From positions 1-64,000 of the forward strand of contig JAJRSE010000017.1 in NCBI GenBank assembly GCA_024278955.1: a stretch of 64,000 nt of DNA, written 5' to 3'. The notes under the pieces were generated by a model. That model was given only the letters and a program-made list of their open reading frames with translations, ran no database searches and was not told where the DNA came from. Below are positions 1 through 64,000 of the stretch, in pieces. This stretch comes from Planctomycetota bacterium (lineage in GTDB: Bacteria; Planctomycetota; Planctomycetia; Pirellulales; Lacipirellulaceae). Position numbers and translations under genes: made by a program. Position 1 is the first letter of the stretch, and each line of letters begins with the position of its first letter.

Positions 1-27
1 AAAGTTGCGAAAAGAAGAAAAAAATTT

Positions 28-100
28 GCCACAGAGATCACAGAGCACTCAGAGAAACCTTTGTTTCTAGCACTCGGTGTTCTCTCTGATCTCTGTGGCT
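28..100. repeat. CACAGAG-type palindromic repeat, copy 1
   Basis: Imperfect inverted repeat: a left arm reading GCCACAGAGATCACAGAG is answered by TGATCTCTGTGGC about 50 bases later. Similar hairpins recur at 44465-44545 and 47093-47161. It lies downstream of the minus-strand glycosyltransferase, so it could form an RNA hairpin there, but it has no clear T-run and is better treated as a dispersed repeat. Confidence 0.6.
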
Positions 101-120
101 AGATTTATTGGCCTTTGTTT

Positions 121-153
121 CTGACTTTGCAATCATCCTGGTCAAAGCACTAG
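121..153. repeat. Possible short CTAG-ended element, degenerate
   Basis: Reads CTGACTTTGCA on the left and GGTCAAAGCACTAG on the right. The right end matches the right end of the element at 26704-26772, and the left resembles the CTTTG-type ends of the family at 2236, 14295 and 26704. Only the right end is convincing. Confidence 0.3.
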
Positions 154-165
154 CTTCCTTGCAAC

Positions 166-978
166 TCAGCCTTGGCGGTACTTGGCGATACACCAACAGG
201 CGCTAACCGCATCTCGAAACCCGATTTTCTTCCCTTCTTCGTAGCCTCGGCTCCGGTAGCCGATCGGCACTTCGACAATCGAGTGCCCAGCGTGGGCCAG
301 TTTAGCCGTGAACTCCGGCTCAAACCCAAATCGGTTTTGCTCGATCTCGATTCCCTCAAGAAGTTCCCGGCGAAATACTTTGTAGCAGGTTTCCATGTCG
401 GTCAAATGCAATCCCGTCATGCAGTTTGATAGCGTCGTCAAAAGACGATTGCCCAGTCGATGCAGCCGCGAAGGGTCTTGTTCGGCATTTTCAAGGAAAC
501 GCGAACCATAAACCACGTCTGCCTCGCCCCGCTCAATCGGTGCGAGCAGTTTGGGGTAGTCGCTAGGGTCGTACTCAAGGTCGGCGTCTTGAATTAGCAC
601 GACCTCGCCCTGGACTTCGGCAAACGCCGTTCGCAACGCGGCCCCTTTGCCACGGTTATAGCCGTGTAGTAGCAAGCGAATGTCGGGCTGCTTTGCAAGC
701 TCAACAAGCACCTCGCGAGTGCCGTCCATGCTGTAGTCGTCGACAATTACAATTTCTTGATGAATGCCAACCGCCTGCACTCGGCGTACTGTTTCGGCGA
801 TTGTCTCGCGTTCGTTGTACACAGGAATCACAATCGAAACCGCCAGCGCACAAGCCTGCTTGAGTTCCTGCTCAACGCGATCAAGGGTCGACTCCATGCG
901 TTCCATGTACGACGCATCAACCGTCGCAGGAATTGCGGCCACCGTGGGATTCGCCAGGGTCTCAAAAGATGTTTTCAT
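166..978 (-). CDS. Family 2 glycosyltransferase (polyprenyl-phosphate sugar transferase-like)
   Basis: The 270-residue protein should transfer a sugar from a nucleotide donor, probably to a lipid carrier or glycan. After a ~45-residue leader it shows the GT-A start SIVIPVYNERETIAE, then EIVIVDDYSMDGT, the GYNRGKGAALRTA segment and the metal-binding DADLEYDPSDYP, followed by YGSRF. This is the order found in dolichyl-phosphate mannose synthase-like GT2 enzymes. There is no C-terminal membrane pair, so it resembles the soluble single-domain type. The ATG at 978 is preceded by GGAG at good spacing. It stands alone, so the sugar and acceptor cannot be told from context. Confidence 0.85.
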   Translation of the reverse strand: MKTSFETLANPTVAAIPATVDASYMERMESTLDRVEQELKQACALAVSIVIPVYNERETIAETVRRVQAVGIHQEIVIVDDYSMDGTREVLVELAKQPDIRLLLHGYNRGKGAALRTAFAEVQGEVVLIQDADLEYDPSDYPKLLAPIERGEADVVYGSRFLENAEQDPSRLHRLGNRLLTTLSNCMTGLHLTDMETCYKVFRRELLEGIEIEQNRFGFEPEFTAKLAHAGHSIVEVPIGYRSRGYEEGKKIGFRDAVSACWCIAKYRQG

Positions 979-1702
979 TTCAACTCCACTTCAATCACAA
1001 CACTTCACCAACCCCAGAGCCGCAACCGTAAGCGAGCGAACATGCCCCCAATATCAACGTAAGTAGAACGACTCGCTCCAGCAGGCGAATTTCGCGGCAC
1101 ACCCAAGTCGTTTCCGCATGACTGGAACGGAGAAGCCGGCGCATGGGTTTTGCTGGCGGTCATCGGTCGAGGTGGGAGAGGATGGGCGGCAAGGCTCGCT
1201 GGGAACCCCCTGAAATCTACACCACTGTTAAGATAGGGGTCTTGCTAAACCACGTATTCAATGCATTTTGCGCATTCACCCCGGGCCCCAATTCGTTTGA
1301 CCGACACGACTAGCACAAGTAGTCAAAAATCGTCTACAACTTCGGCTATAAACTGCCGCTACTTGAGGTCAGCATCTTCGAGTTGCGTTGGGGCAAAAGC
1401 GATTGGCGGCTAGCAAGTAATTTCTCGCTTGGCACACAGACCGCCTTTTGCTATTTTCCCGACCGCTCGTGATCGTGATCCTCACTTTGCTGGAGGCGCG
1501 GTTACCGATGCAACAGGAAGTTCGCAAGAAACGCGGTAAAAAACGTAGTGTCGAAGTTCCCTTTGAGGAAGGCTGGCTTGCCCGCCTCATCGGTCTCGTC
1601 GACTATGGTAAGATGCTTCTCACGGCTGTGAGCGAAGGTGCCGCAGCAAACGACGATTGTAAAAGTACGATCCCAAGTCGGCCGACAAGGAAGGAGGCCA
1701 AG
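979..1702. other. Intergenic region between divergent genes
   Basis: About 720 bases between the glycosyltransferase and rimI starts. The reading frame of rimI stays open upstream to an ATG at 1448, but that extension is basic, low in recognisable structure and lacks a good ribosome binding site. I see no RNA gene, repeat or convincing promoter. Confidence 0.5.
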
Positions 1703-2224
1703 GTGAGTGTAGGCTCAACAAATCAGCTGCGAGTTCATATCCGTTGGATGATCAGGCGAGATATGTCTGAGGTGCTGGACGTCGAACGTAATAGCTTCGA
1801 GTTCCCTTGGTTTGAAGAAGACTTTATTCGATGTCTTCGCCAGAGGAATTGTATCGGCATGGTCGCCGAGCATGGCGAGCGAGTCGTCGGTTTCATGATC
1901 TACGAGCTGCACAAAACGCGGCTGCATATTCTCAACTTTGCCGTAGCCGATTCGGTTCGACGCCGTGGCATTGGCAAACAAATGGCGAACAAGCTCATTA
2001 GCAAACTTTCGAGTCAACGTCGCACACAAATTACACTCGAAGTACGCGAAACCAACTTGCCGGCGCAAATGTTTTTCAAAACACTTAGCTTCCGAGCAAC
2101 GTCGGTCTTGCGATCGTACTACGAAGATTCGCCCGAAGATGCGTACCTAATGCAGTTTCGCTACGAATCAGACGCCCTCGAGGCGACTCTCCCCTTCAAT
2201 CGTATCAACCGCCGAGCAGGGTAA
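1703..2224 (+). CDS. rimI: GNAT acetyltransferase, RimI-like (ribosomal protein S18 N-acetyltransferase)
   Basis: A GNAT-fold enzyme expected to acetylate the N-terminal amino group of a ribosomal protein with acetyl-CoA. The RimI-like pattern is MIRRDMSEVLDVE, then FPWFEEDF, the core strand GFMIYELH, the acetyl-CoA loop RRRGIGKQM and a C-terminal LEVRETNLPAQMFFKTLSF segment ending in a YYEDSPEDAYLM stretch. I chose the GTG at 1703 because AAGGAGG lies five bases upstream; this gives 173 residues, near the ~150 usual for RimI. An in-frame ATG at 1448 would add 85 residues without family similarity. Another GNAT protein acetylase is possible, but the EDAYLM ending favours RimI. Confidence 0.75.
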   Translation: MSVGSTNQLRVHIRWMIRRDMSEVLDVERNSFEFPWFEEDFIRCLRQRNCIGMVAEHGERVVGFMIYELHKTRLHILNFAVADSVRRRGIGKQMANKLISKLSSQRRTQITLEVRETNLPAQMFFKTLSFRATSVLRSYYEDSPEDAYLMQFRYESDALEATLPFNRINRRAG

Positions 2225-2235
2225 GCAGCTAAAGC

Positions 2236-2283
2236 ACTCGTGCTTTGACCACTCTTAGAATTGGGATGCCAAAGTACTAAGAT
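2236..2283. repeat. Short CTTTG-type inverted-repeat element
   Basis: Ends CTCGTGCTTTGACCA and, read inward from the right, CTTAGTACTTTGGCA, giving imperfect terminal inverted repeats. Its 30-base interior (2240-2269) recurs exactly in inverse orientation at 26738-26767. It sits between rimI and the phosphofructokinase gene. Confidence 0.55.
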
Positions 2284-2345
2284 TGCGATCCCGAGTTCTC
2301 ACCTGATCTCGGGGTGTAGAGCGGAAAACGCACCAAGGAACTCCC

Positions 2346-3680
2346 ATGGTAGAGCGTGCCACTTGGCGGCCTGAGCAACTCGAAATAACGACCCTAGGCA
2401 AGTGCCGCGTCGATTCTCCTTTGGCCCGATCAACGCAAGTCGGTACAGGCCTTGGCAGCTTTGTTTCTGACGATATGCGTGTGCTCTACGAACCTCGGTT
2501 TCGCCTCGGCGAAACCATCAGCACCCTGGCGTTCGAGCGTGCCGGAGCGAGAGAAAAAATCTTTTTTGAGCCAAAGCAAACCAAAGCCGCCATTGTTACT
2601 TGCGGCGGTTTATGCCCGGGCATCAACAATGTGATTCGGAGTCTTGTCTTTGAGCTGACATTCAACTACGGCGTCTCGAGCATCGCAGGCATCCGCTTCG
2701 GGCTCCAAGGTTTGAATCCGCAAGAGGGTCTCCCGCCGGTTGATTTGAAGCCCGAAGATGTCGAGGGCATCCACCATCAGGGCGGAACGGTTCTTGGCAC
2801 TTCGCGTGGGCATCAAGAGCCCAGCGTTGTGGTCGACTTCTTAGCGAGCCAAAACATTGATCTCCTGTTTTGTATCGGCGGAGATGGCACCCAACGCGGT
2901 GCCCACAAAATCGCTGCGGAAATTGCGCGTCGCAAATTGTCGATCTCCGTCATCGGAATTCCCAAAACCATCGACAATGACATAAAATTCTGCTTCCGTA
3001 CCTTCGGTTTCTTCACTGCCGTCTCGGAAGCAGAAAAAGTGATCGACTGCGCTCATGTCGAAGCCAGAGGGGTCCTAGGCGGGGTTGGCTTAGTGAAATT
3101 CATGGGCCGCGAAGCCGGATTTATTGCCGCCGCTGCCTCACTCGCAAGCGGCGAAGCCAATTTCGTACTCATCCCAGAAATCGCCTTTGAACTCGACGGC
3201 TCCCAAGGATTTCTCGAAGCCTTGCGCCGCCGGCTAGAAGCTCGCCAGCATGCGGTCGTCGTTGTCGCCGAAGGCGCTGGGCAGCACCTGCTGTCAGGCC
3301 ATGTCGAACAATACGACGCCTCGGGCAACCGGCAACTGGGCGACATCGGTTTGTTTCTCAAGCAACAAATCACCGAGCACATGCGAGCTAAAAATCAGCC
3401 TGTGAACGTCAAGTATTTCGACCCGAGCTACCACATTCGCAGCGTAGCCGCCAATGCTGCCGACAGTTTGTTATGCGAACAAATGGCAAGAAAAGCAGTT
3501 CACGCCGGCATGGCAGGCAAAACCGATCTGCTCATCGGACTTTGGCACAACCATCTCATCCACGTTCCGCTATCCATCTCGACCGGCGTAAAAAAACGTC
3601 TTTCCACCGAAGGCGAACTATGGACTTCCGTCCTGGCCCTCACTGGCCAAGAAAAGTGGAAGCAAGAGAAATCGTCGTAG
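2346..3680 (+). CDS. pfkA: 6-phosphofructokinase, plant-like ATP-dependent type
   Basis: Phosphorylates fructose 6-phosphate in glycolysis. An N-terminal extension of ~75 residues precedes the nucleotide loop AAIVTCGGLCPGINNVIRSL, followed by the GIRFGLQGL segment, GGDGTQRGA and the catalytic PKTIDNDI. The Gly in GGDG, rather than the Asp of pyrophosphate-dependent enzymes, predicts ATP use, while PKTIDND and the 444-residue length match the plant and long bacterial group rather than the 320-residue E. coli type. The C-terminus carries YFDPSYHIRS and MAGKTDLLIG as expected. It is convergent with the next gene, only 19 bases away. Confidence 0.9.
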   Translation: MVERATWRPEQLEITTLGKCRVDSPLARSTQVGTGLGSFVSDDMRVLYEPRFRLGETISTLAFERAGAREKIFFEPKQTKAAIVTCGGLCPGINNVIRSLVFELTFNYGVSSIAGIRFGLQGLNPQEGLPPVDLKPEDVEGIHHQGGTVLGTSRGHQEPSVVVDFLASQNIDLLFCIGGDGTQRGAHKIAAEIARRKLSISVIGIPKTIDNDIKFCFRTFGFFTAVSEAEKVIDCAHVEARGVLGGVGLVKFMGREAGFIAAAASLASGEANFVLIPEIAFELDGSQGFLEALRRRLEARQHAVVVVAEGAGQHLLSGHVEQYDASGNRQLGDIGLFLKQQITEHMRAKNQPVNVKYFDPSYHIRSVAANAADSLLCEQMARKAVHAGMAGKTDLLIGLWHNHLIHVPLSISTGVKKRLSTEGELWTSVLALTGQEKWKQEKSS

Positions 3681-3699
3681 CGAACGGGCCTGCTTGCGA

Positions 3700-4992
3700 C
3701 TAAAAAGGATTCTCGCCGTCATCAAACGGGTTGTCATCCTCTGCCGGTTCTTCGGTGGCCGGCCCTTCAGGCGACTCTTCTGCTACGGCACCTTTCTTTT
3801 TGCTTTCTTTCATTTTCTCTTCAGCTGCCATTTGCGGATAAAGCTTTGGTTCACGGGCTCCGATTTCATGCAGGCATTGCACCAACCCGCTCTCGCTTAC
3901 CAGGTAAAGACGATCCGACTGATCGTTAGCTAGCGCCGAAAACCCTGCGCCTGCTCCCACGCGATTCACAACCTTTCCGCTTTCCGAGTCAAGAACCAAC
4001 AGCGTTCCGAACCGATCGAGTCCGTAGACGTGGTGAGCACCTTGGGCGACAAACTGTGCAACACCAGATGCAGACCAAAGACGTCGACCTTCCGTCGAGT
4101 CGACTGCATGTAGCACAGAAGATTCCGTCGCGACGTACACCCGGCTACCAATAGCCGATGGCGGGCTAATGATCGGTAACCCTGTCGAATAACGCCAAAG
4201 CTCTGCACCACTTGCCTGATCGTAGCAGTACACGTAACCGCCCAACGACGTGGCGTATAGTTTATCCCCCCGAACCGTAGGGGAGGAGACAATTTTGTCA
4301 TGGGTTTCTACTCGAAGCAAAACTGTTGGGCCTGAGGTGATGCCGAAGTAAATCTGCCCGCGATCAGTAGCCCAAGTGATAAAGTCTCCCGTGACCAGCG
4401 GTGGCAAAAAGATGTGCCCCATCGACTGGTATTGCCAACTAGGAAGCGTAGGATCTTCCAACGAAAAACCTTCGACGCGGCCGCCCATCTGCGCAATAAA
4501 CACATGCGTCTCGCTAATCGCAGGAACGGTCAAAGCAACGTTTCCAATTTCGCGAGACCACAGCAGATGTCCGTCGCCTCGATCAAGCACGTAAAGCGTC
4601 GATCCGTTGACCAACGCAACATGCTCGGCATCGACTGCCAATCCGGCGCTCGGGCGATCAGGTCGTCCCGCTTCAGAAACCCACAACGTTTTCCCCGACC
4701 TCGTGTTGATTGCATGGATCGTTCCTGCCGAGGTGAGGGCAAAAATTTGCTCGTGGTCTAAGGTCCAATCGATCACGCGGTTCCTTGCTCGGTCAACCCG
4801 TACCTGAGAAAACCAGGCACGCTCGAGCCCAACTCGCGAGGCTGCCTCGAAACCAAGAAGCCGATCTGCCGAAAAAGCTTGCGAAGTACCAAACGCTGTA
4901 GCAAAGACAATCGCCACCATGAAAAGTCCATGGCAAACTCCGCGCAATCGATTCCATGAACACTTCTCGGATAAAAAAGTCGCACTCAACAT
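3700..4992 (-). CDS. Secreted PQQ-type beta-propeller protein
   Basis: A 430-residue exported protein. An N-terminal signal (hydrophobic GLFMVAIVFATAFGTSQAFSA) precedes repeated propeller blades with the PQQ/BamB-like pattern, for example TSAGTIHAINTRSGKTLWV, YVLDRGDGHLLWSREIG, YCYDQASGAELWRYSTG and HAVDSTEGRRLWSASG. Such proteins act as binding scaffolds; no dehydrogenase active site is visible. The tail of ~50 residues is rich in Lys and Glu and low in complexity, ending DDNPFDDGENPF. Partner and ligand are unknown. It is transcribed divergently from the 1333-aa gene. Confidence 0.8.
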   Translation of the reverse strand: MLSATFLSEKCSWNRLRGVCHGLFMVAIVFATAFGTSQAFSADRLLGFEAASRVGLERAWFSQVRVDRARNRVIDWTLDHEQIFALTSAGTIHAINTRSGKTLWVSEAGRPDRPSAGLAVDAEHVALVNGSTLYVLDRGDGHLLWSREIGNVALTVPAISETHVFIAQMGGRVEGFSLEDPTLPSWQYQSMGHIFLPPLVTGDFITWATDRGQIYFGITSGPTVLLRVETHDKIVSSPTVRGDKLYATSLGGYVYCYDQASGAELWRYSTGLPIISPPSAIGSRVYVATESSVLHAVDSTEGRRLWSASGVAQFVAQGAHHVYGLDRFGTLLVLDSESGKVVNRVGAGAGFSALANDQSDRLYLVSESGLVQCLHEIGAREPKLYPQMAAEEKMKESKKKGAVAEESPEGPATEEPAEDDNPFDDGENPF

Positions 4993-5423
4993 AATATCTA
5001 TTTCTCAATTGAAGAGGGTTTGCGAGGAGCACACAAAGCACGAGTGTTCCACCGCGGCTTGGTTTTCGAGTGCCACTGCTGGCTCGTCCAGCAGTGCGAA
5101 GCGGGTACCCGGCGTCCACTGCTGGACGAGCCAGCAATGGCACCCAACTCGAAATTTGAGCTGCGGTAGACTACTAGGCCAGTATTCAGTCACTCAAAAC
5201 ATCTTAACCACTGAGGAGGGCCGCGACAAAATGAATCTCGAAGTTGCCAGAACGCTGGTTTTCGCGATTCAGGCCAAATTTCTTCCCCTCTTGCCTGCGA
5301 CCCTGGCACTAGACCGCATATACCAGGGTCCTTTACGATGGACTCCCGTGCTTGAAGCTCCTTTGTGGCAGCGCAAGCTGACGGTATGTCGCCAAGGTTT
5401 TCTGGAAATCGGTGTAGTCAAGC
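4993..5423. other. Intergenic region with a 130-bp palindromic element
   Basis: Holds the hairpin element at 5044-5177. Between 5178 and 5423 an ATG at 5231 preceded by GAGGAGG opens a frame that runs on through the next gene's start; codon choice there does not look coding, so I do not call it, though a short leader peptide is conceivable. This is also the presumed promoter area for both divergent flanking genes. Confidence 0.5.
5044..5177. repeat. CTAG-ended ~130-bp hairpin element, copy A
   Basis: Two internal palindromes: GTGCCACTGCTGGCTCGTCC followed by CAGCAGTG, then CACTGCTGGACGAGCCAGCA. The right end reads GAGCTGCGGTAGACTACTAG, the exact complement of the left end of copy B at 11207. 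The left end here is degenerate (GAGTGTTCCACCGCGGCTTG). Copies B and C lie in the opposite orientation. Confidence 0.85.
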
Positions 5424-8400
5424 GTGAAAGACGGATCAACAAACTCGGATACGAACGAAGCAGCCCTGCTAGAAGCGGTGGTCGGCTATCTCAACTTCTC
5501 CTCGGGAGCAAGCGATCCCAGCTTCCTGCGTCATCTGAACAAGCTCTTTCGTTTCATCGAAACCAAGACCTCGCGGGAAGACAGCCTCGGCGAGCTGATC
5601 CAGCAGCTCTCCGCCACCCTCGAACGCCTCCACTCGGCAGGCGGTGCCTTTGGCGACGTAGCCCAAGCCCAAGCCGTCGTCGAGCTTCTAGGACATCACT
5701 TTCTTCCAGCCTACCAAAAATTCCATCACGACCTATTATTCCATCAAACGCCCGCCAATCTTTGGCGACCTTTTTTCATCGGACGAGCCTTCGAGGCCAT
5801 ACTCTCGCAAGGCGCCCCTTGGGATGAGCACGAACGAATCACTCAAGCAGCGATCTCGCAGATCAACGACTACGTCGGCTACCGTCCCGTCGCGATGCTC
5901 GACTCAGGAAGCCTGTCTGAGCCCTATCCCCACGAATTTGTGCGACCCATTCCCGTCTATCTCGTGGGAGTTGGTGTCGCGAGTGGGCGATACGAAAAAA
6001 TTATTCAGCTCGCTTTAGAAACTCTCGGCAACGCCGACCAAGATATCCTCAATCGAGCTTGGTTCGACCTCAACCGGCTTGAAGAGATCGCTATCGACCC
6101 TCGCGCCTACGACTTCGACCACCCGGTCAATCGCAGGCCAAACTACCAATTCGGTCAATGGGATCCTCACCAAATTTCTGGCGCTGGCTACTACTCTCGT
6201 TTTGTACTTCAACAAATCACGCTCGACGCATTACTCTCTCGCTGCGAAGACGAAACCTGTTTGAGCGAAACCGAAACCGAACAACGCTGGATGGATGCTG
6301 CCGCCGTTTTGGCCGGCACCATGCTCATGGCTTCTGCCGTCAGCGGCGACGGACCAGGACGACACGATTCGACCGTCACTCTTTCGACCTTACTCCCCCA
6401 CATTGCCGCCTATCGCGACGACTTCTACGAACAACTGCTCGCCCAAGCCCAAGGCGAACGCAGCAAACGCCTGCTCGAAGATGCCAAGCGGCATAAGCAG
6501 CCCTTCGGCGCTGCCCGACAACATTTGAACCAAGAGCTCGGAAGACGCCGCGCTTTGCAAATGCAGCGTGTCCATCTGGCCCATCTTTATGCTCGACTAG
6601 GCTACCCCGAAGCCGCCCAGCGCCAGGCCGACTCCGTTCGTGTAGCCGCAGCTCGTATGGTGAGCGGCATCTACTGCCACCTCACCGCCGGACACAACGC
6701 CATCGATTCAGGCACCCTAGAAACCGTGGCCGACCAACTAACGGCTTGCGAAGATCTAATTTACCGCGGCATCGAGTGCGGCGCCCTTGTCGACCCCTGG
6801 AATGTCGTCGGCTTTGCTGGCAACTTTAGCCTCTTCCCTGCCCTAGAAAATACGGTTCACGACCGCCGGGTCGATGGGCTTATCGAACTCGTCGAGCAAG
6901 TGCTCGATCTTGGTGCGAGGGCGTGGAGCGAAGCCGCAGCGATCGACAACAGCGAGCTCGAACAACAGTTTTCAACCATTTTGGTCCGCATGGCCTCGTG
7001 GTGGGATAAGTTCGCCACCTTCACGGTCGAAGACGTCCAGCGGCTCGTCGCGAAAGAAACCGAAATCTCTGCCAATCTCGTCTCAGGTGCTCTCAATGCT
7101 TGGCACAAAGCCGGTGCCGCCGCAGGCGATGTCGGCTTCTGGCGTATGTTTGTCGATCAGTTCGATACTTCCAAGTCCTTCCAGCTTGTCATCGAAGCGC
7201 TCCTCGACCATAGCGACACCGTCGCCTCTTGTGCCTTGATGATGCAATGGGTTAGCCAAAAAGATCGCACCCCGCTCGAAGAAAGCGACAGCTCGTTCCG
7301 CAGGCTCTCTTTTCAATGGTTGGCCGTGGTCGAAGCCAAGCAAGTAGCTCAAGGAAAAAACCATCGCGACGAAGTCGCCAAATTCTTCGCCTACCTCGAA
7401 GCCAACGCCGAGGAATACTGGCAAGTCCCATCGCTCACTCTCGATATCCCTTTCGACAGCCTCCTCGATGAAAGCCCCGACGACCTCGACGATCTGTTCC
7501 TCGAAGACGAACCCTACGACGATGATGATGATGAGGATGAGGATGGAAATCAGGAAGACGAGGAAGAAGAAGTTTTCGAGGCCGCGTACGAAGAAATGGT
7601 CTACCGCGACAGCTCCGACGATGGCTTTGAAGGCGATCTTGTCGACGAAGGAGGAATCGACCTCGAAGACTCCGAATGGGAATACGAAGCTCAGCGGCTT
7701 GAACAGCGCCTCGACTTCCTAACCACCGTAGCCAATCTCTGGAAACATGCCGCCATTGTTTGGGGTACCACGGCCACCAACTCGGACGAACCCTCCGAGC
7801 TATTCAGCCAAGGCCTCTCCCAAACTACGACCAACTATCGCCAGCTAATCGAGCTGCTCGAAACGGTCCATGGCTGCCCACTTCCCCAGCCCTCCGGGTC
7901 GCACGCCTCCTTGGTCGAGTTCGACCGACTACGCACCATCCAAGAAGGACTAGTCCAACGAATTATCATCACCTGCGTCGAAACACGCGATGCCGCACGT
8001 CTACTCTCTGCGACGCATGGCCCAAAAATTCCTGACGACGACCAAACTTTCGGCAATCCGGTCGATCTTCTTTCCGTAAAGATCTTACACGCCGTACTAG
8101 CCGGCGATGTTACAACCGTCCGATCGCTGTGGGATGATTTCATCGCAGCCCTTAAACCCTGCCCACTCCTCTACATTCCCCACTCCCGCAACGGCGTGCC
8201 CCGCAAGATCGTTGCCGCCCGAGGCCTCCAACAACTACTCTACGATCTCCTCGGTTGGCTTCCGCGGTTAGGAATGATTCGCGAAACTTGCCAGTTGCTC
8301 AGCGTTGCGCAAAAGATGGAGCTCGAACATCCCGTCGGGCGGGGCGCCGTCACCGAGTTTGATAGCCTGTTCGAGAATGGCTACCAAGCGATCGTTCGTT

Positions 8401-9425
8401 CCATGGTTGCTTCTGCCGAACTTTGGAATAATGACCAGGCATCTCAGCAGGAGCAACAGGCCGACCACATGCTTGTCGATGCCTTACAGCAGCTTACCGA
8501 AAAACAACTCGACCGTTGGCTTACCCATAGCCAATCGTTGAGACTCAACATTGTTGAGCGACTGGCCGATGCCAAACGCTGGGACCGCTTTCGCAATTTC
8601 GTAAAAAAATACGGTGAAGATCTCTTTGACCAGCGATTTATGAGCCTAGGGAATCTACGAGGTATTTTACACCAAGGTGTCGACGAGTGGCTAGTCAGTC
8701 TCGAAGAAGACCCCGACATCGAAGACGAAATCCTGCTGATCAAAGATCTTAATAACGGATTAGATCGCGAAGAAGCCGTCGACATGCTTTCCCTGGCCAT
8801 CGAAGCGGTCGTCGAAAACTACCGAGCCTACCTCGACTACAATACCACCACCACTCAGTCGGATCACGGCCAACAACTTTACACGCTGATTGATTTCTTG
8901 CGTCTGAGAGCAACCTATGACCGAGTCGCCTGGAAACTTAAACCGGTCGTTTGGGCGCACGAAATTCTTGTTCGACAGCAACGGGCCTTTGCCGCAGAAA
9001 TGTGGTGTCAAACTTTCGCCGAACGTACTGCCGAAGAAGCCGATGCCCACATTGCCCGGCTCGCCACGCTCAGTCAAGAACACGGGATGCATCTTGCTAC
9101 GGTAGCCGACCGTGTGTCTGAGCGATTCATACGTCCGTTGATGATCGATCGCGTCAGGGCTCTCGTCGAACCGGCCCTCACTTCCACCGGCAAACACGGC
9201 CAAGAAGTTTTTGCCGCGCTCGAACGAGAAATCAATAGCCTCGCCAAGGAACCCTCCGGCGCAGGCCTCGACATCCCCGATTGGCTCGAAGCCTTAGAAG
9301 AAGAAGTCACCACCGCCCGCTCGCGATTCAACCACCAACCCCCCTCCGACCGCCTAACCAGCCACATCGGCCAAGTCCAACTCACCTGGCAAGAGATGCT
9401 AGAGCAACTCGAAGACCCCAAGTAG
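5424..9425 (+). CDS. Large protein of unknown function, 1333 residues
   Basis: I do not recognise a domain. The protein looks cytoplasmic (no signal peptide or membrane segments) and mostly helical, with many short Leu/Ala-rich amphipathic stretches as in helical-repeat scaffolds. A strongly acidic stretch at about residues 690-760, including DDDDDEDEDGNQEDEEEE, divides it into two halves. The start is GTG; no ATG occurs until about residue 150 and the ribosome binding site is weak, so the start is uncertain. Codon use is even along its length, which supports one long real gene. The 527-aa coiled-coil gene follows on the same strand after 174 bases, so the two may be co-transcribed. Confidence 0.75.
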   Translation: MKDGSTNSDTNEAALLEAVVGYLNFSSGASDPSFLRHLNKLFRFIETKTSREDSLGELIQQLSATLERLHSAGGAFGDVAQAQAVVELLGHHFLPAYQKFHHDLLFHQTPANLWRPFFIGRAFEAILSQGAPWDEHERITQAAISQINDYVGYRPVAMLDSGSLSEPYPHEFVRPIPVYLVGVGVASGRYEKIIQLALETLGNADQDILNRAWFDLNRLEEIAIDPRAYDFDHPVNRRPNYQFGQWDPHQISGAGYYSRFVLQQITLDALLSRCEDETCLSETETEQRWMDAAAVLAGTMLMASAVSGDGPGRHDSTVTLSTLLPHIAAYRDDFYEQLLAQAQGERSKRLLEDAKRHKQPFGAARQHLNQELGRRRALQMQRVHLAHLYARLGYPEAAQRQADSVRVAAARMVSGIYCHLTAGHNAIDSGTLETVADQLTACEDLIYRGIECGALVDPWNVVGFAGNFSLFPALENTVHDRRVDGLIELVEQVLDLGARAWSEAAAIDNSELEQQFSTILVRMASWWDKFATFTVEDVQRLVAKETEISANLVSGALNAWHKAGAAAGDVGFWRMFVDQFDTSKSFQLVIEALLDHSDTVASCALMMQWVSQKDRTPLEESDSSFRRLSFQWLAVVEAKQVAQGKNHRDEVAKFFAYLEANAEEYWQVPSLTLDIPFDSLLDESPDDLDDLFLEDEPYDDDDDEDEDGNQEDEEEEVFEAAYEEMVYRDSSDDGFEGDLVDEGGIDLEDSEWEYEAQRLEQRLDFLTTVANLWKHAAIVWGTTATNSDEPSELFSQGLSQTTTNYRQLIELLETVHGCPLPQPSGSHASLVEFDRLRTIQEGLVQRIIITCVETRDAARLLSATHGPKIPDDDQTFGNPVDLLSVKILHAVLAGDVTTVRSLWDDFIAALKPCPLLYIPHSRNGVPRKIVAARGLQQLLYDLLGWLPRLGMIRETCQLLSVAQKMELEHPVGRGAVTEFDSLFENGYQAIVRSMVASAELWNNDQASQQEQQADHMLVDALQQLTEKQLDRWLTHSQSLRLNIVERLADAKRWDRFRNFVKKYGEDLFDQRFMSLGNLRGILHQGVDEWLVSLEEDPDIEDEILLIKDLNNGLDREEAVDMLSLAIEAVVENYRAYLDYNTTTTQSDHGQQLYTLIDFLRLRATYDRVAWKLKPVVWAHEILVRQQRAFAAEMWCQTFAERTAEEADAHIARLATLSQEHGMHLATVADRVSERFIRPLMIDRVRALVEPALTSTGKHGQEVFAALEREINSLAKEPSGAGLDIPDWLEALEEEVTTARSRFNHQPPSDRLTSHIGQVQLTWQEMLEQLEDPK

Positions 9426-9448
9426 CCGCTCGCCAGCCCCTTCCTCCT

Positions 9449-9472
9449 TGTTCTTGGCGAACTTGGCGGTTC
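9449..9472. repeat. Half-site of a CTTGGCG palindromic repeat
   Basis: TTCTTGGCGAACTTGGCGGT matches, inverted, the left arm of the interrupted palindrome at 57027-57046 (ACCGCCAAGTTCGCCAAGAA). No second arm is nearby. Confidence 0.45.
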
Positions 9473-9599
9473 AAAAAATCGATCTTGCTACTCTGCCAAA
9501 AGGTAGTAGACGGCTGTCCATCAACTCATTCTAATGAAACCCTAGACGCGGCATACAAAATCTGTTGGTCAAACCAATCGGCCTAGCGAGGTATCAAGG

Positions 9600-11183
9600 A
9601 TGTCTGAGACTCTTAAGGAAACGCTTCCCATTTCGGAAATCGAAAACCTTCCGTATTCCATTCCGCTCGAACTCAAAGTAGAAGACCGCGATACCATTCG
9701 CTCCTTGGTCGAGTACAACGAAGGACCCGAACGCGACGACTACGCCCTCGAAGCCCTCAAGATCGGCGTCCTCGCCTTGCGCCACGCCGCCGGCGCACTC
9801 GATACCGATTTTATTCAACGCGAAACCACCCGACTGGTCGAAACTCTTGGCCACGAGCTAGACACCCACACGCGCCAAGCCAACGATCGGCTGGCCGGTT
9901 CGCTCAAAGAATATTTCGACCCCGAAGACGGTCGCTTCAGCCAGCGAGTCAAGCTGCTCACCTCCGACGACGGCGATCTTTCGCGAATGCTTCGCAACAT
10001 GTTCGATGGCGACAACTCCCAGCTTGCCAAAACTCTGCTTTCGCATTTCGGCCAAACCAGCCCGATCATGAAGATGCTCGACCCCAACCAGTCGCAAGGC
10101 CTTTTCGCCACGGTACGCGATAACGTCGACCAACAACTTACACAAAACCGAGAACGACTACTAAAAGAGTTTTCGCTCGATAACCCCGAAGGAGCCTTGC
10201 GCCGACTCACCGGCGAACTCACCGCCAAACATGGCGACTTCACCAAAGACATGCAGGGCAAACTCGACGAAGTGGTCAAAGAATTTTCGCTCGACGAAGA
10301 AAATTCCGCTCTCAGCCGCTTGGTTGCCAACGTCGACAACGCACAAAAAAGAATCACCCAGGAATTCTCGCTCGACAACAAACAGTCGGCGCTCCACAAA
10401 CTCAAAGAAGAACTCCTCACCATTCTTTCTGCCCATGTCGACTCGAATGCCGAATTCCAAACCGAAGTCAAAGTCGCCCTCGGCAAACTGGTTACGAAGC
10501 GAGCAACCGAAGCGACCGGCACCCAGCACGGCATCGCCTTTGAAGCAGCCGTGTTCGAGTTTCTCTCACGCGAGTCACAGCATATTGGCGATATCGCAAC
10601 CTCGACGGGCAACACCACCGGCTTGATTAAAAACTGCAAAGTCGGCGATTGCGTGATCGAACTGGGCCCCGACAGCCCCGCGTCTGGTGCAAAAATTGTG
10701 ATCGAAGCCAAAGAAGACGCGAGCTACGGCCTGGCTCGTGCCCGCGAAGAAATGGAAAAAGGCCGAAAAAATCGCGGTGCCAACTGGGGACTGTTCATTT
10801 TCTCGAAAAAAACCGCACCCGAAGAACTTGAGCCGTTCCAACGCTATGGGCACGATCTTTTTATCGTCTGGGATGCTGAACAGCCCAACTCCGACGTCTA
10901 TCTCAGGGCCGGCATTGTGACCGCCCGAGCTCTCTCGCTACGAGCCGAACGTCAGACCGAATCGCAGCAAGCCGATTTCAATTCCATCGACAAAGCCGTT
11001 TTAGAAATCGAAAAACGAGCGACTAATCTCGACACCGTAAAAAAATACGCCGAGACGATCAGTTCTTCCAGCGAGAAAATCATCGACCGTGTTTCAAAAG
11101 ATCGAAAAGCACTCGACCGGCAAATTCTCACGTTACGAGAGAAACTCACCGACCTAAAATCGTTGCACAAAGTAGACGAGTAG
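9600..11183 (+). CDS. Coiled-coil protein with PD-(D/E)XK nuclease-like domain
   Basis: 527 residues with no signal peptide. The N-terminal half is charged and helical, with the phrase EFSLD recurring at residues 190, 228 and 255, each followed by an Asp/Asn-rich turn and a GAL/SAL helix: a degenerate ~27-38 residue repeat. Residues ~310-440 resemble a restriction-endonuclease-like fold: HGIAFEAAVFEFL, then GDCVIEL (Asp350), then IVIEAK (Glu369, Lys371), matching the D...ExK arrangement, then WGLFIFSKK. The C-terminus is another coiled coil. The layout recalls RmuC-type proteins, but a structural or targeting role cannot be excluded. Nuclease activity is inferred from the motif only. Confidence 0.65.
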   Translation: MSETLKETLPISEIENLPYSIPLELKVEDRDTIRSLVEYNEGPERDDYALEALKIGVLALRHAAGALDTDFIQRETTRLVETLGHELDTHTRQANDRLAGSLKEYFDPEDGRFSQRVKLLTSDDGDLSRMLRNMFDGDNSQLAKTLLSHFGQTSPIMKMLDPNQSQGLFATVRDNVDQQLTQNRERLLKEFSLDNPEGALRRLTGELTAKHGDFTKDMQGKLDEVVKEFSLDEENSALSRLVANVDNAQKRITQEFSLDNKQSALHKLKEELLTILSAHVDSNAEFQTEVKVALGKLVTKRATEATGTQHGIAFEAAVFEFLSRESQHIGDIATSTGNTTGLIKNCKVGDCVIELGPDSPASGAKIVIEAKEDASYGLARAREEMEKGRKNRGANWGLFIFSKKTAPEELEPFQRYGHDLFIVWDAEQPNSDVYLRAGIVTARALSLRAERQTESQQADFNSIDKAVLEIEKRATNLDTVKKYAETISSSSEKIIDRVSKDRKALDRQILTLREKLTDLKSLHKVDE

Positions 11184-11206
11184 CTACGACCAGTAACTAG
11201 TAGTCT

Positions 11207-11332
11207 ACCGCAGCTCAACATTCGAGTTGGGTGCCACTGCTGGCTTGCCCAGCAGTGGGCGCAGGGTACTCGCTTCGCACTGCTGGACGAGCCAGCAGTG
11301 GCACCCGAAAACCAAGCCGCGATGGATACTAG
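11207..11332. repeat. CTAG-ended hairpin element, copy B (intact ends)
   Basis: Best-preserved copy. The left end is CTAGTAGTCTACCGCAGCTC and the right end, read inward, is CTAGTATCCATCGCGGCTT, giving imperfect terminal inverted repeats. Inside are two palindromes, TGCCACTGCTGGCTTGCCC/CAGCAGTG and CACTGCTGGACGAGCCAGCA. It fills the gap between convergent genes and its right end supplies the stop codon of the ExeA-like gene. Confidence 0.88.
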
Positions 11333-12135
11333 GCGACTCCAGGTAAGCAAATCGCGTCGTGTGCCGATTGAATCGTCGCCGAACAAACCATCTCGCTCCC
11401 CACGCCCGATCCAGCAAGTAACGCATACTCAGCCAGTCGGTTCACTTGCCGTGGCACGCCACCGCTCAGGCGGTGAACTTCGGCAAGCGCCTCGTCCTCG
11501 AACAAGGGGCGTTCCGATCCGGCTTCGACCAGCGAAAGTTGCAAGTATCCCACGGTATCCAGCTCATCCCACGGCTGCAAATCAATCCGCAAATCGATCC
11601 GATCCAGCAGACCCTGGCCAAGACGGCTCGCTTGTTTGCGATTGGCAGCTAACACCAGCGAGAGCCCCACGTCACCACGAATTTGGATATTCGCCAACCG
11701 TCCCAAATGCGTCAGCAAGTCGGGCCCTGCCTGATCGGCGTTGTCCAGTAACAAGACCGTCGTCATGCCCTGCATTTGATTCTCGCCGAGACGATCGGTC
11801 AGTAGACGAGCCAGCCGCACCAAATCGTCTTCAACTCGAACCCGCGATTTCAGTGCCACGCCAAGCTGGCAATAAAATTCTCGCGCCGAAAGCCCAAGCA
11901 AATCAACCTGAGCCACAGCCCGGCTACGCTCCCGGCACTCCTGGGAAAATACTTCGAGCAGCAACGACTTTCCCAAACCTGGCTCGCCAAGCACAAGCCC
12001 CAGCCGCCTTCCGTTATCGACCAAAAATCGCAATCGGGCCCTCGATTCGCGTTGGCTAGCGCCCTCGAAAAAAGACTGCGGATCGAGCCCACCAGAAAAG
12101 GGCGTCCGGTCGAGTCCCCAATGCGATTGATACAT
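11329..12135 (-). CDS. ExeA/GspA-like AAA ATPase
   Basis: 268 residues. It begins MYQSHWGLDRTPFSGGLDP, the usual opening of ExeA-type ATPases, followed by Walker A GEPGLGKS (residues 50-57), Walker B TTVLLLDNAD (Asp131) and a sensor-like LSLVLAAN. ExeA/GspA proteins use ATP to help assemble secretion or peptidoglycan-linked complexes, and many planctomycetes carry stand-alone homologues. No peptidoglycan-binding domain is present. The TAG stop lies inside the terminal CTAG of the repeat element at 11207-11332, so the C-terminus may have been cut back by that insertion. No secretion genes are adjacent. Confidence 0.8.
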   Translation of the reverse strand: MYQSHWGLDRTPFSGGLDPQSFFEGASQRESRARLRFLVDNGRRLGLVLGEPGLGKSLLLEVFSQECRERSRAVAQVDLLGLSAREFYCQLGVALKSRVRVEDDLVRLARLLTDRLGENQMQGMTTVLLLDNADQAGPDLLTHLGRLANIQIRGDVGLSLVLAANRKQASRLGQGLLDRIDLRIDLQPWDELDTVGYLQLSLVEAGSERPLFEDEALAEVHRLSGGVPRQVNRLAEYALLAGSGVGSEMVCSATIQSAHDAICLPGVA

Positions 12136-12320
12136 ACGGTAAGTCTCTGCTGGCTAAAGTCGCTTGAGAAATCATCACAAACGAGACACAATACCTGTCG
12201 ACAAGCACCGGTCCCTATCCTCAAAGTTCGACACATCCCCAAAAAAAATCCACCCCTGCTAGCAGCTAGCACCCCTCCCCCCCCCCCCTAACCTCTCACC
12301 TCCGACCTCCCACTTCAAAA
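12136..12320. other. Leader of rsmE with a C12 homopolymer and CCTC tracts
   Basis: A run of 12 C residues (12277-12288) is followed by repeated ACCTC-type pyrimidine blocks up to the ATG. There is no Shine-Dalgarno sequence. A similar pyrimidine-rich block precedes the Rrf2 gene at 15240-15268. Confidence 0.5.
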
Positions 12321-13016
12321 ATGCCCGACCGCTACTACTCTGCCGAACCCATCCAGGGCACCACCGCCACACTCGCAGGCAACGAAGCTCACCACTTGCT
12401 GCACGTAATGCGTGCCAAGCCAGGTTTGAAACTCGTCGTCTTCGACGGTCAGGGTGGCGAGTACGAAGCCGAAGTGGCAAAGTGCCAACGCTCGACCGTC
12501 GAACTCTCGCTTGGTCCAAAAAACGCCATCGAACGCGAACTCCCCTTCGACCTCACACTAGCCGTCGCTTTGCCCAAAGGCGATCGTCAACGCTGGCTCG
12601 TTGAAAAATCGGTTGAGCTCGGCGTGACTCGACTCGTGCCGCTGCGAACGGCGCGCTCGGTCGTCGGCAGCGAGCAAGCCTCATCCAAACTTGAGCGATA
12701 CGTCATCGAAGCCAGCAAACAGTGTGGCCGCAATTGTTTGATGCAACTAGCAGCACCACAAGATTTCGCAGAACTCTTAAGCCAACAAAAATCGCCCCTC
12801 CGAATCCTCGCCCATCCCGGCGGCAGCCAACTTTCTGAACTCAGGCCGAACTCCACCGAAAATCGCTGCCTCGCAATCGGCCCCGAAGGCGGATTTACCG
12901 AAGAAGAAGTCGCCCAAGCCAACACGGCCGGCTGGCAAACGGTCGGACTAGGCAGCCGAATTCTACGCCTAGAAACCGCAGCAATCGCTCTCACTGCGGC
13001 GTTACTTTTTCGTTGA
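12321..13016 (+). CDS. rsmE: 16S rRNA (uracil-1498-N3)-methyltransferase RsmE
   Basis: SPOUT-class methyltransferase that modifies U1498 of 16S rRNA with S-adenosylmethionine. The 231-residue length is typical. The N-terminal PUA-like part includes GNEAHHLLHVMRAKPG; the methyltransferase part has the knot signatures LAIGPEGGFTEEE and VGLGSRILRLETAAI at the C-terminus, which bind SAM. The ATG at 12321 has no ribosome binding site but sits just after a polypyrimidine leader. It converges on the next gene. Confidence 0.93.
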   Translation: MPDRYYSAEPIQGTTATLAGNEAHHLLHVMRAKPGLKLVVFDGQGGEYEAEVAKCQRSTVELSLGPKNAIERELPFDLTLAVALPKGDRQRWLVEKSVELGVTRLVPLRTARSVVGSEQASSKLERYVIEASKQCGRNCLMQLAAPQDFAELLSQQKSPLRILAHPGGSQLSELRPNSTENRCLAIGPEGGFTEEEVAQANTAGWQTVGLGSRILRLETAAIALTAALLFR

Positions 13017-13033
13017 GGTTTCGCATACTCGCG

Positions 13034-13528
13034 TTATTCCGAGACGCTGGGTTCTTTCTCGGCTTTCTTCTCGATCACCCCAAACAAATGCCCGCCGTGG
13101 TCGGCACCACTCCAAAAGCCCGCGTAGTGCCCATCAAAAATCATGACCCGAGCAGTAAAAGTGCCGAGCCCCGGGATAACCAGCTTATCAACCGTAATCA
13201 CCGGCGTATCGCCCGCCCAATAAATTGGCAACGTAAGCGGCAGCTTTATGTCGTGCTCTCCATAGCGAATGCGCGTCTGGAAAAGCCATTGCCCCTTGCC
13301 TAAATGACGCACGCTCTCAAGCTCATACCGCTCAGCCGTAAGGTGAGCCGCCGGCTGGTCCGAGTCGGTGAAATGGCCGACCAGCGTAACGCCGGTCAGC
13401 GATTTCTCTAACGCGGCATACCGTTCTGCTACTTTAGAATCAGCCGAAGATTTTTGCTCTTCCGCTGCAAGTGACGTCGCAAAAGCAACAAGAAAAGCAA
13501 AACCCAAAAGCGTCTTTTGAATCGACAT
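13034..13528 (-). CDS. Secreted protein of unknown function
   Basis: 164 residues starting MSIQKTLLGFAFLVAFATSL with a signal peptide cut near LAAEE. The mature part is beta-rich (for example GVTLVGHFTDSD, WLFQTRIRYG, LPIYWAGDTPVITVD), suggesting a small periplasmic beta domain, but I recognise no family. I chose the ATG at 13528 because it places the signal peptide at the terminus and has GAGG upstream; a longer frame to 13579 would overlap the upstream gene. It lies 25 bases downstream of another secreted protein gene on the same strand, so the two probably form an operon. Confidence 0.7.
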   Translation of the reverse strand: MSIQKTLLGFAFLVAFATSLAAEEQKSSADSKVAERYAALEKSLTGVTLVGHFTDSDQPAAHLTAERYELESVRHLGKGQWLFQTRIRYGEHDIKLPLTLPIYWAGDTPVITVDKLVIPGLGTFTARVMIFDGHYAGFWSGADHGGHLFGVIEKKAEKEPSVSE

Positions 13529-13553
13529 CGCTCGCCTCAACCTGAGTTGCCAG

Positions 13554-14072
13554 TTACTGCGCAGTTGAAAAGTAGCCACCCAAATTCAAATACTGCGAAC
13601 TACGTCCCGTAGTAGGAACTCCTCCGGTTGGATTCTTAGAAACAATCCCCCGGGCCGTGGCAACACGCACCTTCTGCTGCAGCTTACGGAAACGCCTCGC
13701 TTGCTCGCGCTCTACCAGTCGCTGCTGCTGCATCGGCTGAACAAAAGCGTGATAGCTCGGGATACCAAATTCGCTCTCTCGCACATCAAGGTTGAGGTAC
13801 GGACTAATGGTCGGTTCACGTCGCAACGATTCAAACGGCTTGCTTCCTTTCAACTGCAACGGCTGCGGAGCTGGCATCTGACGATGGAACTGTTGGGAAG
13901 GAATGCTCGCCGTCTGCCTCCCCCTCCCTCCGAAATACTGCATCGCTGGGGTGGCCACTCGGTTTTGGTTGAAACCATACGGAGAGGCTGCTTGCAGACA
14001 ACTTAGCGAGGCAGTCCACACGATAGCAACGCCCAAAGCGATAGGAAGACTACGAATTAGGCATGGGTACAT
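13554..14072 (-). CDS. Small secreted Gln/Pro/Arg-rich protein of unknown function
   Basis: 172 residues with a signal peptide (MYPCLIRSLPIALGVAIV, cut near LQAAS). The mature protein is rich in Gln, Pro and Arg, with a basic helical stretch EREQARRFRKLQQKVR and few hydrophobic segments, so it may be largely disordered. The phrase YLNL occurs twice (PYLNLDV and QYLNLGG), the second near the C-terminus. No family is recognised. It probably shares an mRNA with the gene 25 bases downstream. Confidence 0.62.
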   Translation of the reverse strand: MYPCLIRSLPIALGVAIVWTASLSCLQAASPYGFNQNRVATPAMQYFGGRGRQTASIPSQQFHRQMPAPQPLQLKGSKPFESLRREPTISPYLNLDVRESEFGIPSYHAFVQPMQQQRLVEREQARRFRKLQQKVRVATARGIVSKNPTGGVPTTGRSSQYLNLGGYFSTAQ

Positions 14073-14410
14073 GGATGAATCCTTCGTATCGAGCGAACAA
14101 AAATCAGGGGCTCAGCCCCCAGGCCCTACGTCTCCTTTAATCGGCAAAGTCGCCCCCTCGGCTTGCGTGGAACGCATTAAATAAGCCAACTCTCAGGCTT
14201 CGATTCATCTGCTAGCAGGGCACTAGGAAATCGAAAATCGCTCAATCCTCTCATTTTCCAGCCATTTTAGGCCGATGACTAAGCAAAGAATCGATAGTTG
14301 ACTTTGTTGACCTACTTGCATAGGATTAAGCTTGCTCGTTTTTGACAAAGTACTAGCCCAATTTTTGGGCCAGCACCCAGCCGCTTGAACTTGAGAGAAG
14401 AGAAAATACA
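14073..14410. other. Intergenic region between divergent genes, upstream of cysH
   Basis: Contains a GGGGCTCAGCCCC palindrome near 14107-14119, the short inverted-repeat element at 14295-14354, and a GCCCAATTTTTGGGC hairpin at 14355-14369. TTGACT (14298-14303) and TAGGAT (14321-14326) with a 17-base spacer could be a cysH promoter, but they lie inside the repeat element, so the match may be accidental. Confidence 0.4.
14295..14354. repeat. Short CTAG-ended CTTTG-type element
   Basis: The left end TAGTTGACTTTGTTGA and the right end, read inward as CTAGTACTTTGTCAA, form imperfect terminal inverted repeats around ~30 bases. The right end resembles the ends at 2283, 26704 and 63317. Confidence 0.5.
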
Positions 14411-15199
14411 GTGACCCTATCCTCTGCGTCTGCCGTTGCCTCGCGCCCAAATTCGCCTTCCTTTCAACCTCTCGAGGCCACGCCCGAATTTCTCGCCGAA
14501 CTTGCCGAACACAGCGCGCGACTTGAGTCCGCCACTCCCGAGGAAATCATTACCTGGGCAGCCGAGCGTTTTGCGTCTCGTCTGACCATGGCCACCGCTT
14601 TCGGCCCCGAAGGTTGCGTCATTCTCTCAATGCTCGCCCGCGTTGCCCCCAAGACTTACGTCTTCAACCTCGACACCGGCTACCAATTCCAGCAAACCCT
14701 CGACCTCCGCGACCGCATCGAAGAAAAGTATGGCCTCGCTGTCGACATGCTCAAGCCCGAACTCTCGGTGCCCGAGTACGAAGTGCTTCACAACGGGCCG
14801 CTCTACAAAACCAACCCAACCCAGTGCTGCTTCGACCGCAAGATCAAACTTCTCCATCAGGGCATCCAGGGGAAACACGCCTGGATGAGCGGCATCCGGC
14901 GCGACCAAAGCGAAGACCGAGCCCAAGCGGCAATCGTCGGTTGGGACAAAAAGTTCAGCGTCGTAAAAATTAGCCCGCTAGCAAACTGGACCAAACAACT
15001 GGTTTGGAAACGCATCTTTGACGAGAGCGTTCCCTACAACCCGTTGCATGACCAGAACTACCCAAGCATCGGTTGCTGGCCATGCACCCGGGCCCTCGCT
15101 CCCGGCGAAACCGACGACCGCTCTGGCCGATGGAGCGGCACCGCAAAAACCGAATGCGGCCTCCACACCATCCAAGAAACCGACGGCAGCGGAATCTAA
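14411..15199 (+). CDS. cysH: Assimilatory adenylyl-sulfate (APS) reductase, iron-sulfur type
   Basis: Reduces activated sulfate to sulfite using thioredoxin, in cysteine biosynthesis. The 262-residue protein has the PAPS-reductase fold: TMATAFGPEGCVILSML (nucleotide loop), VFNLDTGYQF, WMSGIRRDQS, and the catalytic Cys249 in KTECGLH. Cys139-Cys140 and Cys222/Cys225 (GCWPC) match the four ligands of a [4Fe-4S] cluster, which points to APS rather than PAPS as substrate. The start is a GTG. An Rrf2 regulator follows on the same strand. No sulfate transporter or sulfurylase lies nearby. Confidence 0.92.
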   Translation: MTLSSASAVASRPNSPSFQPLEATPEFLAELAEHSARLESATPEEIITWAAERFASRLTMATAFGPEGCVILSMLARVAPKTYVFNLDTGYQFQQTLDLRDRIEEKYGLAVDMLKPELSVPEYEVLHNGPLYKTNPTQCCFDRKIKLLHQGIQGKHAWMSGIRRDQSEDRAQAAIVGWDKKFSVVKISPLANWTKQLVWKRIFDESVPYNPLHDQNYPSIGCWPCTRALAPGETDDRSGRWSGTAKTECGLHTIQETDGSGI

Positions 15200-15268
15200 G
15201 CCGAGAGGTCCGAGGGAAGAGTCCAAAGAGAATTCCCTTACCTCCAACCTCTTACTCCCCCCCCCTCA

Positions 15269-15694
15269 ATGAACCTTAGCGCCAAAACCGAATACGCCTG
15301 CCTAGCCATGTTAGAGCTGGCCCAGCACTTCGACGGCCGCGAGCCCGTCCAAGTTCGTTGTATCGCTGAGCGCCACGGCATTCCCTCGCCCTTCTTGGTG
15401 CAGATTCTTCAAGACCTCAAACGATCAGGCCTCGTCAGCAGTACCCGCGGCGCAGCCGGTGGCTATCGTCTCACTCGCTCGCCCCAAGAGATCACTCTTG
15501 CCCAGGTGTTAGATGGGGTCGAAGGAAGTGTCGAGCCGACTACCAACGCATCGGTCGCCTCGCCCCTAGCGCCCGTGCTACTCGAAGTTTGCAACGAGCT
15601 TTCATCCGCCCGGCGAAAACACCTCGAAGCCATCGCCTTGGCCGACTTAGTCGAACGAGCGTGCGAAGCCACCGGACCCATGTGGTTTATCTAG
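15269..15694 (+). CDS. Rrf2-family transcriptional regulator
   Basis: A 141-residue winged-helix DNA-binding protein. MNLSAKTEYACLAMLELA at the start, the recognition region HGIPSPFLVQILQDLKRSGL and the wing STRGAAGGYRLTR are typical of Rrf2/IscR/CymR. The three closely spaced cluster-binding cysteines of IscR are absent, so it is more like the CymR group, which senses cysteine supply. Being 69 bases downstream of cysH suggests it controls sulfur assimilation. The start has no Shine-Dalgarno; a C-rich tract lies immediately upstream. Confidence 0.87.
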   Translation: MNLSAKTEYACLAMLELAQHFDGREPVQVRCIAERHGIPSPFLVQILQDLKRSGLVSSTRGAAGGYRLTRSPQEITLAQVLDGVEGSVEPTTNASVASPLAPVLLEVCNELSSARRKHLEAIALADLVERACEATGPMWFI

Positions 15695-15701
15695 AGCAAG
15701 C

Positions 15702-15989
15702 CTAATATCCCGGTGACGAGGGATTAAGATTTTGAAATTGCATTTCTTCTGGCATCCCAAGCTTCTCAATTTCAGTGCGCAATAGCCGCAAGCCTTTCTT
15801 GAAATCGTGGACTTCAAACACCAGCAAATGCTCCGTCGGCGCAACCGCATCGACGCCGACCTGCCGGAGGTAGTTGCTGTAGATCCCTGCTTTTGCCTCT
15901 TCGAGCGCAACGCGTAAGGGCACAATATACTTTTCGCGAACCTCATCAGACGTAAGCGTCGAACGAAAAGCGAGTCCAATTTTCTCCAA
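15702..15989 (-). CDS. Small protein of unknown function, 95 residues
   Basis: Soluble, mixed-charge protein with a regular alternation of helix and strand (SDEVREKYIVPLRVALEEAK, TEHLLVFEVHDFKKGLRLLR), no signal peptide and sensible codon use, so I think it is real. It resembles small alpha-beta sandwich proteins, but no family is recognised. An overlapping frame (15647-15994) on the same strand is Arg/Ser-rich and looks like a shadow. It converges on the Rrf2 gene, only 7 bases apart. Confidence 0.65.
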   Translation of the reverse strand: MEKIGLAFRSTLTSDEVREKYIVPLRVALEEAKAGIYSNYLRQVGVDAVAPTEHLLVFEVHDFKKGLRLLRTEIEKLGMPEEMQFQNLNPSSPGY

Positions 15990-16141
15990 AGCACAGTCCT
16001 CTTTCGTGGAGTAAATCCCTCACTTCATGGAAAAGAGAGAGGAGATTTCCTGTTTTTTTCTCCGTGCCCTCGGCGTCGCCGCGGTATTCTCCGCTATTCC
16101 TTGGGTATTTCCCCTGCCAGCAAAACAGCTAGCTCTTGCCT

Positions 16142-16169
16142 TTGCCTAACAACACGCTGACAATATAAC
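16142..16169 (+). promoter_or_regulatory. Sigma-70-like promoter candidate
   Basis: TTGCCT at 16142-16147 and TATAAC at 16164-16169 with a 16-base spacer, 62 bases before the start of the DUF442-like lipoprotein gene. Motif match only. Confidence 0.4.
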
Positions 16170-16230
16170 GCACTTGGCCGTCTCTTGGCAGCCACGTTCT
16201 ACTGCTCATCGGAACAATGAGGAATCAAAT

Positions 16231-16824
16231 ATGAAAAACCATCAATTACGCTTCTGCGCGTTTATTCTGTTCGCCCTAACGCTTACAACAATCGCCGCCT
16301 GCGAGTCCTCTGCCGGAGAAGATCAAGCACGCGAAAAAATCCGACTTAAAAAACACCAGCTAGGTAGCACCACTCCCGTTCACGCATTTGGCAACATCTA
16401 TCTCGCGGGACAACCTTCGCCAGACGACTTGGCTATTTTCAGATCCAAAGGCATCAAAACGGTCATCACTCTACGGCACACCAAAGAGCTGTCTTGGGAC
16501 GAGGCCAATGCCGTCAAGCAAAACGATATGAAGTTCATCCAAGTGCCTTTCTTAGGAGCCGATCAGCTCAAGCCAAAAACTTTCGACAAGCTACTCGAAA
16601 TTCTGCGCGACAAAAAACAAGGCCCCGTCGTGCTACACTGCGGATCGTCCAATCGCGTCGGCGCCATCTGGTACGCCTACCGAATCCTAGATGGCAAGCT
16701 TTCGCACGACGAAGCAAAAAAAGAAGCCCAAACCGTCGGCCTGCGAACCCCCGCCTATTTAGACATGGCCCAGAAATACGTCGCCGCCAAACAAAAAGAA
16801 CAAGCCACGGTTGAGAACCCGTAA
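16231..16824 (+). CDS. DUF442 (beta-lactamase hydrolase-like) phosphatase, probable lipoprotein
   Basis: 197 residues. A signal peptide ends in a lipobox-like TIAAC (Cys24). The body has FGNIYLAGQPSPDDLAIFRS, KGIKTVITLR and the P-loop-like VVLHCGSSNRVGAIWYAYR, with Cys137 and Arg142 in the CX4R spacing of DUF442 proteins, relatives of dual-specificity phosphatases. Substrate unknown; an outer-face, membrane-anchored location is inferred. I start at the ATG at 16231, which has GAGGA upstream; the frame is open to 16174 but that would bury the signal peptide. Confidence 0.8.
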   Translation: MKNHQLRFCAFILFALTLTTIAACESSAGEDQAREKIRLKKHQLGSTTPVHAFGNIYLAGQPSPDDLAIFRSKGIKTVITLRHTKELSWDEANAVKQNDMKFIQVPFLGADQLKPKTFDKLLEILRDKKQGPVVLHCGSSNRVGAIWYAYRILDGKLSHDEAKKEAQTVGLRTPAYLDMAQKYVAAKQKEQATVENP

Positions 16825-16911
16825 AGCTGCTGTTGCGACTCACAGCAACAAGCATTCGCGATCGCGCACTGCGAGCAGGGCGGTCTAAAAACGAATGTGC
16901 AAACGTCCTGT

Positions 16912-18729
16912 TCACCGCCGCAACATTGCAGCCAACAGAACCCCTAAAGCACAGAGCAGAATCGCCGAAGGTTCAGGCACCACAAAGACATTTTGTGGCA
17001 TCGAATCCATTGCCGAGTTGCGCACGATTACCTCCGAAAGAAGTGTCTGCCCAATCGTTGGGAACAACGCCAAGAGTTCTTCGTCGTTAGCGTAGAAAAA
17101 TCGGTCTCCATCACGCAGTCGCGTGAATTGATCGACAAGGATCTTGCCAAGCAGCTCGCCAACAAGACCATCGCCGACCACGTCTTCAGCGATTGCGCCA
17201 AGCCACAAATCGATGTCTTCGATCGAGTCGTATGCCGATTCCAACGACGCCGCGACAGCCGAATCGCTCGTAATCTCCGAGAAATCGCTGCGTGGAGTAA
17301 GTCCCAAACCGCGACGCATGTCGTTGTAGGTCGGCAATCCATGATCGCGACCGCGTTGAATATTGACCGCCGCCAAGTCGAGGCCGCCATTCCCTTCATC
17401 GAACAGAAAGTTACGCAATTCGTCAACGATAAAGGCATCCACATTCTGCGCCTGCTGCATCGACAATCCTTTTAACAACGAGTCCACTCCACGGTTCTGA
17501 GCAAAACTCGGATCGAAAAATGCGTCACGCAATGCAACGGCTCCTTGGGAATTCCCCGCCGGATCAGCTAGCTGTATCTTTGGCGAAAGTAGCGTATGCC
17601 CAACGCGATAGGCAGCATTAGCAAATTCGTTGCTGAGCGTCACATCAACGGTCGCGTCGTAGCCTGCGTAAGCTGGCAGCTCGCCGCTCCCCACCAATAA
17701 CGGTAAAAATTCCTGATAGGTGATCGCCTGGATTTTAGCACCCACTGCCTTACGACTCATTTGATAAACATACTCGTCCACATCCGACGCAACATTCGCA
17801 TCGAACCCAGCCTCTGTTACCAACTGGCCAAGATCGGCACGTTGCCCTAGCGTCTCTGCCAGCCGGTTATGCTCACGTAAAAAAAGAGTGTGAATTGCTG
17901 TCAGACCAATCTGCTCGTTCACGCGAATGTCTCCCGCTAAAAAAAGCGATTCAGGATCTGCCGGAGAGGCGCCCAGGGTAACCGGCGGATTAGCGTTCGG
18001 AAACGGGTTGGTCGCCCGATTGAAAGGCAGCAACGTTTCGCCGTTCGAGGCTAAAGTGGTTTTCAGCTTACCTCCAGCAAAAGTTCTCAGAAAATCAGCC
18101 CGCGACTGATCCGATCCATAGACATTAGAACCGTCAATGTAGGTCGTGATCTTGTTGACCTGCTCACGCGGTACGCCGGTACCCGCTCCAGTGCCCGGAG
18201 CAGGATCGTTACGCCGGAACGGCAGGAATGGAAAGCTTGGATTGAATAGTGGATCGGCGCTACTTGTAACCGGGATTAAAAAAGAATCGCTGGCAGGCGA
18301 GGGTTCTTCAAGTGCGATATCATGATCGATAAACTGCCCCCACTGCCAAAGCCAGTCGCTTGCTTTAAGCGGATTAAACTTTGAGTGGCTGCCCTGCGCA
18401 ACGACTGCGTTGCTAATATCACGCGGATTCGGTAAACGCGAAGTCCCAACACCGGCAGGATTGGCGAAGTCCAAAATACCGCGAGGCGTGTCGATGCCAT
18501 CTTCATAAGTCGGTGTAAGTAGCAAGGGATCGAATCCAGGTAGCGGATTAACAATCACATCTCGGATACGACCCATCGGTGTAAAAGCTTGGCCTTGAGT
18601 AATGTTGGCCAGGTTGTTGCCCGACCCGTCGATCGTCCGAAACTCCACCGCCCTTGCAGCGTGCATGAGTCCAACAAGCAGAAGGCAAAAACAAAAAAAT
18701 GTGCAGAACAGGTAGCGGAAATTCAACAT
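16912..18729 (-). CDS. Animal-type haem peroxidase with PEP-CTERM anchor
   Basis: 605 residues. A signal peptide (LFCTFFCFCLLLVGLMHAARA) leads into an animal haem peroxidase domain: the distal region WQWGQFIDHDIAL holds the His and Asp that contact haem, TTYIDGSNVYGSD and LFLREHNRLAE follow, then the proximal YRVGHTLLSP and the signature NIQRGRDHGLPTYNDMR. The last ~25 residues, VPEPSAILLCALGVLLAAM plus a short basic end, form a PEP-CTERM sorting signal, so the enzyme is probably exported and processed by an exosortase. Likely peroxide-dependent oxidation at the cell surface or outside; the substrate is unknown. Confidence 0.92.
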   Translation of the reverse strand: MLNFRYLFCTFFCFCLLLVGLMHAARAVEFRTIDGSGNNLANITQGQAFTPMGRIRDVIVNPLPGFDPLLLTPTYEDGIDTPRGILDFANPAGVGTSRLPNPRDISNAVVAQGSHSKFNPLKASDWLWQWGQFIDHDIALEEPSPASDSFLIPVTSSADPLFNPSFPFLPFRRNDPAPGTGAGTGVPREQVNKITTYIDGSNVYGSDQSRADFLRTFAGGKLKTTLASNGETLLPFNRATNPFPNANPPVTLGASPADPESLFLAGDIRVNEQIGLTAIHTLFLREHNRLAETLGQRADLGQLVTEAGFDANVASDVDEYVYQMSRKAVGAKIQAITYQEFLPLLVGSGELPAYAGYDATVDVTLSNEFANAAYRVGHTLLSPKIQLADPAGNSQGAVALRDAFFDPSFAQNRGVDSLLKGLSMQQAQNVDAFIVDELRNFLFDEGNGGLDLAAVNIQRGRDHGLPTYNDMRRGLGLTPRSDFSEITSDSAVAASLESAYDSIEDIDLWLGAIAEDVVGDGLVGELLGKILVDQFTRLRDGDRFFYANDEELLALFPTIGQTLLSEVIVRNSAMDSMPQNVFVVPEPSAILLCALGVLLAAMLRR

Positions 18730-18917
18730 GAGAAAACCTTTTCAGCAGGAAGTGAGATTGCATACCACGCTACTAGAGCAAGCCCCAGATGGGTGTTCCG
18801 CTCCTAGCACGGTTTGACGCTGAAATGCCAGTGCGATGGCCGGAGCAAGTCCGTGCAATACGCACTAAACTAGCGCGAAATTACCAAAGGCAAAGGGAAA
18901 TGAACCAGTCGACAGCT

Positions 18918-19595
18918 CTATCGCTGTTGCCATAGAAAGAGAACCATTCCCGCCAGTAGCGCGAAGGTTGTCGAGGGCTCGGGGATCGTTTGCACCCCCA
19001 ATGCTGCACCGGCGCCGCTAAACTCATTTTGCCACGCTAGGAAATCAGTGCCGTCGACATCGGCATCGAGATCGGCGTCGCCGTTAGAAGGCAGTGCTCC
19101 CGACGGAGTGCCGAAGCCCGACTCCCAAATAGCCAAATCCTCTGCGTCAATGTTGCCGTTGCCAGTGAAATCTGCACCGCTAAGTACCGCAGTAATGCTG
19201 AAACTCGATTCGCTGATGCTAAAGTAATCCTGCCCCACATTGTCCTGCCGCACACGTACCCAAGCAGACGAGATGTCCGAGTTGGGGGTACTCCAATCAA
19301 ACGAGTGCAGGGAATTGCTTGAGGTGTCACCTGCTGGCAGATCCGTGGCAATCTCAAGCCAAGGTCCATTGTTGCTTTCTGTTGAGTACCATAAGTCCCA
19401 GTCAAGCTGGTTGTGCCCAACCGCGACCTGCCACTCGATAGTAAACGCTGAACCTCCGCTGAGCGTTTCGCCTCCATTCGGCGAACCGAGCTGTACGTGC
19501 GCCTCACTGACGCGACACAAGAAAGCAAAACATGCCAACGAAAAAATAGCCAGCAAGAAGTGTGCGCGCAAACCATGCGCCAATTGAATAAACAT
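18918..19595 (-). CDS. PEP-CTERM protein with dockerin-like repeats
   Basis: 225 residues: signal peptide, a beta-rich domain that resembles Kre9/KNH-type or reelin-like modules (VQLGSPNGGETLSGGSAFTI), then two EF-hand-like dockerin repeats (DFTGNGNIDAEDLAIW and DADLDADVDGTDFLAWQ), and a C-terminal PEP-CTERM signal IPEPSTTFALLAGMV ending QQR. Such proteins are exported, bind calcium and may join extracellular complexes. I start at the ATG at 19595 because AGGAGAAGAGAG lies directly upstream; the frame extends to 19709. It is on the same strand as the haem peroxidase, 188 bases upstream of it. Confidence 0.82.
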   Translation of the reverse strand: MFIQLAHGLRAHFLLAIFSLACFAFLCRVSEAHVQLGSPNGGETLSGGSAFTIEWQVAVGHNQLDWDLWYSTESNNGPWLEIATDLPAGDTSSNSLHSFDWSTPNSDISSAWVRVRQDNVGQDYFSISESSFSITAVLSGADFTGNGNIDAEDLAIWESGFGTPSGALPSNGDADLDADVDGTDFLAWQNEFSGAGAALGVQTIPEPSTTFALLAGMVLFLWQQR

Positions 19596-20017
19596 CTCTC
19601 TTCTCCTGTTCCAAAGAAGTTTGCCGAGAGCGTTCCGTACAGACGCATGCCATAGGCACACAATCGAATGTCTGATTCCTTGGAAAGGACCCCCAGCAGC
19701 CTGTTCCAAAATCGCGAACTAAGTTCCCTGTCCGCGAATCGGGAGTGTAACACAGTTCAACATTTTCTCAAAAACAATTGTTGCCATTTTTTTGACTCTA
19801 CCTTGGACACTGCAAGCAATGCAACTAACATGCTTTTCCGTCTGAACGGTCGCATTATTTACCAACCGACAAGAGAACCGCGGGTGGGTTGCGCAGCAAC
19901 AAAAGATCTGGCTCGAGCCGCCCAAATCAAATTTTGCGACGGACTCCGTAACCGGCGAGACGTTCGAGAACTGTAACGCGTTGCCGGGAGAGAGGAAAGA
20001 AAGCACCGGCGTTTTGG
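19596..20017. other. Intergenic region, AT-rich in part
   Basis: About 420 bases between two minus-strand genes. 19740-19860 is AT-rich compared with its surroundings and may hold the promoter of the dockerin/PEP-CTERM gene. The open frames here do not look coding. No repeat or RNA gene recognised. Confidence 0.45.
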
Positions 20018-20680
20018 CTAAGCGTCTTTCTCTCGGCAATAGGCGACCATCTCGTCGACGCTCATTGAAGAGCGGTCGATTTTGGCGACCTCACTGTCGG
20101 CAGTTTCGGCGGGAACTGCCTCGGCAACCGGTTCTGGTTCTGCGGTGGGTGCGGCTGCTTTCTCCTTCGCGGGAGCTGAGGTTTCGGCACGTGCGGCGGC
20201 GAGCATGTCGGCGACCGACATTTCCGAGCGGGCGGTCTTTGCGGGTGCCGCAGCTTGGGGCTCTTTTTTGGCAGCCGGAGCGGCTCCTGCTCGTGCGGCG
20301 GCTAGGATGTCGGCGGTCGAGGGTTTTGCTTTCGCAGCGGGCTTGTTGCCGGCGTCTTGCATGCGCGCCATTTCGAGCGGCGAGAGTTTTTTCTCGGCAC
20401 TGGCGACCGATTTTTTGGCAGCTGGCTTTTTCGCAACGGCTTTCTTCTTGTCACTAGGAGCGGGTTTGTCGACGACTTTGAGAAAGTCGAGATCGATATC
20501 GTACCAGGCAATGTTCTTGTGGTAGTCACCAAATTCGACGAGCGCACGGCCGCTCATGTTGACGGTTTTTACCTGCCCGACCGTATCGCGAAACCTAGCT
20601 AACTCGGGTCGGTCGGCGTCCACGACGACGTATTTGTCGGTGTATTCGAGTTTGATCTTTTCGATCTGCTGATAGACCAT
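20018..20680 (-). CDS. Ala/Lys-rich protein with repeated LAAAR motifs
   Basis: 220 residues. A folded-looking N-terminus (MVYQQIEKIKLEYTDKYVVV, then TVGQVKTVNMSGRALVEFGD) resembles a small SH3-like beta barrel. The rest is a low-complexity Ala/Lys/Pro tail carrying a repeated motif: KPSTADILAAARAGA, EMSVADMLAAARAET and SMSVDEMVAYCREKD at the C-terminus, separated by Lys/Ala linkers. The repeats look like short linear binding motifs. I start at the ATG at 20680, where the folded part begins; the frame is open to 20773. Function unknown; no signal peptide. Confidence 0.68.
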   Translation of the reverse strand: MVYQQIEKIKLEYTDKYVVVDADRPELARFRDTVGQVKTVNMSGRALVEFGDYHKNIAWYDIDLDFLKVVDKPAPSDKKKAVAKKPAAKKSVASAEKKLSPLEMARMQDAGNKPAAKAKPSTADILAAARAGAAPAAKKEPQAAAPAKTARSEMSVADMLAAARAETSAPAKEKAAAPTAEPEPVAEAVPAETADSEVAKIDRSSMSVDEMVAYCREKDA

Positions 20681-20824
20681 CGGTTTGGGTGTCTCCCGCG
20701 AGAGGACGCTCGTTTGCTCAGGCTGCCCAACAAGTATTAGACAGCCGTCGTGAAACCCTGAATTGTGTCTCAAATTGCCGATTCTGGCAATGACCTCTTA
20801 CGGCAGTTTAGGGGATGATTTTCC

Positions 20825-20853
20825 TTGCGAAACGGGTCTGCTTGCCCGATAAT
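20825..20853 (+). promoter_or_regulatory. Sigma-70-like promoter candidate
   Basis: TTGCGA at 20825-20830 and GATAAT at 20848-20853 with a 17-base spacer, about 70 bases before the DUF1080 gene start. Motif match only. Confidence 0.4.
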
Positions 20854-20921
20854 CGATGAAAATCTGGGCCATCGTTAGCCTGGAACGAGACCTTAGGATT
20901 CTTTTGAGGAGATCTACCGCG

Positions 20922-21752
20922 ATGGCGCAGTCGTTAAACAGCAAGTGGTTTCGTCCGTTCATTTTTTCGATGGTTCTCGTGGGCATTCCGATTTTCACTG
21001 TCCAGAATTCGCATGGGGAACAGTACCTTTCGGGCATCGAGTGGCAGAAACCGCCGGTTGTGACCCCTGGCAAAGAAAATTCGCAGCCGCCGTCAGACGC
21101 GACCGTGCTTTTTGGTGGCAAGGATCTTTCGCGTTGGGAGAATGGTGAGAATTGGCCTGTTCGCGATGGGGTCGCCTATGCGGGCAAAGGGCCTATTACG
21201 AGCAAGAATAAATTCGGCGATTGCCAAGTCCACGTCGAGTGGTCTGCTCCTGTGCCGCCGAAGGGCCAAGGTCAAGAACGCGGCAACAGCGGCCTGTTTT
21301 TGATGGGAACCTATGAAATCCAAATCCTCGATTCGTACAAGAGCGAAACCTACTCAGACGGTCAGGCCGGAGCGATTTACAAGCAGACGCCGCCGATGGC
21401 GAACGCGATGCGCCCGCCGGGCGAGTGGAACACCTACGATGTGTTTTGGACACGCCCACGATTTGCTGAGGACGGAACGCTTGAGTCGCCTGCCTACATC
21501 ACGGCAGTCCACAATGGGGTGCTGATTCTTAATCACTTCGAGCTACTTGGAAACACTCCTTACAATCGCCCGCCAAGTTACACAAAGCACGCCGATCGGA
21601 TGCCGCTCTCGATTCAAGATCATGGCAACCCGGTCGCATTTCGCAATATCTGGGTCCGGGAGACCAAGCCGACAGTAGGCCAGCGGACGAGTGCTCCTTA
21701 TCTTCTCAATGGAACAACAGGGGCGAAGACCCCTTTTGGGGAGAACGAGTAA
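20922..21752 (+). CDS. DUF1080 (3-keto-disaccharide hydrolase-like) secreted protein
   Basis: 276 residues. A signal peptide (FIFSMVLVGIPIFTVQNSHG) precedes a jelly-roll, concanavalin-like domain: ATVLFGGKDLSRWENGENW, FGDCQVHVEWSAP, GQERGNSGLFLMGTYEIQIL, GEWNTYDVFWTRPRF, ITAVHNGVLILNHFELLG and VAFRNIWVRE, all typical of DUF1080. Members hydrolyse 3-keto sugars or bind glycans and are greatly expanded in planctomycetes. The ATG at 20922 has GAGGAG ten bases upstream; an in-frame start at 20856 would lengthen the N-terminus beyond a normal signal peptide. Confidence 0.9.
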   Translation: MAQSLNSKWFRPFIFSMVLVGIPIFTVQNSHGEQYLSGIEWQKPPVVTPGKENSQPPSDATVLFGGKDLSRWENGENWPVRDGVAYAGKGPITSKNKFGDCQVHVEWSAPVPPKGQGQERGNSGLFLMGTYEIQILDSYKSETYSDGQAGAIYKQTPPMANAMRPPGEWNTYDVFWTRPRFAEDGTLESPAYITAVHNGVLILNHFELLGNTPYNRPPSYTKHADRMPLSIQDHGNPVAFRNIWVRETKPTVGQRTSAPYLLNGTTGAKTPFGENE

Positions 21753-21760
21753 GGCGGTCT

Positions 21761-22360
21761 TTATGCGGGATTGATAAAAACCCCGTAGCGCCAACGAATC
21801 GTTGTTGGGAAAACTGTTTGCCGTTCGCAAGTAGGCGAGATCGTCGTTTTTTGCGAATTCGAATCGCAGACGGCCTGGCAATCCACTTGTTGCGTTGCAG
21901 CAAGAAATGCGGTGTACTCTGGGTCGCAGTGGACAAGAACCCCTTGGTCAGACTGTCTGCATTGCACGCTCTCAGAGACGCTTTGGTATTTACTTCGCAG
22001 GGTTTCGCTCTGTTTGCGTAGGCGGCAGGCGACGTCGAATAGTAGGAACTGCGAGGGGCTTTGTTTGGAGAGGTTCACCGGTTCGACGCTCATCGACCAG
22101 TGGCCAGCTTTGGTGGCGCCGGTGAGGAAGATTGCTTCGTCCTGCTGATGCAATTCCACAAGCGTTGGGCTTGGAGGGAAGCGGTCGGCAGAGGTGCCTT
22201 CGACCGACTCGAACAACGGAACGGCTTGGCCGTCGCGTAAGCTGAGCAGAGTGTGGGAAAACCGATCGCCGGTCCAGCGGAACTCGACGCGAATGCCTTG
22301 TTTTGCCGGGCTAAGAACTTCTAGCGAAGCGGCCGGTGCCAGGGAGGTTGCTTCGCTCAC
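21761..22360 (-). CDS. Protein of unknown function, translationally coupled to prfB
   Basis: 199 residues, soluble, beta-rich in the N-terminal half (IRVEFRWTGDRFSHTLLSL, DEAIFLTGATKAGHWSMSVE) and Cys-containing in the second half. No family recognised. Its GTG start overlaps the prfB stop by four bases (GTGA), so it should be translated from the prfB message by coupling. It resembles a small uncharacterised planctomycete protein; a link with translation is suggested only by position. Confidence 0.65.
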   Translation of the reverse strand: MSEATSLAPAASLEVLSPAKQGIRVEFRWTGDRFSHTLLSLRDGQAVPLFESVEGTSADRFPPSPTLVELHQQDEAIFLTGATKAGHWSMSVEPVNLSKQSPSQFLLFDVACRLRKQSETLRSKYQSVSESVQCRQSDQGVLVHCDPEYTAFLAATQQVDCQAVCDSNSQKTTISPTCERQTVFPTTIRWRYGVFINPA

Positions 22361-23479
22361 GCTTCGGTGTCCTCGAGGGGTTGTCCAGCTCGCCAGCGGA
22401 GCACGGAATCTAAGAAACCTTGGATGTCGCCGTCGAGGACGGCTTGGAAATTTCCCATTTGAAATTTCGTTCGGGCATCCTTCACGCGTTGGTCGGGGTG
22501 GAGAAAGTAATTGCGTATTTGCGAACCGAAGCCGGTCTTGGCTTGTTTCTGGTACTTGGCGGCATCTTCGGCTTCACGTTTTTCTTCCTCGTGCCTGGCC
22601 ATGCGTGCTCGAAGCATCTTCCAGGCAGTTGCGCGGTTCTTGTGTTGGCTGCGTTCGTTTTGGCACTGGACTACGATACCGGTTGGCCCGTGGGTGAGCC
22701 GAATGGCGCTGTCGGTTTTGTTGACATGCTGTCCTCCGGCACCGCTGGCGCGGTAGGTGTCGGTGCGAACGTCGGATTCGTCGATTTCTATTTCAACGGA
22801 ATCAGAAATCTCGGGCGAGACGTCGACCGCGGCGAAGCTCGTTTGTCGTTTTCCTTCGGAGTTGAACGGGCTGATGCGCACAAGCCGGTGGATGCCCGAC
22901 TCGCCGCGAAGATAGCCGTAGGCCATGGGCCCGCGGATGGCGATCGTTGCGTTGTTGATGCCGGCCTCTTCGTTGTCCTGGCGATCGATGAGCGAGGCGG
23001 TGTAGTCGTTTTTTTGTGCCCATTGAAGGTACATTCGCAGCAGCATTTCGGCCCAGTCGTTGGCGTCGGTCCCTCCGTCGCGAGCGTTGATTGTGAGGAT
23101 GGCGCCGGCGGCATCGTGTTGGCCGTTGAGCAGTGCTTGGAGTTTGAGCTGTTCAAGAACCGCTTCGAGCCGTTCGACTTCTTGCGGAACTTCGTCGGCG
23201 AAAGATTCGTCTTCGCTGGCCATCTCGACCATGGCGGTGAGGTCGTCGCCTGCGGACAAAGCTTCGTCGAGAGGCTTGACGAGGTTGATCAGCGTTTTTC
23301 TTTCGCCGACTTTTTCTTGGGCTTTTTCTTGATTGCCCCAAAAACCGGGAGCGGCCATTTCGGCGTCCAGGGCCTTTATTTGCTCAGCTTTAGCAGCACA
23401 GTCAAAGAGAGTCCCGTAGCTGGAGAATTGCAGTTCGGATCGCTTCAGATCGGTCGATCCATTCTTTTTCCAGTGCCAT
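22357..23479 (-). CDS. prfB: Peptide chain release factor 2, expressed through a programmed +1 frameshift
   Basis: Recognises UGA and UAA stop codons and triggers peptide release. The product shows the codon-recognition SPF motif in VRISPFNSEGKRQTSF and the catalytic GGQ in GAGGQHVNKTDSAIRL. The uninterrupted frame runs from 22357 up to 23679, but its first ~90 residues do not look like RF2. The true start is the ATG at 23479, with TAGGAG upstream, in another frame: a 25-codon stretch starting MALEKEWID and ending LQLRDSL, then a UGA at 23404-23402. A +1 slip at CTT-TGA-C joins it to the main frame at DCAAKAEQIKALD. Product about 373 residues. The 1123-base span is 3n+1, as this requires. Confidence 0.93.
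23401..23412 (-). promoter_or_regulatory. prfB: prfB programmed +1 frameshift site
   Basis: On the minus strand this reads CTCTCTTTGAC: CTT (23407-23405) then the in-frame UGA stop (23404-23402) and a C. This is the CUU-UGA-C slip site used in E. coli and most bacteria for RF2 autoregulation: scarce RF2 lets the ribosome pause and slip forward. Upstream the CGGGA a few bases away could act as the weak internal Shine-Dalgarno that stimulates slipping. Confidence 0.9.
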
Positions 23480-23624
23480 CGGTCGGGACTCCTAAGGGAA
23501 ATGACGAAAAACAAAGCCACAAATGACGAAACAGCGGCTTCGGACAACCTATTGTAATTGAAATGGGCCCAATGGGGGAGGGCTGCTTGCCGAGTCAGCA
23601 CGCCGAATCTAGACTCGGAGGGAT

Positions 23625-24734
23625 ATGACACGCGTGGTTTTGGCAATGTCTGGTGGAGTGGATTCGAGCGTCGCGGCACACTTGCTCCTCGAGCAAGGGT
23701 ACGACGTGGTAGGCGTCTTCATGCGCCATGGGCATCAGTCGCCGGTGGCTTGCGACGCAGAGAGTGGCCAAGGCTTGCAGCTGCCGATTGTCGATCGGCT
23801 GGACCATAAGCAAGGTTGCTGCACGGCGGCCGATGCCGAAGATGCCCGACGGGTGGCCGATCGATTGGGAATTCCCTTTTACGCTTTGAATCTTGATAAA
23901 GAGTTTAGCCAGATCATCGACTATTTTGTCGACGAATACACGGCAGGACGGACCCCGAATCCTTGCGTGCAGTGCAACAACTGGATCAAATTTGGCAAAT
24001 TGTTCGACTACGCCGACAGCGTCGGAGCCGAATTCGTTGCGACAGGCCACTACGCAAGACTCCAGCCACGAGCTGACGGATCGCCGGAGTTGTTGCGAGG
24101 CCACGACACCCATAAAGATCAATCGTACGTGCTTTTCGGCATCAAGCGATCGCTGCTAAGCCGCATGTTGCTGCCGGTGGGCGGGTACGAAAAGCCGGAG
24201 ATTCGCCGGATTGCGACCACGCTGGGAATGAACGTTGCCGAGAAGAAGGACAGCCAGGAAATTTGTTTCGTGACAAGCGGGCGGTACGACGAGTTTGTGC
24301 GTGCCAATCGTGAGAATTGCGATATGTCGGGCGAGCTAGTCATGACCGATGGCACTGTGGTGGGCCATCACCAAGGGATCGAAGGATTTACCGTGGGCCA
24401 GCGCAAAGGCTTGGGGGTTGCTTTGGGCGAGCCGAAGTTTGTGGTACATATCGATCGCAAGACGCGGCGTGTGACGCTTGGCGATCGAGAAGAACTCGAT
24501 CGAGGGGAGCTAGCAGCAGCAGAAACAAATTGGCTGGTCGATCTGACAGAGGTGCCGGCGAATTGCCAAGTTCAGATTCGATATAACGCAGCCCCTGTCG
24601 AGGCAGCGGTGGAGCTGTTGCCAGGCAATCGCTTGCAAATTCGTTTTGCCGAGCCACAGCGCGGAGTCGCCCCAGGCCAGGCCGTGGTTTGCTACGACGG
24701 CGACCGAACGCTAGGCGGCGGGTGGATTGAGTGA
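23625..24734 (+). CDS. mnmA: tRNA-specific 2-thiouridylase MnmA
   Basis: Adds sulfur to U34 of the Lys, Glu and Gln tRNAs. At 369 residues it has the family length. Visible motifs: the PP-loop VVLAMSGGVDSSVAA, TPNPCVQCNNWIKFG with one catalytic cysteine, ATGHYAR, HKDQSYVLFGI, KKDSQEICFV with the second cysteine, and GQRKGLGVALGEPKFV. The start has GGAGGG upstream. It is divergent from prfB. Confidence 0.95.
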   Translation: MTRVVLAMSGGVDSSVAAHLLLEQGYDVVGVFMRHGHQSPVACDAESGQGLQLPIVDRLDHKQGCCTAADAEDARRVADRLGIPFYALNLDKEFSQIIDYFVDEYTAGRTPNPCVQCNNWIKFGKLFDYADSVGAEFVATGHYARLQPRADGSPELLRGHDTHKDQSYVLFGIKRSLLSRMLLPVGGYEKPEIRRIATTLGMNVAEKKDSQEICFVTSGRYDEFVRANRENCDMSGELVMTDGTVVGHHQGIEGFTVGQRKGLGVALGEPKFVVHIDRKTRRVTLGDREELDRGELAAAETNWLVDLTEVPANCQVQIRYNAAPVEAAVELLPGNRLQIRFAEPQRGVAPGQAVVCYDGDRTLGGGWIE

Positions 24735-24973
24735 CTTGGCAGGACGTACAAAACCGTGGAGGCCTAGCCAGACAGGCCCGAAGAGCCCCTAATAGCAGCG
24801 ATCGGGGTCTCCTGCGGCCAAGTATTCCCAGCGCGGAGTCGCCCTGCGTATTTCGCTACCGCAGCTATTGCGGCTCGTACAGATCCTCTATCATAAAGCT
24901 CACGTAGCGAGGTGGCCCCAGGCCGGGAATAAGGGTCGAGGGGCTTTGGCTTAACTAGGAAAGACGAGAACCT

Positions 24974-25966
24974 ATGACCGTGCTTTATCCGTTGTTGGCG
25001 GCAGATACGCAGGAAACTCTCTTGATTGTCGGGGGATTTGTTGCCGTATTGGTTGCTTTTGCCTTGGCTTTCTTTCTACTTAAATATTTTTCGCTCTGGT
25101 TGCAGGCGTACATGTCGAACGCGCAGATCGATCCGTTGAGCTTGGTCTTCATGGGTTTGAGGCAAGTGAATCCGCGCACGATCGTAGACGCCAAAATTGT
25201 GGCCATGCAAGCCGGTGTAGGAACCAACCCAGAAACCGGCATCACGACCCGACGATTAGAAGCACACTATCTTGCCGGTGGCGATGTGCCGCGGGTGATC
25301 AGCGCGATTGTTGTGGCTCATCGGGCGGATATCGATTTGGATTTCGATCGAGCGGCTGCCATTGATCTTGCTGGTCGCGATGTGCTCGACGCAGTCCGTA
25401 CAAGCGTTTATCCCAAAGTGATCGATTGCCCCGACCCAGAAAAGTCGTCAAAAACAACCCTGAGTGCTGTGGCTAAGAATGGCGTCGAGCTAAAAATTCG
25501 TGCCCGAGTTACGGTCCGAACCAACCTATCGCAGCTCATTGGAGGTGCGACCGAAGAAACGATTATCGCGCGTGTTGGCGAGGGGATCATCACTTCGATT
25601 GGATCTTCCGAAGATCATTTGAAGGTGATGGAGAATCCGGATCGGATTTCAAAGGCGGTGCTTGAACGTGGTTTGGATGCGCATACCGCATTCGAGATCG
25701 TCTCGATCGATATCGCTGATATCGATATCGGCGAGAACATTGGGGCTCGGCTCCAGGCAGATCAAGCAGAAGCCGATACCCGTAAGGCACAGGCTTTGGC
25801 AGAACAGCGGCGTGCGAACGCGGTTGCCCATGAGCAAGAAATGAAAGCCACAGTTGCCGAGAACCAAGCGATGGTGATCCTTGCCCAAGCCGAAGTTCCG
25901 CTCGCGATGGCCCAAGCTTTTCGCGAGGGAAATTTGGAAATTGTCCAACCAAACGGTCGCGGATAA
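24974..25966 (+). CDS. floA: Flotillin-like protein FloA
   Basis: A membrane-associated SPFH protein that organises functional membrane microdomains in bacteria. The 330 residues begin with one hydrophobic segment ([20 protein letters not shown] and following) and continue with the flotillin-like body: [45 protein letters not shown]-type strand [18 protein letters not shown] and the Glu/Ala-rich coiled coil [19 protein letters not shown]. It matches the UPF0365/FloA family in length and order. It stands alone. Confidence 0.93.
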
Positions 25967-25973
25967 CGGGAAG

Positions 25974-25995
25974 CCCTGGAATTGCAATCCCAAGA
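25974..25995. repeat. GGATTGCAATCC palindrome, degenerate copy
   Basis: CCCTGGAATTGCAATCCCAAG, one of four copies sharing the ATTGCAATCC centre (also 41797, 43681, 48893). It lies just after floA between convergent genes. Confidence 0.5.
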
Positions 25996-26037
25996 CCTGC
26001 TGCGCGATTTGACGGATCGAGAGATCTCGCAGGTGCT

Positions 26038-26682
26038 CTATTGTTGAAGAGCGTACTCGAACCACATTTGTTCGTGCTTCGATTCGGGTTGGTCAATGAG
26101 ATGCCAGCGCCGTTTTTTGTAGATCAATTCGTAGACGCTTTGGCTTTTGACGGATGGGGCCTTGATGAGCGTTTCGACACGTATGGAATTTCTCCCTTGG
26201 ATGTCTCGGTCGTTCACATAGGGAGTTGTTGCGGACTCGTCTTCCCCACCAAAGAGAGAGTCTTCGCCGAAGTCGCTCTCTTGGTCTCGTAGGTCGGCGA
26301 GTTGATCTCGCTTGGGCAGTTCGTCAACCACAGGCTGTTGGCGCAGGGGATTGTACTTCGACACCGAAGCGACGGTAACGGTTGCGGTGTAGAGAGGCTG
26401 AGACTCGCTTGGCGGGAGAAGCTTGTAGGAAAATTTTCGCTTTACCCTCAAATTGAGATCTCCTGAGGGCGTGAAATTTTCGACGGCCCTTTGCAAACGC
26501 TCCATGGCCCACTCAAAATCCACTTCGGCAGAGTGCTTTTGGGGCTTAGCTTTGGCGACGGTGGTTCGCCGAGGTTCGCAACCCGTGTTGGATAACGCGA
26601 GGGCTGCCAATCCTAACGCAACAGCCACCGTACGCATCCGAACGGTAAGCTTGCCTAAGTTGTCGTTCAGCAGTTGTGCCAT
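26038..26682 (-). CDS. Lipoprotein of unknown function
   Basis: 214 residues with a lipoprotein signal ending LALSNTGC, so it is probably anchored to a membrane. The mature protein has a mixed helix and strand pattern (AEVDFEWAMERLQRAVENF, LYTATVTVASVSKYNP, SVYELIYKKRRWHLIDQPE) and a middle acidic region with EDSLFGGEDESA. The phrase DSLFGG recalls the DDLFG repeats of the upstream protein. No family recognised. The ATG at 26682 has GGAAA upstream; 26637 is an alternative start that would give a shorter signal peptide. Confidence 0.68.
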   Translation of the reverse strand: MAQLLNDNLGKLTVRMRTVAVALGLAALALSNTGCEPRRTTVAKAKPQKHSAEVDFEWAMERLQRAVENFTPSGDLNLRVKRKFSYKLLPPSESQPLYTATVTVASVSKYNPLRQQPVVDELPKRDQLADLRDQESDFGEDSLFGGEDESATTPYVNDRDIQGRNSIRVETLIKAPSVKSQSVYELIYKKRRWHLIDQPESKHEQMWFEYALQQ

Positions 26683-26703
26683 GCGATTTCCATTTGACTC
26701 AAA

Positions 26704-26772
26704 CTAGGCTTTGTCAGAAAACACGTTTCCTCTGCAAGCATCCCAATTCTAAGAGTGGTCAAAGCACTCGTG
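26704..26772. repeat. CTTTG-type inverted-repeat element
   Basis: The left end ACTAGGCTTTGTCAGAAAAC recurs exactly at 63317-63336. The right end, read inward, is CACGAGTGCTTTGACCACTC, giving imperfect terminal inverted repeats. Bases 26738-26767 recur inverted at 2240-2269. It lies between two minus-strand genes. Confidence 0.6.
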
Positions 26773-26881
26773 TCACGAGCGGAACCCGTCTGGGACTGGC
26801 TCTAAAACTCCGCAGTTCCAAATTTCGCAGCTCGCTTCTTCTTTACGACGATTAACCTGAGTGACAAGAACCTGCAACCGG

Positions 26882-28438
26882 TTAAGCAAGCAGCTGGGAA
26901 GAATTCGCGGTGTTGAAGCCAAATAGATCTTCTTCAAGCTCCAGCGGCTCTTCCTCGGAGGAATCGGCGGGCTCGTTTTCCATGGCCGGCTCGGATCCTC
27001 CGAAAGGGTCGTCTTCAAAGTTGTCGAAGGTTTCTTCTTGGGAAGAGTCGGAAGTGCCTGAACCAAAGAGGTCGTCTTCGTCAGGAGACTCGACAGGGGC
27101 TTCGGCCGATGCGGGAGTGACTTCCTCAGAACTACTCGTGTCGGGGCCTAAAGCGATGCCATCGGTTTCGGCGGCTCCTACGGCGGCAGGTTGCGAGGAG
27201 GGCATGGCTGGTAGCTGGATATTTCGCCAGGGAACAGCGCTACCTACGACTCGGCCGAGAATACCAAAGAGCTTGCCCGGCTCCACTCGGTCGTCCTCTT
27301 TGAGGGGCGCGATTTGAGTTGATTCTTTTGGTGCCGCGTCTCCAAAGAGGTCTTCTACCTCGGCGGGTTCTTCGGTTGAATCAGATTCGTCGGCAGGGGC
27401 TTCGCCAAAAGGGTCCTCGGCATCGTCCTCAGAAACATCGTCAGAAGAGGTTTCTGTCGAATCAGGATCGCCAAACAAATCGTCAACAGGCTCGCTCGAT
27501 TCGGGCTCCGCAGTTTCTTCAAACGGGCTTTCTTCGGCAGCAGGTTCTTCGGTCATGGGTGGGTCGGAAGCATCGGCAGGCGGGTCGCCGAAGAGGTCAT
27601 CGGCCGCCTCTTCTGGAGCTGCCGGTTCACCAAAAAGGTCGTCAGCCGGTTCGCTCGATTCAGGCTCGGCCATTGGTTCGGCGGGGGTTGGCTGGGTATT
27701 TGCAGGCTGGGGAGCTGGATCGGAGAAAAGATCGTCTTCGGGGGCCGAAGCAGGCAAATTATTCTCTTCTGGAGCTGCCGTCACAGGAGCCTCTTCAACC
27801 ACATCGAAAGGGTCCACCTCGGGAGGAGTGGCCACGGGGGGCACTTCTACATGGGCAGGAGCCATGGCAGGGGTTGGCACGGGTGCAGCGGGTTGCATGC
27901 CTGGGATGGCATCTAGATCGATTTGCATGGGAGCTTCACGACGTAGCACCTTGGGCCCCCGTCGCTCAAGTTGTTCGTATCGCTGCCGGGATTGCTGACG
28001 ACTTTGTTGGACTCGATCTAAGCGTCCCTCGCGGCGAAATCGCTCAAGAGTCCGGCGTCCCGGTCCTTGAATTCTTTGCAGGGCAAGTCCGATCGAATGC
28101 CTACGACCAGGGTTGCGGGCTTCAAAGGTTGCACCGACTCGCATGTCTTCTTCTGCTTCATGTTGGCGGCCCATTTGAAGGCGAATCATGGCTCGGAAGT
28201 AGTAAACCCGTGGATCAGTCGAGCCAGCTTGGGCGACTTGCGTGAACAGTTGCTCGGCTTCGGCCGAGCGGTTTCCGAAGAAGGCGTGGACACCACGTCC
28301 ATAGGTGGCCGACATTTCGGAGGAATCTTGGGCTGAGGTACTGGTCGTTAACTGAGTGCCGAGGAGGCTTAGGGCGATGAGAAAGGTTGCGCACCATGGG
28401 GCAAGAGAAGAAAGGCGGTTGGAACGTGGGAGGGACAT
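26882..28438 (-). CDS. Secreted TPR-like protein with repeated DDLFG motifs
   Basis: 518 residues: signal peptide (APWCATFLIALSLLGTQL), a short TPR-like region (AEAEQLFTQVAQAGSTDPRV and YFRAMIRLQMGRQHEAEED), a basic Arg/Gln-rich helix, then a ~300-residue acidic, Pro/Glu/Ser-rich tail in which DDLFG or a close variant (DPFGE, EDLFG) recurs about ten times, the last as EEDLFGFN. The tail should be disordered; repeats of this kind act as short binding motifs in other systems. I start at the ATG at 28438 with AGGAG upstream; the frame is open to 28549. Partner unknown. Confidence 0.72.
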   Translation of the reverse strand: MSLPRSNRLSSLAPWCATFLIALSLLGTQLTTSTSAQDSSEMSATYGRGVHAFFGNRSAEAEQLFTQVAQAGSTDPRVYYFRAMIRLQMGRQHEAEEDMRVGATFEARNPGRRHSIGLALQRIQGPGRRTLERFRREGRLDRVQQSRQQSRQRYEQLERRGPKVLRREAPMQIDLDAIPGMQPAAPVPTPAMAPAHVEVPPVATPPEVDPFDVVEEAPVTAAPEENNLPASAPEDDLFSDPAPQPANTQPTPAEPMAEPESSEPADDLFGEPAAPEEAADDLFGDPPADASDPPMTEEPAAEESPFEETAEPESSEPVDDLFGDPDSTETSSDDVSEDDAEDPFGEAPADESDSTEEPAEVEDLFGDAAPKESTQIAPLKEDDRVEPGKLFGILGRVVGSAVPWRNIQLPAMPSSQPAAVGAAETDGIALGPDTSSSEEVTPASAEAPVESPDEDDLFGSGTSDSSQEETFDNFEDDPFGGSEPAMENEPADSSEEEPLELEEDLFGFNTANSSQLLA

Positions 28439-28649
28439 AAGAAAAACTCCTAAAACCTTAGAGGTGCTGAGTGTTTGACGTCGCCCCCAATGGGGTAGCC
28501 CCGACGCCTTGAACATAGCCATGGTAACCTTGCCAACGAACAGGAACAACCGAATTGGGACGTGTTTTTTAGGTTCAAGAGAGGCCTTCGGAATCGGGAA
28601 AAACCAGCTTTCATCTACCTGAGGAAGGGGTTTTGCAAACCTCGACGCG

Positions 28650-31600
28650 TTATGTTGCCTCGATCGAGCTGATTTTAGCTTGAAATTCCTCGTAGCCCTT
28701 TTGCTCCAGGATGGGCAGTTTCTCTTTAGTTAGGCCTAGTTTTAACGCCTCTTTCCACGATTTTATCGCGGCCTTCTGATCGCCGGCCAGAAACTGGGTT
28801 TGAGCAAGGTGATAGTACTTGATCGGGTCGCGACCTATCGAAACCGCTAGGGTGAGATCTTCTAAGGCCAAGTCGTATTTCTTGGCTGCCATCCTTACCA
28901 GGGCACGGGTATCGAGTAGGTCGTCAATCGGGCCGAAAGTTTCCATCGACTGATTTACGAGTTTCTCAGCATCGTCAAGCCGCTGCCCCATTAGGGCCAA
29001 CAGGAAGGCAAGATTGTTCATCGCGGCAGCACGGACTCGCTCGGGCGCATCGTCTCGACTGAGTAGCTCGTCGTAGGCGTCAGCGCTTTCTTGGTACTTT
29101 TGCTGAATTTCTAGGACCTCGGCCTTAAAGAGTTGCCTTTGCGCAGAATCGGGATCGTCGCGAAGGGCGATGCTTACCATTTGAGAGACATCGGCATCAA
29201 GTTTTTCGCCATATTCACTGCGTCGAGCACGTAACATTTGAGAAGCAACTGCCAGGTGTTGGTCGATGTGGTTGGAAAAATCTTTTTTAAGCGCGGCAAG
29301 AGCTTTCTCGGCATCGCCATGCATTGCATGAAAGCGAACGAGTTCAAAGCCTGCTTGAGGTGTTCGCTGGACATAGAGCCCAAAGAGTTTTTTCGCCAAT
29401 TCAAGGTCGTCGCACTTGGTCGCAAGATAGGCAACCTTGCGAATGGCTTGTAACTCTTCGGGAGAGAGCGAGCCGCTTAGCTTGCTTGGCAGGAGGCTGT
29501 TGAGCGTCTTGCGGACGAGCGCTTGATCTCCCTTTTTTGCTGCCAAAGTAGCCAAGAGTGGGAGGTAAGCGCTGCTGTCACTCCCCAGTTTTTTCATTCG
29601 ACTAATACGATTCTGAGCATCCGTGTATTCACCCCGGTCGATTAGCATGCCAATATAGGTTGCCCATATCTGGGGATCCGTATTGGACTTGCTGAGCGTG
29701 TCGAGCATGAGGTCTTCACAGCGTTGCCACTGATTGGCGTTACGAAGCAGATTGGCTAAGAGGAGAATTCCTTCTTTCTTCAAATGCTGGTTTTCGTAAA
29801 GCTCGGTGAGTAGCCGGATGGCCTTCCCTTGAGAGACGGGATCTTTTAGCGAAGCGAGAATTTCGGCAAGCACCGCTTGATCTGCCACCGTAAGTTTGCT
29901 GCCGCCCGAGGCTTGCGTTAAAAGTTGCTGTGCCTTGAGGGCATCCTGGTATCGGCCAGTACTCGCGAGTTGACGGGCCGCTTGAAGTCGCGCCCAGGCA
30001 GCCTGGGGGTGGTTTGCCGGGATACGACCATCATAGGTTGCTTTGAGAATACGGTTGATGAAGCTGCCGGCCTTGAGGCGATTGGCAGGATCGGCTTTGG
30101 ACCAAAGTAGGTAAAAGTCGGCCATTCGTCGAGCAATCGAAATTTCCTCAAGTTGATCGGCATACGTCGCGAGATAAATACGTTCTGCATTCTTCCACCT
30201 TCCTCGCAGCTCAAAAGATTTTGCTGCGAGTGACGGCAAAAACTCGGATTCAAGTGCGAGTTGAGCTTCGCGGAAAACTTTTTCCAGCTCTTGTGGATTT
30301 TTCTGAGCAGCGTGTATCGCAAGTAGCTGGGACCATGCCTCGGAGTCGGCCGGAGAGAGTTCTGTGACGGTGTGATAGGCCGCGGCTGCGGTGTCGAGTT
30401 GCCCTGCTTTCCTCGCCATGCTTGCGAACCATTTCTGCGTTTTCGCTACTTCGGGCTGGGCTTCTGCGATCTCCTGCGCAACCTGATAGGCCGTTTCCGA
30501 GTCGCCGGTAGCCAGCAGCACTTCAGCCTCAACTTGCCCAAGCAATCGAGTGCGTGACTCCTCGGCAATCAGATTCATTTTTTCGAGTGCTTCTTGGTGC
30601 ATCCCTCGTTTGGCAAGCAGGTTGACCTGCAAGGCTAATGCGTTGACATTAGCGCGGCCGTATTTCAGAGCATCGTCAAGGTGTTGAAGTGCCAGGCCCA
30701 TGTCTTCGTTGAGAACGATGAGCAATTGGCCATAGAGGATGTGTAGATCGCTCCATTCAGACCTTCGCTTGAGGGCAGCTTCTAGCATGACGCGAGCTTC
30801 TAGGAGTTCCTCCCGCGAGACTTCTTCAAGGCGGTATCCGAGCAGCCGGCGTTTCACTTCGGTGAGAACATAGGAAGCGTCGTTCTTGTCTTTTACCAGA
30901 TCAAGAATTTTCTGCTGAGCGTCCTTGATAGCGTCTTTATCACGTTGCTGAAGTGTGAGCTCGAACAGATGCATGCGAATAGGAAGACTATTCGGAGCAA
31001 ACCCGGCGGCTGTTTTCCAGTACTCAATAGCCTTGCCTGGCACGCCAAGCCTTCGGAATGCCATGCCGAGGCTTGAGAAAAACCTTACTTTCTCGGCTGA
31101 AGTCCACTCTTCAGTTCCTTCGGTCAAGGCGCTAAGCCTTTCCGCGGCATCGTCATGAGAGAGCTTCAAGAGAGTTTCGATACGGACCATGCGGGAATCT
31201 AGCGAGACGCCGAATTTTTCAACGGTCCGGTCGAGTAGTTTAAGGGCCTTTTCAGGTCCTCCCCCGGGCTTCCGAAGCAGAAGCTTAACCGCGGCAAAGC
31301 GAACGCCGACATTATCTGGCTCAAGTTCGGCAGCAGCTTGGACTAGTTTTTCAGCCTGGGGGAACATTTCTCGCTCAAGGAAAACTTGGGCTCGCTGAAG
31401 AGCCGTGCGAGCCTCGGAGAGATTGCTTTCTTCAGCGAACGCGGTAATCGCGTCGTCGACTTTTTTCCAGTCTTGTTGGTCGTCTGGAAGGTCAACCATG
31501 TCTTTGACTAGTTTCCGAAGGCTAAAGCCCTGATCACCTGTTTCGCCGGGATGAAGACGCGCGTAAACTCGCCTCCGACCAGCTAATGCAGGTTTGTACT

Positions 31601-32933
31601 TGGGAAGGGATTGAAGCACGAGGTCGTAGGCTTTGAAGGCGAGGTCAAGTTTGCCTAGCTGCTCGTAGCAACTGCCGAGCAGATTGCCTGCAACGGCTTG
31701 CTCGTTTGGAGAATTGAACAGCAAAGGACGCACGCGTTCGAGATCTTTCGCTGCTTCCGCCCATTTTTGTTCAAGGTATTTAATTCGCGATTTTCCGTAA
31801 TCGATAATAGGCTGCAAGGCGCTGTTCTGAGGGCCTTTCAGGTCTTCTAACGCATCGATTTCTTTACCAATCGCGGCAATATCTTTGGTGGCAAAAAGGA
31901 GGTCGATTTTGAACAGCAGCAATTGCCCCGAATTTCGATGCCCTGCGTGTTCGATGCCGCGATCGAGAATGGCAAGAGCTTCTTCGAGCTGGTTGCTGAG
32001 GGTCTCTGTTCGTGCCAGGAGTTGATAGAACTGGAGTTTGTCCGGGTAAAGATCCAAGGCCGCACTAAAGAAGCCTTTTGCTGCGTCGAAGTCTTTTTCG
32101 GATAACGCAACTTGTCCCTTACGCTGCAAGACGTCGGAATCGGTGGGGGAAAGCTCATAGGCCTTTTCTAAGGCAACGCCCCCCTCTTCTTTTTCGCCAA
32201 TCTGGTAGAGAAAATTTGAAAGCTTGAGGTACGCATCATGCGATTCAGGATTGACCTCAACCATTTGGTCGACCACACGCCGGGCAAGATCACGCGTGCT
32301 GCTTTTGTTTTGGAGTACCGAGGCAAGGAGCGAATAGATTTCGGGCTGGTCAGAGGCAAAGCCCTTCTTGGCATCGAATTCTTTGCTCTTTTTGTCGTAG
32401 CCAATCAGCCCCAACGCGAGCTCACTTGCGCGGCGAAAATCCTTGGTCAAGAAAAGGGCTCGAACTCGTAAGGCTTGAAGCTCGGTGCTATCTGGGTCGC
32501 CGGCTTGGAGTTCCTCGATATGAACCAAGGCATCTTGTGGCCGCCCAAAGCTGATAAGTAAATCGGCAAGCTCTCGACGTAATTCGGGATCGTTCGTTCT
32601 TCTGACCGTGTCTTCGAGTAGGCGGTAAGCTTTTGCATGATCGTTTCGGCCCGCATCATCGAGACCAGAGACATCAACCGCTAGGTGGGCCAGCTTGATT
32701 CTGGCGTCGTCTTCGTCTTTGCGGTACTGGACATATTTCCCCTGATAGTCGAGTGCGGTACGAAGATCGCCCTCCGAGAGGGCCTGTTCGGCACTTTTAA
32801 GAAACCAAGTGGCCTTGCGATTGACTTGCCACGGGTGGACAAGGAAGAAAGCAACCGCCCCTACGAGAACGCTGCCGAAGAGGGTTCCGAAGAGTAACAG
32901 ATAGTTGACACGATACCTTTGCATACTCGGCAC
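28650..32933 (-). CDS. Giant membrane-anchored TPR protein, 1427 residues
   Basis: One N-terminal membrane segment (LLLFGTLFGSVLVGAVAFFLV) is followed by about 1370 residues of tetratricopeptide-like helical repeats, with typical phrases such as DAYLKLSNFLYQIGEKEEGG, NLLGSCYEQLGKLDLAFKAYD and YHTVTELSPADSEAWSQLLA. TPR arrays bind other proteins. The length and single anchor suggest a scaffold on the outer face of the inner membrane; resemblance to TPR proteins of exopolysaccharide/PEP-CTERM systems is general only. The GTG at 32933 is three codons before an ATG at 32924, which may be the real start. It is followed on the same strand by the DDLFG protein. Confidence 0.78.
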   Translation of the reverse strand: MPSMQRYRVNYLLLFGTLFGSVLVGAVAFFLVHPWQVNRKATWFLKSAEQALSEGDLRTALDYQGKYVQYRKDEDDARIKLAHLAVDVSGLDDAGRNDHAKAYRLLEDTVRRTNDPELRRELADLLISFGRPQDALVHIEELQAGDPDSTELQALRVRALFLTKDFRRASELALGLIGYDKKSKEFDAKKGFASDQPEIYSLLASVLQNKSSTRDLARRVVDQMVEVNPESHDAYLKLSNFLYQIGEKEEGGVALEKAYELSPTDSDVLQRKGQVALSEKDFDAAKGFFSAALDLYPDKLQFYQLLARTETLSNQLEEALAILDRGIEHAGHRNSGQLLLFKIDLLFATKDIAAIGKEIDALEDLKGPQNSALQPIIDYGKSRIKYLEQKWAEAAKDLERVRPLLFNSPNEQAVAGNLLGSCYEQLGKLDLAFKAYDLVLQSLPKYKPALAGRRRVYARLHPGETGDQGFSLRKLVKDMVDLPDDQQDWKKVDDAITAFAEESNLSEARTALQRAQVFLEREMFPQAEKLVQAAAELEPDNVGVRFAAVKLLLRKPGGGPEKALKLLDRTVEKFGVSLDSRMVRIETLLKLSHDDAAERLSALTEGTEEWTSAEKVRFFSSLGMAFRRLGVPGKAIEYWKTAAGFAPNSLPIRMHLFELTLQQRDKDAIKDAQQKILDLVKDKNDASYVLTEVKRRLLGYRLEEVSREELLEARVMLEAALKRRSEWSDLHILYGQLLIVLNEDMGLALQHLDDALKYGRANVNALALQVNLLAKRGMHQEALEKMNLIAEESRTRLLGQVEAEVLLATGDSETAYQVAQEIAEAQPEVAKTQKWFASMARKAGQLDTAAAAYHTVTELSPADSEAWSQLLAIHAAQKNPQELEKVFREAQLALESEFLPSLAAKSFELRGRWKNAERIYLATYADQLEEISIARRMADFYLLWSKADPANRLKAGSFINRILKATYDGRIPANHPQAAWARLQAARQLASTGRYQDALKAQQLLTQASGGSKLTVADQAVLAEILASLKDPVSQGKAIRLLTELYENQHLKKEGILLLANLLRNANQWQRCEDLMLDTLSKSNTDPQIWATYIGMLIDRGEYTDAQNRISRMKKLGSDSSAYLPLLATLAAKKGDQALVRKTLNSLLPSKLSGSLSPEELQAIRKVAYLATKCDDLELAKKLFGLYVQRTPQAGFELVRFHAMHGDAEKALAALKKDFSNHIDQHLAVASQMLRARRSEYGEKLDADVSQMVSIALRDDPDSAQRQLFKAEVLEIQQKYQESADAYDELLSRDDAPERVRAAAMNNLAFLLALMGQRLDDAEKLVNQSMETFGPIDDLLDTRALVRMAAKKYDLALEDLTLAVSIGRDPIKYYHLAQTQFLAGDQKAAIKSWKEALKLGLTKEKLPILEQKGYEEFQAKISSIEAT

Positions 32934-33290
32934 CCAGTTAGGAAATGATTCTTTTATTGACGACTAGTTTGTGCACAGAGAAACCCAAAGGTCCGCTGCC
33001 CACAGTCCCTGCTGCAGGAGCCCTTGTCTCTTCCAGAGACAGCCGGCCTGTAGCCCAAAAAAAGAACGCTTTTTGGGTCGATCCGTGGCAGGCTCGCCTA
33101 GAATATCAGTCTTTATCCTATCCCCAGGAAGTCAGGTGTCAACGACGCCGCTAAGAGCGATTCTCCCCTCTGCCAGCACAAACCGTACAACTATTACGAG
33201 CAGACCGTGGAGTTCTTCGCAGGAGTGCTAAACTGGGGGCCGGCGTGGGTTGAACGGCTACCGAGAGAGGCGAAGAGCTGCCCTGGAAAG
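32934..33290. other. Intergenic region between two minus-strand genes
   Basis: A CCCAAAAAAAGAACGCTTTTTGGG hairpin is centred near 33065; on the minus strand it could slow transcription out of the TIGR03790 gene region, but it is upstream of the TPR gene and lacks a clean T-run. Nothing else recognised. Confidence 0.35.
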
Positions 33291-35009
33291 CTAGGGGATC
33301 TTCAAACGTAACGGCTTGGAAACGAGGCCCGGTTTCCCCTCGATAACCGCATGCAGCACGATGGGGCCGGCGCCGAGCTGGTCGATCGCGATTTTTGACT
33401 GGCCATTTCCCAAAGGGGTTTCGGCAAGCTTTCGACCGTTGTGCATGATCGCAACCGAGTTCTTTTGGGTAGAAAAGACTTTTACTTTGACGTAGCCATC
33501 ACGGGCAATTTGAGTTTGGTTTTCAATGGAAAGCTGCACCGCGTCGCGACCGTTCTTTACCAGAATGCTCTCTATCCATCGTCCCTGCGTTTCGATCGGA
33601 GTCCCCTCGGTAGCAACAATGCGAAGTTCGTGGTAACCATCGGCAATTTCGGTCGTGTCGAGACTGAATTTCTTCCCTGGCCGACACCGCTTACTACGAA
33701 CGCCATCGACGAAGAGTTCAAAGGATCGAATTGCCTTTGAAGAGCTTGTTGGTGTCAGCGTGAGCGTACCCGAGACAAATGTTTTTTTGGTAAAATCGAG
33801 CACTTTCACCTCAGGGGGAGTGGCCCAAGGCTGGCAAAGTGGGTCTCCTACGATCAATTGTTGAAATGGGGCATACAGGGACTGATAGAACGATTCGGCA
33901 AGCGAGCACCCATGGGCGTAATGGACGTGCAAGAATGGCGAGGGGAACTTCTGTGGGTAATTCAGTGGTTCGTGAACCGTGCCGCAAGCACCCGCGGCTC
34001 CGTTGCGTATAAATTCGGAGATGCAGGTTTGGCCAGCATCGGTTTTGAATATTCCGCCTAAACTAGTCAGATTATCGCAGAGAGAGCCAGGCAAGAGGCG
34101 GCAGCCCGAGTTTTTAATACTAAAAGAGGTCGTACCGGTCGTCAGTCCAATGATGTCTTTGGCATCTTTCGGAAATCGCCCGTCTAAGACTTTCGATTTT
34201 ACGCCGGCCAAGCCAAGTTCGCGTACTGCTTCGGGGTAGAGCTTGTGACGCGGTGTCGACCGGGGGCCTTTGTGCTTAGCAAAGTAAACTGTGCCGCGCG
34301 GGTGAGTTGCATCAGCAGTACTGGCAACTTCCAAGCATCGGACGATTTCCTTGACGGTATTCCCTCGCCCGTAGGTGACTCCAAGCATCGTTGAAAGCAG
34401 ATAAGGAATTCCCTTGGTCGCCGTTCTCTGGCCTCCCGGGAGCCACCGCGATTGTGCGCTGAAACCACGCGAAACAGTCACATTGTTTCGCGGCATCGAA
34501 AAGTAGTTGTTTGAGTTGAGCCCAAACATCTCCTTGCGTTTCTCTTTTGCAAATGCCCACAAGTAAGTGCTGCCAGTGATTGATCCTCGTGGTTGGTAAC
34601 CGGTCGTGAATTTTTCGTCGGGAAAGTCTCTGACAAAATCAATTTTCCAAGGGAAGTCGCAAGAGTAGATGAGGTAGTTGATCTGACCGCTGAGGCCTCG
34701 GCGGTCGATTTCTTCAAGGGCAGGGTACAAAATTTGCTTCCGGAAGGTGTGGCCAAAAACCATCCACTTTTTCGCGTCAAACTCGAGATAGAGCACATTC
34801 GAGGCGGGGATCTTCCGGAGATGGAGATAGTGATTAGCAACCGTCATCGAGTCCTGGCTTGAGGAATTGACCAGAAGAAAGACATTCTCGGGCCCTCCCC
34901 CTGCGGGGCAAGTTGCTGTCAGCGATATTCCCATCAAAACGGCACAAAGCACCGACAAGATTCCAGGTCGACAATTCCTTGGTTTTGGCTTTTCAGGGTA
35001 GCGCTGCAT
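33291..35009 (-). CDS. TIGR03790-type secreted protein
   Basis: 572 residues. After a signal peptide (LSVLCAVLMGISLTATCPAG) comes the family's opening pattern ENVFLLVNSSSQDSMTVANH with RKIPASNVLYLEF, then INYLIYSCDFPWKID, and a C-terminal region of beta-sandwich type containing VDGVRSKRCRPGKKFSLDTT. Proteins of this group occur in planctomycetes and some other bacteria; their function is not known. I start at the ATG at 35009; the frame reaches a TTG at 35108. It is divergent from the GDP-fucose genes. Confidence 0.78.
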   Translation of the reverse strand: MQRYPEKPKPRNCRPGILSVLCAVLMGISLTATCPAGGGPENVFLLVNSSSQDSMTVANHYLHLRKIPASNVLYLEFDAKKWMVFGHTFRKQILYPALEEIDRRGLSGQINYLIYSCDFPWKIDFVRDFPDEKFTTGYQPRGSITGSTYLWAFAKEKRKEMFGLNSNNYFSMPRNNVTVSRGFSAQSRWLPGGQRTATKGIPYLLSTMLGVTYGRGNTVKEIVRCLEVASTADATHPRGTVYFAKHKGPRSTPRHKLYPEAVRELGLAGVKSKVLDGRFPKDAKDIIGLTTGTTSFSIKNSGCRLLPGSLCDNLTSLGGIFKTDAGQTCISEFIRNGAAGACGTVHEPLNYPQKFPSPFLHVHYAHGCSLAESFYQSLYAPFQQLIVGDPLCQPWATPPEVKVLDFTKKTFVSGTLTLTPTSSSKAIRSFELFVDGVRSKRCRPGKKFSLDTTEIADGYHELRIVATEGTPIETQGRWIESILVKNGRDAVQLSIENQTQIARDGYVKVKVFSTQKNSVAIMHNGRKLAETPLGNGQSKIAIDQLGAGPIVLHAVIEGKPGLVSKPLRLKIP

Positions 35010-35224
35010 TGGGAGAACTCGAGTAAAAGGAGACGAAAAAACAGCAACTCGGGTTCCCAATCGGTGGAATCGGTCTACTCGGGCGACTATACTCAAGGGT
35101 TTCAGCAAGACCCCTTGGGCCGCTTATGCGGCTCTCTTCGTTGTATCCCGAACTGGGTTTCAGGGCAACTTGAGGTCGAGGTCCGTGCGTCCGTTGTCGA
35201 ATCCTATACCCAAGAATTTTCGCT

Positions 35225-36169
35225 ATGCAAACCGTGCTTGATCGTAATGAACCGATCTATGTCTCCGGACACCGTGGGCTTGTTGGTTCGGCAGTCGTGC
35301 GCCGTTTAGAGCAAGAAGGGTTTGGGAATATCCTGACCGCGACTCGCGAAGAGGTCGACTTATGCGATTTCCGAGCCGTTGATCATTGGTTTGCGGAGAT
35401 GCGGCCGAAGTACGTTATCCATGCTGCCGGCAAGGTGGGGGGGATCCAGGCCAATGCAACCTTTCCTGTGGACTTTCTGTTCGATAACCTGATGATCCAT
35501 GCGACCGTTTTACGGTCGGCTCATCAGCATAAAGTCGACAAACTGCTTTACCTGGGCAGCTCGTGCATCTACCCTCGCGATTGTCCCCAGCCGATACGAG
35601 AAGACTATCTACTCACGGGTCCGCTAGAGCCAACAAACGAAGCGTATTCGCTTGCGAAGATTACGGGACTCAAATCGTGCCAATTCTATCGCCAGCAGTA
35701 CGGTAGCAACTTTATTTCTGCGATGCCGACCAACCTTTATGGGCCGAAGGACAATTTCGACCTCCAGGGCTCGCACGTTTTGCCGGCATTGATTCGGAAA
35801 TTTCATGAGGCAAAGTTGGCCGAGGCCTCGCAAGTGACGATATGGGGTTCAGGCAGCCCCCGCCGCGAATTTCTGCATGTGGACGATTTGGCAGATGCCT
35901 GCCTATTCCTATTGGCCAAATACGACGAGGAAGCAACAATTAACATCGGCACAGGCCAGGATATTCCAATTGCCGATCTCGCAAAGCTTGTCGGCGAGGT
36001 GGTCTATCCCAAGGCACAGCCCGTCTACGATGCGAGCAAGCCCGACGGTACGCCACGTAAGTTGTTGGATGTTACGCGGCTGCACAAACTGGGTTGGCAG
36101 CACAAAACCAAGCTTCGCGAGGGGATCGAGTCGACCTACCAGTGGTTTCTCGACCACTACAATGCGTAG
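35225..36169 (+). CDS. fcl: GDP-L-fucose synthase
   Basis: Epimerises and reduces GDP-4-keto-6-deoxymannose to GDP-L-fucose with NADPH. 314 residues of an extended short-chain dehydrogenase: Rossmann loop [48 protein letters not shown] with the catalytic Ser/Cys, the YxxxK pair in [12 protein letters not shown] and [15 protein letters not shown], then [18 protein letters not shown]. Its partner gmd follows on the same strand. Confidence 0.95.
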
Positions 36170-36244
36170 GCGTTTTGCGATTGGGTGAGACGGACGTGTC
36201 TAGTTCTGGAACAAAGAACCAACGATTTTTTGCAAAGTGAGTTT

Positions 36245-37303
36245 ATGAAAGAGTATCCACCAAAAAACGGTAAGCGAGCGGTTATCACAGGCATTACGGG
36301 GCAGGACGGGTCGTACCTGGCTGAGCTGCTTCTGAGCAAGGGTTACGAGGTCTGGGGGATGATCCGTCGTAGTTCGTCGTTCAATACCGGACGAATCGAC
36401 CATATCTACCAAGATCCACACGAAGACGACGTTCGTTTGTGGCTAAGCTACGGCGATTTGAGCGACGCTTCAAGTATCAACCATTTGTTACGAAACGTGC
36501 GGCCCGACGAGATCTACAACCTGGGCGCCCAATCGCATGTGAAAGTTTCGTTTGAGGTCCCCGAGTATACCGCAGACGTAACCGGGCTCGGGGCAATCCG
36601 TATTCTTGAAGCGATGCGAGAAGCCAACCTTTCGGCCAAGTACTACCAGGCATCGTCTTCAGAACTATACGGAAAAGTCGTCGAGACGCCGCAAAGCGAA
36701 ACAACGCCCTTTCACCCCCGCAGCCCTTACGCTGCCGCCAAAGCGTATGCGTTCTATGTGACTCAGAACTATCGCGAATCGTACGGGATGTATTCGGTGA
36801 ACGGAATTCTGTTCAACCACGAATCACCCCGCCGAGGGGAAACATTTGTGACTCGCAAAATCAGTCGTGCCGCGGCACGGATTGCGACAAGCACACAGGA
36901 AAGGCTCTTTCTAGGAAACCTCGACGCGAAGCGAGACTGGGGCTTCGCAGGCGACTACGTCGAAGCCATGTGGCTGATGCTACAGCAAGACGTGCCCGAC
37001 GACTATGTGATTGCCACAGGCGAAACCCACTCGGTCCGCGAGTTTTGCGACGTCTGTTTCTCGGCGCTCGACCTGCCGCTTACCTGGAAAGGCTCGGGAG
37101 AGGACGAGAAAGGCTATGCTTCCGATGGTCGCCTGTTGGTGCAAGTCGACCCTCGCTACTACCGGCCTGCCGAAGTCGACCTGCTGCTCGGCGATTGCAC
37201 GAAGGCTCGCAAACAACTTGGCTGGGAGCCGAAGGTGACATTCCAGCAACTTGCCAAAATGATGGTCGAAGCCGATTTCGCAGAAGCCCAAGAGCAAAAA
37301 TAA
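36245..37303 (+). CDS. gmd: GDP-mannose 4,6-dehydratase
   Basis: Converts GDP-mannose to GDP-4-keto-6-deoxymannose, the step before Fcl. 352 residues with [20 protein letters not shown], the [17 protein letters not shown] signature, [26 protein letters not shown] with the catalytic residues, the YxxxK pair in [14 protein letters not shown], and [18 protein letters not shown] start at the ATG at 36245; a GTG at 36185 would add 20 residues upstream of the family start. It lies 75 bases after fcl, so the pair probably forms an operon making GDP-fucose for cell-surface glycans. Confidence 0.95.
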
Positions 37304-37329
37304 GCCGGCCAGATCGCGAGGAGCCAACA

Positions 37330-38058
37330 ATGACCGACGCACCCGGTGCCCAACTTGAATCGGTTTTTGCTGCTCGCCAGATTACCAAGGTCTACCACAT
37401 GGGCGAGGTCGATGTTCATGCGCTACGGGGCGTGGATCTTGATTTGTACCGCGGGGAGTTTGTGGTGCTACTTGGTCCGTCGGGTAGCGGCAAGAGTACG
37501 CTGTTGAATATTTTGGGAGGTCTCGATACGCCGACTGCCGGATCGGTCCATTATCTAGACAAAGAACTTACCGATTTTGACGACGCGGCGCTCACTCGTT
37601 ATCGCCGGGATCATGTGGGGTTCATTTTTCAGTTCTACAATCTCATTCCCAGCCTGACAGCTCGCGAGAATGTGGCGCTGATTACCGAAATCGCGAGTAA
37701 TCCGATGACTCCTAACGAGGCATTGGAGCTTGTCGATTTGCAGGATCGAGCAGACCATTTTCCCGCCCAAATGTCTGGTGGCGAGCAACAACGGGTTGCG
37801 ATTGCTCGAGCGGTCGCGAAGCAGCCTGATGTGTTGCTTTGCGACGAGCCGACCGGCGCACTCGATGTCCAGACCGGTATCCTAGTACTCGAAGCAATTC
37901 AGCGCATCAACCGCGACCTCGGCACCACGACGGCAGTCATTACCCACAACGCCGTGATTGCCGAAATGGCCGATCGAGTGATCCATCTGTCAGGCGGAAA
38001 AATCACGGGAGTTGAAACCAATAGCACAAAACGCGAGGCCTCGGAGCTAACTTGGTAA
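37330..38058 (+). CDS. MacB/LolD-like ABC transporter ATPase
   Basis: 242 residues with all expected motifs: Walker [20 protein letters not shown]-loop [14 protein letters not shown], signature [16 protein letters not shown] and Walker [14 protein letters not shown]. It belongs to the MacB/LolD group, which powers FtsX-type permeases. The start is the ATG at 37330 with GAGGAGCC upstream; the frame is open to 36970 inside gmd but that part is a shadow. It leads the three-gene set that continues with the permease and adaptor, and is 26 bases after gmd, so it may be co-transcribed with the fucose genes. Confidence 0.93.
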
Positions 38059-38129
38059 AGATCATGTCAGTAGACGGACCGCCACGCCGGTCCGAAACCA
38101 AAAACGCTGCTTTTCAATAGAAGCAAGAG

Positions 38130-40493
38130 ATGACCGCACTCAACCGCAAAACATTACGCGATCTCTGGCAGATGAAAGGCCAGGCGATTGCGATTGCGCT
38201 GGTCATTGCGTGTGGAATTGCATTGTTCGTTCTCTCGCGAAGCATGCTTCACTCGCTCGAACTGACTCAACAGACGTACTACGACCGTTACCACTTTGCC
38301 GAAGTTTTTGCTTCGCTCAAACGGGCTCCTGATTCTTTGGGCGAGCGAATTGCCGAGATTCCGGGAGTCGCCCGGCTTGAGACTCGTATCGTCGTGATGG
38401 TCAATTTGACGGTTGAAGGCCTTTCCGACCCGGCGATGGGGCGGATTGTTTCGCTGCCCGACACGCGGAAGCCGGTGTTGAATCAATTGTTTCTTCGGCG
38501 AGGGCGGTGGCTCTCGCCTCGTCGCGACGATGAAGTGCTGGCGAGCGAAGCATTCACCACGGCCAACAATCTACACGTCGGCGACAGTATTCTCGCGGTA
38601 ATCAATGGCCGCCAGAAGCGACTGAAAATCGTCGGCATTGCACTCTCCCCCGAATATATTTACGAAATCAAGCCAGGCGACTTGCTGCCCGACAACCGGC
38701 ACTTTGGCGTCTTGTGGATGAACCGCGAAGCGATTTCGATCGCCTACAACTTGGAAGGCGCTTTCAACGATGTGGCCATTTCGTTACTGCGAGGTGCTTC
38801 CACTCCAGAAGTTATTGAGCGTTTAGACCAACTAATCAGACCCTACGGAGGGTTGGGCTCTTATGCACGAAAAAACCAGCCTTCGCATTTGTTCGTCGAT
38901 AACGAGATCGAACAGAACCGCCAGATGGGGCTGATCATGCCCACTGTGTTCCTTGGCGTAGCCGCTTTTTTGCTGAACGTCGTGCTCTCGCGTGTGATTA
39001 ATTTGCAACGAGAGCAGATCGCGGCCCTCAAGGCCTTCGGCTATTCTCGCCAAGAGGTTGGTTGGCACTATCTCAAGCTGGCATTACTGATTGTCGTTTT
39101 GGGGCTCTGCCTAGGAATCCCAGGCGGCATGTGGCTAGGGGAAGGCGTGACTGGAATGTATGCCAAGTTGTTTCATTTTCCGACTTTCACTTATCGGCTC
39201 ACTTACGACGTCGCTTTGACGGCAAGCTTGATTAGCGTCGGAGCGGCTCTCCTGGGGGCGTGGGGATCGATCATGCGGGCCGTACGGTTGCCGCCCGCCG
39301 AAGCGATGCGTCCCGAGGCGCCTACGAACTACGGCCCCACGATTCTCGAACGCATGCGGCTAGGCCATTGGGTGCCGCCCGTCGTGAGCATGATACTGCG
39401 GCAACTCGAGCGTCACCCGATCAAAACTTCGATGTCGATTTTTGCGATTTCGTTAGCCGTAGCGATCGTTGTGGTAGGAAACTTCATGGAAGACTCGGTC
39501 AATTACGTGCTCAATGCCCAATTTCGCACCGTCCAGAGATATGACATGTCGATCTCAACGATCGAGCCTGTTTCAGATTGCGCACTTTACGAAGTAGGAA
39601 ATATGCCTGGGGTCATTTATTGCGAGCCAACACGGTCGGTCTCAACTCGAATCCGCTCAGGTGCGCGGCAACGACGCGTAGGCATTCAGGGGCTTCCCTG
39701 CGACAGCACGCTTTTTCAGTTGATCGACCTCGACGCCAACGATATTGCTTTGCCTGAAGATGGGCTTCTGATTTCCCAAAAACTGGCCGATATTTTGAAT
39801 ATCCAAATCGGCGATTACGTTCAAGTCGAGGTGCTTGAAGGAAAACGACCAACACTTCAGGTTCCCGTCAGCGGCACGCTTCAAGATTTTACCGGCGTCG
39901 CGGCTTACATGAACATCGAGGCCTTGGGCCGGATGATGCGTGATGGATCGCTGATTACCGGTGCCCATTTATTGGTCGACCCGCTACAGCAAGACGCACT
40001 CTACAGCGAACTCCGGACCATACCCAAGGTCGCCGGCGTTACGGTTAAGCAACATTCAATCGACAGTTTCGAGAATACCGTGGGCGAAAATATGATGCTC
40101 ATGAAGCGGATTAACTTGCTTTTTGCTTGCGTGATTGCAGTAGGAGTCGTCTACAACAGCGCAAGAATCTCGCTTTCCGAACGCAGTCGCGAGCTAGCGA
40201 CTCTACGGGTAATCGGCTTCACGCGGGGCGAAATATCGGCGATTCTATTAGGCGAGCTGGCGATTATCACCCTGTTGGCGATTCCGCTAGGTCTTTGGTT
40301 TGGTTATCAAATTGCTGCTTTGATGGTGAGCCTACTCGACTTAGAGCTGTTTCGTTTTCCGCTCGTGATCGAGCGTACAACCTATGCGTTGGCCACGGCA
40401 GTTGTCTTGCTGGCTTCGATTGCCTCTGGACTGTTAGTCCGTCGGCGACTCGACCAACTCGATTTAATCGCCGTTCTCAAGGCCCGCGAATAG
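38130..40493 (+). CDS. ABC transporter permease with two FtsX-like domains
   Basis: 787 residues. One N-terminal membrane helix (IAIALVIACGIALFVLSRSM), a large extracytoplasmic domain, then an FtsX-type three-helix block around residues 265-390 (PTVFLGVAAFLLNVVLSRVI). A further helix at ~435-455 (PIKTSMSIFAISLAVAIVVV) begins a second half with another domain and a final FtsX block (NLLFACVIAVGVVYNSARIS, LGELAIITLLAIPLGL) at the C-terminus. This doubled layout differs from the single-block MacB and matches the DevC/LolCE-related exporter permeases. Substrate unknown. Confidence 0.88.
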   Translation: MTALNRKTLRDLWQMKGQAIAIALVIACGIALFVLSRSMLHSLELTQQTYYDRYHFAEVFASLKRAPDSLGERIAEIPGVARLETRIVVMVNLTVEGLSDPAMGRIVSLPDTRKPVLNQLFLRRGRWLSPRRDDEVLASEAFTTANNLHVGDSILAVINGRQKRLKIVGIALSPEYIYEIKPGDLLPDNRHFGVLWMNREAISIAYNLEGAFNDVAISLLRGASTPEVIERLDQLIRPYGGLGSYARKNQPSHLFVDNEIEQNRQMGLIMPTVFLGVAAFLLNVVLSRVINLQREQIAALKAFGYSRQEVGWHYLKLALLIVVLGLCLGIPGGMWLGEGVTGMYAKLFHFPTFTYRLTYDVALTASLISVGAALLGAWGSIMRAVRLPPAEAMRPEAPTNYGPTILERMRLGHWVPPVVSMILRQLERHPIKTSMSIFAISLAVAIVVVGNFMEDSVNYVLNAQFRTVQRYDMSISTIEPVSDCALYEVGNMPGVIYCEPTRSVSTRIRSGARQRRVGIQGLPCDSTLFQLIDLDANDIALPEDGLLISQKLADILNIQIGDYVQVEVLEGKRPTLQVPVSGTLQDFTGVAAYMNIEALGRMMRDGSLITGAHLLVDPLQQDALYSELRTIPKVAGVTVKQHSIDSFENTVGENMMLMKRINLLFACVIAVGVVYNSARISLSERSRELATLRVIGFTRGEISAILLGELAIITLLAIPLGLWFGYQIAALMVSLLDLELFRFPLVIERTTYALATAVVLLASIASGLLVRRRLDQLDLIAVLKARE

Positions 40494-40545
40494 CAGTATT
40501 GTTTTCTTGCTTCAAAAACCTAACTTTCTACACGGCATTGCACTT

Positions 40546-41781
40546 ATGAAATCAAGCCTGCGTAAGATTTTGCTGTTCCTGTTTGGAGTTGCAATCGTTG
40601 CCGCTGTCGGACTGGGCTTGGTTCCCGAGCCGGCGCTCGTCGATTTTGCTGATGTCGAACAAGGTGATCTTCGTGTGACCGTCGACCAAGATGGCAAAAC
40701 ACGCATTCGCGAACGCTATGTGGTCTCCGCACCGCTTGCAGGCAGGTTGCTACGGATTGATCTCGACCCGGGCGATGCCGTCGAAGCTGGCGAGACGCTG
40801 CTTGCGACCATCGAACCTCGTGACCCCGAATTGCTCGACGCTCGAACTATCGCGCAAGCCGAGGCTCGGGAAAAGGCCGCCCAAGCGTCGCTGGAGAAAA
40901 TGGGACCGATTCTTGAGGAAATGATTGCCGGCAAAGAATTTGCCGAAGCCGAGCTGAAACGCTTGCGAGATGCTCGGTCAGAAAACGCTCGGGCTGTGTC
41001 GACCTCCGATATCGAAAGAAAATTGCTAGCTTTTCGCACCCGCTCGGCTTTATTGCGATCGGCACGCCATAACGAAGAAATTGCTCAGTTTGAACTCGAT
41101 CAGGCACATGCCGCGCTGATTCATTCGCGGCCTAGTTACCAACCAACATTGGGACCAGAGGAAGCAAGTGAGCAGTCAGGAAACAGAAACTTTTCAATTC
41201 GATCGCCCATCGATGGCCGCGTTTTACGGGTGTTTCAAGAAAGCAGTGCGGTCGTTATCTCGGGCACCTCGTTGTTGGAGCTAGGCGATCCGACCGATTT
41301 GGAAGTCGAAATCGACGTGCTGTCGCGTGATGCGGTAAAGATTCGGCCCGAGGCTTTGGTGTTGCTCGAACATTGGGGCGGCGAGAAAACGCTCCAAGGT
41401 CGGGTGCGGCTTGTCGAACCGGCCGCGTTTACCAAAATCTCAACCCTTGGTGTCGAGGAGCAGCGGGTGAACGTGATCGTCAGCCTAGTCGATCCGCCAC
41501 AGGATCGAATCGCCTTGGGAGACGGCTTTCGCGTGGAGGCTCGCATTATTGTAGCTGAGGCCGAAGGAGTGTTGAAAGTGCCAACGAGTGCGTTGTTTCG
41601 CGTGGGCGAAGATTGGGCCGTTTTCCATGTGGTCGACGGCGTGGCTCGCGAGCAGCTAGTCGAGCTGGGCCTGCAAAATGGGCTCGCGGCCGAGGTGACC
41701 GGAGGGCTAAGCCTTGGCGACACGGTCATAGTCCACCCCGGCGACAACATCGAAGACGGCTCCACGGTCGAGCGGCGTTGA
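40546..41781 (+). CDS. Periplasmic adaptor (HlyD/MFP family) of the ABC exporter
   Basis: 411 residues: N-terminal signal-anchor (KILLFLFGVAIVAAVGLGL), lipoyl-like half VSAPLAGRLLRIDLDPGDAV, a helical hairpin (~residues 90-190) rich in Ala/Glu/Arg, the second lipoyl half IRSPIDGRVLRVFQESSAVV, and a beta-barrel ending in ALFRVGEDWAVFHVVDGVAR. Adaptors of this family link an inner-membrane pump to the outer membrane. Its position directly after the FtsX permease indicates one tripartite exporter. I start at the ATG at 40546, which begins the membrane anchor; a TTG at 40507 is in frame. Confidence 0.9.
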   Translation: MKSSLRKILLFLFGVAIVAAVGLGLVPEPALVDFADVEQGDLRVTVDQDGKTRIRERYVVSAPLAGRLLRIDLDPGDAVEAGETLLATIEPRDPELLDARTIAQAEAREKAAQASLEKMGPILEEMIAGKEFAEAELKRLRDARSENARAVSTSDIERKLLAFRTRSALLRSARHNEEIAQFELDQAHAALIHSRPSYQPTLGPEEASEQSGNRNFSIRSPIDGRVLRVFQESSAVVISGTSLLELGDPTDLEVEIDVLSRDAVKIRPEALVLLEHWGGEKTLQGRVRLVEPAAFTKISTLGVEEQRVNVIVSLVDPPQDRIALGDGFRVEARIIVAEAEGVLKVPTSALFRVGEDWAVFHVVDGVAREQLVELGLQNGLAAEVTGGLSLGDTVIVHPGDNIEDGSTVERR

Positions 41782-41796
41782 TCGGAACAATCAGAC

Positions 41797-41830
41797 GCAA
41801 GCCCTCGGGGATTGCAATCCTCGGGCTTGC
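41797..41830. repeat. GGATTGCAATCC palindrome with extended arms
   Basis: GCAAGCCCTCGGGGATTGC pairs with the following CAATCCTCGGGCTTGC, forming a near-perfect hairpin of about 15 base pairs. It falls between the adaptor gene and purE and could act as a weak transcript end, but there is no T-run. Confidence 0.65.
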
Positions 41831-41907
41831 CTGCGTTGACAACTCCCCAGGCAGGATTGAAAATGGCAGCTTGAGTTCCCCCCTTTGCTTTCCCCAAGGA
41901 TTTTTCG

Positions 41908-42402
41908 ATGCCAGCCAAACCTCCCCCGCTTGTTGGCGTGATTATGGGTAGTAAAAGCGATTGGGAAACCATGCGCGCCGCGGCCGAGGTGCTCGAAGAG
42001 TTCGGCGTCGCGCATGAGTGCCAAATTGTATCGGCCCATCGAACGCCTGCGTGGATGAGCGAGTACGCAGGCTCAGCCGAGCCGCGTGGCCTGGAAGTCG
42101 TGATTGCCGGCGCAGGGGGCGCGGCCCATTTGCCAGGCATGGTCGCTTCGATGACCGTCTTGCCCGTGCTCGGCGTGCCGGTCGAAAGTCGGGCTCTTAA
42201 AGGCATGGACTCGCTGCTTTCCATCGTACAGATGCCCGGCGGCGTGCCCGTGGGCACCATGGCGATCGGAACCGCAGGAGCCAAAAATGCGGGCTTGCTC
42301 GCTGTGCGTATCCTCGCGGGAAGTCGACCCGAACTGCGGGAGAAGCTGCACGAATTTCACGAGCAGCAAGCCGAGCGTGTTCGCGAAGACTCGCTATCAT
42401 GA
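41908..42402 (+). CDS. purE: N5-carboxyaminoimidazole ribonucleotide mutase
   Basis: Moves the carboxyl group of N5-CAIR to give CAIR in purine synthesis. 164 residues with the class I signature [34 protein letters not shown] and the [20 protein letters not shown] region, ending in the expected hydrophobic helix. AAGGA precedes the start. It overlaps purK by four bases. Confidence 0.96.
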
Positions 42403-43550
42403 CGACCACAAATCGCGATACAAAAACGATCTTGCCCGGCGCAACGCTTGGCGTTCTTGGCAGCGGCCAACTCGGTCGCATGTTTGCCATCGCGGCTGCC
42501 CGGATGGGATACCGAGTCCACGTCTTTTCGCCCGACGCCGAAAGCCCCGCGGGACAAGTCGCCCAGTTCGAAACGGTCGCCGACTACCACGACTCAGACG
42601 CGATCGCAAAATTCGCCAAATCGGTAGACGTCGTCACGCTGGAGTTTGAAAACGTGCCGGCCTTGGCTACCGAAACGGCAAGCCAATTCGCCCCAGTTCG
42701 GCCCTCAGGGCAAGTGCTGTATAACACCCAGGATAGGCTGCGAGAAAAACGGTTTTTGCAATCGATCGGTATTCCCTGCACACCTTTTGCGCCCGTGTCG
42801 ACTCTTGAAGAACTTCAAGATGCGGTCGAAACCGTGGGTGCCCCTGCCGTATTAAAAACCACCGCCTGGGGCTACGACGGTAAAGGACAAGCCAAATTCG
42901 ATACCCCCGACCAGGCCGCAGATGCTTGGAAACAATTGCAACAGCAACCCGCGGTATGCGAAGGTTGGGTCGACTACGAATGCGAGTTCTCGATGCTGGT
43001 GGCCCGTTCGACCTTAGGGGAGGTTGTCAGCTACGGGCCAATTTTGAACCATCACGAGAACCATATCCTTGATTTTTCGATCTACCCCGCACCCGAACTG
43101 AGCAAATATCAAACCGAAGCAAACGAGATCAGCCGCGCAATTGTCGAGAAACTTGAGGTGGTGGGAATCATCTGTGTTGAATTTTTTCTCACGACCGATG
43201 GCCGCATACTTGTCAACGAAATTGCTCCTCGGCCGCACAACTCAGGTCACCTAACGATCGAGGCCTGTCCGACTTCACAATTCGAGCAGCAAGTCCGTGC
43301 GATCTGTGGCCTGCCGCTAGGTTCGTCCGAACCGCTCGTCCCCGCCGCAATGGTCAACTTGCTGGGCCATTTGTGGCAACCAAACGAACCCAATTGGGTC
43401 GCCGCGATAAGCGACCCGAGCGTTCGGCTACACCTCTACGGCAAAGCCGAAGCCCGCCAAGGGCGGAAAATGGGACACATTACGGTACTAGCAGACAGCG
43501 AAGCCGAAGCCTCCCGCAAGGCTTTGGATGCACGCGATGTGTTGAGTTAG
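42399..43550 (+). CDS. purK: N5-carboxyaminoimidazole ribonucleotide synthase
   Basis: ATP-grasp enzyme that carboxylates AIR with bicarbonate and ATP, supplying PurE. 383 residues with [20 protein letters not shown], the ATP-grasp [56 protein letters not shown] and [15 protein letters not shown]. The ATG overlaps the purE stop (ATGA), so translation is coupled. purH lies about 3.7 kb away on the other strand. Confidence 0.96.
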
Positions 43551-43680
43551 CTTTCTTCTGCTTCGTTCAAAATGGCAAACTGCTTGCAAGAGTCCCTCGG
43601 TTGTGTGATCTATTTCACCTTAGCTTCCGGGCCAGAAAACTAGAATGCCCGGGTATGCTGTTACTTCCAGACGTCAACAA

Positions 43681-43707
43681 GTCCAGGGATTGCAATCCCT
43701 GGGGACC
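43681..43707. repeat. GGATTGCAATCC palindrome
   Basis: CCAGGGATTGCAATCCCTGG is a perfect 20-base palindrome at 43683-43702, flanked by further pairing bases, 130 bases after purK. Confidence 0.65.
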
Positions 43708-43796
43708 TTCGGAGTAAGTCGAAGTCGCCTCACGCTTTTACAACTTTTTTCAAACAAAGCAGAGTATTTCCACCCCACTTAACGAGGAGTTTTACG

Positions 43797-44327
43797 ATGA
43801 ATAAATTTTTTGCTTCCATGGCCACGCTTTCGATCGCCACCCTGTTGATGGCCGGCTGTAGCGAGGCTCCGTCTGGTAACGACGCCGCAGCCCCTACCGT
43901 GATGAAAACCGTATACGAGTCGGCCACTCTCTGCGGAAAATGTGGCGAAGTCAAAGGCACTGAAGCCTGTTGTGCCGAAGGCGCCGAAACCTGCGAAAAA
44001 TGCAGCCTGCACCAGGGTGCCCCCGGTTGCTGCAAAATCGAGGCCGGCTCCGATGCCGTACTTTGTGCTGGTTGCGGTGAAGTCAAAGGCGGCGAGTCAT
44101 GCTGTGCCAAAGGCGCCGAAACGTGCAAGAAGTGCAACCTACACAAAGGCGCCCCCGGTTGCTGCAAGCTAAAAGAAGCCGTTGCCGAAGAAGCCGAAGA
44201 AGCCGAAGAAGCCGAAGAAGTTGAAGAAGTTGAAGAAGTTGAAGAAGTTGAAGAAGTTGAAGAAGCTGAAGAAGCTGAAGAAGCTGAAGAAGCTGAGGAA
44301 GCTGCCGACGAGAGCGAAGCTTCTTGA
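43797..44327 (+). CDS. Cys-rich lipoprotein with duplicated metal-binding-like domain and EA/EV repeat tail
   Basis: 176 residues. The signal ends in the lipobox LMAGC (about Cys21). Two near-identical ~38-residue units follow: LCGKCGEVKGTEACCAEGAE and LCAGCGEVKGGESCCAKGAE, each continuing TC.KC.LH.GAPGCCK, with eight Cys and one His per unit, a pattern expected to bind metal ions such as zinc, copper or iron-sulfur, or to form disulfides. The tail is 13 copies of AEE/VEE encoded by a 9-bp tandem repeat. GAGGAG precedes the ATG. It resembles a small surface or periplasmic metal-binding lipoprotein; no family name is known to me. Confidence 0.83.
   Translation: MNKFFASMATLSIATLLMAGCSEAPSGNDAAAPTVMKTVYESATLCGKCGEVKGTEACCAEGAETCEKCSLHQGAPGCCKIEAGSDAVLCAGCGEVKGGESCCAKGAETCKKCNLHKGAPGCCKLKEAVAEEAEEAEEAEEVEEVEEVEEVEEVEEAEEAEEAEEAEEAADESEAS
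44184..44300 (+). repeat. 9-bp minisatellite, 13 units, inside a coding region
   Basis: Units GCCGAAGAA (4), GTTGAAGAA (5) and GCTGAAGAA (4, one with GAG) in tandem, translating to AEE/VEE. The blocks differ only in the first codon of the unit, which looks like growth by slippage or unequal exchange. Unit number could vary between strains without shifting the frame. Confidence 0.93.
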
Positions 44328-44357
44328 ACCGAGTAGAATTCCAGCGCGAAATCCGGA

Positions 44358-44403
44358 TAAAGCCGAAAGTGGAAAGCCTGTTGGTTTTTCCGCTTTCGGC
44401 TTT
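44358..44403 (+). terminator. Hairpin after the Cys-rich lipoprotein gene
   Basis: AAAGCCGAAAGTGGAAA pairs with TTTTCCGCTTTCGGCTTT across an ~11-base loop, 30 bases after the stop. The stem ends in T-rich bases but is followed by CCC, so it is a plausible, not classic, rho-independent terminator. Confidence 0.55.
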
Positions 44404-44464
44404 CCCATTTCCGCTTTGCCTTGTTGACTAGAGCACTTCCTTAAAAAACTTCCTTAAAAAACAT

Positions 44465-44545
44465 AGCCACCGAGCACACAGAGGTCTCAGAGGAAATACT
44501 GAAGTGAGCCACCTTCTCTCGGTGTTCACTGTGCCTCTGTGTTTC
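44465..44545. repeat. CACAGAG-type palindromic repeat, copy 2
   Basis: AGCCACCGAGCACACAGAGG on the left and CACTGTGCCTCTGTGTTT on the right form an imperfect hairpin like those at 28 and 47093. Confidence 0.55.
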
Positions 44546-44608
44546 AATTCCTTTTAATCCGAGTCGCAAATAGCCAAACTATTTGAAGAAGTGCCCCGGT
44601 TTTTAACC

Positions 44609-44664
44609 GACGAACAGGATTCGACCGAATGATCCCGTCCATCCTGTTTTTATCCTGTCAAAAT
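44609..44664. repeat. ACAGGAT/ATCCTGT palindromic repeat
   Basis: GACGAACAGGAT followed by ATCCTGTTTTTATCCTGTC. Hairpins built from this ACAGGAT unit are widely scattered in environmental bacterial genomes; this copy is degenerate. Confidence 0.5.
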
Positions 44665-44714
44665 AAACCCGCTTTAAGGCAAATGCTCGACAAGGCCTTT
44701 CCGCTTTGTAAAAA

Positions 44715-45404
44715 CTATTCAACCAGGCGTATTTGAGCCCAGCAGCTTGGGTCTTCTTCGTACGGAAAACCGGTACCAAGCGAAAATGTTTGCAGGCCGA
44801 GCTGGCGATCAAACAATGCGTACGTAAAACCAAGCTTGGGTTGGCCCGTCGGGTCGCCGACAACCGAGTCGTACCCGCCGAGCGCCACGGCCGGAATACA
44901 GCACGAAAGCTCGTAGGATGAATCGGTCACTTTGCTTTTGACCTGCAATTCGCGTGGCCGAACCGGGCGGGCGTTTTCGCGAGCCCGATTGATCAGCATC
45001 TGATCCGCAACCGGCTCCTCGGCACTAGGCCCACCACCGCGAGGCAAAAACACATAACGGTGACAGAAACGGGTCGCCCGATGCACGTTGGTCGTTGCCC
45101 GCGTGTCGATCCAAAGCTGGAGGCCATCGCTATCTTCAAGCCGCGACTCCCGACACCAAGGCATCTGTTCTTTGCCCTCGACTCGAATCCACCAAGCGAG
45201 CCCTTTGTCATTCCAAGCCATTCGCACTTCGGCAGGCGACCGCTCGTTGTCGAGATCGGCCAACTGCGGCAGACGATAACTCTCGTCCAGCACGACGCCA
45301 TCCTTGAGAGTCCAAATGGTCTCCGACCGTTTGACATCGACTTCAAAACGAAACAAAAAACGGGGCGGGATCAACGCTTCGGCAGGATTCGCGGTATCGG
45401 CCAT
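44715..45404 (-). CDS. CBM9-like carbohydrate-binding domain protein
   Basis: 229 residues with no signal peptide. The sequence resembles the family 9-like carbohydrate-binding domain seen at the ends of xylanases and in DOMON-like proteins: EVRMAWNDKGLAWWIRVEG, then SDGLQLWIDTRATTNV, YELSCCIPAVALGGYD and FGLVGTG-type loop at the end. A sugar-binding role is likely but the lack of export is odd. No partner enzyme is adjacent. Moderate confidence only. Confidence 0.62.
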   Translation of the reverse strand: MADTANPAEALIPPRFLFRFEVDVKRSETIWTLKDGVVLDESYRLPQLADLDNERSPAEVRMAWNDKGLAWWIRVEGKEQMPWCRESRLEDSDGLQLWIDTRATTNVHRATRFCHRYVFLPRGGGPSAEEPVADQMLINRARENARPVRPRELQVKSKVTDSSYELSCCIPAVALGGYDSVVGDPTGQPKLGFTYALFDRQLGLQTFSLGTGFPYEEDPSCWAQIRLVE

Positions 45405-45754
45405 AAGGTTACAGCATCGTGTCCTTCAACACAGGGGGCATCGCGCAAAGCACGAGTACCTTGGTTCACTCGTGTTGGTTCACTCGCTTTGCAAGTTGGT
45501 TTCACAGCCAAGTTGGTTCCATACCGGCCGTCACATAGCCGGCCCGCCACGCGGTCCGGAGCTACCGGCCAACTCACAATCGGCACAGCCCTAAGTTATC
45601 ACAAAACAGGGCACTTAGAGAACCGCCGACTTTCGTTTCCAGGCGAACGGCAAACGGGTGCTGGTTTGCTTGGAAACGATCGCCGAGAAGGGCAATAAAA
45701 CCCTTGGATGGTTTGCTAGGACTTTGTGTTTAAGTACTTTTTCAGCTTATGGTT
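45405..45754. other. Intergenic region with short degenerate inverted repeats
   Basis: GCAAAGCACGAGT (45445-45457) and ACTCGCTTTGC (45482-45492) form inverted ends like those of the CTTTG-type element family, around TTGGTTCACTCGTGTTGG. A GC-rich CCGGCC/CCGG stretch follows. No gene recognised. Confidence 0.35.
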
Positions 45755-46861
45755 TTAATAATCGTCGTCTGAGAGCGGTTTGAAGCTGTATTCAGCTCTC
45801 ATTGTGATATTTTGAGCGTCTGTATTTCCGGGAGACACCGCTTTATTACCATTGGGCGTTAGTAGCTGCTGGTAAACTCGGTAGTCAATGGTTTCTGAGA
45901 TAGATCGCGTATTCTCTCCAGCGAAAACAGCTAAGAAAAGTTCAGGGTGGTTGCTAGCCGGACGGGTAAACGCCACTCCGTCGTCAGCACCCGCCAAATA
46001 GGGCATCGAAGTATCAATACGGGTATCCCTGTTGAATCTTTCAAAGTTAGCGGGAGCAGCGATGTTGGCCGAGTCATAAACCCAAGCCATGCCAAAAGCT
46101 TGCTCCGTTTTATGGTGCGTTAACAAAGATGCATCACCCACGTTCCAAAATTGGCTGTTTAGCCAACTATGAATAATGCCAGAATCGTCTTCGTCCTTGT
46201 GAATATTCTCAGAAAGCAACAGTGTTGTGTTGGAACCGTCTCTCAAGTCAGGGCCAAATCTTGTTTTCTCATTCGAGTCAACAAGGTTATGAAAAATACC
46301 ATTGAACTTGACATCGGTTCCGCCACTGCCTCCCCAGAGCACATCAGAAGTACCGGTGTTAGCTATGTAAGTAAGAAAGCCCCGATCTGAGGTGGCCGAA
46401 ATATTGCTGGGGCAGAGGAAGATTTCCAGCTTGGGCGGGCTATTGTAAGTAAATCCATTGCCGTTGCGATTTGTCAATATTTGATCACGCAAAGCTTTCT
46501 GTTCGATGTGGGAAAGCAGCTTAAAAGCCCAGCTCACAAGCAAGTCACTACCTCTGTCGTTGCTAGGCTCTAGATAGAGATCACCTACGCTAGGATCGAC
46601 TTTCTGTAATTGCATCCATCCGGGATAAGTACCCTTTCCACTTGTGACCAAAGAGGTCATTCCCTTGGCAAGCTGTCCAAGATTGTTGCTGCACGTTAAT
46701 TGCCGAGCATTCTCGCGCGCCGCTTGGATCGCAGGCAACAACAGCCCGACCAACGTGCCGATGATGGCAATCACAACCAGCAGCTCGACTAAGGTAAAAG
46801 CACGATGCGAGAATCGGAGGTGCTTAACTGGTTTTGTAGTGGGTTTCTTAACAAGGTTCAT
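45755..46861 (-). CDS. DUF1559 pilin-like protein with prepilin N-terminus
   Basis: 368 residues. The N-terminus [20 protein letters not shown] is a prepilin cleavage site and hydrophobic helix, followed by [20 protein letters not shown], the opening of the DUF1559 domain that is hugely expanded in planctomycetes. Such proteins are thought to be processed by prepilin peptidase and shown on the surface as pseudopilins; precise roles are unknown. I start at the ATG at 46861; the frame is open to 47032 but the extra 57 residues precede the signal. Confidence 0.9.
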
Positions 46862-47201
46862 GACAAGGGCCTCTTCGTGTGAGAATTCTGTTCCGCATAT
46901 CTGTTCCACCGACTTGCCACATACCTCGGGCGGCAAGCGAGTGTTAGGCCGGCTGGATAAAAAGTAGGGAAAAGACTGGAGCCGACCAAGCCATCCTGAA
47001 TTATCGTCGATTTGAGCATAAAAAGCCAGCACATCGCAAACAGGAAAGCGGGAAAGCTGGCATTCTCCCCAAGACTAGTTAGGAAAGAGATTTGCCACAG
47101 AGGCACGGAGGGCCTTGGGAAACAGCTCCTTTTCTCGGTGCTTTCCGTGCCTCCGTGGTTTAACCGGTTCTTCTAGACGGGTAAATGGCGAGCCTTGGGC
47201 G
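46862..47201. other. Intergenic region with a palindromic repeat
   Basis: Holds the CACAGAG-type repeat at 47093-47161 and the presumed promoter of the DUF1559 gene. The frame continuing upstream of the chosen DUF1559 start is not counted as coding. Nothing else recognised. Confidence 0.4.
47093..47161. repeat. CACAGAG-type palindromic repeat, copy 3
   Basis: GCCACAGAGGCACGGAGG on the left and TTTCCGTGCCTCCGTGG on the right form an imperfect hairpin like those at 28 and 44465. It lies just downstream of purH. Confidence 0.6.
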
Positions 47202-48803
47202 TTAATGCCGGAAATGCCGTGTGCCGGTGAATATCATCGGCAGCCCGTGCTGGTTGCACGCGGCGATCACCTCGTCGTCGCGGCGAGAACCGCCCGGCTG
47301 GATGATTGCGGCTATCCCTGCCTCGGCGGCCTGGTGGATCGAATCGTCGAACGGGAAGAATGCGTCGGAGGCCAGTACCGAGCCGCGAGTTTGGTCGCCC
47401 GCTTTGCGTATCGAGATTTCAACCGAGTCGACCCGGCTCATCTGTCCCGCCCCGACGCCAACAAGGGCTTCGTCTTTGGCAAGCACGATCGCATTGGATT
47501 TGACATAGCGGCAAGCGGCCCAGGCAAACTCAAGATCGGCTCGCAAGGCGTCCGTGGGCTGCGATTCGGTTACGACTTGCCAAGTGGCGAGGTCGTCGGC
47601 CAAATCGTCAGCCGCTTGGCAGAGCATCCCGCCATCGATTTGGCGAAACACGGGGGCCCCGCTGCCTGCCTTGAATTCGCCCGTGCGTAGCAGCCGGACG
47701 TTGGCCTTCCATTTGGGTTTGGTGGTCAGCACCTCAAGGGCCTCGGGCGTAAATTCTGGTGCGACAATCGCTTCGACAAATTTTCCGGGCTGAGCAAGAA
47801 ACTCAGCCATCGGCCCATCGACCGGCACGTTGACACCAAGCACCGAGCCAAAGGCGCTCAGCGGGTCGCCGGCCCACGCCTTTTCGACGGCCTCGGCAAG
47901 CGTCTTGCCCGTGGCCGCGCCACAAGGGTTGCTATGCTTCAGCACGGCTACGCCAGGCTGGGGTAGCGAACGGGCAATGGCGAGTGCGGCATCCAGATCG
48001 AGCAAGTTATTGTAAGAAAGCTCTTTGCCATTGAGCTGCTCGGCATCCACCAGGCTCCCCGCACCGCCGCCTTTCAAAGCGTACAAAGCGGCCGACTGAT
48101 GCGGGTTTTCGCCATAACGGAGCGTCGCGCGGCGCTCGAGCGAGAGGCTGACTTGCGGCGCAAACGAAGGTTCGTCCGTCGTTTCGTCTGGGGTTTCTTC
48201 TGGGGTATTGAGCTTCGCAAAATAGGCCGCAATGGCGGTATCGTAGGCAGCGGTCAGTGCAAAGGCAGCGCCGGCCAGTTCGCGGCGAAGCTCGTGGGTC
48301 GTGCCGCCGGAGGCCTTGAGTTGCTCGGCAATCGCATCGTATTGCGAGGGTTGGGTAGCGAGCGTGACAAAAGCATGGTTCTTCGCCGCCGAACGAACCA
48401 TCGAGGGGCCGCCGATATCGATTTGCTCGATCGCTTCTTCGGGAGTCACGCCCTCGCGAGCGACCGTTTGCTCGAAGGGATAGAGATTCACCACGACCAG
48501 GTCGAGCATTTCGATGCCGTGTTCTTGGGCCGCGGCCATGTGTTGCGGGTTATCGCGACGGCAAAGCAGGCCGCCGTGGATTTTGGGATGCAAGGTTTTG
48601 ACCCGCCCATCCATCATTTCCGGAAAACCGGTGTAGTCGGCCACGTCCCGCACCGCGACGCCGGCCTCTTCGAGATAACGCCGCGTGCCTCCCGTGCTAT
48701 AGAGTTCGACGCCAGCGGCAACCAATTCGCGGGCAAAGCGGTCGAGGCCGGTTTTGTCGCTGACACTAATCAGCGCACGTTGGAGAGGCAGAGAGCGAGG
48801 CAT
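47202..48803 (-). CDS. purH: Bifunctional AICAR formyltransferase / IMP cyclohydrolase
   Basis: Catalyses the last two steps of IMP synthesis. 533 residues: the N-terminal cyclohydrolase part with ALISVSDKTGLDRFARELVA, LYSTGGTRRYL, MMDGRVKTLHPKIHGGLLCR and VNLYPFEQTV, then the formyltransferase part with LRYGENPHQSAALY, LKHSNPCGAATGKTLAEA and, near the end, FPFDDSIHQAAEAGIAAIIQ before the terminal MIFTGTRHFRH. I start at the ATG at 48803; 48854 would add 17 residues outside the family. Confidence 0.96.
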   Translation of the reverse strand: MPRSLPLQRALISVSDKTGLDRFARELVAAGVELYSTGGTRRYLEEAGVAVRDVADYTGFPEMMDGRVKTLHPKIHGGLLCRRDNPQHMAAAQEHGIEMLDLVVVNLYPFEQTVAREGVTPEEAIEQIDIGGPSMVRSAAKNHAFVTLATQPSQYDAIAEQLKASGGTTHELRRELAGAAFALTAAYDTAIAAYFAKLNTPEETPDETTDEPSFAPQVSLSLERRATLRYGENPHQSAALYALKGGGAGSLVDAEQLNGKELSYNNLLDLDAALAIARSLPQPGVAVLKHSNPCGAATGKTLAEAVEKAWAGDPLSAFGSVLGVNVPVDGPMAEFLAQPGKFVEAIVAPEFTPEALEVLTTKPKWKANVRLLRTGEFKAGSGAPVFRQIDGGMLCQAADDLADDLATWQVVTESQPTDALRADLEFAWAACRYVKSNAIVLAKDEALVGVGAGQMSRVDSVEISIRKAGDQTRGSVLASDAFFPFDDSIHQAAEAGIAAIIQPGGSRRDDEVIAACNQHGLPMIFTGTRHFRH

Positions 48804-48892
48804 GTTGAACTTCGGAGTTGGGATTGTCGGATGGAGATTTGAAGGGACGATCACGATAGCACTTCGCTAGGCCCTAGGGAACTCCCAGAAAG

Positions 48893-48915
48893 CCCAAGGA
48901 TTGCAATCCTTGGGG
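48893..48915. repeat. GGATTGCAATCC palindrome
   Basis: CCCAAGGATTGCAATCCTTG followed by GGG: a near-perfect palindrome, one of the four ATTGCAATCC copies, between purH and the S41 protease gene. Confidence 0.65.
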
Positions 48916-49263
48916 CCTTCAGAGAAATCGCAAACGACCGCGAACTCTTTGAAGTGTGTTGCGTATTAGAGGGGGAACACGCAGCCGGCATTCACGAAGA
49001 GCCGGCTTTTTACAGCAGGACGCTGTCTTTTTATTTGGAGCGATTTTCGCATCCAGTTTTCAGTAGATCGCCAATCGCTTTCGGCACCAGTTTAGGCGAG
49101 TATGCCGCACTAGCGGCGCTATCGGTGTGGCCGGCACAAACCAATCAGACGTTGCCCTCGGTTCGAGACATGCAATCGGCTGGGCAGCAGGGTTCTCGAA
49201 AGGTCTGTGACGGTCGCGAGGGGTTCGTGGGCCAAAGATTTCCGAATCAGTTCGGCAGGATTT

Positions 49264-49292
49264 TTGACCCTCCCATTTCTGTGACCTATACT
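49264..49292 (+). promoter_or_regulatory. Strong sigma-70-like promoter
   Basis: TTGACC at 49264-49269 and TATACT at 49287-49292 with an exact 17-base spacer, about 120 bases before the S41 protease start. One of the two best promoter matches I noticed in the window. Confidence 0.6.
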
Positions 49293-49411
49293 GAAATGGG
49301 CCGCAAAACAGACCCTTTTGCTGTCCGTACGCACTGATGACTCGCCGCAGTGTGTGAACGCCAACTTGGCGGAAGCGATGCGATCTCCCCAACACACGGA
49401 ACGAGCAACCA

Positions 49412-51103
49412 ATGCAGATTCGGGTCTCCGCACAATTCAATCGATCAGGTGCCGTCGGGTTTCGGCGAGCTTGGTCTCTCATGATCGCCGTAGCTCTGTT
49501 CGGGGCTAGCGTTTCGGCGCCGGTTTTTTCGCAAACTGGCCTCGAACCAGTAACGATTTCTCCCGAGGCTTTGCCGCGTGCTTCGGTCAATTCGGTTATC
49601 GAAAAAGGCTTGCGGCTTGAATCGAGCCACCGATGGGGCGAAGCACTCACCCACTACGAAGACGCGCTGCGAGAGCATCTCGGCAACGACAAGCTTGAGA
49701 AGCGGCACGACATTGCCAAACTGCATTACAGTTTGGGTCGCAGATACCATGATCGCAGTTTCAAACAATCGATAGCGACTTTGAGTCGCCAACAATCGCT
49801 CGCGCTTTACTCCGAGCTTCTGCAAAAGACCAGCACCCACTACGTAAGCATTCCTCCTTGGCGATCGCTGGGAGTTCGCGGCACCACGGCCATCGATATC
49901 GCGCTTGCCGACAACGACTTCGTGGCGGAAAATCGCTTGAATCTTACTGCCGATCAGCTCTCGGGGTTGCGGCGTGAAATGTACCAACTGCTTGGTCGAC
50001 GAACGATTAAGAACTCTCGCGACTTGGTTACGATGGCCTCGGAAATAGCCCATCTGACTGAAGCTCGAACAGGCCTTTCCTTTTCGGCGACGATCATGGA
50101 GTTTGTTGCCGCAGCGGCTAGCGGTCTCGACGACTACTCGGCCTATCTGACCGCCGATCAGCTTCGCGAAGTTTATTCGCAGATCGAGGGGAATTTCGTC
50201 GGGCTCGGTGTTGAGCTTAAAGCCGCAGACGGAGCCTTGCTGATTGTCCACGTCATTCCAAACAGCCCGGCCGAACGGGTAGGCATTCTGGCCAAAGATC
50301 GTATCATCGCGGTCGACGGCAAGAGCACCGCCGAGATGTCGACCGACGAAGCGGCTGCCATGCTGACCGGAGTAGAGAACTCTTGGGTTCGCGTAACCGT
50401 CTCTTCGCCTACGGTCGAGCCACGAGTACTCAAAATCCGCCGCGAGCATGTCGAGGTGCCTAGCCTTGAGGATGTGAAAATCATCGATTCCGACGATGGA
50501 ATTGCTTACTTGCGAATCCCCACATTCCAGAAAACAACCAGCCGCGATCTCGAAGCGGCCTTGTGGGACTTGCATCGCAAGGGAATGCGTTCCTTGATTC
50601 TCGATTTGCGAGGAAACCCAGGCGGGCTGCTGACTTCTTCGGTTGAGGTTGCCGACAAGTTTCTGACGCAGGGCAACATTGTTTCGACTCGGGGCCGTAG
50701 TGCTCAGGAAGATTTTAACTACCAAGCCCACTACGGCGGCACCTGGCGAGTGCCGTTGGTTGTGCTGATCGACGGTGATAGTGCGAGTGCGAGCGAGATT
50801 TTCGCGGGGGCAATTAAAGACAACGATCGCGGCACCATCGTCGGCACGACTTCCTTTGGCAAAGGCTCGGTCCAAGGGATTTTCCCGCTCGGCTATGCCG
50901 GGGCAGGCATTCGGCTGACTACCGCCAAGTTTTTCTCGCCCAAGGGCACTCCGATAAGCCATCGGGGGGTTGAGCCTCACGATCGGGTGCAGGTAAGGGC
51001 AAAACCTGTCGGCAGCGACATGACCAACGTCAACCAGCATGTCCAAGATGCGATTCTGGAGCTTGGCATTCAGGCGGCACGCCGAAGGGTTGCAGCTCGC
51101 TAG
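49412..51103 (+). CDS. S41 family C-terminal processing protease with PDZ domain
   Basis: 563 residues. Signal peptide (LMIAVALFGASVSAPVFSQ), a ~150-residue helical region of unclear role, a PDZ domain around residues 245-330 (GVELKAADGALLIVHVIPNS and RIIAVDGKSTAEMSTDEAA), then the S41 core: GIAYLRIPTFQ, LILDLRGNPGGLL, and the catalytic block DGDSASASEIFAGAI (Ser within 457-461) with Lys484 in TTSFGKGSVQG. Cleaves unfolded or tagged proteins at the C-terminus in the periplasm. Confidence 0.92.
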   Translation: MQIRVSAQFNRSGAVGFRRAWSLMIAVALFGASVSAPVFSQTGLEPVTISPEALPRASVNSVIEKGLRLESSHRWGEALTHYEDALREHLGNDKLEKRHDIAKLHYSLGRRYHDRSFKQSIATLSRQQSLALYSELLQKTSTHYVSIPPWRSLGVRGTTAIDIALADNDFVAENRLNLTADQLSGLRREMYQLLGRRTIKNSRDLVTMASEIAHLTEARTGLSFSATIMEFVAAAASGLDDYSAYLTADQLREVYSQIEGNFVGLGVELKAADGALLIVHVIPNSPAERVGILAKDRIIAVDGKSTAEMSTDEAAAMLTGVENSWVRVTVSSPTVEPRVLKIRREHVEVPSLEDVKIIDSDDGIAYLRIPTFQKTTSRDLEAALWDLHRKGMRSLILDLRGNPGGLLTSSVEVADKFLTQGNIVSTRGRSAQEDFNYQAHYGGTWRVPLVVLIDGDSASASEIFAGAIKDNDRGTIVGTTSFGKGSVQGIFPLGYAGAGIRLTTAKFFSPKGTPISHRGVEPHDRVQVRAKPVGSDMTNVNQHVQDAILELGIQAARRRVAAR

Positions 51104-51244
51104 GATGAGGAATCGCCGGAAGATTCCCCGTTCTTTCCCCTCGGCAGGCTTTTTAGGGCAGTTGACGAGTCCTAGGCCACGGCGGATAATGAGGGGCCTC
51201 TCTCGAAGCCACTGGTTCCCCTTTTTACTCCATCTGATTTTCCT

Positions 51245-51745
51245 ATGCCCTACGACGACGAAGATGACCTGTTTGTTGATGATTTCGACTTTGTAGATGA
51301 CGACGAAGACGAAACCACCGAAGAAGAGCAGGCCCAGGTCGAAGAAAAGAAGCCGGAGCCACCAGCAAAGCCAAAGCGCAAGCCCTCTTCCCGAGGTGGA
51401 CGACGAGGCTCGAAACCTCGCGCCGAGGCCGAGCCAAAAGGCGAGGCGAAAGATACCGAGGCAAAAGAAAAGGTAACGGCAGAAGAAGCTGAACAGTCGA
51501 GCACGACATCGGAAGAGAAGAGCGACGCGCCGGCAGAGGAGCCAAAGAAACCGGAAGAGCCGCCAGCGCCTACCGACCATGTCGTCCACGTCTACGAGCG
51601 TCAGGAGTTCGTTCGCACCATTGCCCGCGAATTTACTAGCGAAGATGCCGAAGCATTTGCGACCGAGTACAATCGCACCTCCGAAGCTCACAACCGAAAG
51701 GGCGTGGTGGGGAATCAAGGAGAGAAGCCGGCCACTTCGATTTAG
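51245..51745 (+). CDS. Highly charged acidic protein of unknown function
   Basis: 166 residues. A strongly acidic start (PYDDEDDLFVDDFDFVDDDE) is followed by a disordered Lys/Pro/Glu-rich linker containing KRKPSSRGGRRGSKPR, then a short ordered end: VVHVYERQEFVRTIAREFTS and AEAFATEYNRTS. Only the C-terminal ~50 residues look folded. The real gene is supported by its ATG placement and the ordered end; a large antisense frame overlaps it but looks non-coding. Function unknown. Confidence 0.6.
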   Translation: MPYDDEDDLFVDDFDFVDDDEDETTEEEQAQVEEKKPEPPAKPKRKPSSRGGRRGSKPRAEAEPKGEAKDTEAKEKVTAEEAEQSSTTSEEKSDAPAEEPKKPEEPPAPTDHVVHVYERQEFVRTIAREFTSEDAEAFATEYNRTSEAHNRKGVVGNQGEKPATSI

Positions 51746-52069
51746 TTCGCCACATGAAGTTGCGGTGTGCCGCCTTTCTAATCGATACAAGTGTCGCAAG
51801 CAGGTTCGCGGCAGGGCTGGAATTTGCGCCGGTTTTCTGCGTTTTTTCGCTCTGAATCGCACTGCCGGACTAATCGCTATCTCGACGCGGAAAAAAGCTC
51901 GGGCAAGGTCCCATTTCGCAGGTTTTCTCGCAGGAGAATGGTACGATGGAATGGGTTGTCGGATTTCTACGACGACTTCATTGAGTTCTTCCAAATCGTT
52001 TTGGAAGGCAAAATCCTGAGACGAGTTCTTTGACCGACCTCTTGTGCGGACGAACCGAGGCAGTTTTCT
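51746..52069. other. Intergenic region
   Basis: About 320 bases with no gene recognised; overlapping Arg/Ser-rich frames look like shadows. TTCTCGCAGGAGAA near 51921 is a short palindrome of unknown meaning. Confidence 0.4.
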
Positions 52070-53647
52070 ATGAGTCACATGAAGCAATATTCTGCGATGC
52101 CCTATCTCGTAGCCGTGTTTTCGCTTTCCGCTTGGGTTGCCGTTTCGGCAATTGCTGTGGCGCAGCAATCGGAAGCCGAAACTTTCGGTGCGAGAGATCC
52201 TGAAGCCGAGGCAGCCTATCAGGCAGGCGTCGAGCAAATGGAGCAGGAAAACTGGGAACAGGCGATCGTTGCGTTCTCCAAGGCAATTGGCATCGATAAT
52301 ACTTACCCGGAGGCTTTTCTCGGGCGTGCCGAATCGCTTCGTGAGCTGGAGGACTACAGCTCTGCCCTGGCAAGCTACCAAGATGCCCTTAATTTCCTGG
52401 AGGGGGCTGGCCCCAGCCCGATGGCGGCAACTGCTTACAATGGTCGGGGGGTTTGCTCCCGAGAGCTGGGGCAGGTCGATTTGGCACTGAGCGACTTTAA
52501 CAACGCCGTTGAAATGGATCGCAATAATCCTGAAATTGCCGCCAACTATGGCGACCTGCTGGTAAACCGAGTTGGCGACCCAACTACGGCACTGCGATTT
52601 TTGGACAAAGCCATTGAGCTCGACCCCGAGAACGCTGAAGCCTACCGCAATCGGGGCTTGGCTCATGCTCAGATCCGAGAATTCGACGAGGCCATTGAGG
52701 ACCTTCAGAAATCGATTGAACTGGATTCGACCGACTACGAGACCTATACGACCTTGGCGAGCATCCACATAGCAGAGGAAGAGCTGGCTCCTGCGATTGA
52801 CGCTTTTTCTAAAGCCATTGAGAATTACTCTCCCGAAGAAAGCAGTGATCCAGATACGTTTATCGATGGTTACCTGCGAAGAGGCGAAGCTTGTTTGCAG
52901 TTGGCTCTTGAGGACGAAACTACGCCTGAGCGTCGCGAAGAGCTTTACAAGGCATTGATTGCTGATACCGACCATGTGCTTGAGGAGTTCCCCGACCTTT
53001 TCCCCAATTCGGGAATTGCATTGCACCAGCGGGGCTTGGCCATGCGGCTGCAAGGTCGTTTGAACGAAGCGATTAAGTCGTTGACCGATGCCATTCAGCT
53101 TATTCCTGCCGGGGCCGAAGCGCCGTATCAGGCCGACGCTTACTTGAAGCGAGGCATTTGCTGGCATTATCAGGGGCAAGACAGCCTTGCTCGGGGTGAT
53201 TTCGAGCAGTCTGCGTCGATTAGTTTTTCTGATCCGCTGCCCCATCTTTGGATTGGGTTTACCTATGCTCAGGAGGGCGACTACCGGTCGGCGATCGAGA
53301 GTTATGGTGACGCGATAGCCAAAGCTCCTAATTTCCCGGCACCTTACGTCAATCGAGGGCTCGCCTACATGCAGCTGGGGGGCTACCAGAAGGCTATCGA
53401 TAATTTTAATGAGGCAATTCGCAACGAACCCTCCGAGCCCGAGCATTTTTTCAAGCGTGGCCTGGCCTATATGGAGATGGAAGAGTATCAAAAAGCGTTC
53501 GATTCGTTCCATCTCGCGACCCTCAACGGCGAGAGGATGGCCAAGGCCTTCCGCGGGGCTGCTAGGGCATTGAAAGCCATGGGTCGCAGCAGTCTGGCAG
53601 AGCAGTACGAGAACCGGGCGAAGGCTCTTGAGTCGGCGGTCCAATAG
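52070..53647 (+). CDS. Secreted tetratricopeptide repeat protein
   Basis: 525 residues: a signal peptide (MPYLVAVFSLSAWVAVSAIA) and about a dozen TPR units, for example AAYQAGVEQMEQENWEQAIV, YNGRGVCSRELGQVDLALSD, AYRNRGLAHAQIREFDEAIE and the last, HFFKRGLAYMEMEEYQKAFD. The pattern is regular canonical TPR, so it should act as a protein-binding scaffold in the periplasm. It precedes the sdh genes but a promoter match lies between them, so it is probably separate. Confidence 0.82.
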   Translation: MSHMKQYSAMPYLVAVFSLSAWVAVSAIAVAQQSEAETFGARDPEAEAAYQAGVEQMEQENWEQAIVAFSKAIGIDNTYPEAFLGRAESLRELEDYSSALASYQDALNFLEGAGPSPMAATAYNGRGVCSRELGQVDLALSDFNNAVEMDRNNPEIAANYGDLLVNRVGDPTTALRFLDKAIELDPENAEAYRNRGLAHAQIREFDEAIEDLQKSIELDSTDYETYTTLASIHIAEEELAPAIDAFSKAIENYSPEESSDPDTFIDGYLRRGEACLQLALEDETTPERREELYKALIADTDHVLEEFPDLFPNSGIALHQRGLAMRLQGRLNEAIKSLTDAIQLIPAGAEAPYQADAYLKRGICWHYQGQDSLARGDFEQSASISFSDPLPHLWIGFTYAQEGDYRSAIESYGDAIAKAPNFPAPYVNRGLAYMQLGGYQKAIDNFNEAIRNEPSEPEHFFKRGLAYMEMEEYQKAFDSFHLATLNGERMAKAFRGAARALKAMGRSSLAEQYENRAKALESAVQ

Positions 53648-53710
53648 GTTGCAGATTTTTAATTCTCCGATTTGCTAGTCGTCGTTTGTGTGTTCGTTGG
53701 ATAACGCGGC

Positions 53711-53738
53711 TTGCCAGTCTCTGGTGCTGCTCTATACT
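53711..53738 (+). promoter_or_regulatory. Sigma-70-like promoter of the sdh genes
   Basis: TTGCCA at 53711-53716 and TATACT at 53733-53738 with a 16-base spacer, about 70 bases before the sdhC start. Confidence 0.5.
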
Positions 53739-53809
53739 GAGGGGACGATCCGTCAAAAAAGGCCAGTAGGAATTGGTCTTCCCTTTAGTTGTTATCAGGA
53801 AACGCCAGC

Positions 53810-54652
53810 GTGGACAGTTCGCAGCAGTCGTTTTTGGCTCGCCACGACTTTTTGATTCGCCGCCTGCATTCGCTTTCAGGCTTGATTCCGGTGGGCGCGT
53901 ATATGGTCGTCCATTTGGTGACCAATGCGAGCGTCTCGGAAAGCTCGGCAGCCTTTCAGAAGAATGTTTACTCGATTCATAGCTTGGGCTCCTTATTGCC
54001 GGTTGTGGAATGGGCATTCATTTTCCTTCCGCTTCTGTTTCATGCCATCATTGGCGTGGTGATCGTTGGCGGTGGGATGCCCAACAGCAATCAGTACCGA
54101 TACGGTCCCAATTACCGCTACACCTTGCAGCGGGCGACTGGGATGATTGCCTTTGTGTTCATCATGGTTCATGTGTTTCATATGCACGGTTGGTTCCATG
54201 CCGACGTGTGGCTGGAAAAGGTCGCGAGGCCGTTTGGCGGGGCCCAGTTTTACCCGTACAACGCGACTTCCTCGGCAGGGATGGCATTGCAGAGCACCGT
54301 GACGGTTGTCCTGTATCTCGTTGGTGTGCTGTCCTGCGTGTACCATCTGGCCAACGGCATATGGACGATGGGCATTACTTGGGGCGTTTGGACGAGCCCT
54401 AAGGCCCAAGCTCGGGCCTCGAAAGCTTGCTCGGCCTTTGGCATATTGCTTGCCGCTTTGAGCGTGGCCGCCCTGTTCGGCATGCGATCGGCTGGCCAAG
54501 GCGAGAATCTGCAAGAAGCCATTCAGGCGGAAGATCGGCTGTACGAGCATAAAATCGAAGCGGGCGAGTTGGAGCCCAACGAGCACAAACGATCGGGTTC
54601 GGACCATTCCGAAGAAGGCAAAGAAGCAGCAGCGAAAAGTGAAGACAAGTGA
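53810..54652 (+). CDS. sdhC: Succinate dehydrogenase cytochrome b subunit
   Basis: The membrane anchor of succinate:quinone reductase, carrying haem b and the quinone site. 280 residues in the Bacillus-type single-subunit form: five hydrophobic helices (for example PVVEWAFIFLPLLFHAIIGV and QSTVTVVLYLVGVLSCVYHL), with likely haem-ligand histidines in RRLHSLSG, LLFHAIIG, MVHVFHMHGW and VYHLANGIW. I chose the GTG at 53810 because AGGAAA precedes it; a TTG at 53789 is in frame. It is followed by sdhA. Confidence 0.9.
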   Translation: MDSSQQSFLARHDFLIRRLHSLSGLIPVGAYMVVHLVTNASVSESSAAFQKNVYSIHSLGSLLPVVEWAFIFLPLLFHAIIGVVIVGGGMPNSNQYRYGPNYRYTLQRATGMIAFVFIMVHVFHMHGWFHADVWLEKVARPFGGAQFYPYNATSSAGMALQSTVTVVLYLVGVLSCVYHLANGIWTMGITWGVWTSPKAQARASKACSAFGILLAALSVAALFGMRSAGQGENLQEAIQAEDRLYEHKIEAGELEPNEHKRSGSDHSEEGKEAAAKSEDK

Positions 54653-54745
54653 TCTCCCCATGTCCTGATCAGACCGCCGACTTACGACATTTTGGCTCGT
54701 TGGGCGACGGTTATTTGTTAGGACCGAGGCTTTAGGACTTAGGAA

Positions 54746-56707
54746 ATGACTCAACAACGTGTTCTGGTCGTCGGTGGTGGACTCGCCGGTTTGGCCGCGA
54801 CGATGAGATTGGCTGAACTCGGGATTCCCGTCGACCTGATGAGCCTGACGCCGGTCAAGCGATCGCATAGCGTTTGTGCTCAGGGCGGCATCAATAGCGT
54901 CAACGAGATGACGCGGCAGCTGGGCGATAGCGAATATCTGCATCTTGACGACACGGTTTACGGGGGCGACTTTCTCCAGCACCAGCCGCCGGTCAAAGAA
55001 ATGACCGATTGGGCACCTCGGATTATCGATCTGATGGATCGGCTGGGGGTGCCGTTTAATCGTACCCCTGAGGGATTTCGCGATCAGCGGCGTTTCGGCG
55101 GCACGATGTACAAGCGGACCGCTTTTGCCGGAGCCACGACCGGACAGCAACTGCTTTACGCTTTGGACGAACAAGTACGCCGTTGGCAGAGCCAGGGCGC
55201 AGTGGAAATGTACGAGGGTTGGGATTACCTTGGCCCGGTGCTCGACGACGAGGGCCGTTGCCGTGGGGCGATTGCTCAGAATCTGGTCACGATGGAGATC
55301 CGATCGTTCGCCGCCGATGCGGTCATTTTGGCGACCGGCGGCTGCGGGCTGATTTATGGCCGGAGCACGATGTCGATGTCTTGCACGGGTAGTGCGGCTA
55401 GCCGGAGCGTCCAGGCGGGAGTCAAGTACGCGAACGGCGAGTTCATCCAAGTGCATCCGACGGCGATTCCCGGGGCCGACAAGCTGCGGTTGATGAGCGA
55501 ATCGGCACGCGGCGAAGGCGGTCGCGTGTGGGTGCCCCGTGCTCCGCACGACGCGCGCATGGCGGGCGACATTTCTGAGTCGGAACGATATTACTTTCTT
55601 GAAGAGCGTTATCCGAAATATGGGAACCTGGTGCCTCGCGATATCGCGACTCGCGAGATTTTTAATGTTTGTGTGAACGAAGGCTTGAGCGTCGAAGCCG
55701 GCAGGCAGTGTGTTTACCTCGACCTGACGCACATCCCTCGTGCGGAGCTTGACCGCAAATTGGGGGGCATTCTTAGCATCTACGAGAAGTTCCAAGGGGT
55801 CGACCCGCGGGATGAACCGATGAAGATTTTCCCAGCCGTTCATTATGCCATGGGCGGGGTGTGGGCCGACTACGAACGAACGGCCGAGGGCGGCTTGGTC
55901 GCTGGTTCGCCGCGTAACCAGCAGACCAATGTGCCGGGTCTGTTCGCGATTGGCGAGTGCGACTATCAGTATCACGGCGGCAATCGATTGGGTGCCAACT
56001 CGTTGTTGAGTTGTATTTTCAGTGGCCTGTTCGTGGCGCCTGGCGTCGAGAACATGCTTGCGTCGCTTCCGGATTCGGCCCACGACAAAAAATACGACAC
56101 CTTGCTGCGTGGCCAACGAGCGATCTGCCAGTTGGACCACGACGAGCTGTTGAAACGTGCCGGAGGTCGGGAGAATCCTTACGTCATTCATCAAGAGTTG
56201 GGCGACGTGATGACCAAAGCCGCAACCGTAGTTCGCGACAACGATCAGTTGCGAGCGGGCTTGGAGAAGGTCAACGAACTGGCCGAGCGAGTCCAACGTT
56301 GCTCGCTTTCGGACACAGGCACTTGGACCAACCAAAACGTAATTTTCACGAAGGCACTTCGTGATATGTTCCCGCTGGCCAAAGCCATCTTGAAGGGGGC
56401 CTTGGCTCGCGACGAATGTCGTGGGGCTCATTTCAAGCCGGAGTTTGTGATGCCGGGCGTGGAATCGGATGATCCGGCCGAGCGTCATCGTCAGGCCGAA
56501 GCTTGGTGCGATGCGTTTGAAGCGAAGAATAAGAAGTGGCTTAAAACCACGATCGCCACGGTCGACAAATCGGGCGAGCCGACACTGAGCTACGAAGAGG
56601 TGGACACGTCGCTCATTCCGCCGCGTCCGCGTCTGTATGGCTTGGTTGGTGGCGAGATGATCGAGCAAGCTTGGAAAGATCGGCAAGCGAAACGCGACAG
56701 CAAGTAG
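54746..56707 (+). CDS. sdhA: Succinate dehydrogenase flavoprotein subunit
   Basis: Oxidises succinate to fumarate with FAD. 653 residues: N-terminal VLVVGGGLAGLAATMRLAEL (FAD loop), the His for covalent FAD in KRSHSVCAQGGINS, the substrate region with HPTAIPGADKLRLMSESARG, FPAVHYAMGGVWADYE and GLFAIGECDYQYHGGNRLGA NSL-type motif, then the C-terminal helical domain. All expected catalytic residues appear present. sdhB is not immediately adjacent: 653 bases of repeats separate them. Confidence 0.95.
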   Translation: MTQQRVLVVGGGLAGLAATMRLAELGIPVDLMSLTPVKRSHSVCAQGGINSVNEMTRQLGDSEYLHLDDTVYGGDFLQHQPPVKEMTDWAPRIIDLMDRLGVPFNRTPEGFRDQRRFGGTMYKRTAFAGATTGQQLLYALDEQVRRWQSQGAVEMYEGWDYLGPVLDDEGRCRGAIAQNLVTMEIRSFAADAVILATGGCGLIYGRSTMSMSCTGSAASRSVQAGVKYANGEFIQVHPTAIPGADKLRLMSESARGEGGRVWVPRAPHDARMAGDISESERYYFLEERYPKYGNLVPRDIATREIFNVCVNEGLSVEAGRQCVYLDLTHIPRAELDRKLGGILSIYEKFQGVDPRDEPMKIFPAVHYAMGGVWADYERTAEGGLVAGSPRNQQTNVPGLFAIGECDYQYHGGNRLGANSLLSCIFSGLFVAPGVENMLASLPDSAHDKKYDTLLRGQRAICQLDHDELLKRAGGRENPYVIHQELGDVMTKAATVVRDNDQLRAGLEKVNELAERVQRCSLSDTGTWTNQNVIFTKALRDMFPLAKAILKGALARDECRGAHFKPEFVMPGVESDDPAERHRQAEAWCDAFEAKNKKWLKTTIATVDKSGEPTLSYEEVDTSLIPPRPRLYGLVGGEMIEQAWKDRQAKRDSK

Positions 56708-57026
56708 GTTGCCTGGGCGTTTTTCTTTTTTCTTCGGGTTGGCGTTTACGCTGTTCGGAGTGGTGTGACCGCCACGGATCGCGGGCACCCCCTCTTTTGG
56801 GGATTTGTCCCCTCGATAGGGGTCCCATGTTTTGGGACTTAATTCAGGGTTTTTGTCCCCTGGCATTTGCGATTGATTCGCAAATCGTAGAGTCTGCTGC
56901 GATGGCCCTGGGACAAAATAGGTTGAATTAAGGATTCTTGGAGACCTCTTTTGGGGACAAAATCAGGGGCAGATTTCCTGGGATGGTGGGGATGGATACA
57001 GAAAAACTTCAAAGTCTATTTTTTGA

Positions 57027-57182
<156 letters not shown>

Positions 57183-57360
57183 TATCTGACTTGGCAGTTC
57201 CCCTGGGGATAAATACGGATTGAGTTGATTGGTGCAGATTTTGTGGCTAAATGCGAGTGAGAAATTTTCGTTTTGGCGGGACAAAAGATGCTTTGCCGTC
57301 GTTTTGAAGTGCGGCTCAAACGCTCTGGTCATCTTTCGGGGATCAGATATCATAGAGGGC

Positions 57361-58212
57361 ATGACTGCTCACTCTCAAAAATCGACCAAACCGTCGTCTT
57401 TCGAAGTTCGCATCCTGCGGCAAGATGCTCCGGCAAAAGGCCCGCGTTGGGAGCGGCATCGAGTGACTTACGAACCGAATCTGAACGTCATCAGCGTGCT
57501 ACAGAAAGTTGCCACCCTTGCCACGACGTCGGATGGCAAGAACACGACTCCCGTGGCCTGGTACTGCAACTGCCTGGAAGAGGTTTGTGGTGCTTGCACG
57601 ATGCTGATTAATGGGCGTACGCGGCAAGCCTGTTCGGCTTTGGTCGACAAGCTGCTCGAGGAGAATCCAGAGGGGTTGGAGCTAAGGCCGATGAGCAAGT
57701 TTCCCGTGGTGCGCGATCTTGTGGTTGATCGTGGTCGTATGTTCCGTGCCCTTGAGCGAGTGCAAGCTTGGATACCGGTTGACGGGTATGGCGATCGAGG
57801 ATCGGGTCCGCGCGAGTCGCAAGAGAGCCAACAGGTTCGTTATCCGCTTTCGGAGTGCATGACCTGTGGCTGTTGTGTCGAGGCGTGTCCCCAGTTTGCA
57901 AAAGTCGAGCTAGCACAGCGCAGCGACGAGACCAGCGAACAGTTTGAAGATCGCAAAGCCCAGGAGTACGACGGCGCATTTGTCGGGGCCGCGGCGATTA
58001 GCCAGGCAATGTTGTTTAACGACCACCCGACGGGACACATGAACGCCGGCGAGCGATTGGAAACGCTTATGGGCCCAGGCGGAATTCAAATGTGTGGCAA
58101 TGCCCAGAATTGTGTAGCTGTTTGTCCGAAGGAAATTCCGCTAACGACGTCGATTGCTCGTGCCGGTCGTCAGACGACGGTGCATTTAGTGACGCAGTTT
58201 TTTGACAGCTAG
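57361..58212 (+). CDS. sdhB: Succinate dehydrogenase iron-sulfur subunit
   Basis: Carries electrons from FAD to quinone through three iron-sulfur clusters. 283 residues: [2Fe-2S] ligands in YCNCLEEVCGACTMLING with a later Cys in RQAC; [4Fe-4S] and [3Fe-4S] ligands in MTCGCCVEACPQF and CGNAQNCVAVCPKEIP. I start at the ATG at 57361 with GAGGG upstream. Functionally it belongs with sdhC-sdhA despite the intervening repeats; it may need its own promoter. Confidence 0.95.
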   Translation: MTAHSQKSTKPSSFEVRILRQDAPAKGPRWERHRVTYEPNLNVISVLQKVATLATTSDGKNTTPVAWYCNCLEEVCGACTMLINGRTRQACSALVDKLLEENPEGLELRPMSKFPVVRDLVVDRGRMFRALERVQAWIPVDGYGDRGSGPRESQESQQVRYPLSECMTCGCCVEACPQFAKVELAQRSDETSEQFEDRKAQEYDGAFVGAAAISQAMLFNDHPTGHMNAGERLETLMGPGGIQMCGNAQNCVAVCPKEIPLTTSIARAGRQTTVHLVTQFFDS

Positions 58213-58238
58213 AGTTTGTGAGATTCGATCTTTGGCTC

Positions 58239-58256
58239 GGAGGCAGGTGTGCCTCC
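58239..58256. terminator. Short hairpin between convergent genes
   Basis: GGAGGCA-GGTG-TGCCTCC, a 7-bp GC-rich stem between the sdhB stop and the stop of the minus-strand gene. No T-run, so its role as terminator is uncertain. Confidence 0.35.
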
Positions 58257-58274
58257 GTCTGTCGTGGCGTTTTG

Positions 58275-59570
58275 CTAGCGACGGTTGGTTCGAGAGGCTT
58301 GGGAGTTGGCCATGGTGAGGAACTCGCGGGCTAGCTCCGAGCGTAACCGGCTGTGCGATCGTAGTCGATTGAGCCATTGCGAGACTTCTTGTTGAGAAGG
58401 CTGTCGCTGGGTGACCAATTGGAACATGCGATAGATGTATTGCGTGTCGTCGGCACCGGCTTGGTAGTAGAATTCAGGTGTGCTGAGGATTTGCAATTGG
58501 GCGTCGGAAATTGGGCCTCCTCGAGCGAGGTGGGCTTCCCAAACGTAAAGTTCCTGGGCTCGCGGCTCGCGACCGAGATATTCGCGGAACCAGCGAGAGA
58601 TTTGAGCGATCTGTTCGTTTCGATTCGGAGCCGCACCGCCGGGGTAGGAGGCCGCAGATTCGACGACCAGCTGTAACTTTGTGGTGGGCTTGCCGCCGAA
58701 GACAGCGATGTCTCGCCGGGTAGCATAAATTTGACGGCCGCCTGCTTCGATCGTAGCGCTGAGGATATAGGTGCGATTTGAATTGACTTCCGACGGGTCG
58801 TACTCGATTTTGAAAGGAATCGGCACGCGCGATGCCGAGGTAATGGTCTGCCGGGCAATCGTGATCGGACGTAAATCGGCGCGGAGTACTTCTCTCAGCT
58901 CAACCGTTGCGATGGCATCGCGAGGCAGTTCGGCGCGATTGCGATAGGTGATGGTACCAGTCAGTGTTTTTTGGCGAGCATCGAGCTGGACGGGGAGATT
59001 CATGAGCTGGCCGTCGCGGTTGTTTTGCACGAGTAGGCGGACCCAGCCTTGGTCGTTGGCGTGTCGTTCCAGCTCTTTGCCTACATCGTAGAGAGTGTTA
59101 TCGACGTAGCCGATTTGGAAACCGTTGACGCTGATGATGCGATCGCTGACTTCGAGTCCGGCACGCTCGGCGGCCGAGCCTTGTACGACTTCGGCGATTC
59201 GGACGCCGGTGTCGGTGTCTTCAGGAAAGATGCCTAGTCGCCAGTGGTCGAGCGTTTGGTTTTGCGTTCCCTGCCCAGGAAAGAACGAGGGCTGAAAGCT
59301 TTGAGAGGGAGTGCCTGAGGTTGGAGGTTGGTAGTTCCAGTTGGGGGCTGCGCGGTCTTGCGATCGGTCGCGGGCCCTATTTGGATTTGTGATGGCGCCG
59401 CGCCAGTTAAGGCTCGGGTCGCCAAAAGCATTGGTGGTTGTGTTTGCCGCGCCGGGTGCCCGGCGGGCTTGCGACGAGGCGCGGTTGGTGTCGATGCCGT
59501 GAGAGAAGTTGAGTCCAACGGTTGGAACAATCAACAGTGTGCCTAAGGCAGCTTGCAGAAAAGTCTTCAT
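58275..59570 (-). CDS. Exported protein combining PDZ, YbaY-like and DUF4214-like domains
   Basis: 431 residues: signal peptide (MKTFLQAALGTLLIVPTVGL), an Asn/Arg/Pro-rich linker, a PDZ domain (RIAEVVQGSAAERAGLEVSD, RIISVNGFQIG), then a beta domain reading LTGTITYRNRAELPRDAIAT, VELREV, VPIPFKIEYDPSEVNSNRTY and LSATIEAGGRQIYATRRDI, which is the YbaY/YscW pattern of small lipoprotein chaperones, and a C-terminal helical domain (WFREYLGREPRAQELYVWEA, YIYRMFQLVTQRQPSQQEVS) like DUF4214. I have not seen this combination described. I start at 59570, the signal-peptide Met; the frame reaches 59621. Likely periplasmic; role unknown. Confidence 0.8.
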   Translation of the reverse strand: MKTFLQAALGTLLIVPTVGLNFSHGIDTNRASSQARRAPGAANTTTNAFGDPSLNWRGAITNPNRARDRSQDRAAPNWNYQPPTSGTPSQSFQPSFFPGQGTQNQTLDHWRLGIFPEDTDTGVRIAEVVQGSAAERAGLEVSDRIISVNGFQIGYVDNTLYDVGKELERHANDQGWVRLLVQNNRDGQLMNLPVQLDARQKTLTGTITYRNRAELPRDAIATVELREVLRADLRPITIARQTITSASRVPIPFKIEYDPSEVNSNRTYILSATIEAGGRQIYATRRDIAVFGGKPTTKLQLVVESAASYPGGAAPNRNEQIAQISRWFREYLGREPRAQELYVWEAHLARGGPISDAQLQILSTPEFYYQAGADDTQYIYRMFQLVTQRQPSQQEVSQWLNRLRSHSRLRSELAREFLTMANSQASRTNRR

Positions 59571-59658
59571 AGGAGGCCTTTTGAATTCGGAATTTGGATT
59601 GCGGATTTCGGAATGGGCCAATGGCGATTCCTTGATTCCCCTTGGATTTATCTTGCGA

Positions 59659-60663
59659 CTACCTCGCTACGCCGAGTCCGATGGCATCGAGCGCGACGCG
59701 GGCTGGCGGGGCAGGGATGGCTTGCAAGCCCGCTTTGACGACGTCTTCCTGTCCCTGTCGGCTGAAGGCGTACCTGATGAATTCGCGTTGGAGAGGGTTA
59801 AGCTTCTGTTTCGGATTGCGATTGACGACCAGTTGCAACCGGCGGACGAACGGGTAGTGGCCACGGTCTGCTTCGGGGGAGTCGATCGCCACGAAGGGCT
59901 GGCCCTGGGCGAATGCGAGCGGTACTGCTCGTACGGCAGGCGAGGTGTACGACATTCCGCCGAAAGCGATTCCTGTCGGGTCAGCGGCGACTGCTTTGAG
60001 CATGTCGATGTTTGATTTGTGGGCTTTAAGATCGCCGCGTATTTTTCCGCCTAGCATAATTGCTTCTTGAAAGAAGACTTGCGAGCCGGTATCGCTACCG
60101 CGTCCGTGGGCTGTAATTGGTTTTGATGCGAGTGGGCCGCTGACGTCGAGTTCTCCCCAGGTACGGATCGGCTGGGTGGCACCTCGTTGGCGTGTGGTTG
60201 AATAGATGGCGTCGACTTGGGCAAATGTCAGTCCGCGAATCGGGTTGTCTTTGTGGACAAAAATAGCGGTTCGTTCAAGACAAGGCGTCAGGACAGTCGG
60301 CGGATAGCCGATCGTGCTAGCGAAGTCAGCGACTTCGTCTCGCCGCATCGAGCGGCTGAGAAGACCGATGTTGGTTTCGCCCGACTTGACTGCTGCGACG
60401 GCTTTACGCGATCCAAAGATGTCGATCGAGATTTTTACTTCGGGATAGAACTGCTTGAAGCTATTGGCCCAAACTGCTGCGACATGGGACATCGTATTCG
60501 ATCCGCCAAGCTTAAGCTCGCCAGCGAGGCGTTCTTGAGGATGGTAAATTGGAAGATTCGGGTCGAGCAGTACCGGCGCACCATTGCCCTCGGCAATGGT
60601 CGGCAACATGCAGCAGATATTAAGTAGGACAGCAAAAAATGCGGCGGAGATTATCTTCAACAT
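59659..60663 (-). CDS. PstS-like periplasmic substrate-binding protein
   Basis: 334 residues with a signal peptide (MLKIISAAFFAVLLNICCML) and the phosphate-binding protein pattern: LKLGGSNTMSHVAAVWANSF, VKISIDIFGSRKAVAAVKSG, NIGLLSRSMRRDEVADF, ITAHGRGSDTGSQVFFQEAI and a C-terminal region ending PLQREFIRYAFSRQGQEDV. It resembles PstS in the ABC phosphate system, but no pstCAB genes are nearby, so it may be an orphan binding protein with a different ligand. I start at the ATG at 60663 with GGGAG upstream. Confidence 0.83.
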   Translation of the reverse strand: MLKIISAAFFAVLLNICCMLPTIAEGNGAPVLLDPNLPIYHPQERLAGELKLGGSNTMSHVAAVWANSFKQFYPEVKISIDIFGSRKAVAAVKSGETNIGLLSRSMRRDEVADFASTIGYPPTVLTPCLERTAIFVHKDNPIRGLTFAQVDAIYSTTRQRGATQPIRTWGELDVSGPLASKPITAHGRGSDTGSQVFFQEAIMLGGKIRGDLKAHKSNIDMLKAVAADPTGIAFGGMSYTSPAVRAVPLAFAQGQPFVAIDSPEADRGHYPFVRRLQLVVNRNPKQKLNPLQREFIRYAFSRQGQEDVVKAGLQAIPAPPARVALDAIGLGVAR

Positions 60664-60896
60664 TACAAGGGCTCCCGGGAAGGAATACACCAGACGCAAA
60701 AGGCGCGTTGGCCTGTGACCGGGGAGTGTAGTTCGTTTTGGTGAAGAGAGTAAAGACGAGAAAATTTTTTGGGTGCTAGCAGAGTCGTAAAGCTAGATGG
60801 TTTGGGTTGAACCACGACGGCACGATGGGCACAACGAGGAGTTGGAAGAACAAGTCGGCCTAGCCTACTATCAACGTGGTTCAACTGCCTCGACAT

Positions 60897-60928
60897 AAAA
60901 AAGCCCACGAGGGTTAAGCTCGTGGGCT
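60897..60928 (-). terminator. Rho-independent terminator of fusA
   Basis: On the minus strand the stem AGCCCACGAG/CTCGTGGGCT (10 bp, 7-base loop) is followed by TTTTTT, starting about 34 bases after the fusA stop. A textbook intrinsic terminator. Confidence 0.9.
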
Positions 60929-60961
60929 CTTGTTGTTGGTACGCGTTGTGATTGAGCTTTG

Positions 60962-63061
60962 CTACGCAGGTTGTAGTTCGGCTTTTCGCTCGGCGATGAT
61001 TTCGATTTGGATGTTGCTTGGAACAGCCGAGTATTTCGACAGTTCCATGCTGAAGCTGCCCTGCCCTTGGGTCTGGCTTCGCAGATCGGTTGAGAAACCA
61101 AAGGTTTCGGCGAGCGGGATTTCGCAGATGATGGTGGTGAGCCTGTTCTGCGTGTTGGTCGAGACGACCATGCCTCGCTTGCTGGCTACTTGGCCGACGA
61201 CCGAGCCTTGGAACTCTTCGGGGCATTCGATTTCCATCAGCATGATGGGCTCAAGCAAGGCGGGCTTCATGCGATTGAAGTTTTGGCGGAAGCATTCTTG
61301 GGCAGTTAGCATGAAGGCCATGTCCGAGGAGTCGACGTCGTGGTATTTTCCGTCGAGGAGCACAACTTTGATGCCCACGACCGGGTAACCCGCGACCGGG
61401 CCTTTGTCCATCATTAAACGGAATCCCTTTTCGATGGCAGGGATAAAGTTCTTGGGGATTCGACCGCCGGTCACTTTGTCGACAAACAACATTTCGCTGC
61501 CATCGGCTTCTTCGCGATCTTCGTCGGTCATGGGGCTAATCGTGCCCACGATGTTACCGAATTGCCCCGAGCCACCGGTTTGCTTCTTTCGCGTATGATT
61601 GAAGTCGAATGCGACGGAACCACTTTCGCGGTAGCTGACCTTGGGAGCCCCGACCTCGACGTCGACGCCGTACTCGCGGCGAATTCGTTCGGTGTAGACT
61701 TCCAGGTGTAGCTCGCCCATGCCGGCGATTACGGTTTCGCCGGTTTCTGAGTCGGTACTGACGCGGAACGTAGGGTCTTCTTTGCGGAAACGCTGGAGGG
61801 CCTTGCTGAGCTTGTCGGCGTTGTCGCGTGAGATCGGGTTGATCGACATTTTGATGACGGCGTCGGCAACAAAGATATTTTCTAAGGTGCAGTACTTGGC
61901 TTCGGAGCAATAAGTATCGCCGCTGGCACAGTCGATGCCCATGATCGCGATGATGTCGCCAGCGGAAGCGCTGTCAACTTCTTCGCGTTTATTGCTGTGC
62001 ATCCGAACGATACGGCTGTAGCGTTCTTTGCGACCGGTCCGCTGATTGAAGTATTGCTCGCCTTTTCGGATGGTGCCTTGGTAGACTCGCATGAAGGAGA
62101 GTTGGCCATATTCGTCGTCGGCGATTTTGAATGCCATGCCGACGAAGGGTTTGTCGGGGTCGCTGTCGAGCTCGACTTTTTTCTCTATGTCGGTCGTCTC
62201 GGAAGCGATGGTGGTGCGATCGAGCGGCGAGGGCAGGTAGCGGTTGATCGCGTCCATGAGCGGCTGGACGGCGGTGTTTTTGTAAGCCGAGCCGAGATAG
62301 ACGGGCGTGAAGCCTTGGTCGATCGTAGCGGTACGAATCAGCTCGTGAATCAGCTGTTCGGGGACTTCTTCTTCAGAGAGAAGGAGCTCCATGAGTTCGT
62401 CGCTGTACATCGAAAGCGACTCAAGCATGGCGGCACGCGAGGTGGCGGCTTTTTCGATGAGATCGGCGGGGATGTCTTCTTCGCGGACGTCTTCGCCGTT
62501 AGAACCATCGAAGTAGAAGGCCTTCATCGTGACCAGGTCGATGATGCCCTTGAAGTTTTCTTCTTTGCCAATAGAAATCTGCATCAGTACCGCGTCGGCA
62601 CCGAGCTTTTCTTGAACTTGTTCGACGACCGAGTCGGGATCGGCCCCGGTGCGATCCATCTTGTTGATAAACGCAAGGCGAGGAACATGGTATCGCTTCA
62701 TCTGACGGTCGACCGTCATCGATTGCGACTGCACACCACCGACGGCGCAAAGGACCAGCACGGCACCATCGAGCACGCGAAGGCTACGTTCGACCTCGAC
62801 CGTGAAGTCGACATGGCCCGGGGTGTCGATGAGGTTGACTGTGTGGCCGTCCCACTCGACGGTCGTGGCCGCACTGGTGATCGTGATGCCGCGTTCTTTT
62901 TCAAGCTCCATGTGATCCATGGTAGCGCCGTCACCGCCGCCGCGGACGTCTTCGATTTTATGGATCCGGCCAGCATAGAAAAGGATGCGCTCGCTCAGCG
63001 TGGTTTTGCCAGAGTCGATGTGCGCGGAGATACCGATGTTGCGAACTTTACGAAGGTCCAT
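60962..63061 (-). CDS. fusA: Elongation factor G, spdEFG1/mitochondrial EFG1-like
   Basis: GTPase that drives ribosome translocation. 699 residues, full length: G1 [21 protein letters not shown]2/G3 [12 protein letters not shown] and [30 protein letters not shown], then domains II-V ending in [20 protein letters not shown] and the final YSAVPSNIQ. Serine instead of alanine in AHIDSGKTT, together with [13 protein letters not shown], matches the mitochondrial EFG1 subgroup shared by spirochaetes, planctomycetes and some delta-proteobacteria (spdEFG1). A second, classical EF-G may occur elsewhere. A clear terminator follows. Confidence 0.93.
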
Positions 63062-63617
63062 TTTATGTCTTAGCCTCTACTCAAACGTCAAAAAAATTCG
63101 CTGCAGAAGCGGATACGCCGCAAGCAGCACATGAGAAAAATATGGAAACCCCTTGAGACGACGGTCTAGGGGCTAGTACACAAGAGAAAATAGGGCAGCT
63201 GTTGTCAGCCTATCTCGAGGCGGGACGAATTGGCTATTTTGTCTCGTTATGGTCCTAATGGCTAGTGCAAACTGGAGAAATCATGGTGATATCTGTTGGG
63301 CCACTAGAACAGTCCAACTAGGCTTTGTCAGAAAACTCCTACTTTTCTCGATAGAGATGCTTGCCCAATTTCATAGATCGGCTCTGTTGGACTTATATCA
63401 TCGGCATACTGGGGGCCGCGATTAGAATGTAGATTGGGCGAATTTACGCCAAGCGTTTTAAGCGTTAAGTTGTTTGATTGTAAACAGATAGGGAAACCGG
63501 CAATCGTTTGAGGTGAGTTTTTAGCTAGCGGAGTGCGATGGCAAGGAGGTGCCCCGTTTTTTGTCTTTGGCCGAAGGCGGGGGCGGTTGTTGTCGAGCGA
63601 GTTTTTTGGAGATTGCC
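63062..63617. other. Intergenic region between divergent genes
   Basis: Upstream of both fusA and the next gene. A hairpin with CCCCTTGAGAC/GTCTAGGGG arms lies at 63152-63174, and the 20-base string ACTAGGCTTTGTCAGAAAAC (63317-63336) repeats the left end of the element at 26704. No matching right end is visible here. No gene recognised. Confidence 0.45.
63317..63336. repeat. Solo end of the CTTTG-type element
   Basis: Identical over 20 bases and in the same orientation to 26703-26722. The rest of the element is not recognisable, so this may be a decayed or partial copy. Confidence 0.6.
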
Positions 63618-64000
63618 ATGGGCAAAACGGGGAAAGAAAAATTTGAATCTGAGGGGCAGCCGGAAGCTCGGGCCGAGAAATTGCCCTCGGGGTGGCTTTC
63701 TCGCTGGCCCTGGGTGACGTTTTTGTTGCCGATGTTGGTCTACATGGTCATGGGCACGTTCGAGCCGGCTCGGCCAGAAGTCGATCAGACAGACGAAGTG
63801 GTTACAGAATTTGATCGGCAAATCCAGGAGTCGTTTGGCGAAGAAGAGGGGCTGTTGCCAACGATTCGCTACGAACACTATCCCTATGTGTACACCACGA
63901 AAATTGTTCTTACCCTTGTGGCGATGATTTTTGTTTGGCCTGGCTATCGGACGCTTCCCTGGCGTGTGAGTGGAATGAGTGTGGTGGTGGGCGTCGTTGG
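63618..64000 (+). CDS. Membrane protein, N-terminal part; possible CPBP/CAAX intramembrane protease
   Basis: The frame opens at the ATG at 63618 and runs off the window (127 codons seen). The N-terminus is charged; then RWPWVTFLLPMLVYMVMGTF and KIVLTLVAMIFVWPGY are membrane segments separated by an acidic loop that ends IRYEHYPYVYTT. This opening resembles the planctomycete CAAX-protease-related proteins sometimes paired with exosortases, but the catalytic glutamates lie further downstream, outside the window, so the call rests on the start only. Divergent from fusA. Confidence 0.55.
   Translation, partial: MGKTGKEKFESEGQPEARAEKLPSGWLSRWPWVTFLLPMLVYMVMGTFEPARPEVDQTDEVVTEFDRQIQESFGEEEGLLPTIRYEHYPYVYTTKIVLTLVAMIFVWPGYRTLPWRVSGMSVVVGVV

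Follow-up and report, generated by a model that had tools for sequence, protein, structure and literature searches.

The window (the whole stretch of 64,000 nucleotides that was analysed) carries two large same-strand genes, here called A and B, which are probably unrelated neighbours kept side by side by old synteny in the Pirellulales. The first would encode a core helical adaptor and the second a nuclease that is inherited and regulated separately, and the two would not form one system.

Gene A (5424..9425, + strand) is an open reading frame of 1333 aa with a GTG start, predicted to encode a mostly alpha-helical, solenoid-like protein. Gene B (9600..11183, + strand) is an open reading frame of 527 aa, with a predicted PD-(D/E)XK nuclease domain, a helical N-terminal part and a C-terminal coiled coil. 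As the initial annotation had reported, the two genes are separated by 174 nt and are followed by a convergent ExeA-like AAA ATPase gene (11329..12135, - strand; AAA_22, E 2e-12), which lies outside any B operon. A BamB-like PQQ beta-propeller gene (3700..4992, - strand; PQQ_2, E 3.5e-28) is divergent from A. Both genes had been described as without recognisable function, and both indeed fell below the curated cut-offs of Pfam and NCBIfam. They are intact, and their homologues (36-80% identical) retain full length across families, so A and B are real genes and not chance open reading frames.

The pair is surrounded by two copies of a 130-nt palindromic repeat in inverted orientation: the left copy at 5048..5177 (+ strand) and the right copy at 11197..11326 (- strand), where B and the ExeA-like gene converge, between their stops. 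Half-sites of this repeat were found 121 times in the 4.6 Mb genome, and the reversed-pattern control gave 0 matches. The repeat is dispersed through the genome and is therefore no mark of a mobile unit; a composite mobile element bounded by it was ruled out.

For the distribution of A, single-sequence and profile searches were carried out on a family sample of 44 genomes (taken as Lacipirellulaceae), a class sample of 278 Planctomycetia and a phylum sample of 392 genomes. A was present in 43 of the 44 family genomes and, almost always as a single copy, in 243/278 class genomes; among the class-sample misses, the 20 listed all belonged to one family (f6), and there were 15 further misses. Outside the class, A was not found in the phylum sample, where each of the 39 positive genomes (39/392) was a class member. 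Since it is near-universal and single-copy, A is an old core gene of the class Planctomycetia. Nearly every class member retains it, and A is thus probably a housekeeping gene, which fits the alternative offered by the initial annotation, that wide conservation would indicate such a role. The most stable neighbour of A in Pirellulales is the divergent BamB-like gene and not B (22/41 loci examined). In part of the Planctomycetales, the gene divergent from A is of the MotA/TolQ/ExbB type and comes with two membrane-anchored genes.

B follows A directly on the same strand, with a gap of 117-905 nt, in 14 of the 33 family genomes that carry it. In 4/33 it lies downstream on the same strand at 2.7-10 kb (the 2-11 kb class), in 13/33 the two genes are on different contigs or over 100 kb apart, and in the last 2/33 the genes are at contig ends. 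The same order was found at two loci outside the family (L172 and L173), on other branches of the B tree, so it is old in the Pirellulales, and given this shared order some functional link between A and B may exist. The arrangement is old yet easily broken, and each gene exists without the other: A was found without B in hundreds of genomes, and B was found without A in at least six other phyla (Chloroflexota, Myxococcota, Pseudomonadota, Acidobacteriota, Spirochaetota and Thermodesulfobacteriota). Co-occurrence and linkage were accordingly not those of a two-gene system (A in 243/278 class genomes versus B in 43/278; 13/33 pairs far apart).

The distribution of B is patchy in the class (43/278) and dense in the family, where 33/44 genomes carry it (26/29 of the good ones); named relatives among the B loci include Lacipirellula, Adhaeretor and Botrimarina. 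In a quick tree, the family copies formed one well supported group (19 rows), and this single clade is consistent with apparently vertical inheritance of B within the family. Elsewhere, decayed copies were found: B is truncated in G187, reduced to fragments with stops in G242 and G574, and frameshifted in G036. Being broken in several genomes, B is therefore dispensable. A phage or plasmid origin was considered and set aside: phage records gave no match to B, and plasmid records gave two weak haloarchaeal matches. The B-like nuclease of a Haloferax plasmid (24% identity) lies in a helicase/AAA/VWA cluster that resembles a defence locus.

The initial annotation had recognised a PD-(D/E)XK-like site in B, and conservation and structure both bore this out. 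The residues D350 (10647..10649, + strand) and E369-A370-K371 (10704..10712, + strand; the ExK motif) were kept as D and as E, A and K in 38/38 homologues, so that no homologue had lost the triad of D350, E369 and K371; E315 was kept in 37/38. In the structural model, the core (residues 310-455; 10527..10964, + strand) was predicted with a pLDDT of about 90 and showed the element order H-E-E-E-H-E-E-E-H, including an alpha-beta-beta-beta-alpha-beta core (H310-329, E332-335, E351-354, E365-371, H378-392, E396-402). Foldseek searches of the PDB with the nuclease domain gave Bax1 (8.9e-4), McrC, BamHI and MspJI as best matches; among viral models, it matched giant-virus Mrr-domain proteins. The Pfam family Mrr_cat matched weakly in 7/38 relatives (best E 2.5e-4), and gene B itself gave no match. 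Together, homologue alignment and model show B to be a predicted nuclease-fold protein of the Mrr-like PD-(D/E)XK type with an intact catalytic triad, and it is an unnamed family, a new variant of PD-(D/E)XK nuclease.

Outside the core, B is helical, with three EFSLDNxxSAL(x)RL repeats ahead of the core (residues ~190-260; 10167..10379, + strand) and, behind it, a long coiled coil; these helical parts were modelled poorly and their placement is unreliable (pTM 0.34). Among the repeat residues, F191, S192 and L193 are invariant and F229, S230, F256, S257 and L258 nearly so, and some relatives carry four or more EFSLDNxxSALxRL repeats.

A 17-nt operator-like element, TAGTAGACGGCTGTCCA (TNGTAGACGNNTGTYCA), is located at 9504..9520 (+ strand), 79 nt before the ATG of B. 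In the alignment of A-B gaps, the TNGTAGACGNNTGTYCA block stays while its surroundings drift. In relatives it stands 21-92 nt before B, immediately 3' of a promoter-like pair, TTGC-N17-CATAYT, which is weak in the gap of the window. Matches to the element in the first 278 loci were all in B-bearing loci, and the core occurred once in each of five whole genomes with B, before B. Two of these genomes, G020 and G001, have B apart from A, and there too the element stands before B. When 2.0 Mb were scanned with a position weight matrix (PWM), B sites scored 15-28 and a single other site exceeded 20: a copy in G009 (21.7), not in front of B and with no obvious gene behind it. The element travels with B and is otherwise almost absent; it therefore belongs to B and not to A. 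Its position points to a putative operator-like control of B, which appears to be separately regulated by a promoter/operator-like element of its own that is new here.

Beyond its fold and triad, B would act as a metal-dependent DNA nuclease and form oligomers by way of its helical repeats. It would normally be repressed at its own promoter and, once released from repression, would cut damaged or foreign DNA.

Of the other roles considered for B, the one that survives best is that of a solitary genome-defence nuclease, spread horizontally and restricting modified or foreign DNA in the manner of type IV/Mrr-like enzymes. The similarity to Mrr_cat, the patchy occurrence over several phyla and the decay in the four lineages named above would suit such a role. 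We nevertheless regard it as somewhat unlikely: B is nearly fixed and apparently vertical in the family, stands under conserved operator-like control, and is absent from phage records, with the two plasmid matches being weak. Its neighbours in other phyla are heterogeneous, and clustering of 921 neighbour ORFs gave no recurrent partner. Family scans of 109 B neighbours, run with no matched control, gave scattered defence and housekeeping matches and no pattern.

Gene A was matched by no fitting family in Pfam, NCBIfam, PHROG or the PADLOC models. Named TPR/HEAT-repeat families gave sub-threshold matches only (CNDH2_M, E 0.035; TPR_4, E 0.27), and a profile search of the PDB returned nothing below E 0.8. 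Residues 1-1200 were modelled with AlphaFold2 from a 53-row alignment (pLDDT 82.8, pTM 0.75); the model is almost entirely helical, with short strands around 150-265 and 467-479. A Foldseek search of the PDB with this model returned generic long helical arrays and solenoids only (TM about 0.1-0.16). A represents an unnamed family, and this core protein is predicted to belong to a familiar general type, the helical scaffolds.

The two halves of A, both confidently predicted as helical, are separated by an acidic linker (residues 676-749; 7449..7670, + strand), with 38 D/E against 1 K/R and a predicted pLDDT below 50. The acidic block that the initial annotation had seen as splitting the protein is thus a region of predicted disorder. 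Within the linker lies the motif FxAAYExxxYRDS(S/T)DDG (residues 718-734; 7575..7625, + strand), in which A720, D729, D733 and G734 are invariant over 53 sequences. A conserved stretch within disorder is usually a binding peptide, and we infer that the linker motif is a candidate partner-binding peptide. A may then serve as a cytoplasmic housekeeping adaptor that holds partner proteins: its two helical arrays would be joined by a flexible acidic hinge offering the docking peptide, and one partner would probably be bound through the linker motif.

A bolder version of these roles, which we hold to be doubtful, would make A a Planctomycetia-specific scaffold of a class-defining machine, acting via the linker motif. 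In the same version, B would be the founder of a family of repressor-controlled, stress-induced nucleases that assemble on DNA by their FSLD repeats, outside the described restriction and repair systems.

It is also unlikely that A is an enzyme of another kind rather than a scaffold. The protein does contain long near-invariant runs (DPRAYDFDHPVNKRPNYxFGQWDPH and NTTTTQSDxG), its blocks 226-250 and 451-475 reach 82% conservation and include invariant D, H, R and N residues, and AlphaFold2 placed a small region with strands at 150-265. The overall shape is nevertheless that of a long helical array, and the structure search of the PDB matched no enzyme fold.

A role for B as a repair nuclease that is induced by DNA damage through LexA-type control is equally improbable. 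The element resembles the lexA site of Myxococcus xanthus (CTACACGTCTGTTCAG versus GTAGACGGCTGTTCAT), with 12/16 positions common to the element and the M. xanthus lexA box; the published SOS box of this species is CTRHAMRYBYGTTCAGS (PMC9705874). This likeness suggests that B could be controlled by damage. A repressor bound at the element, 3' of the TTGC-N17-CATAYT pair, would also lie over the start site, and the E. coli motif is reportedly not the one used by planctomycete LexA (PMC3108266). Under such control, the transcription start would be expected just before GTAGACGNNTGTYCA. Against this, a LexA box ought to occur repeatedly, and the exact motif is almost confined to B; no SOS gene carrying the motif came up in a scan of 0.8 Mb of one genome, in which the pattern search met no recA or lexA. 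The likeness to one published box may also be due to chance.

The initial annotation had raised the layout of a scaffold plus a nuclease as a possible defence or DNA-processing pair, and this reading fell with the independent occurrence of the two genes. A two-component system with A as scaffold or sensor and B as effector nuclease is very improbable, more so than any other reading considered: the same-strand spacing in 14/33 family genomes, the order retained in two other Pirellulales branches and the one B-like nuclease in a defence-like cluster are outweighed by the wide occurrence of each gene without the other, which already contradicts pairing, by the class-wide core status of A, unlike that of defence components, by the separate upstream element of B, and by the PADLOC results, in which A had no match and B weak coiled-coil-type matches (a coiled-coil stretch of PDC-S06, E 1.1e-4, and weaker LmuB matches), its nuclease domain being unmatched.

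Separating A from B removes a false lead to a new defence system and leaves two subjects. The class Planctomycetia is known for its unusual cell biology, and A, a 1300-residue core gene that lacks both a family name and a solved fold, is a target for what sets these bacteria apart. B represents an unnamed PD-(D/E)XK family spanning at least seven phyla; its triad can be mutated, and its putative operator can be used as bait for the regulator. For A, transposon data have been published for the class member Planctopirus limnophila (PMC10632474).

When compared with known systems, A resembles eukaryotic-type alpha-solenoids of the TPR/HEAT kind (Ski3, IFT-A subunits, importin beta) as a generic long helical array; it differs from them in having no sequence relation, and with TM values of about 0.1-0.16 the likeness is one of fold class only.

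RmuC (PF02646) combines a helical/coiled-coil region with a PD-(D/E)XK-type nuclease core, an architecture like that of B; a PF02646 match is however absent in B, where none was obtained at E up to 1, and the 25 Pfam families listed for the 38 B homologues did not include the profile. RmuC was also missing from all 71 Planctomycetota genomes checked, with or without B and including the genome of the window, and replacement of RmuC by B consequently found no support. Among solved structures, the nuclease domain of B is most like Bax1 and McrC (PDB 6p4w, 8gy8, 6ut6). The partner of Bax1 is an XPB helicase and that of McrC is McrB, whereas no recurrent XPB- or McrB-like partner adjoins B. Type IV restriction enzymes differ from B in that a recognised modified-base-reading domain is absent in B. 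With the Mrr-like enzymes (Mrr_cat, PF04471), B shares the H-E-E-E-H-E order and the D...ExK site, and it differs from them by its helical N-terminal part of ~300 residues, which carries the FSLD repeats, and by its C-terminal coiled coil.

In part of the Planctomycetales, gene A, which encodes the 1333-aa scaffold-like protein, was found divergent from a MotA/TolQ/ExbB-like gene (locus L275:12286-17077, and also L267, L269, L270, L272 and L274). At the same loci this gene was followed by two genes, each with a single N-terminal membrane segment, that are ExbD/ZorB-like by appearance. In one Pirellulales genus (genome G235), the condensin subunit gene scpA (E 1.7e-35) was located immediately 3' of gene A (L262:6908-7687, minus strand). 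A second copy of gene A, with 45% identity, was detected in the draft genome G018 (contig C152:6331-10473; 4% contamination); it probably lies on a foreign contig, and would otherwise be a paralogue.

Copies of gene B, the PD-(D/E)XK nuclease-fold gene, were truncated, fragmented or frame-shifted in G187 (C1:4920730-4921932), G242 (C172), G574 (C16) and G036 (locus L025). These are signs of B decay in some lineages; on draft contigs, they may instead reflect assembly errors. A distant B-like protein (24% identity) was encoded on a Haloferax plasmid (L217:7797-8987), surrounded by genes for a UvrD helicase, an AAA ATPase, VWA and MBL-fold proteins and two helicases, in what looks like a defence cluster. 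RmuC (PF02646) was found in none of the 71 Planctomycetota genomes tested, while control genomes did give matches.

A dispersed palindromic repeat with the half-site GTGCCACTGCTGGCTNGNCCAGCAGTG was located at window positions 5048-5177, 11197-11326 and 57094-57120. The 4.6-Mb genome contains 121 such half-sites, predominantly as intergenic hairpins of ~74 nt, which resemble REP/MITE-like elements or terminators.

The operator-like element GTAGACGNNTGTYCA (window 9504-9520) is conserved, single-copy and 5' of gene B, and also precedes gene B in loci L001-L018 and in further loci. Gene B of G009 lacks the element; one element of this type occurs in that genome at L279:9990-10007 (minus strand), before neither gene B nor any obvious gene start. 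The gene B element shows a likeness to the LexA box of M. xanthus.
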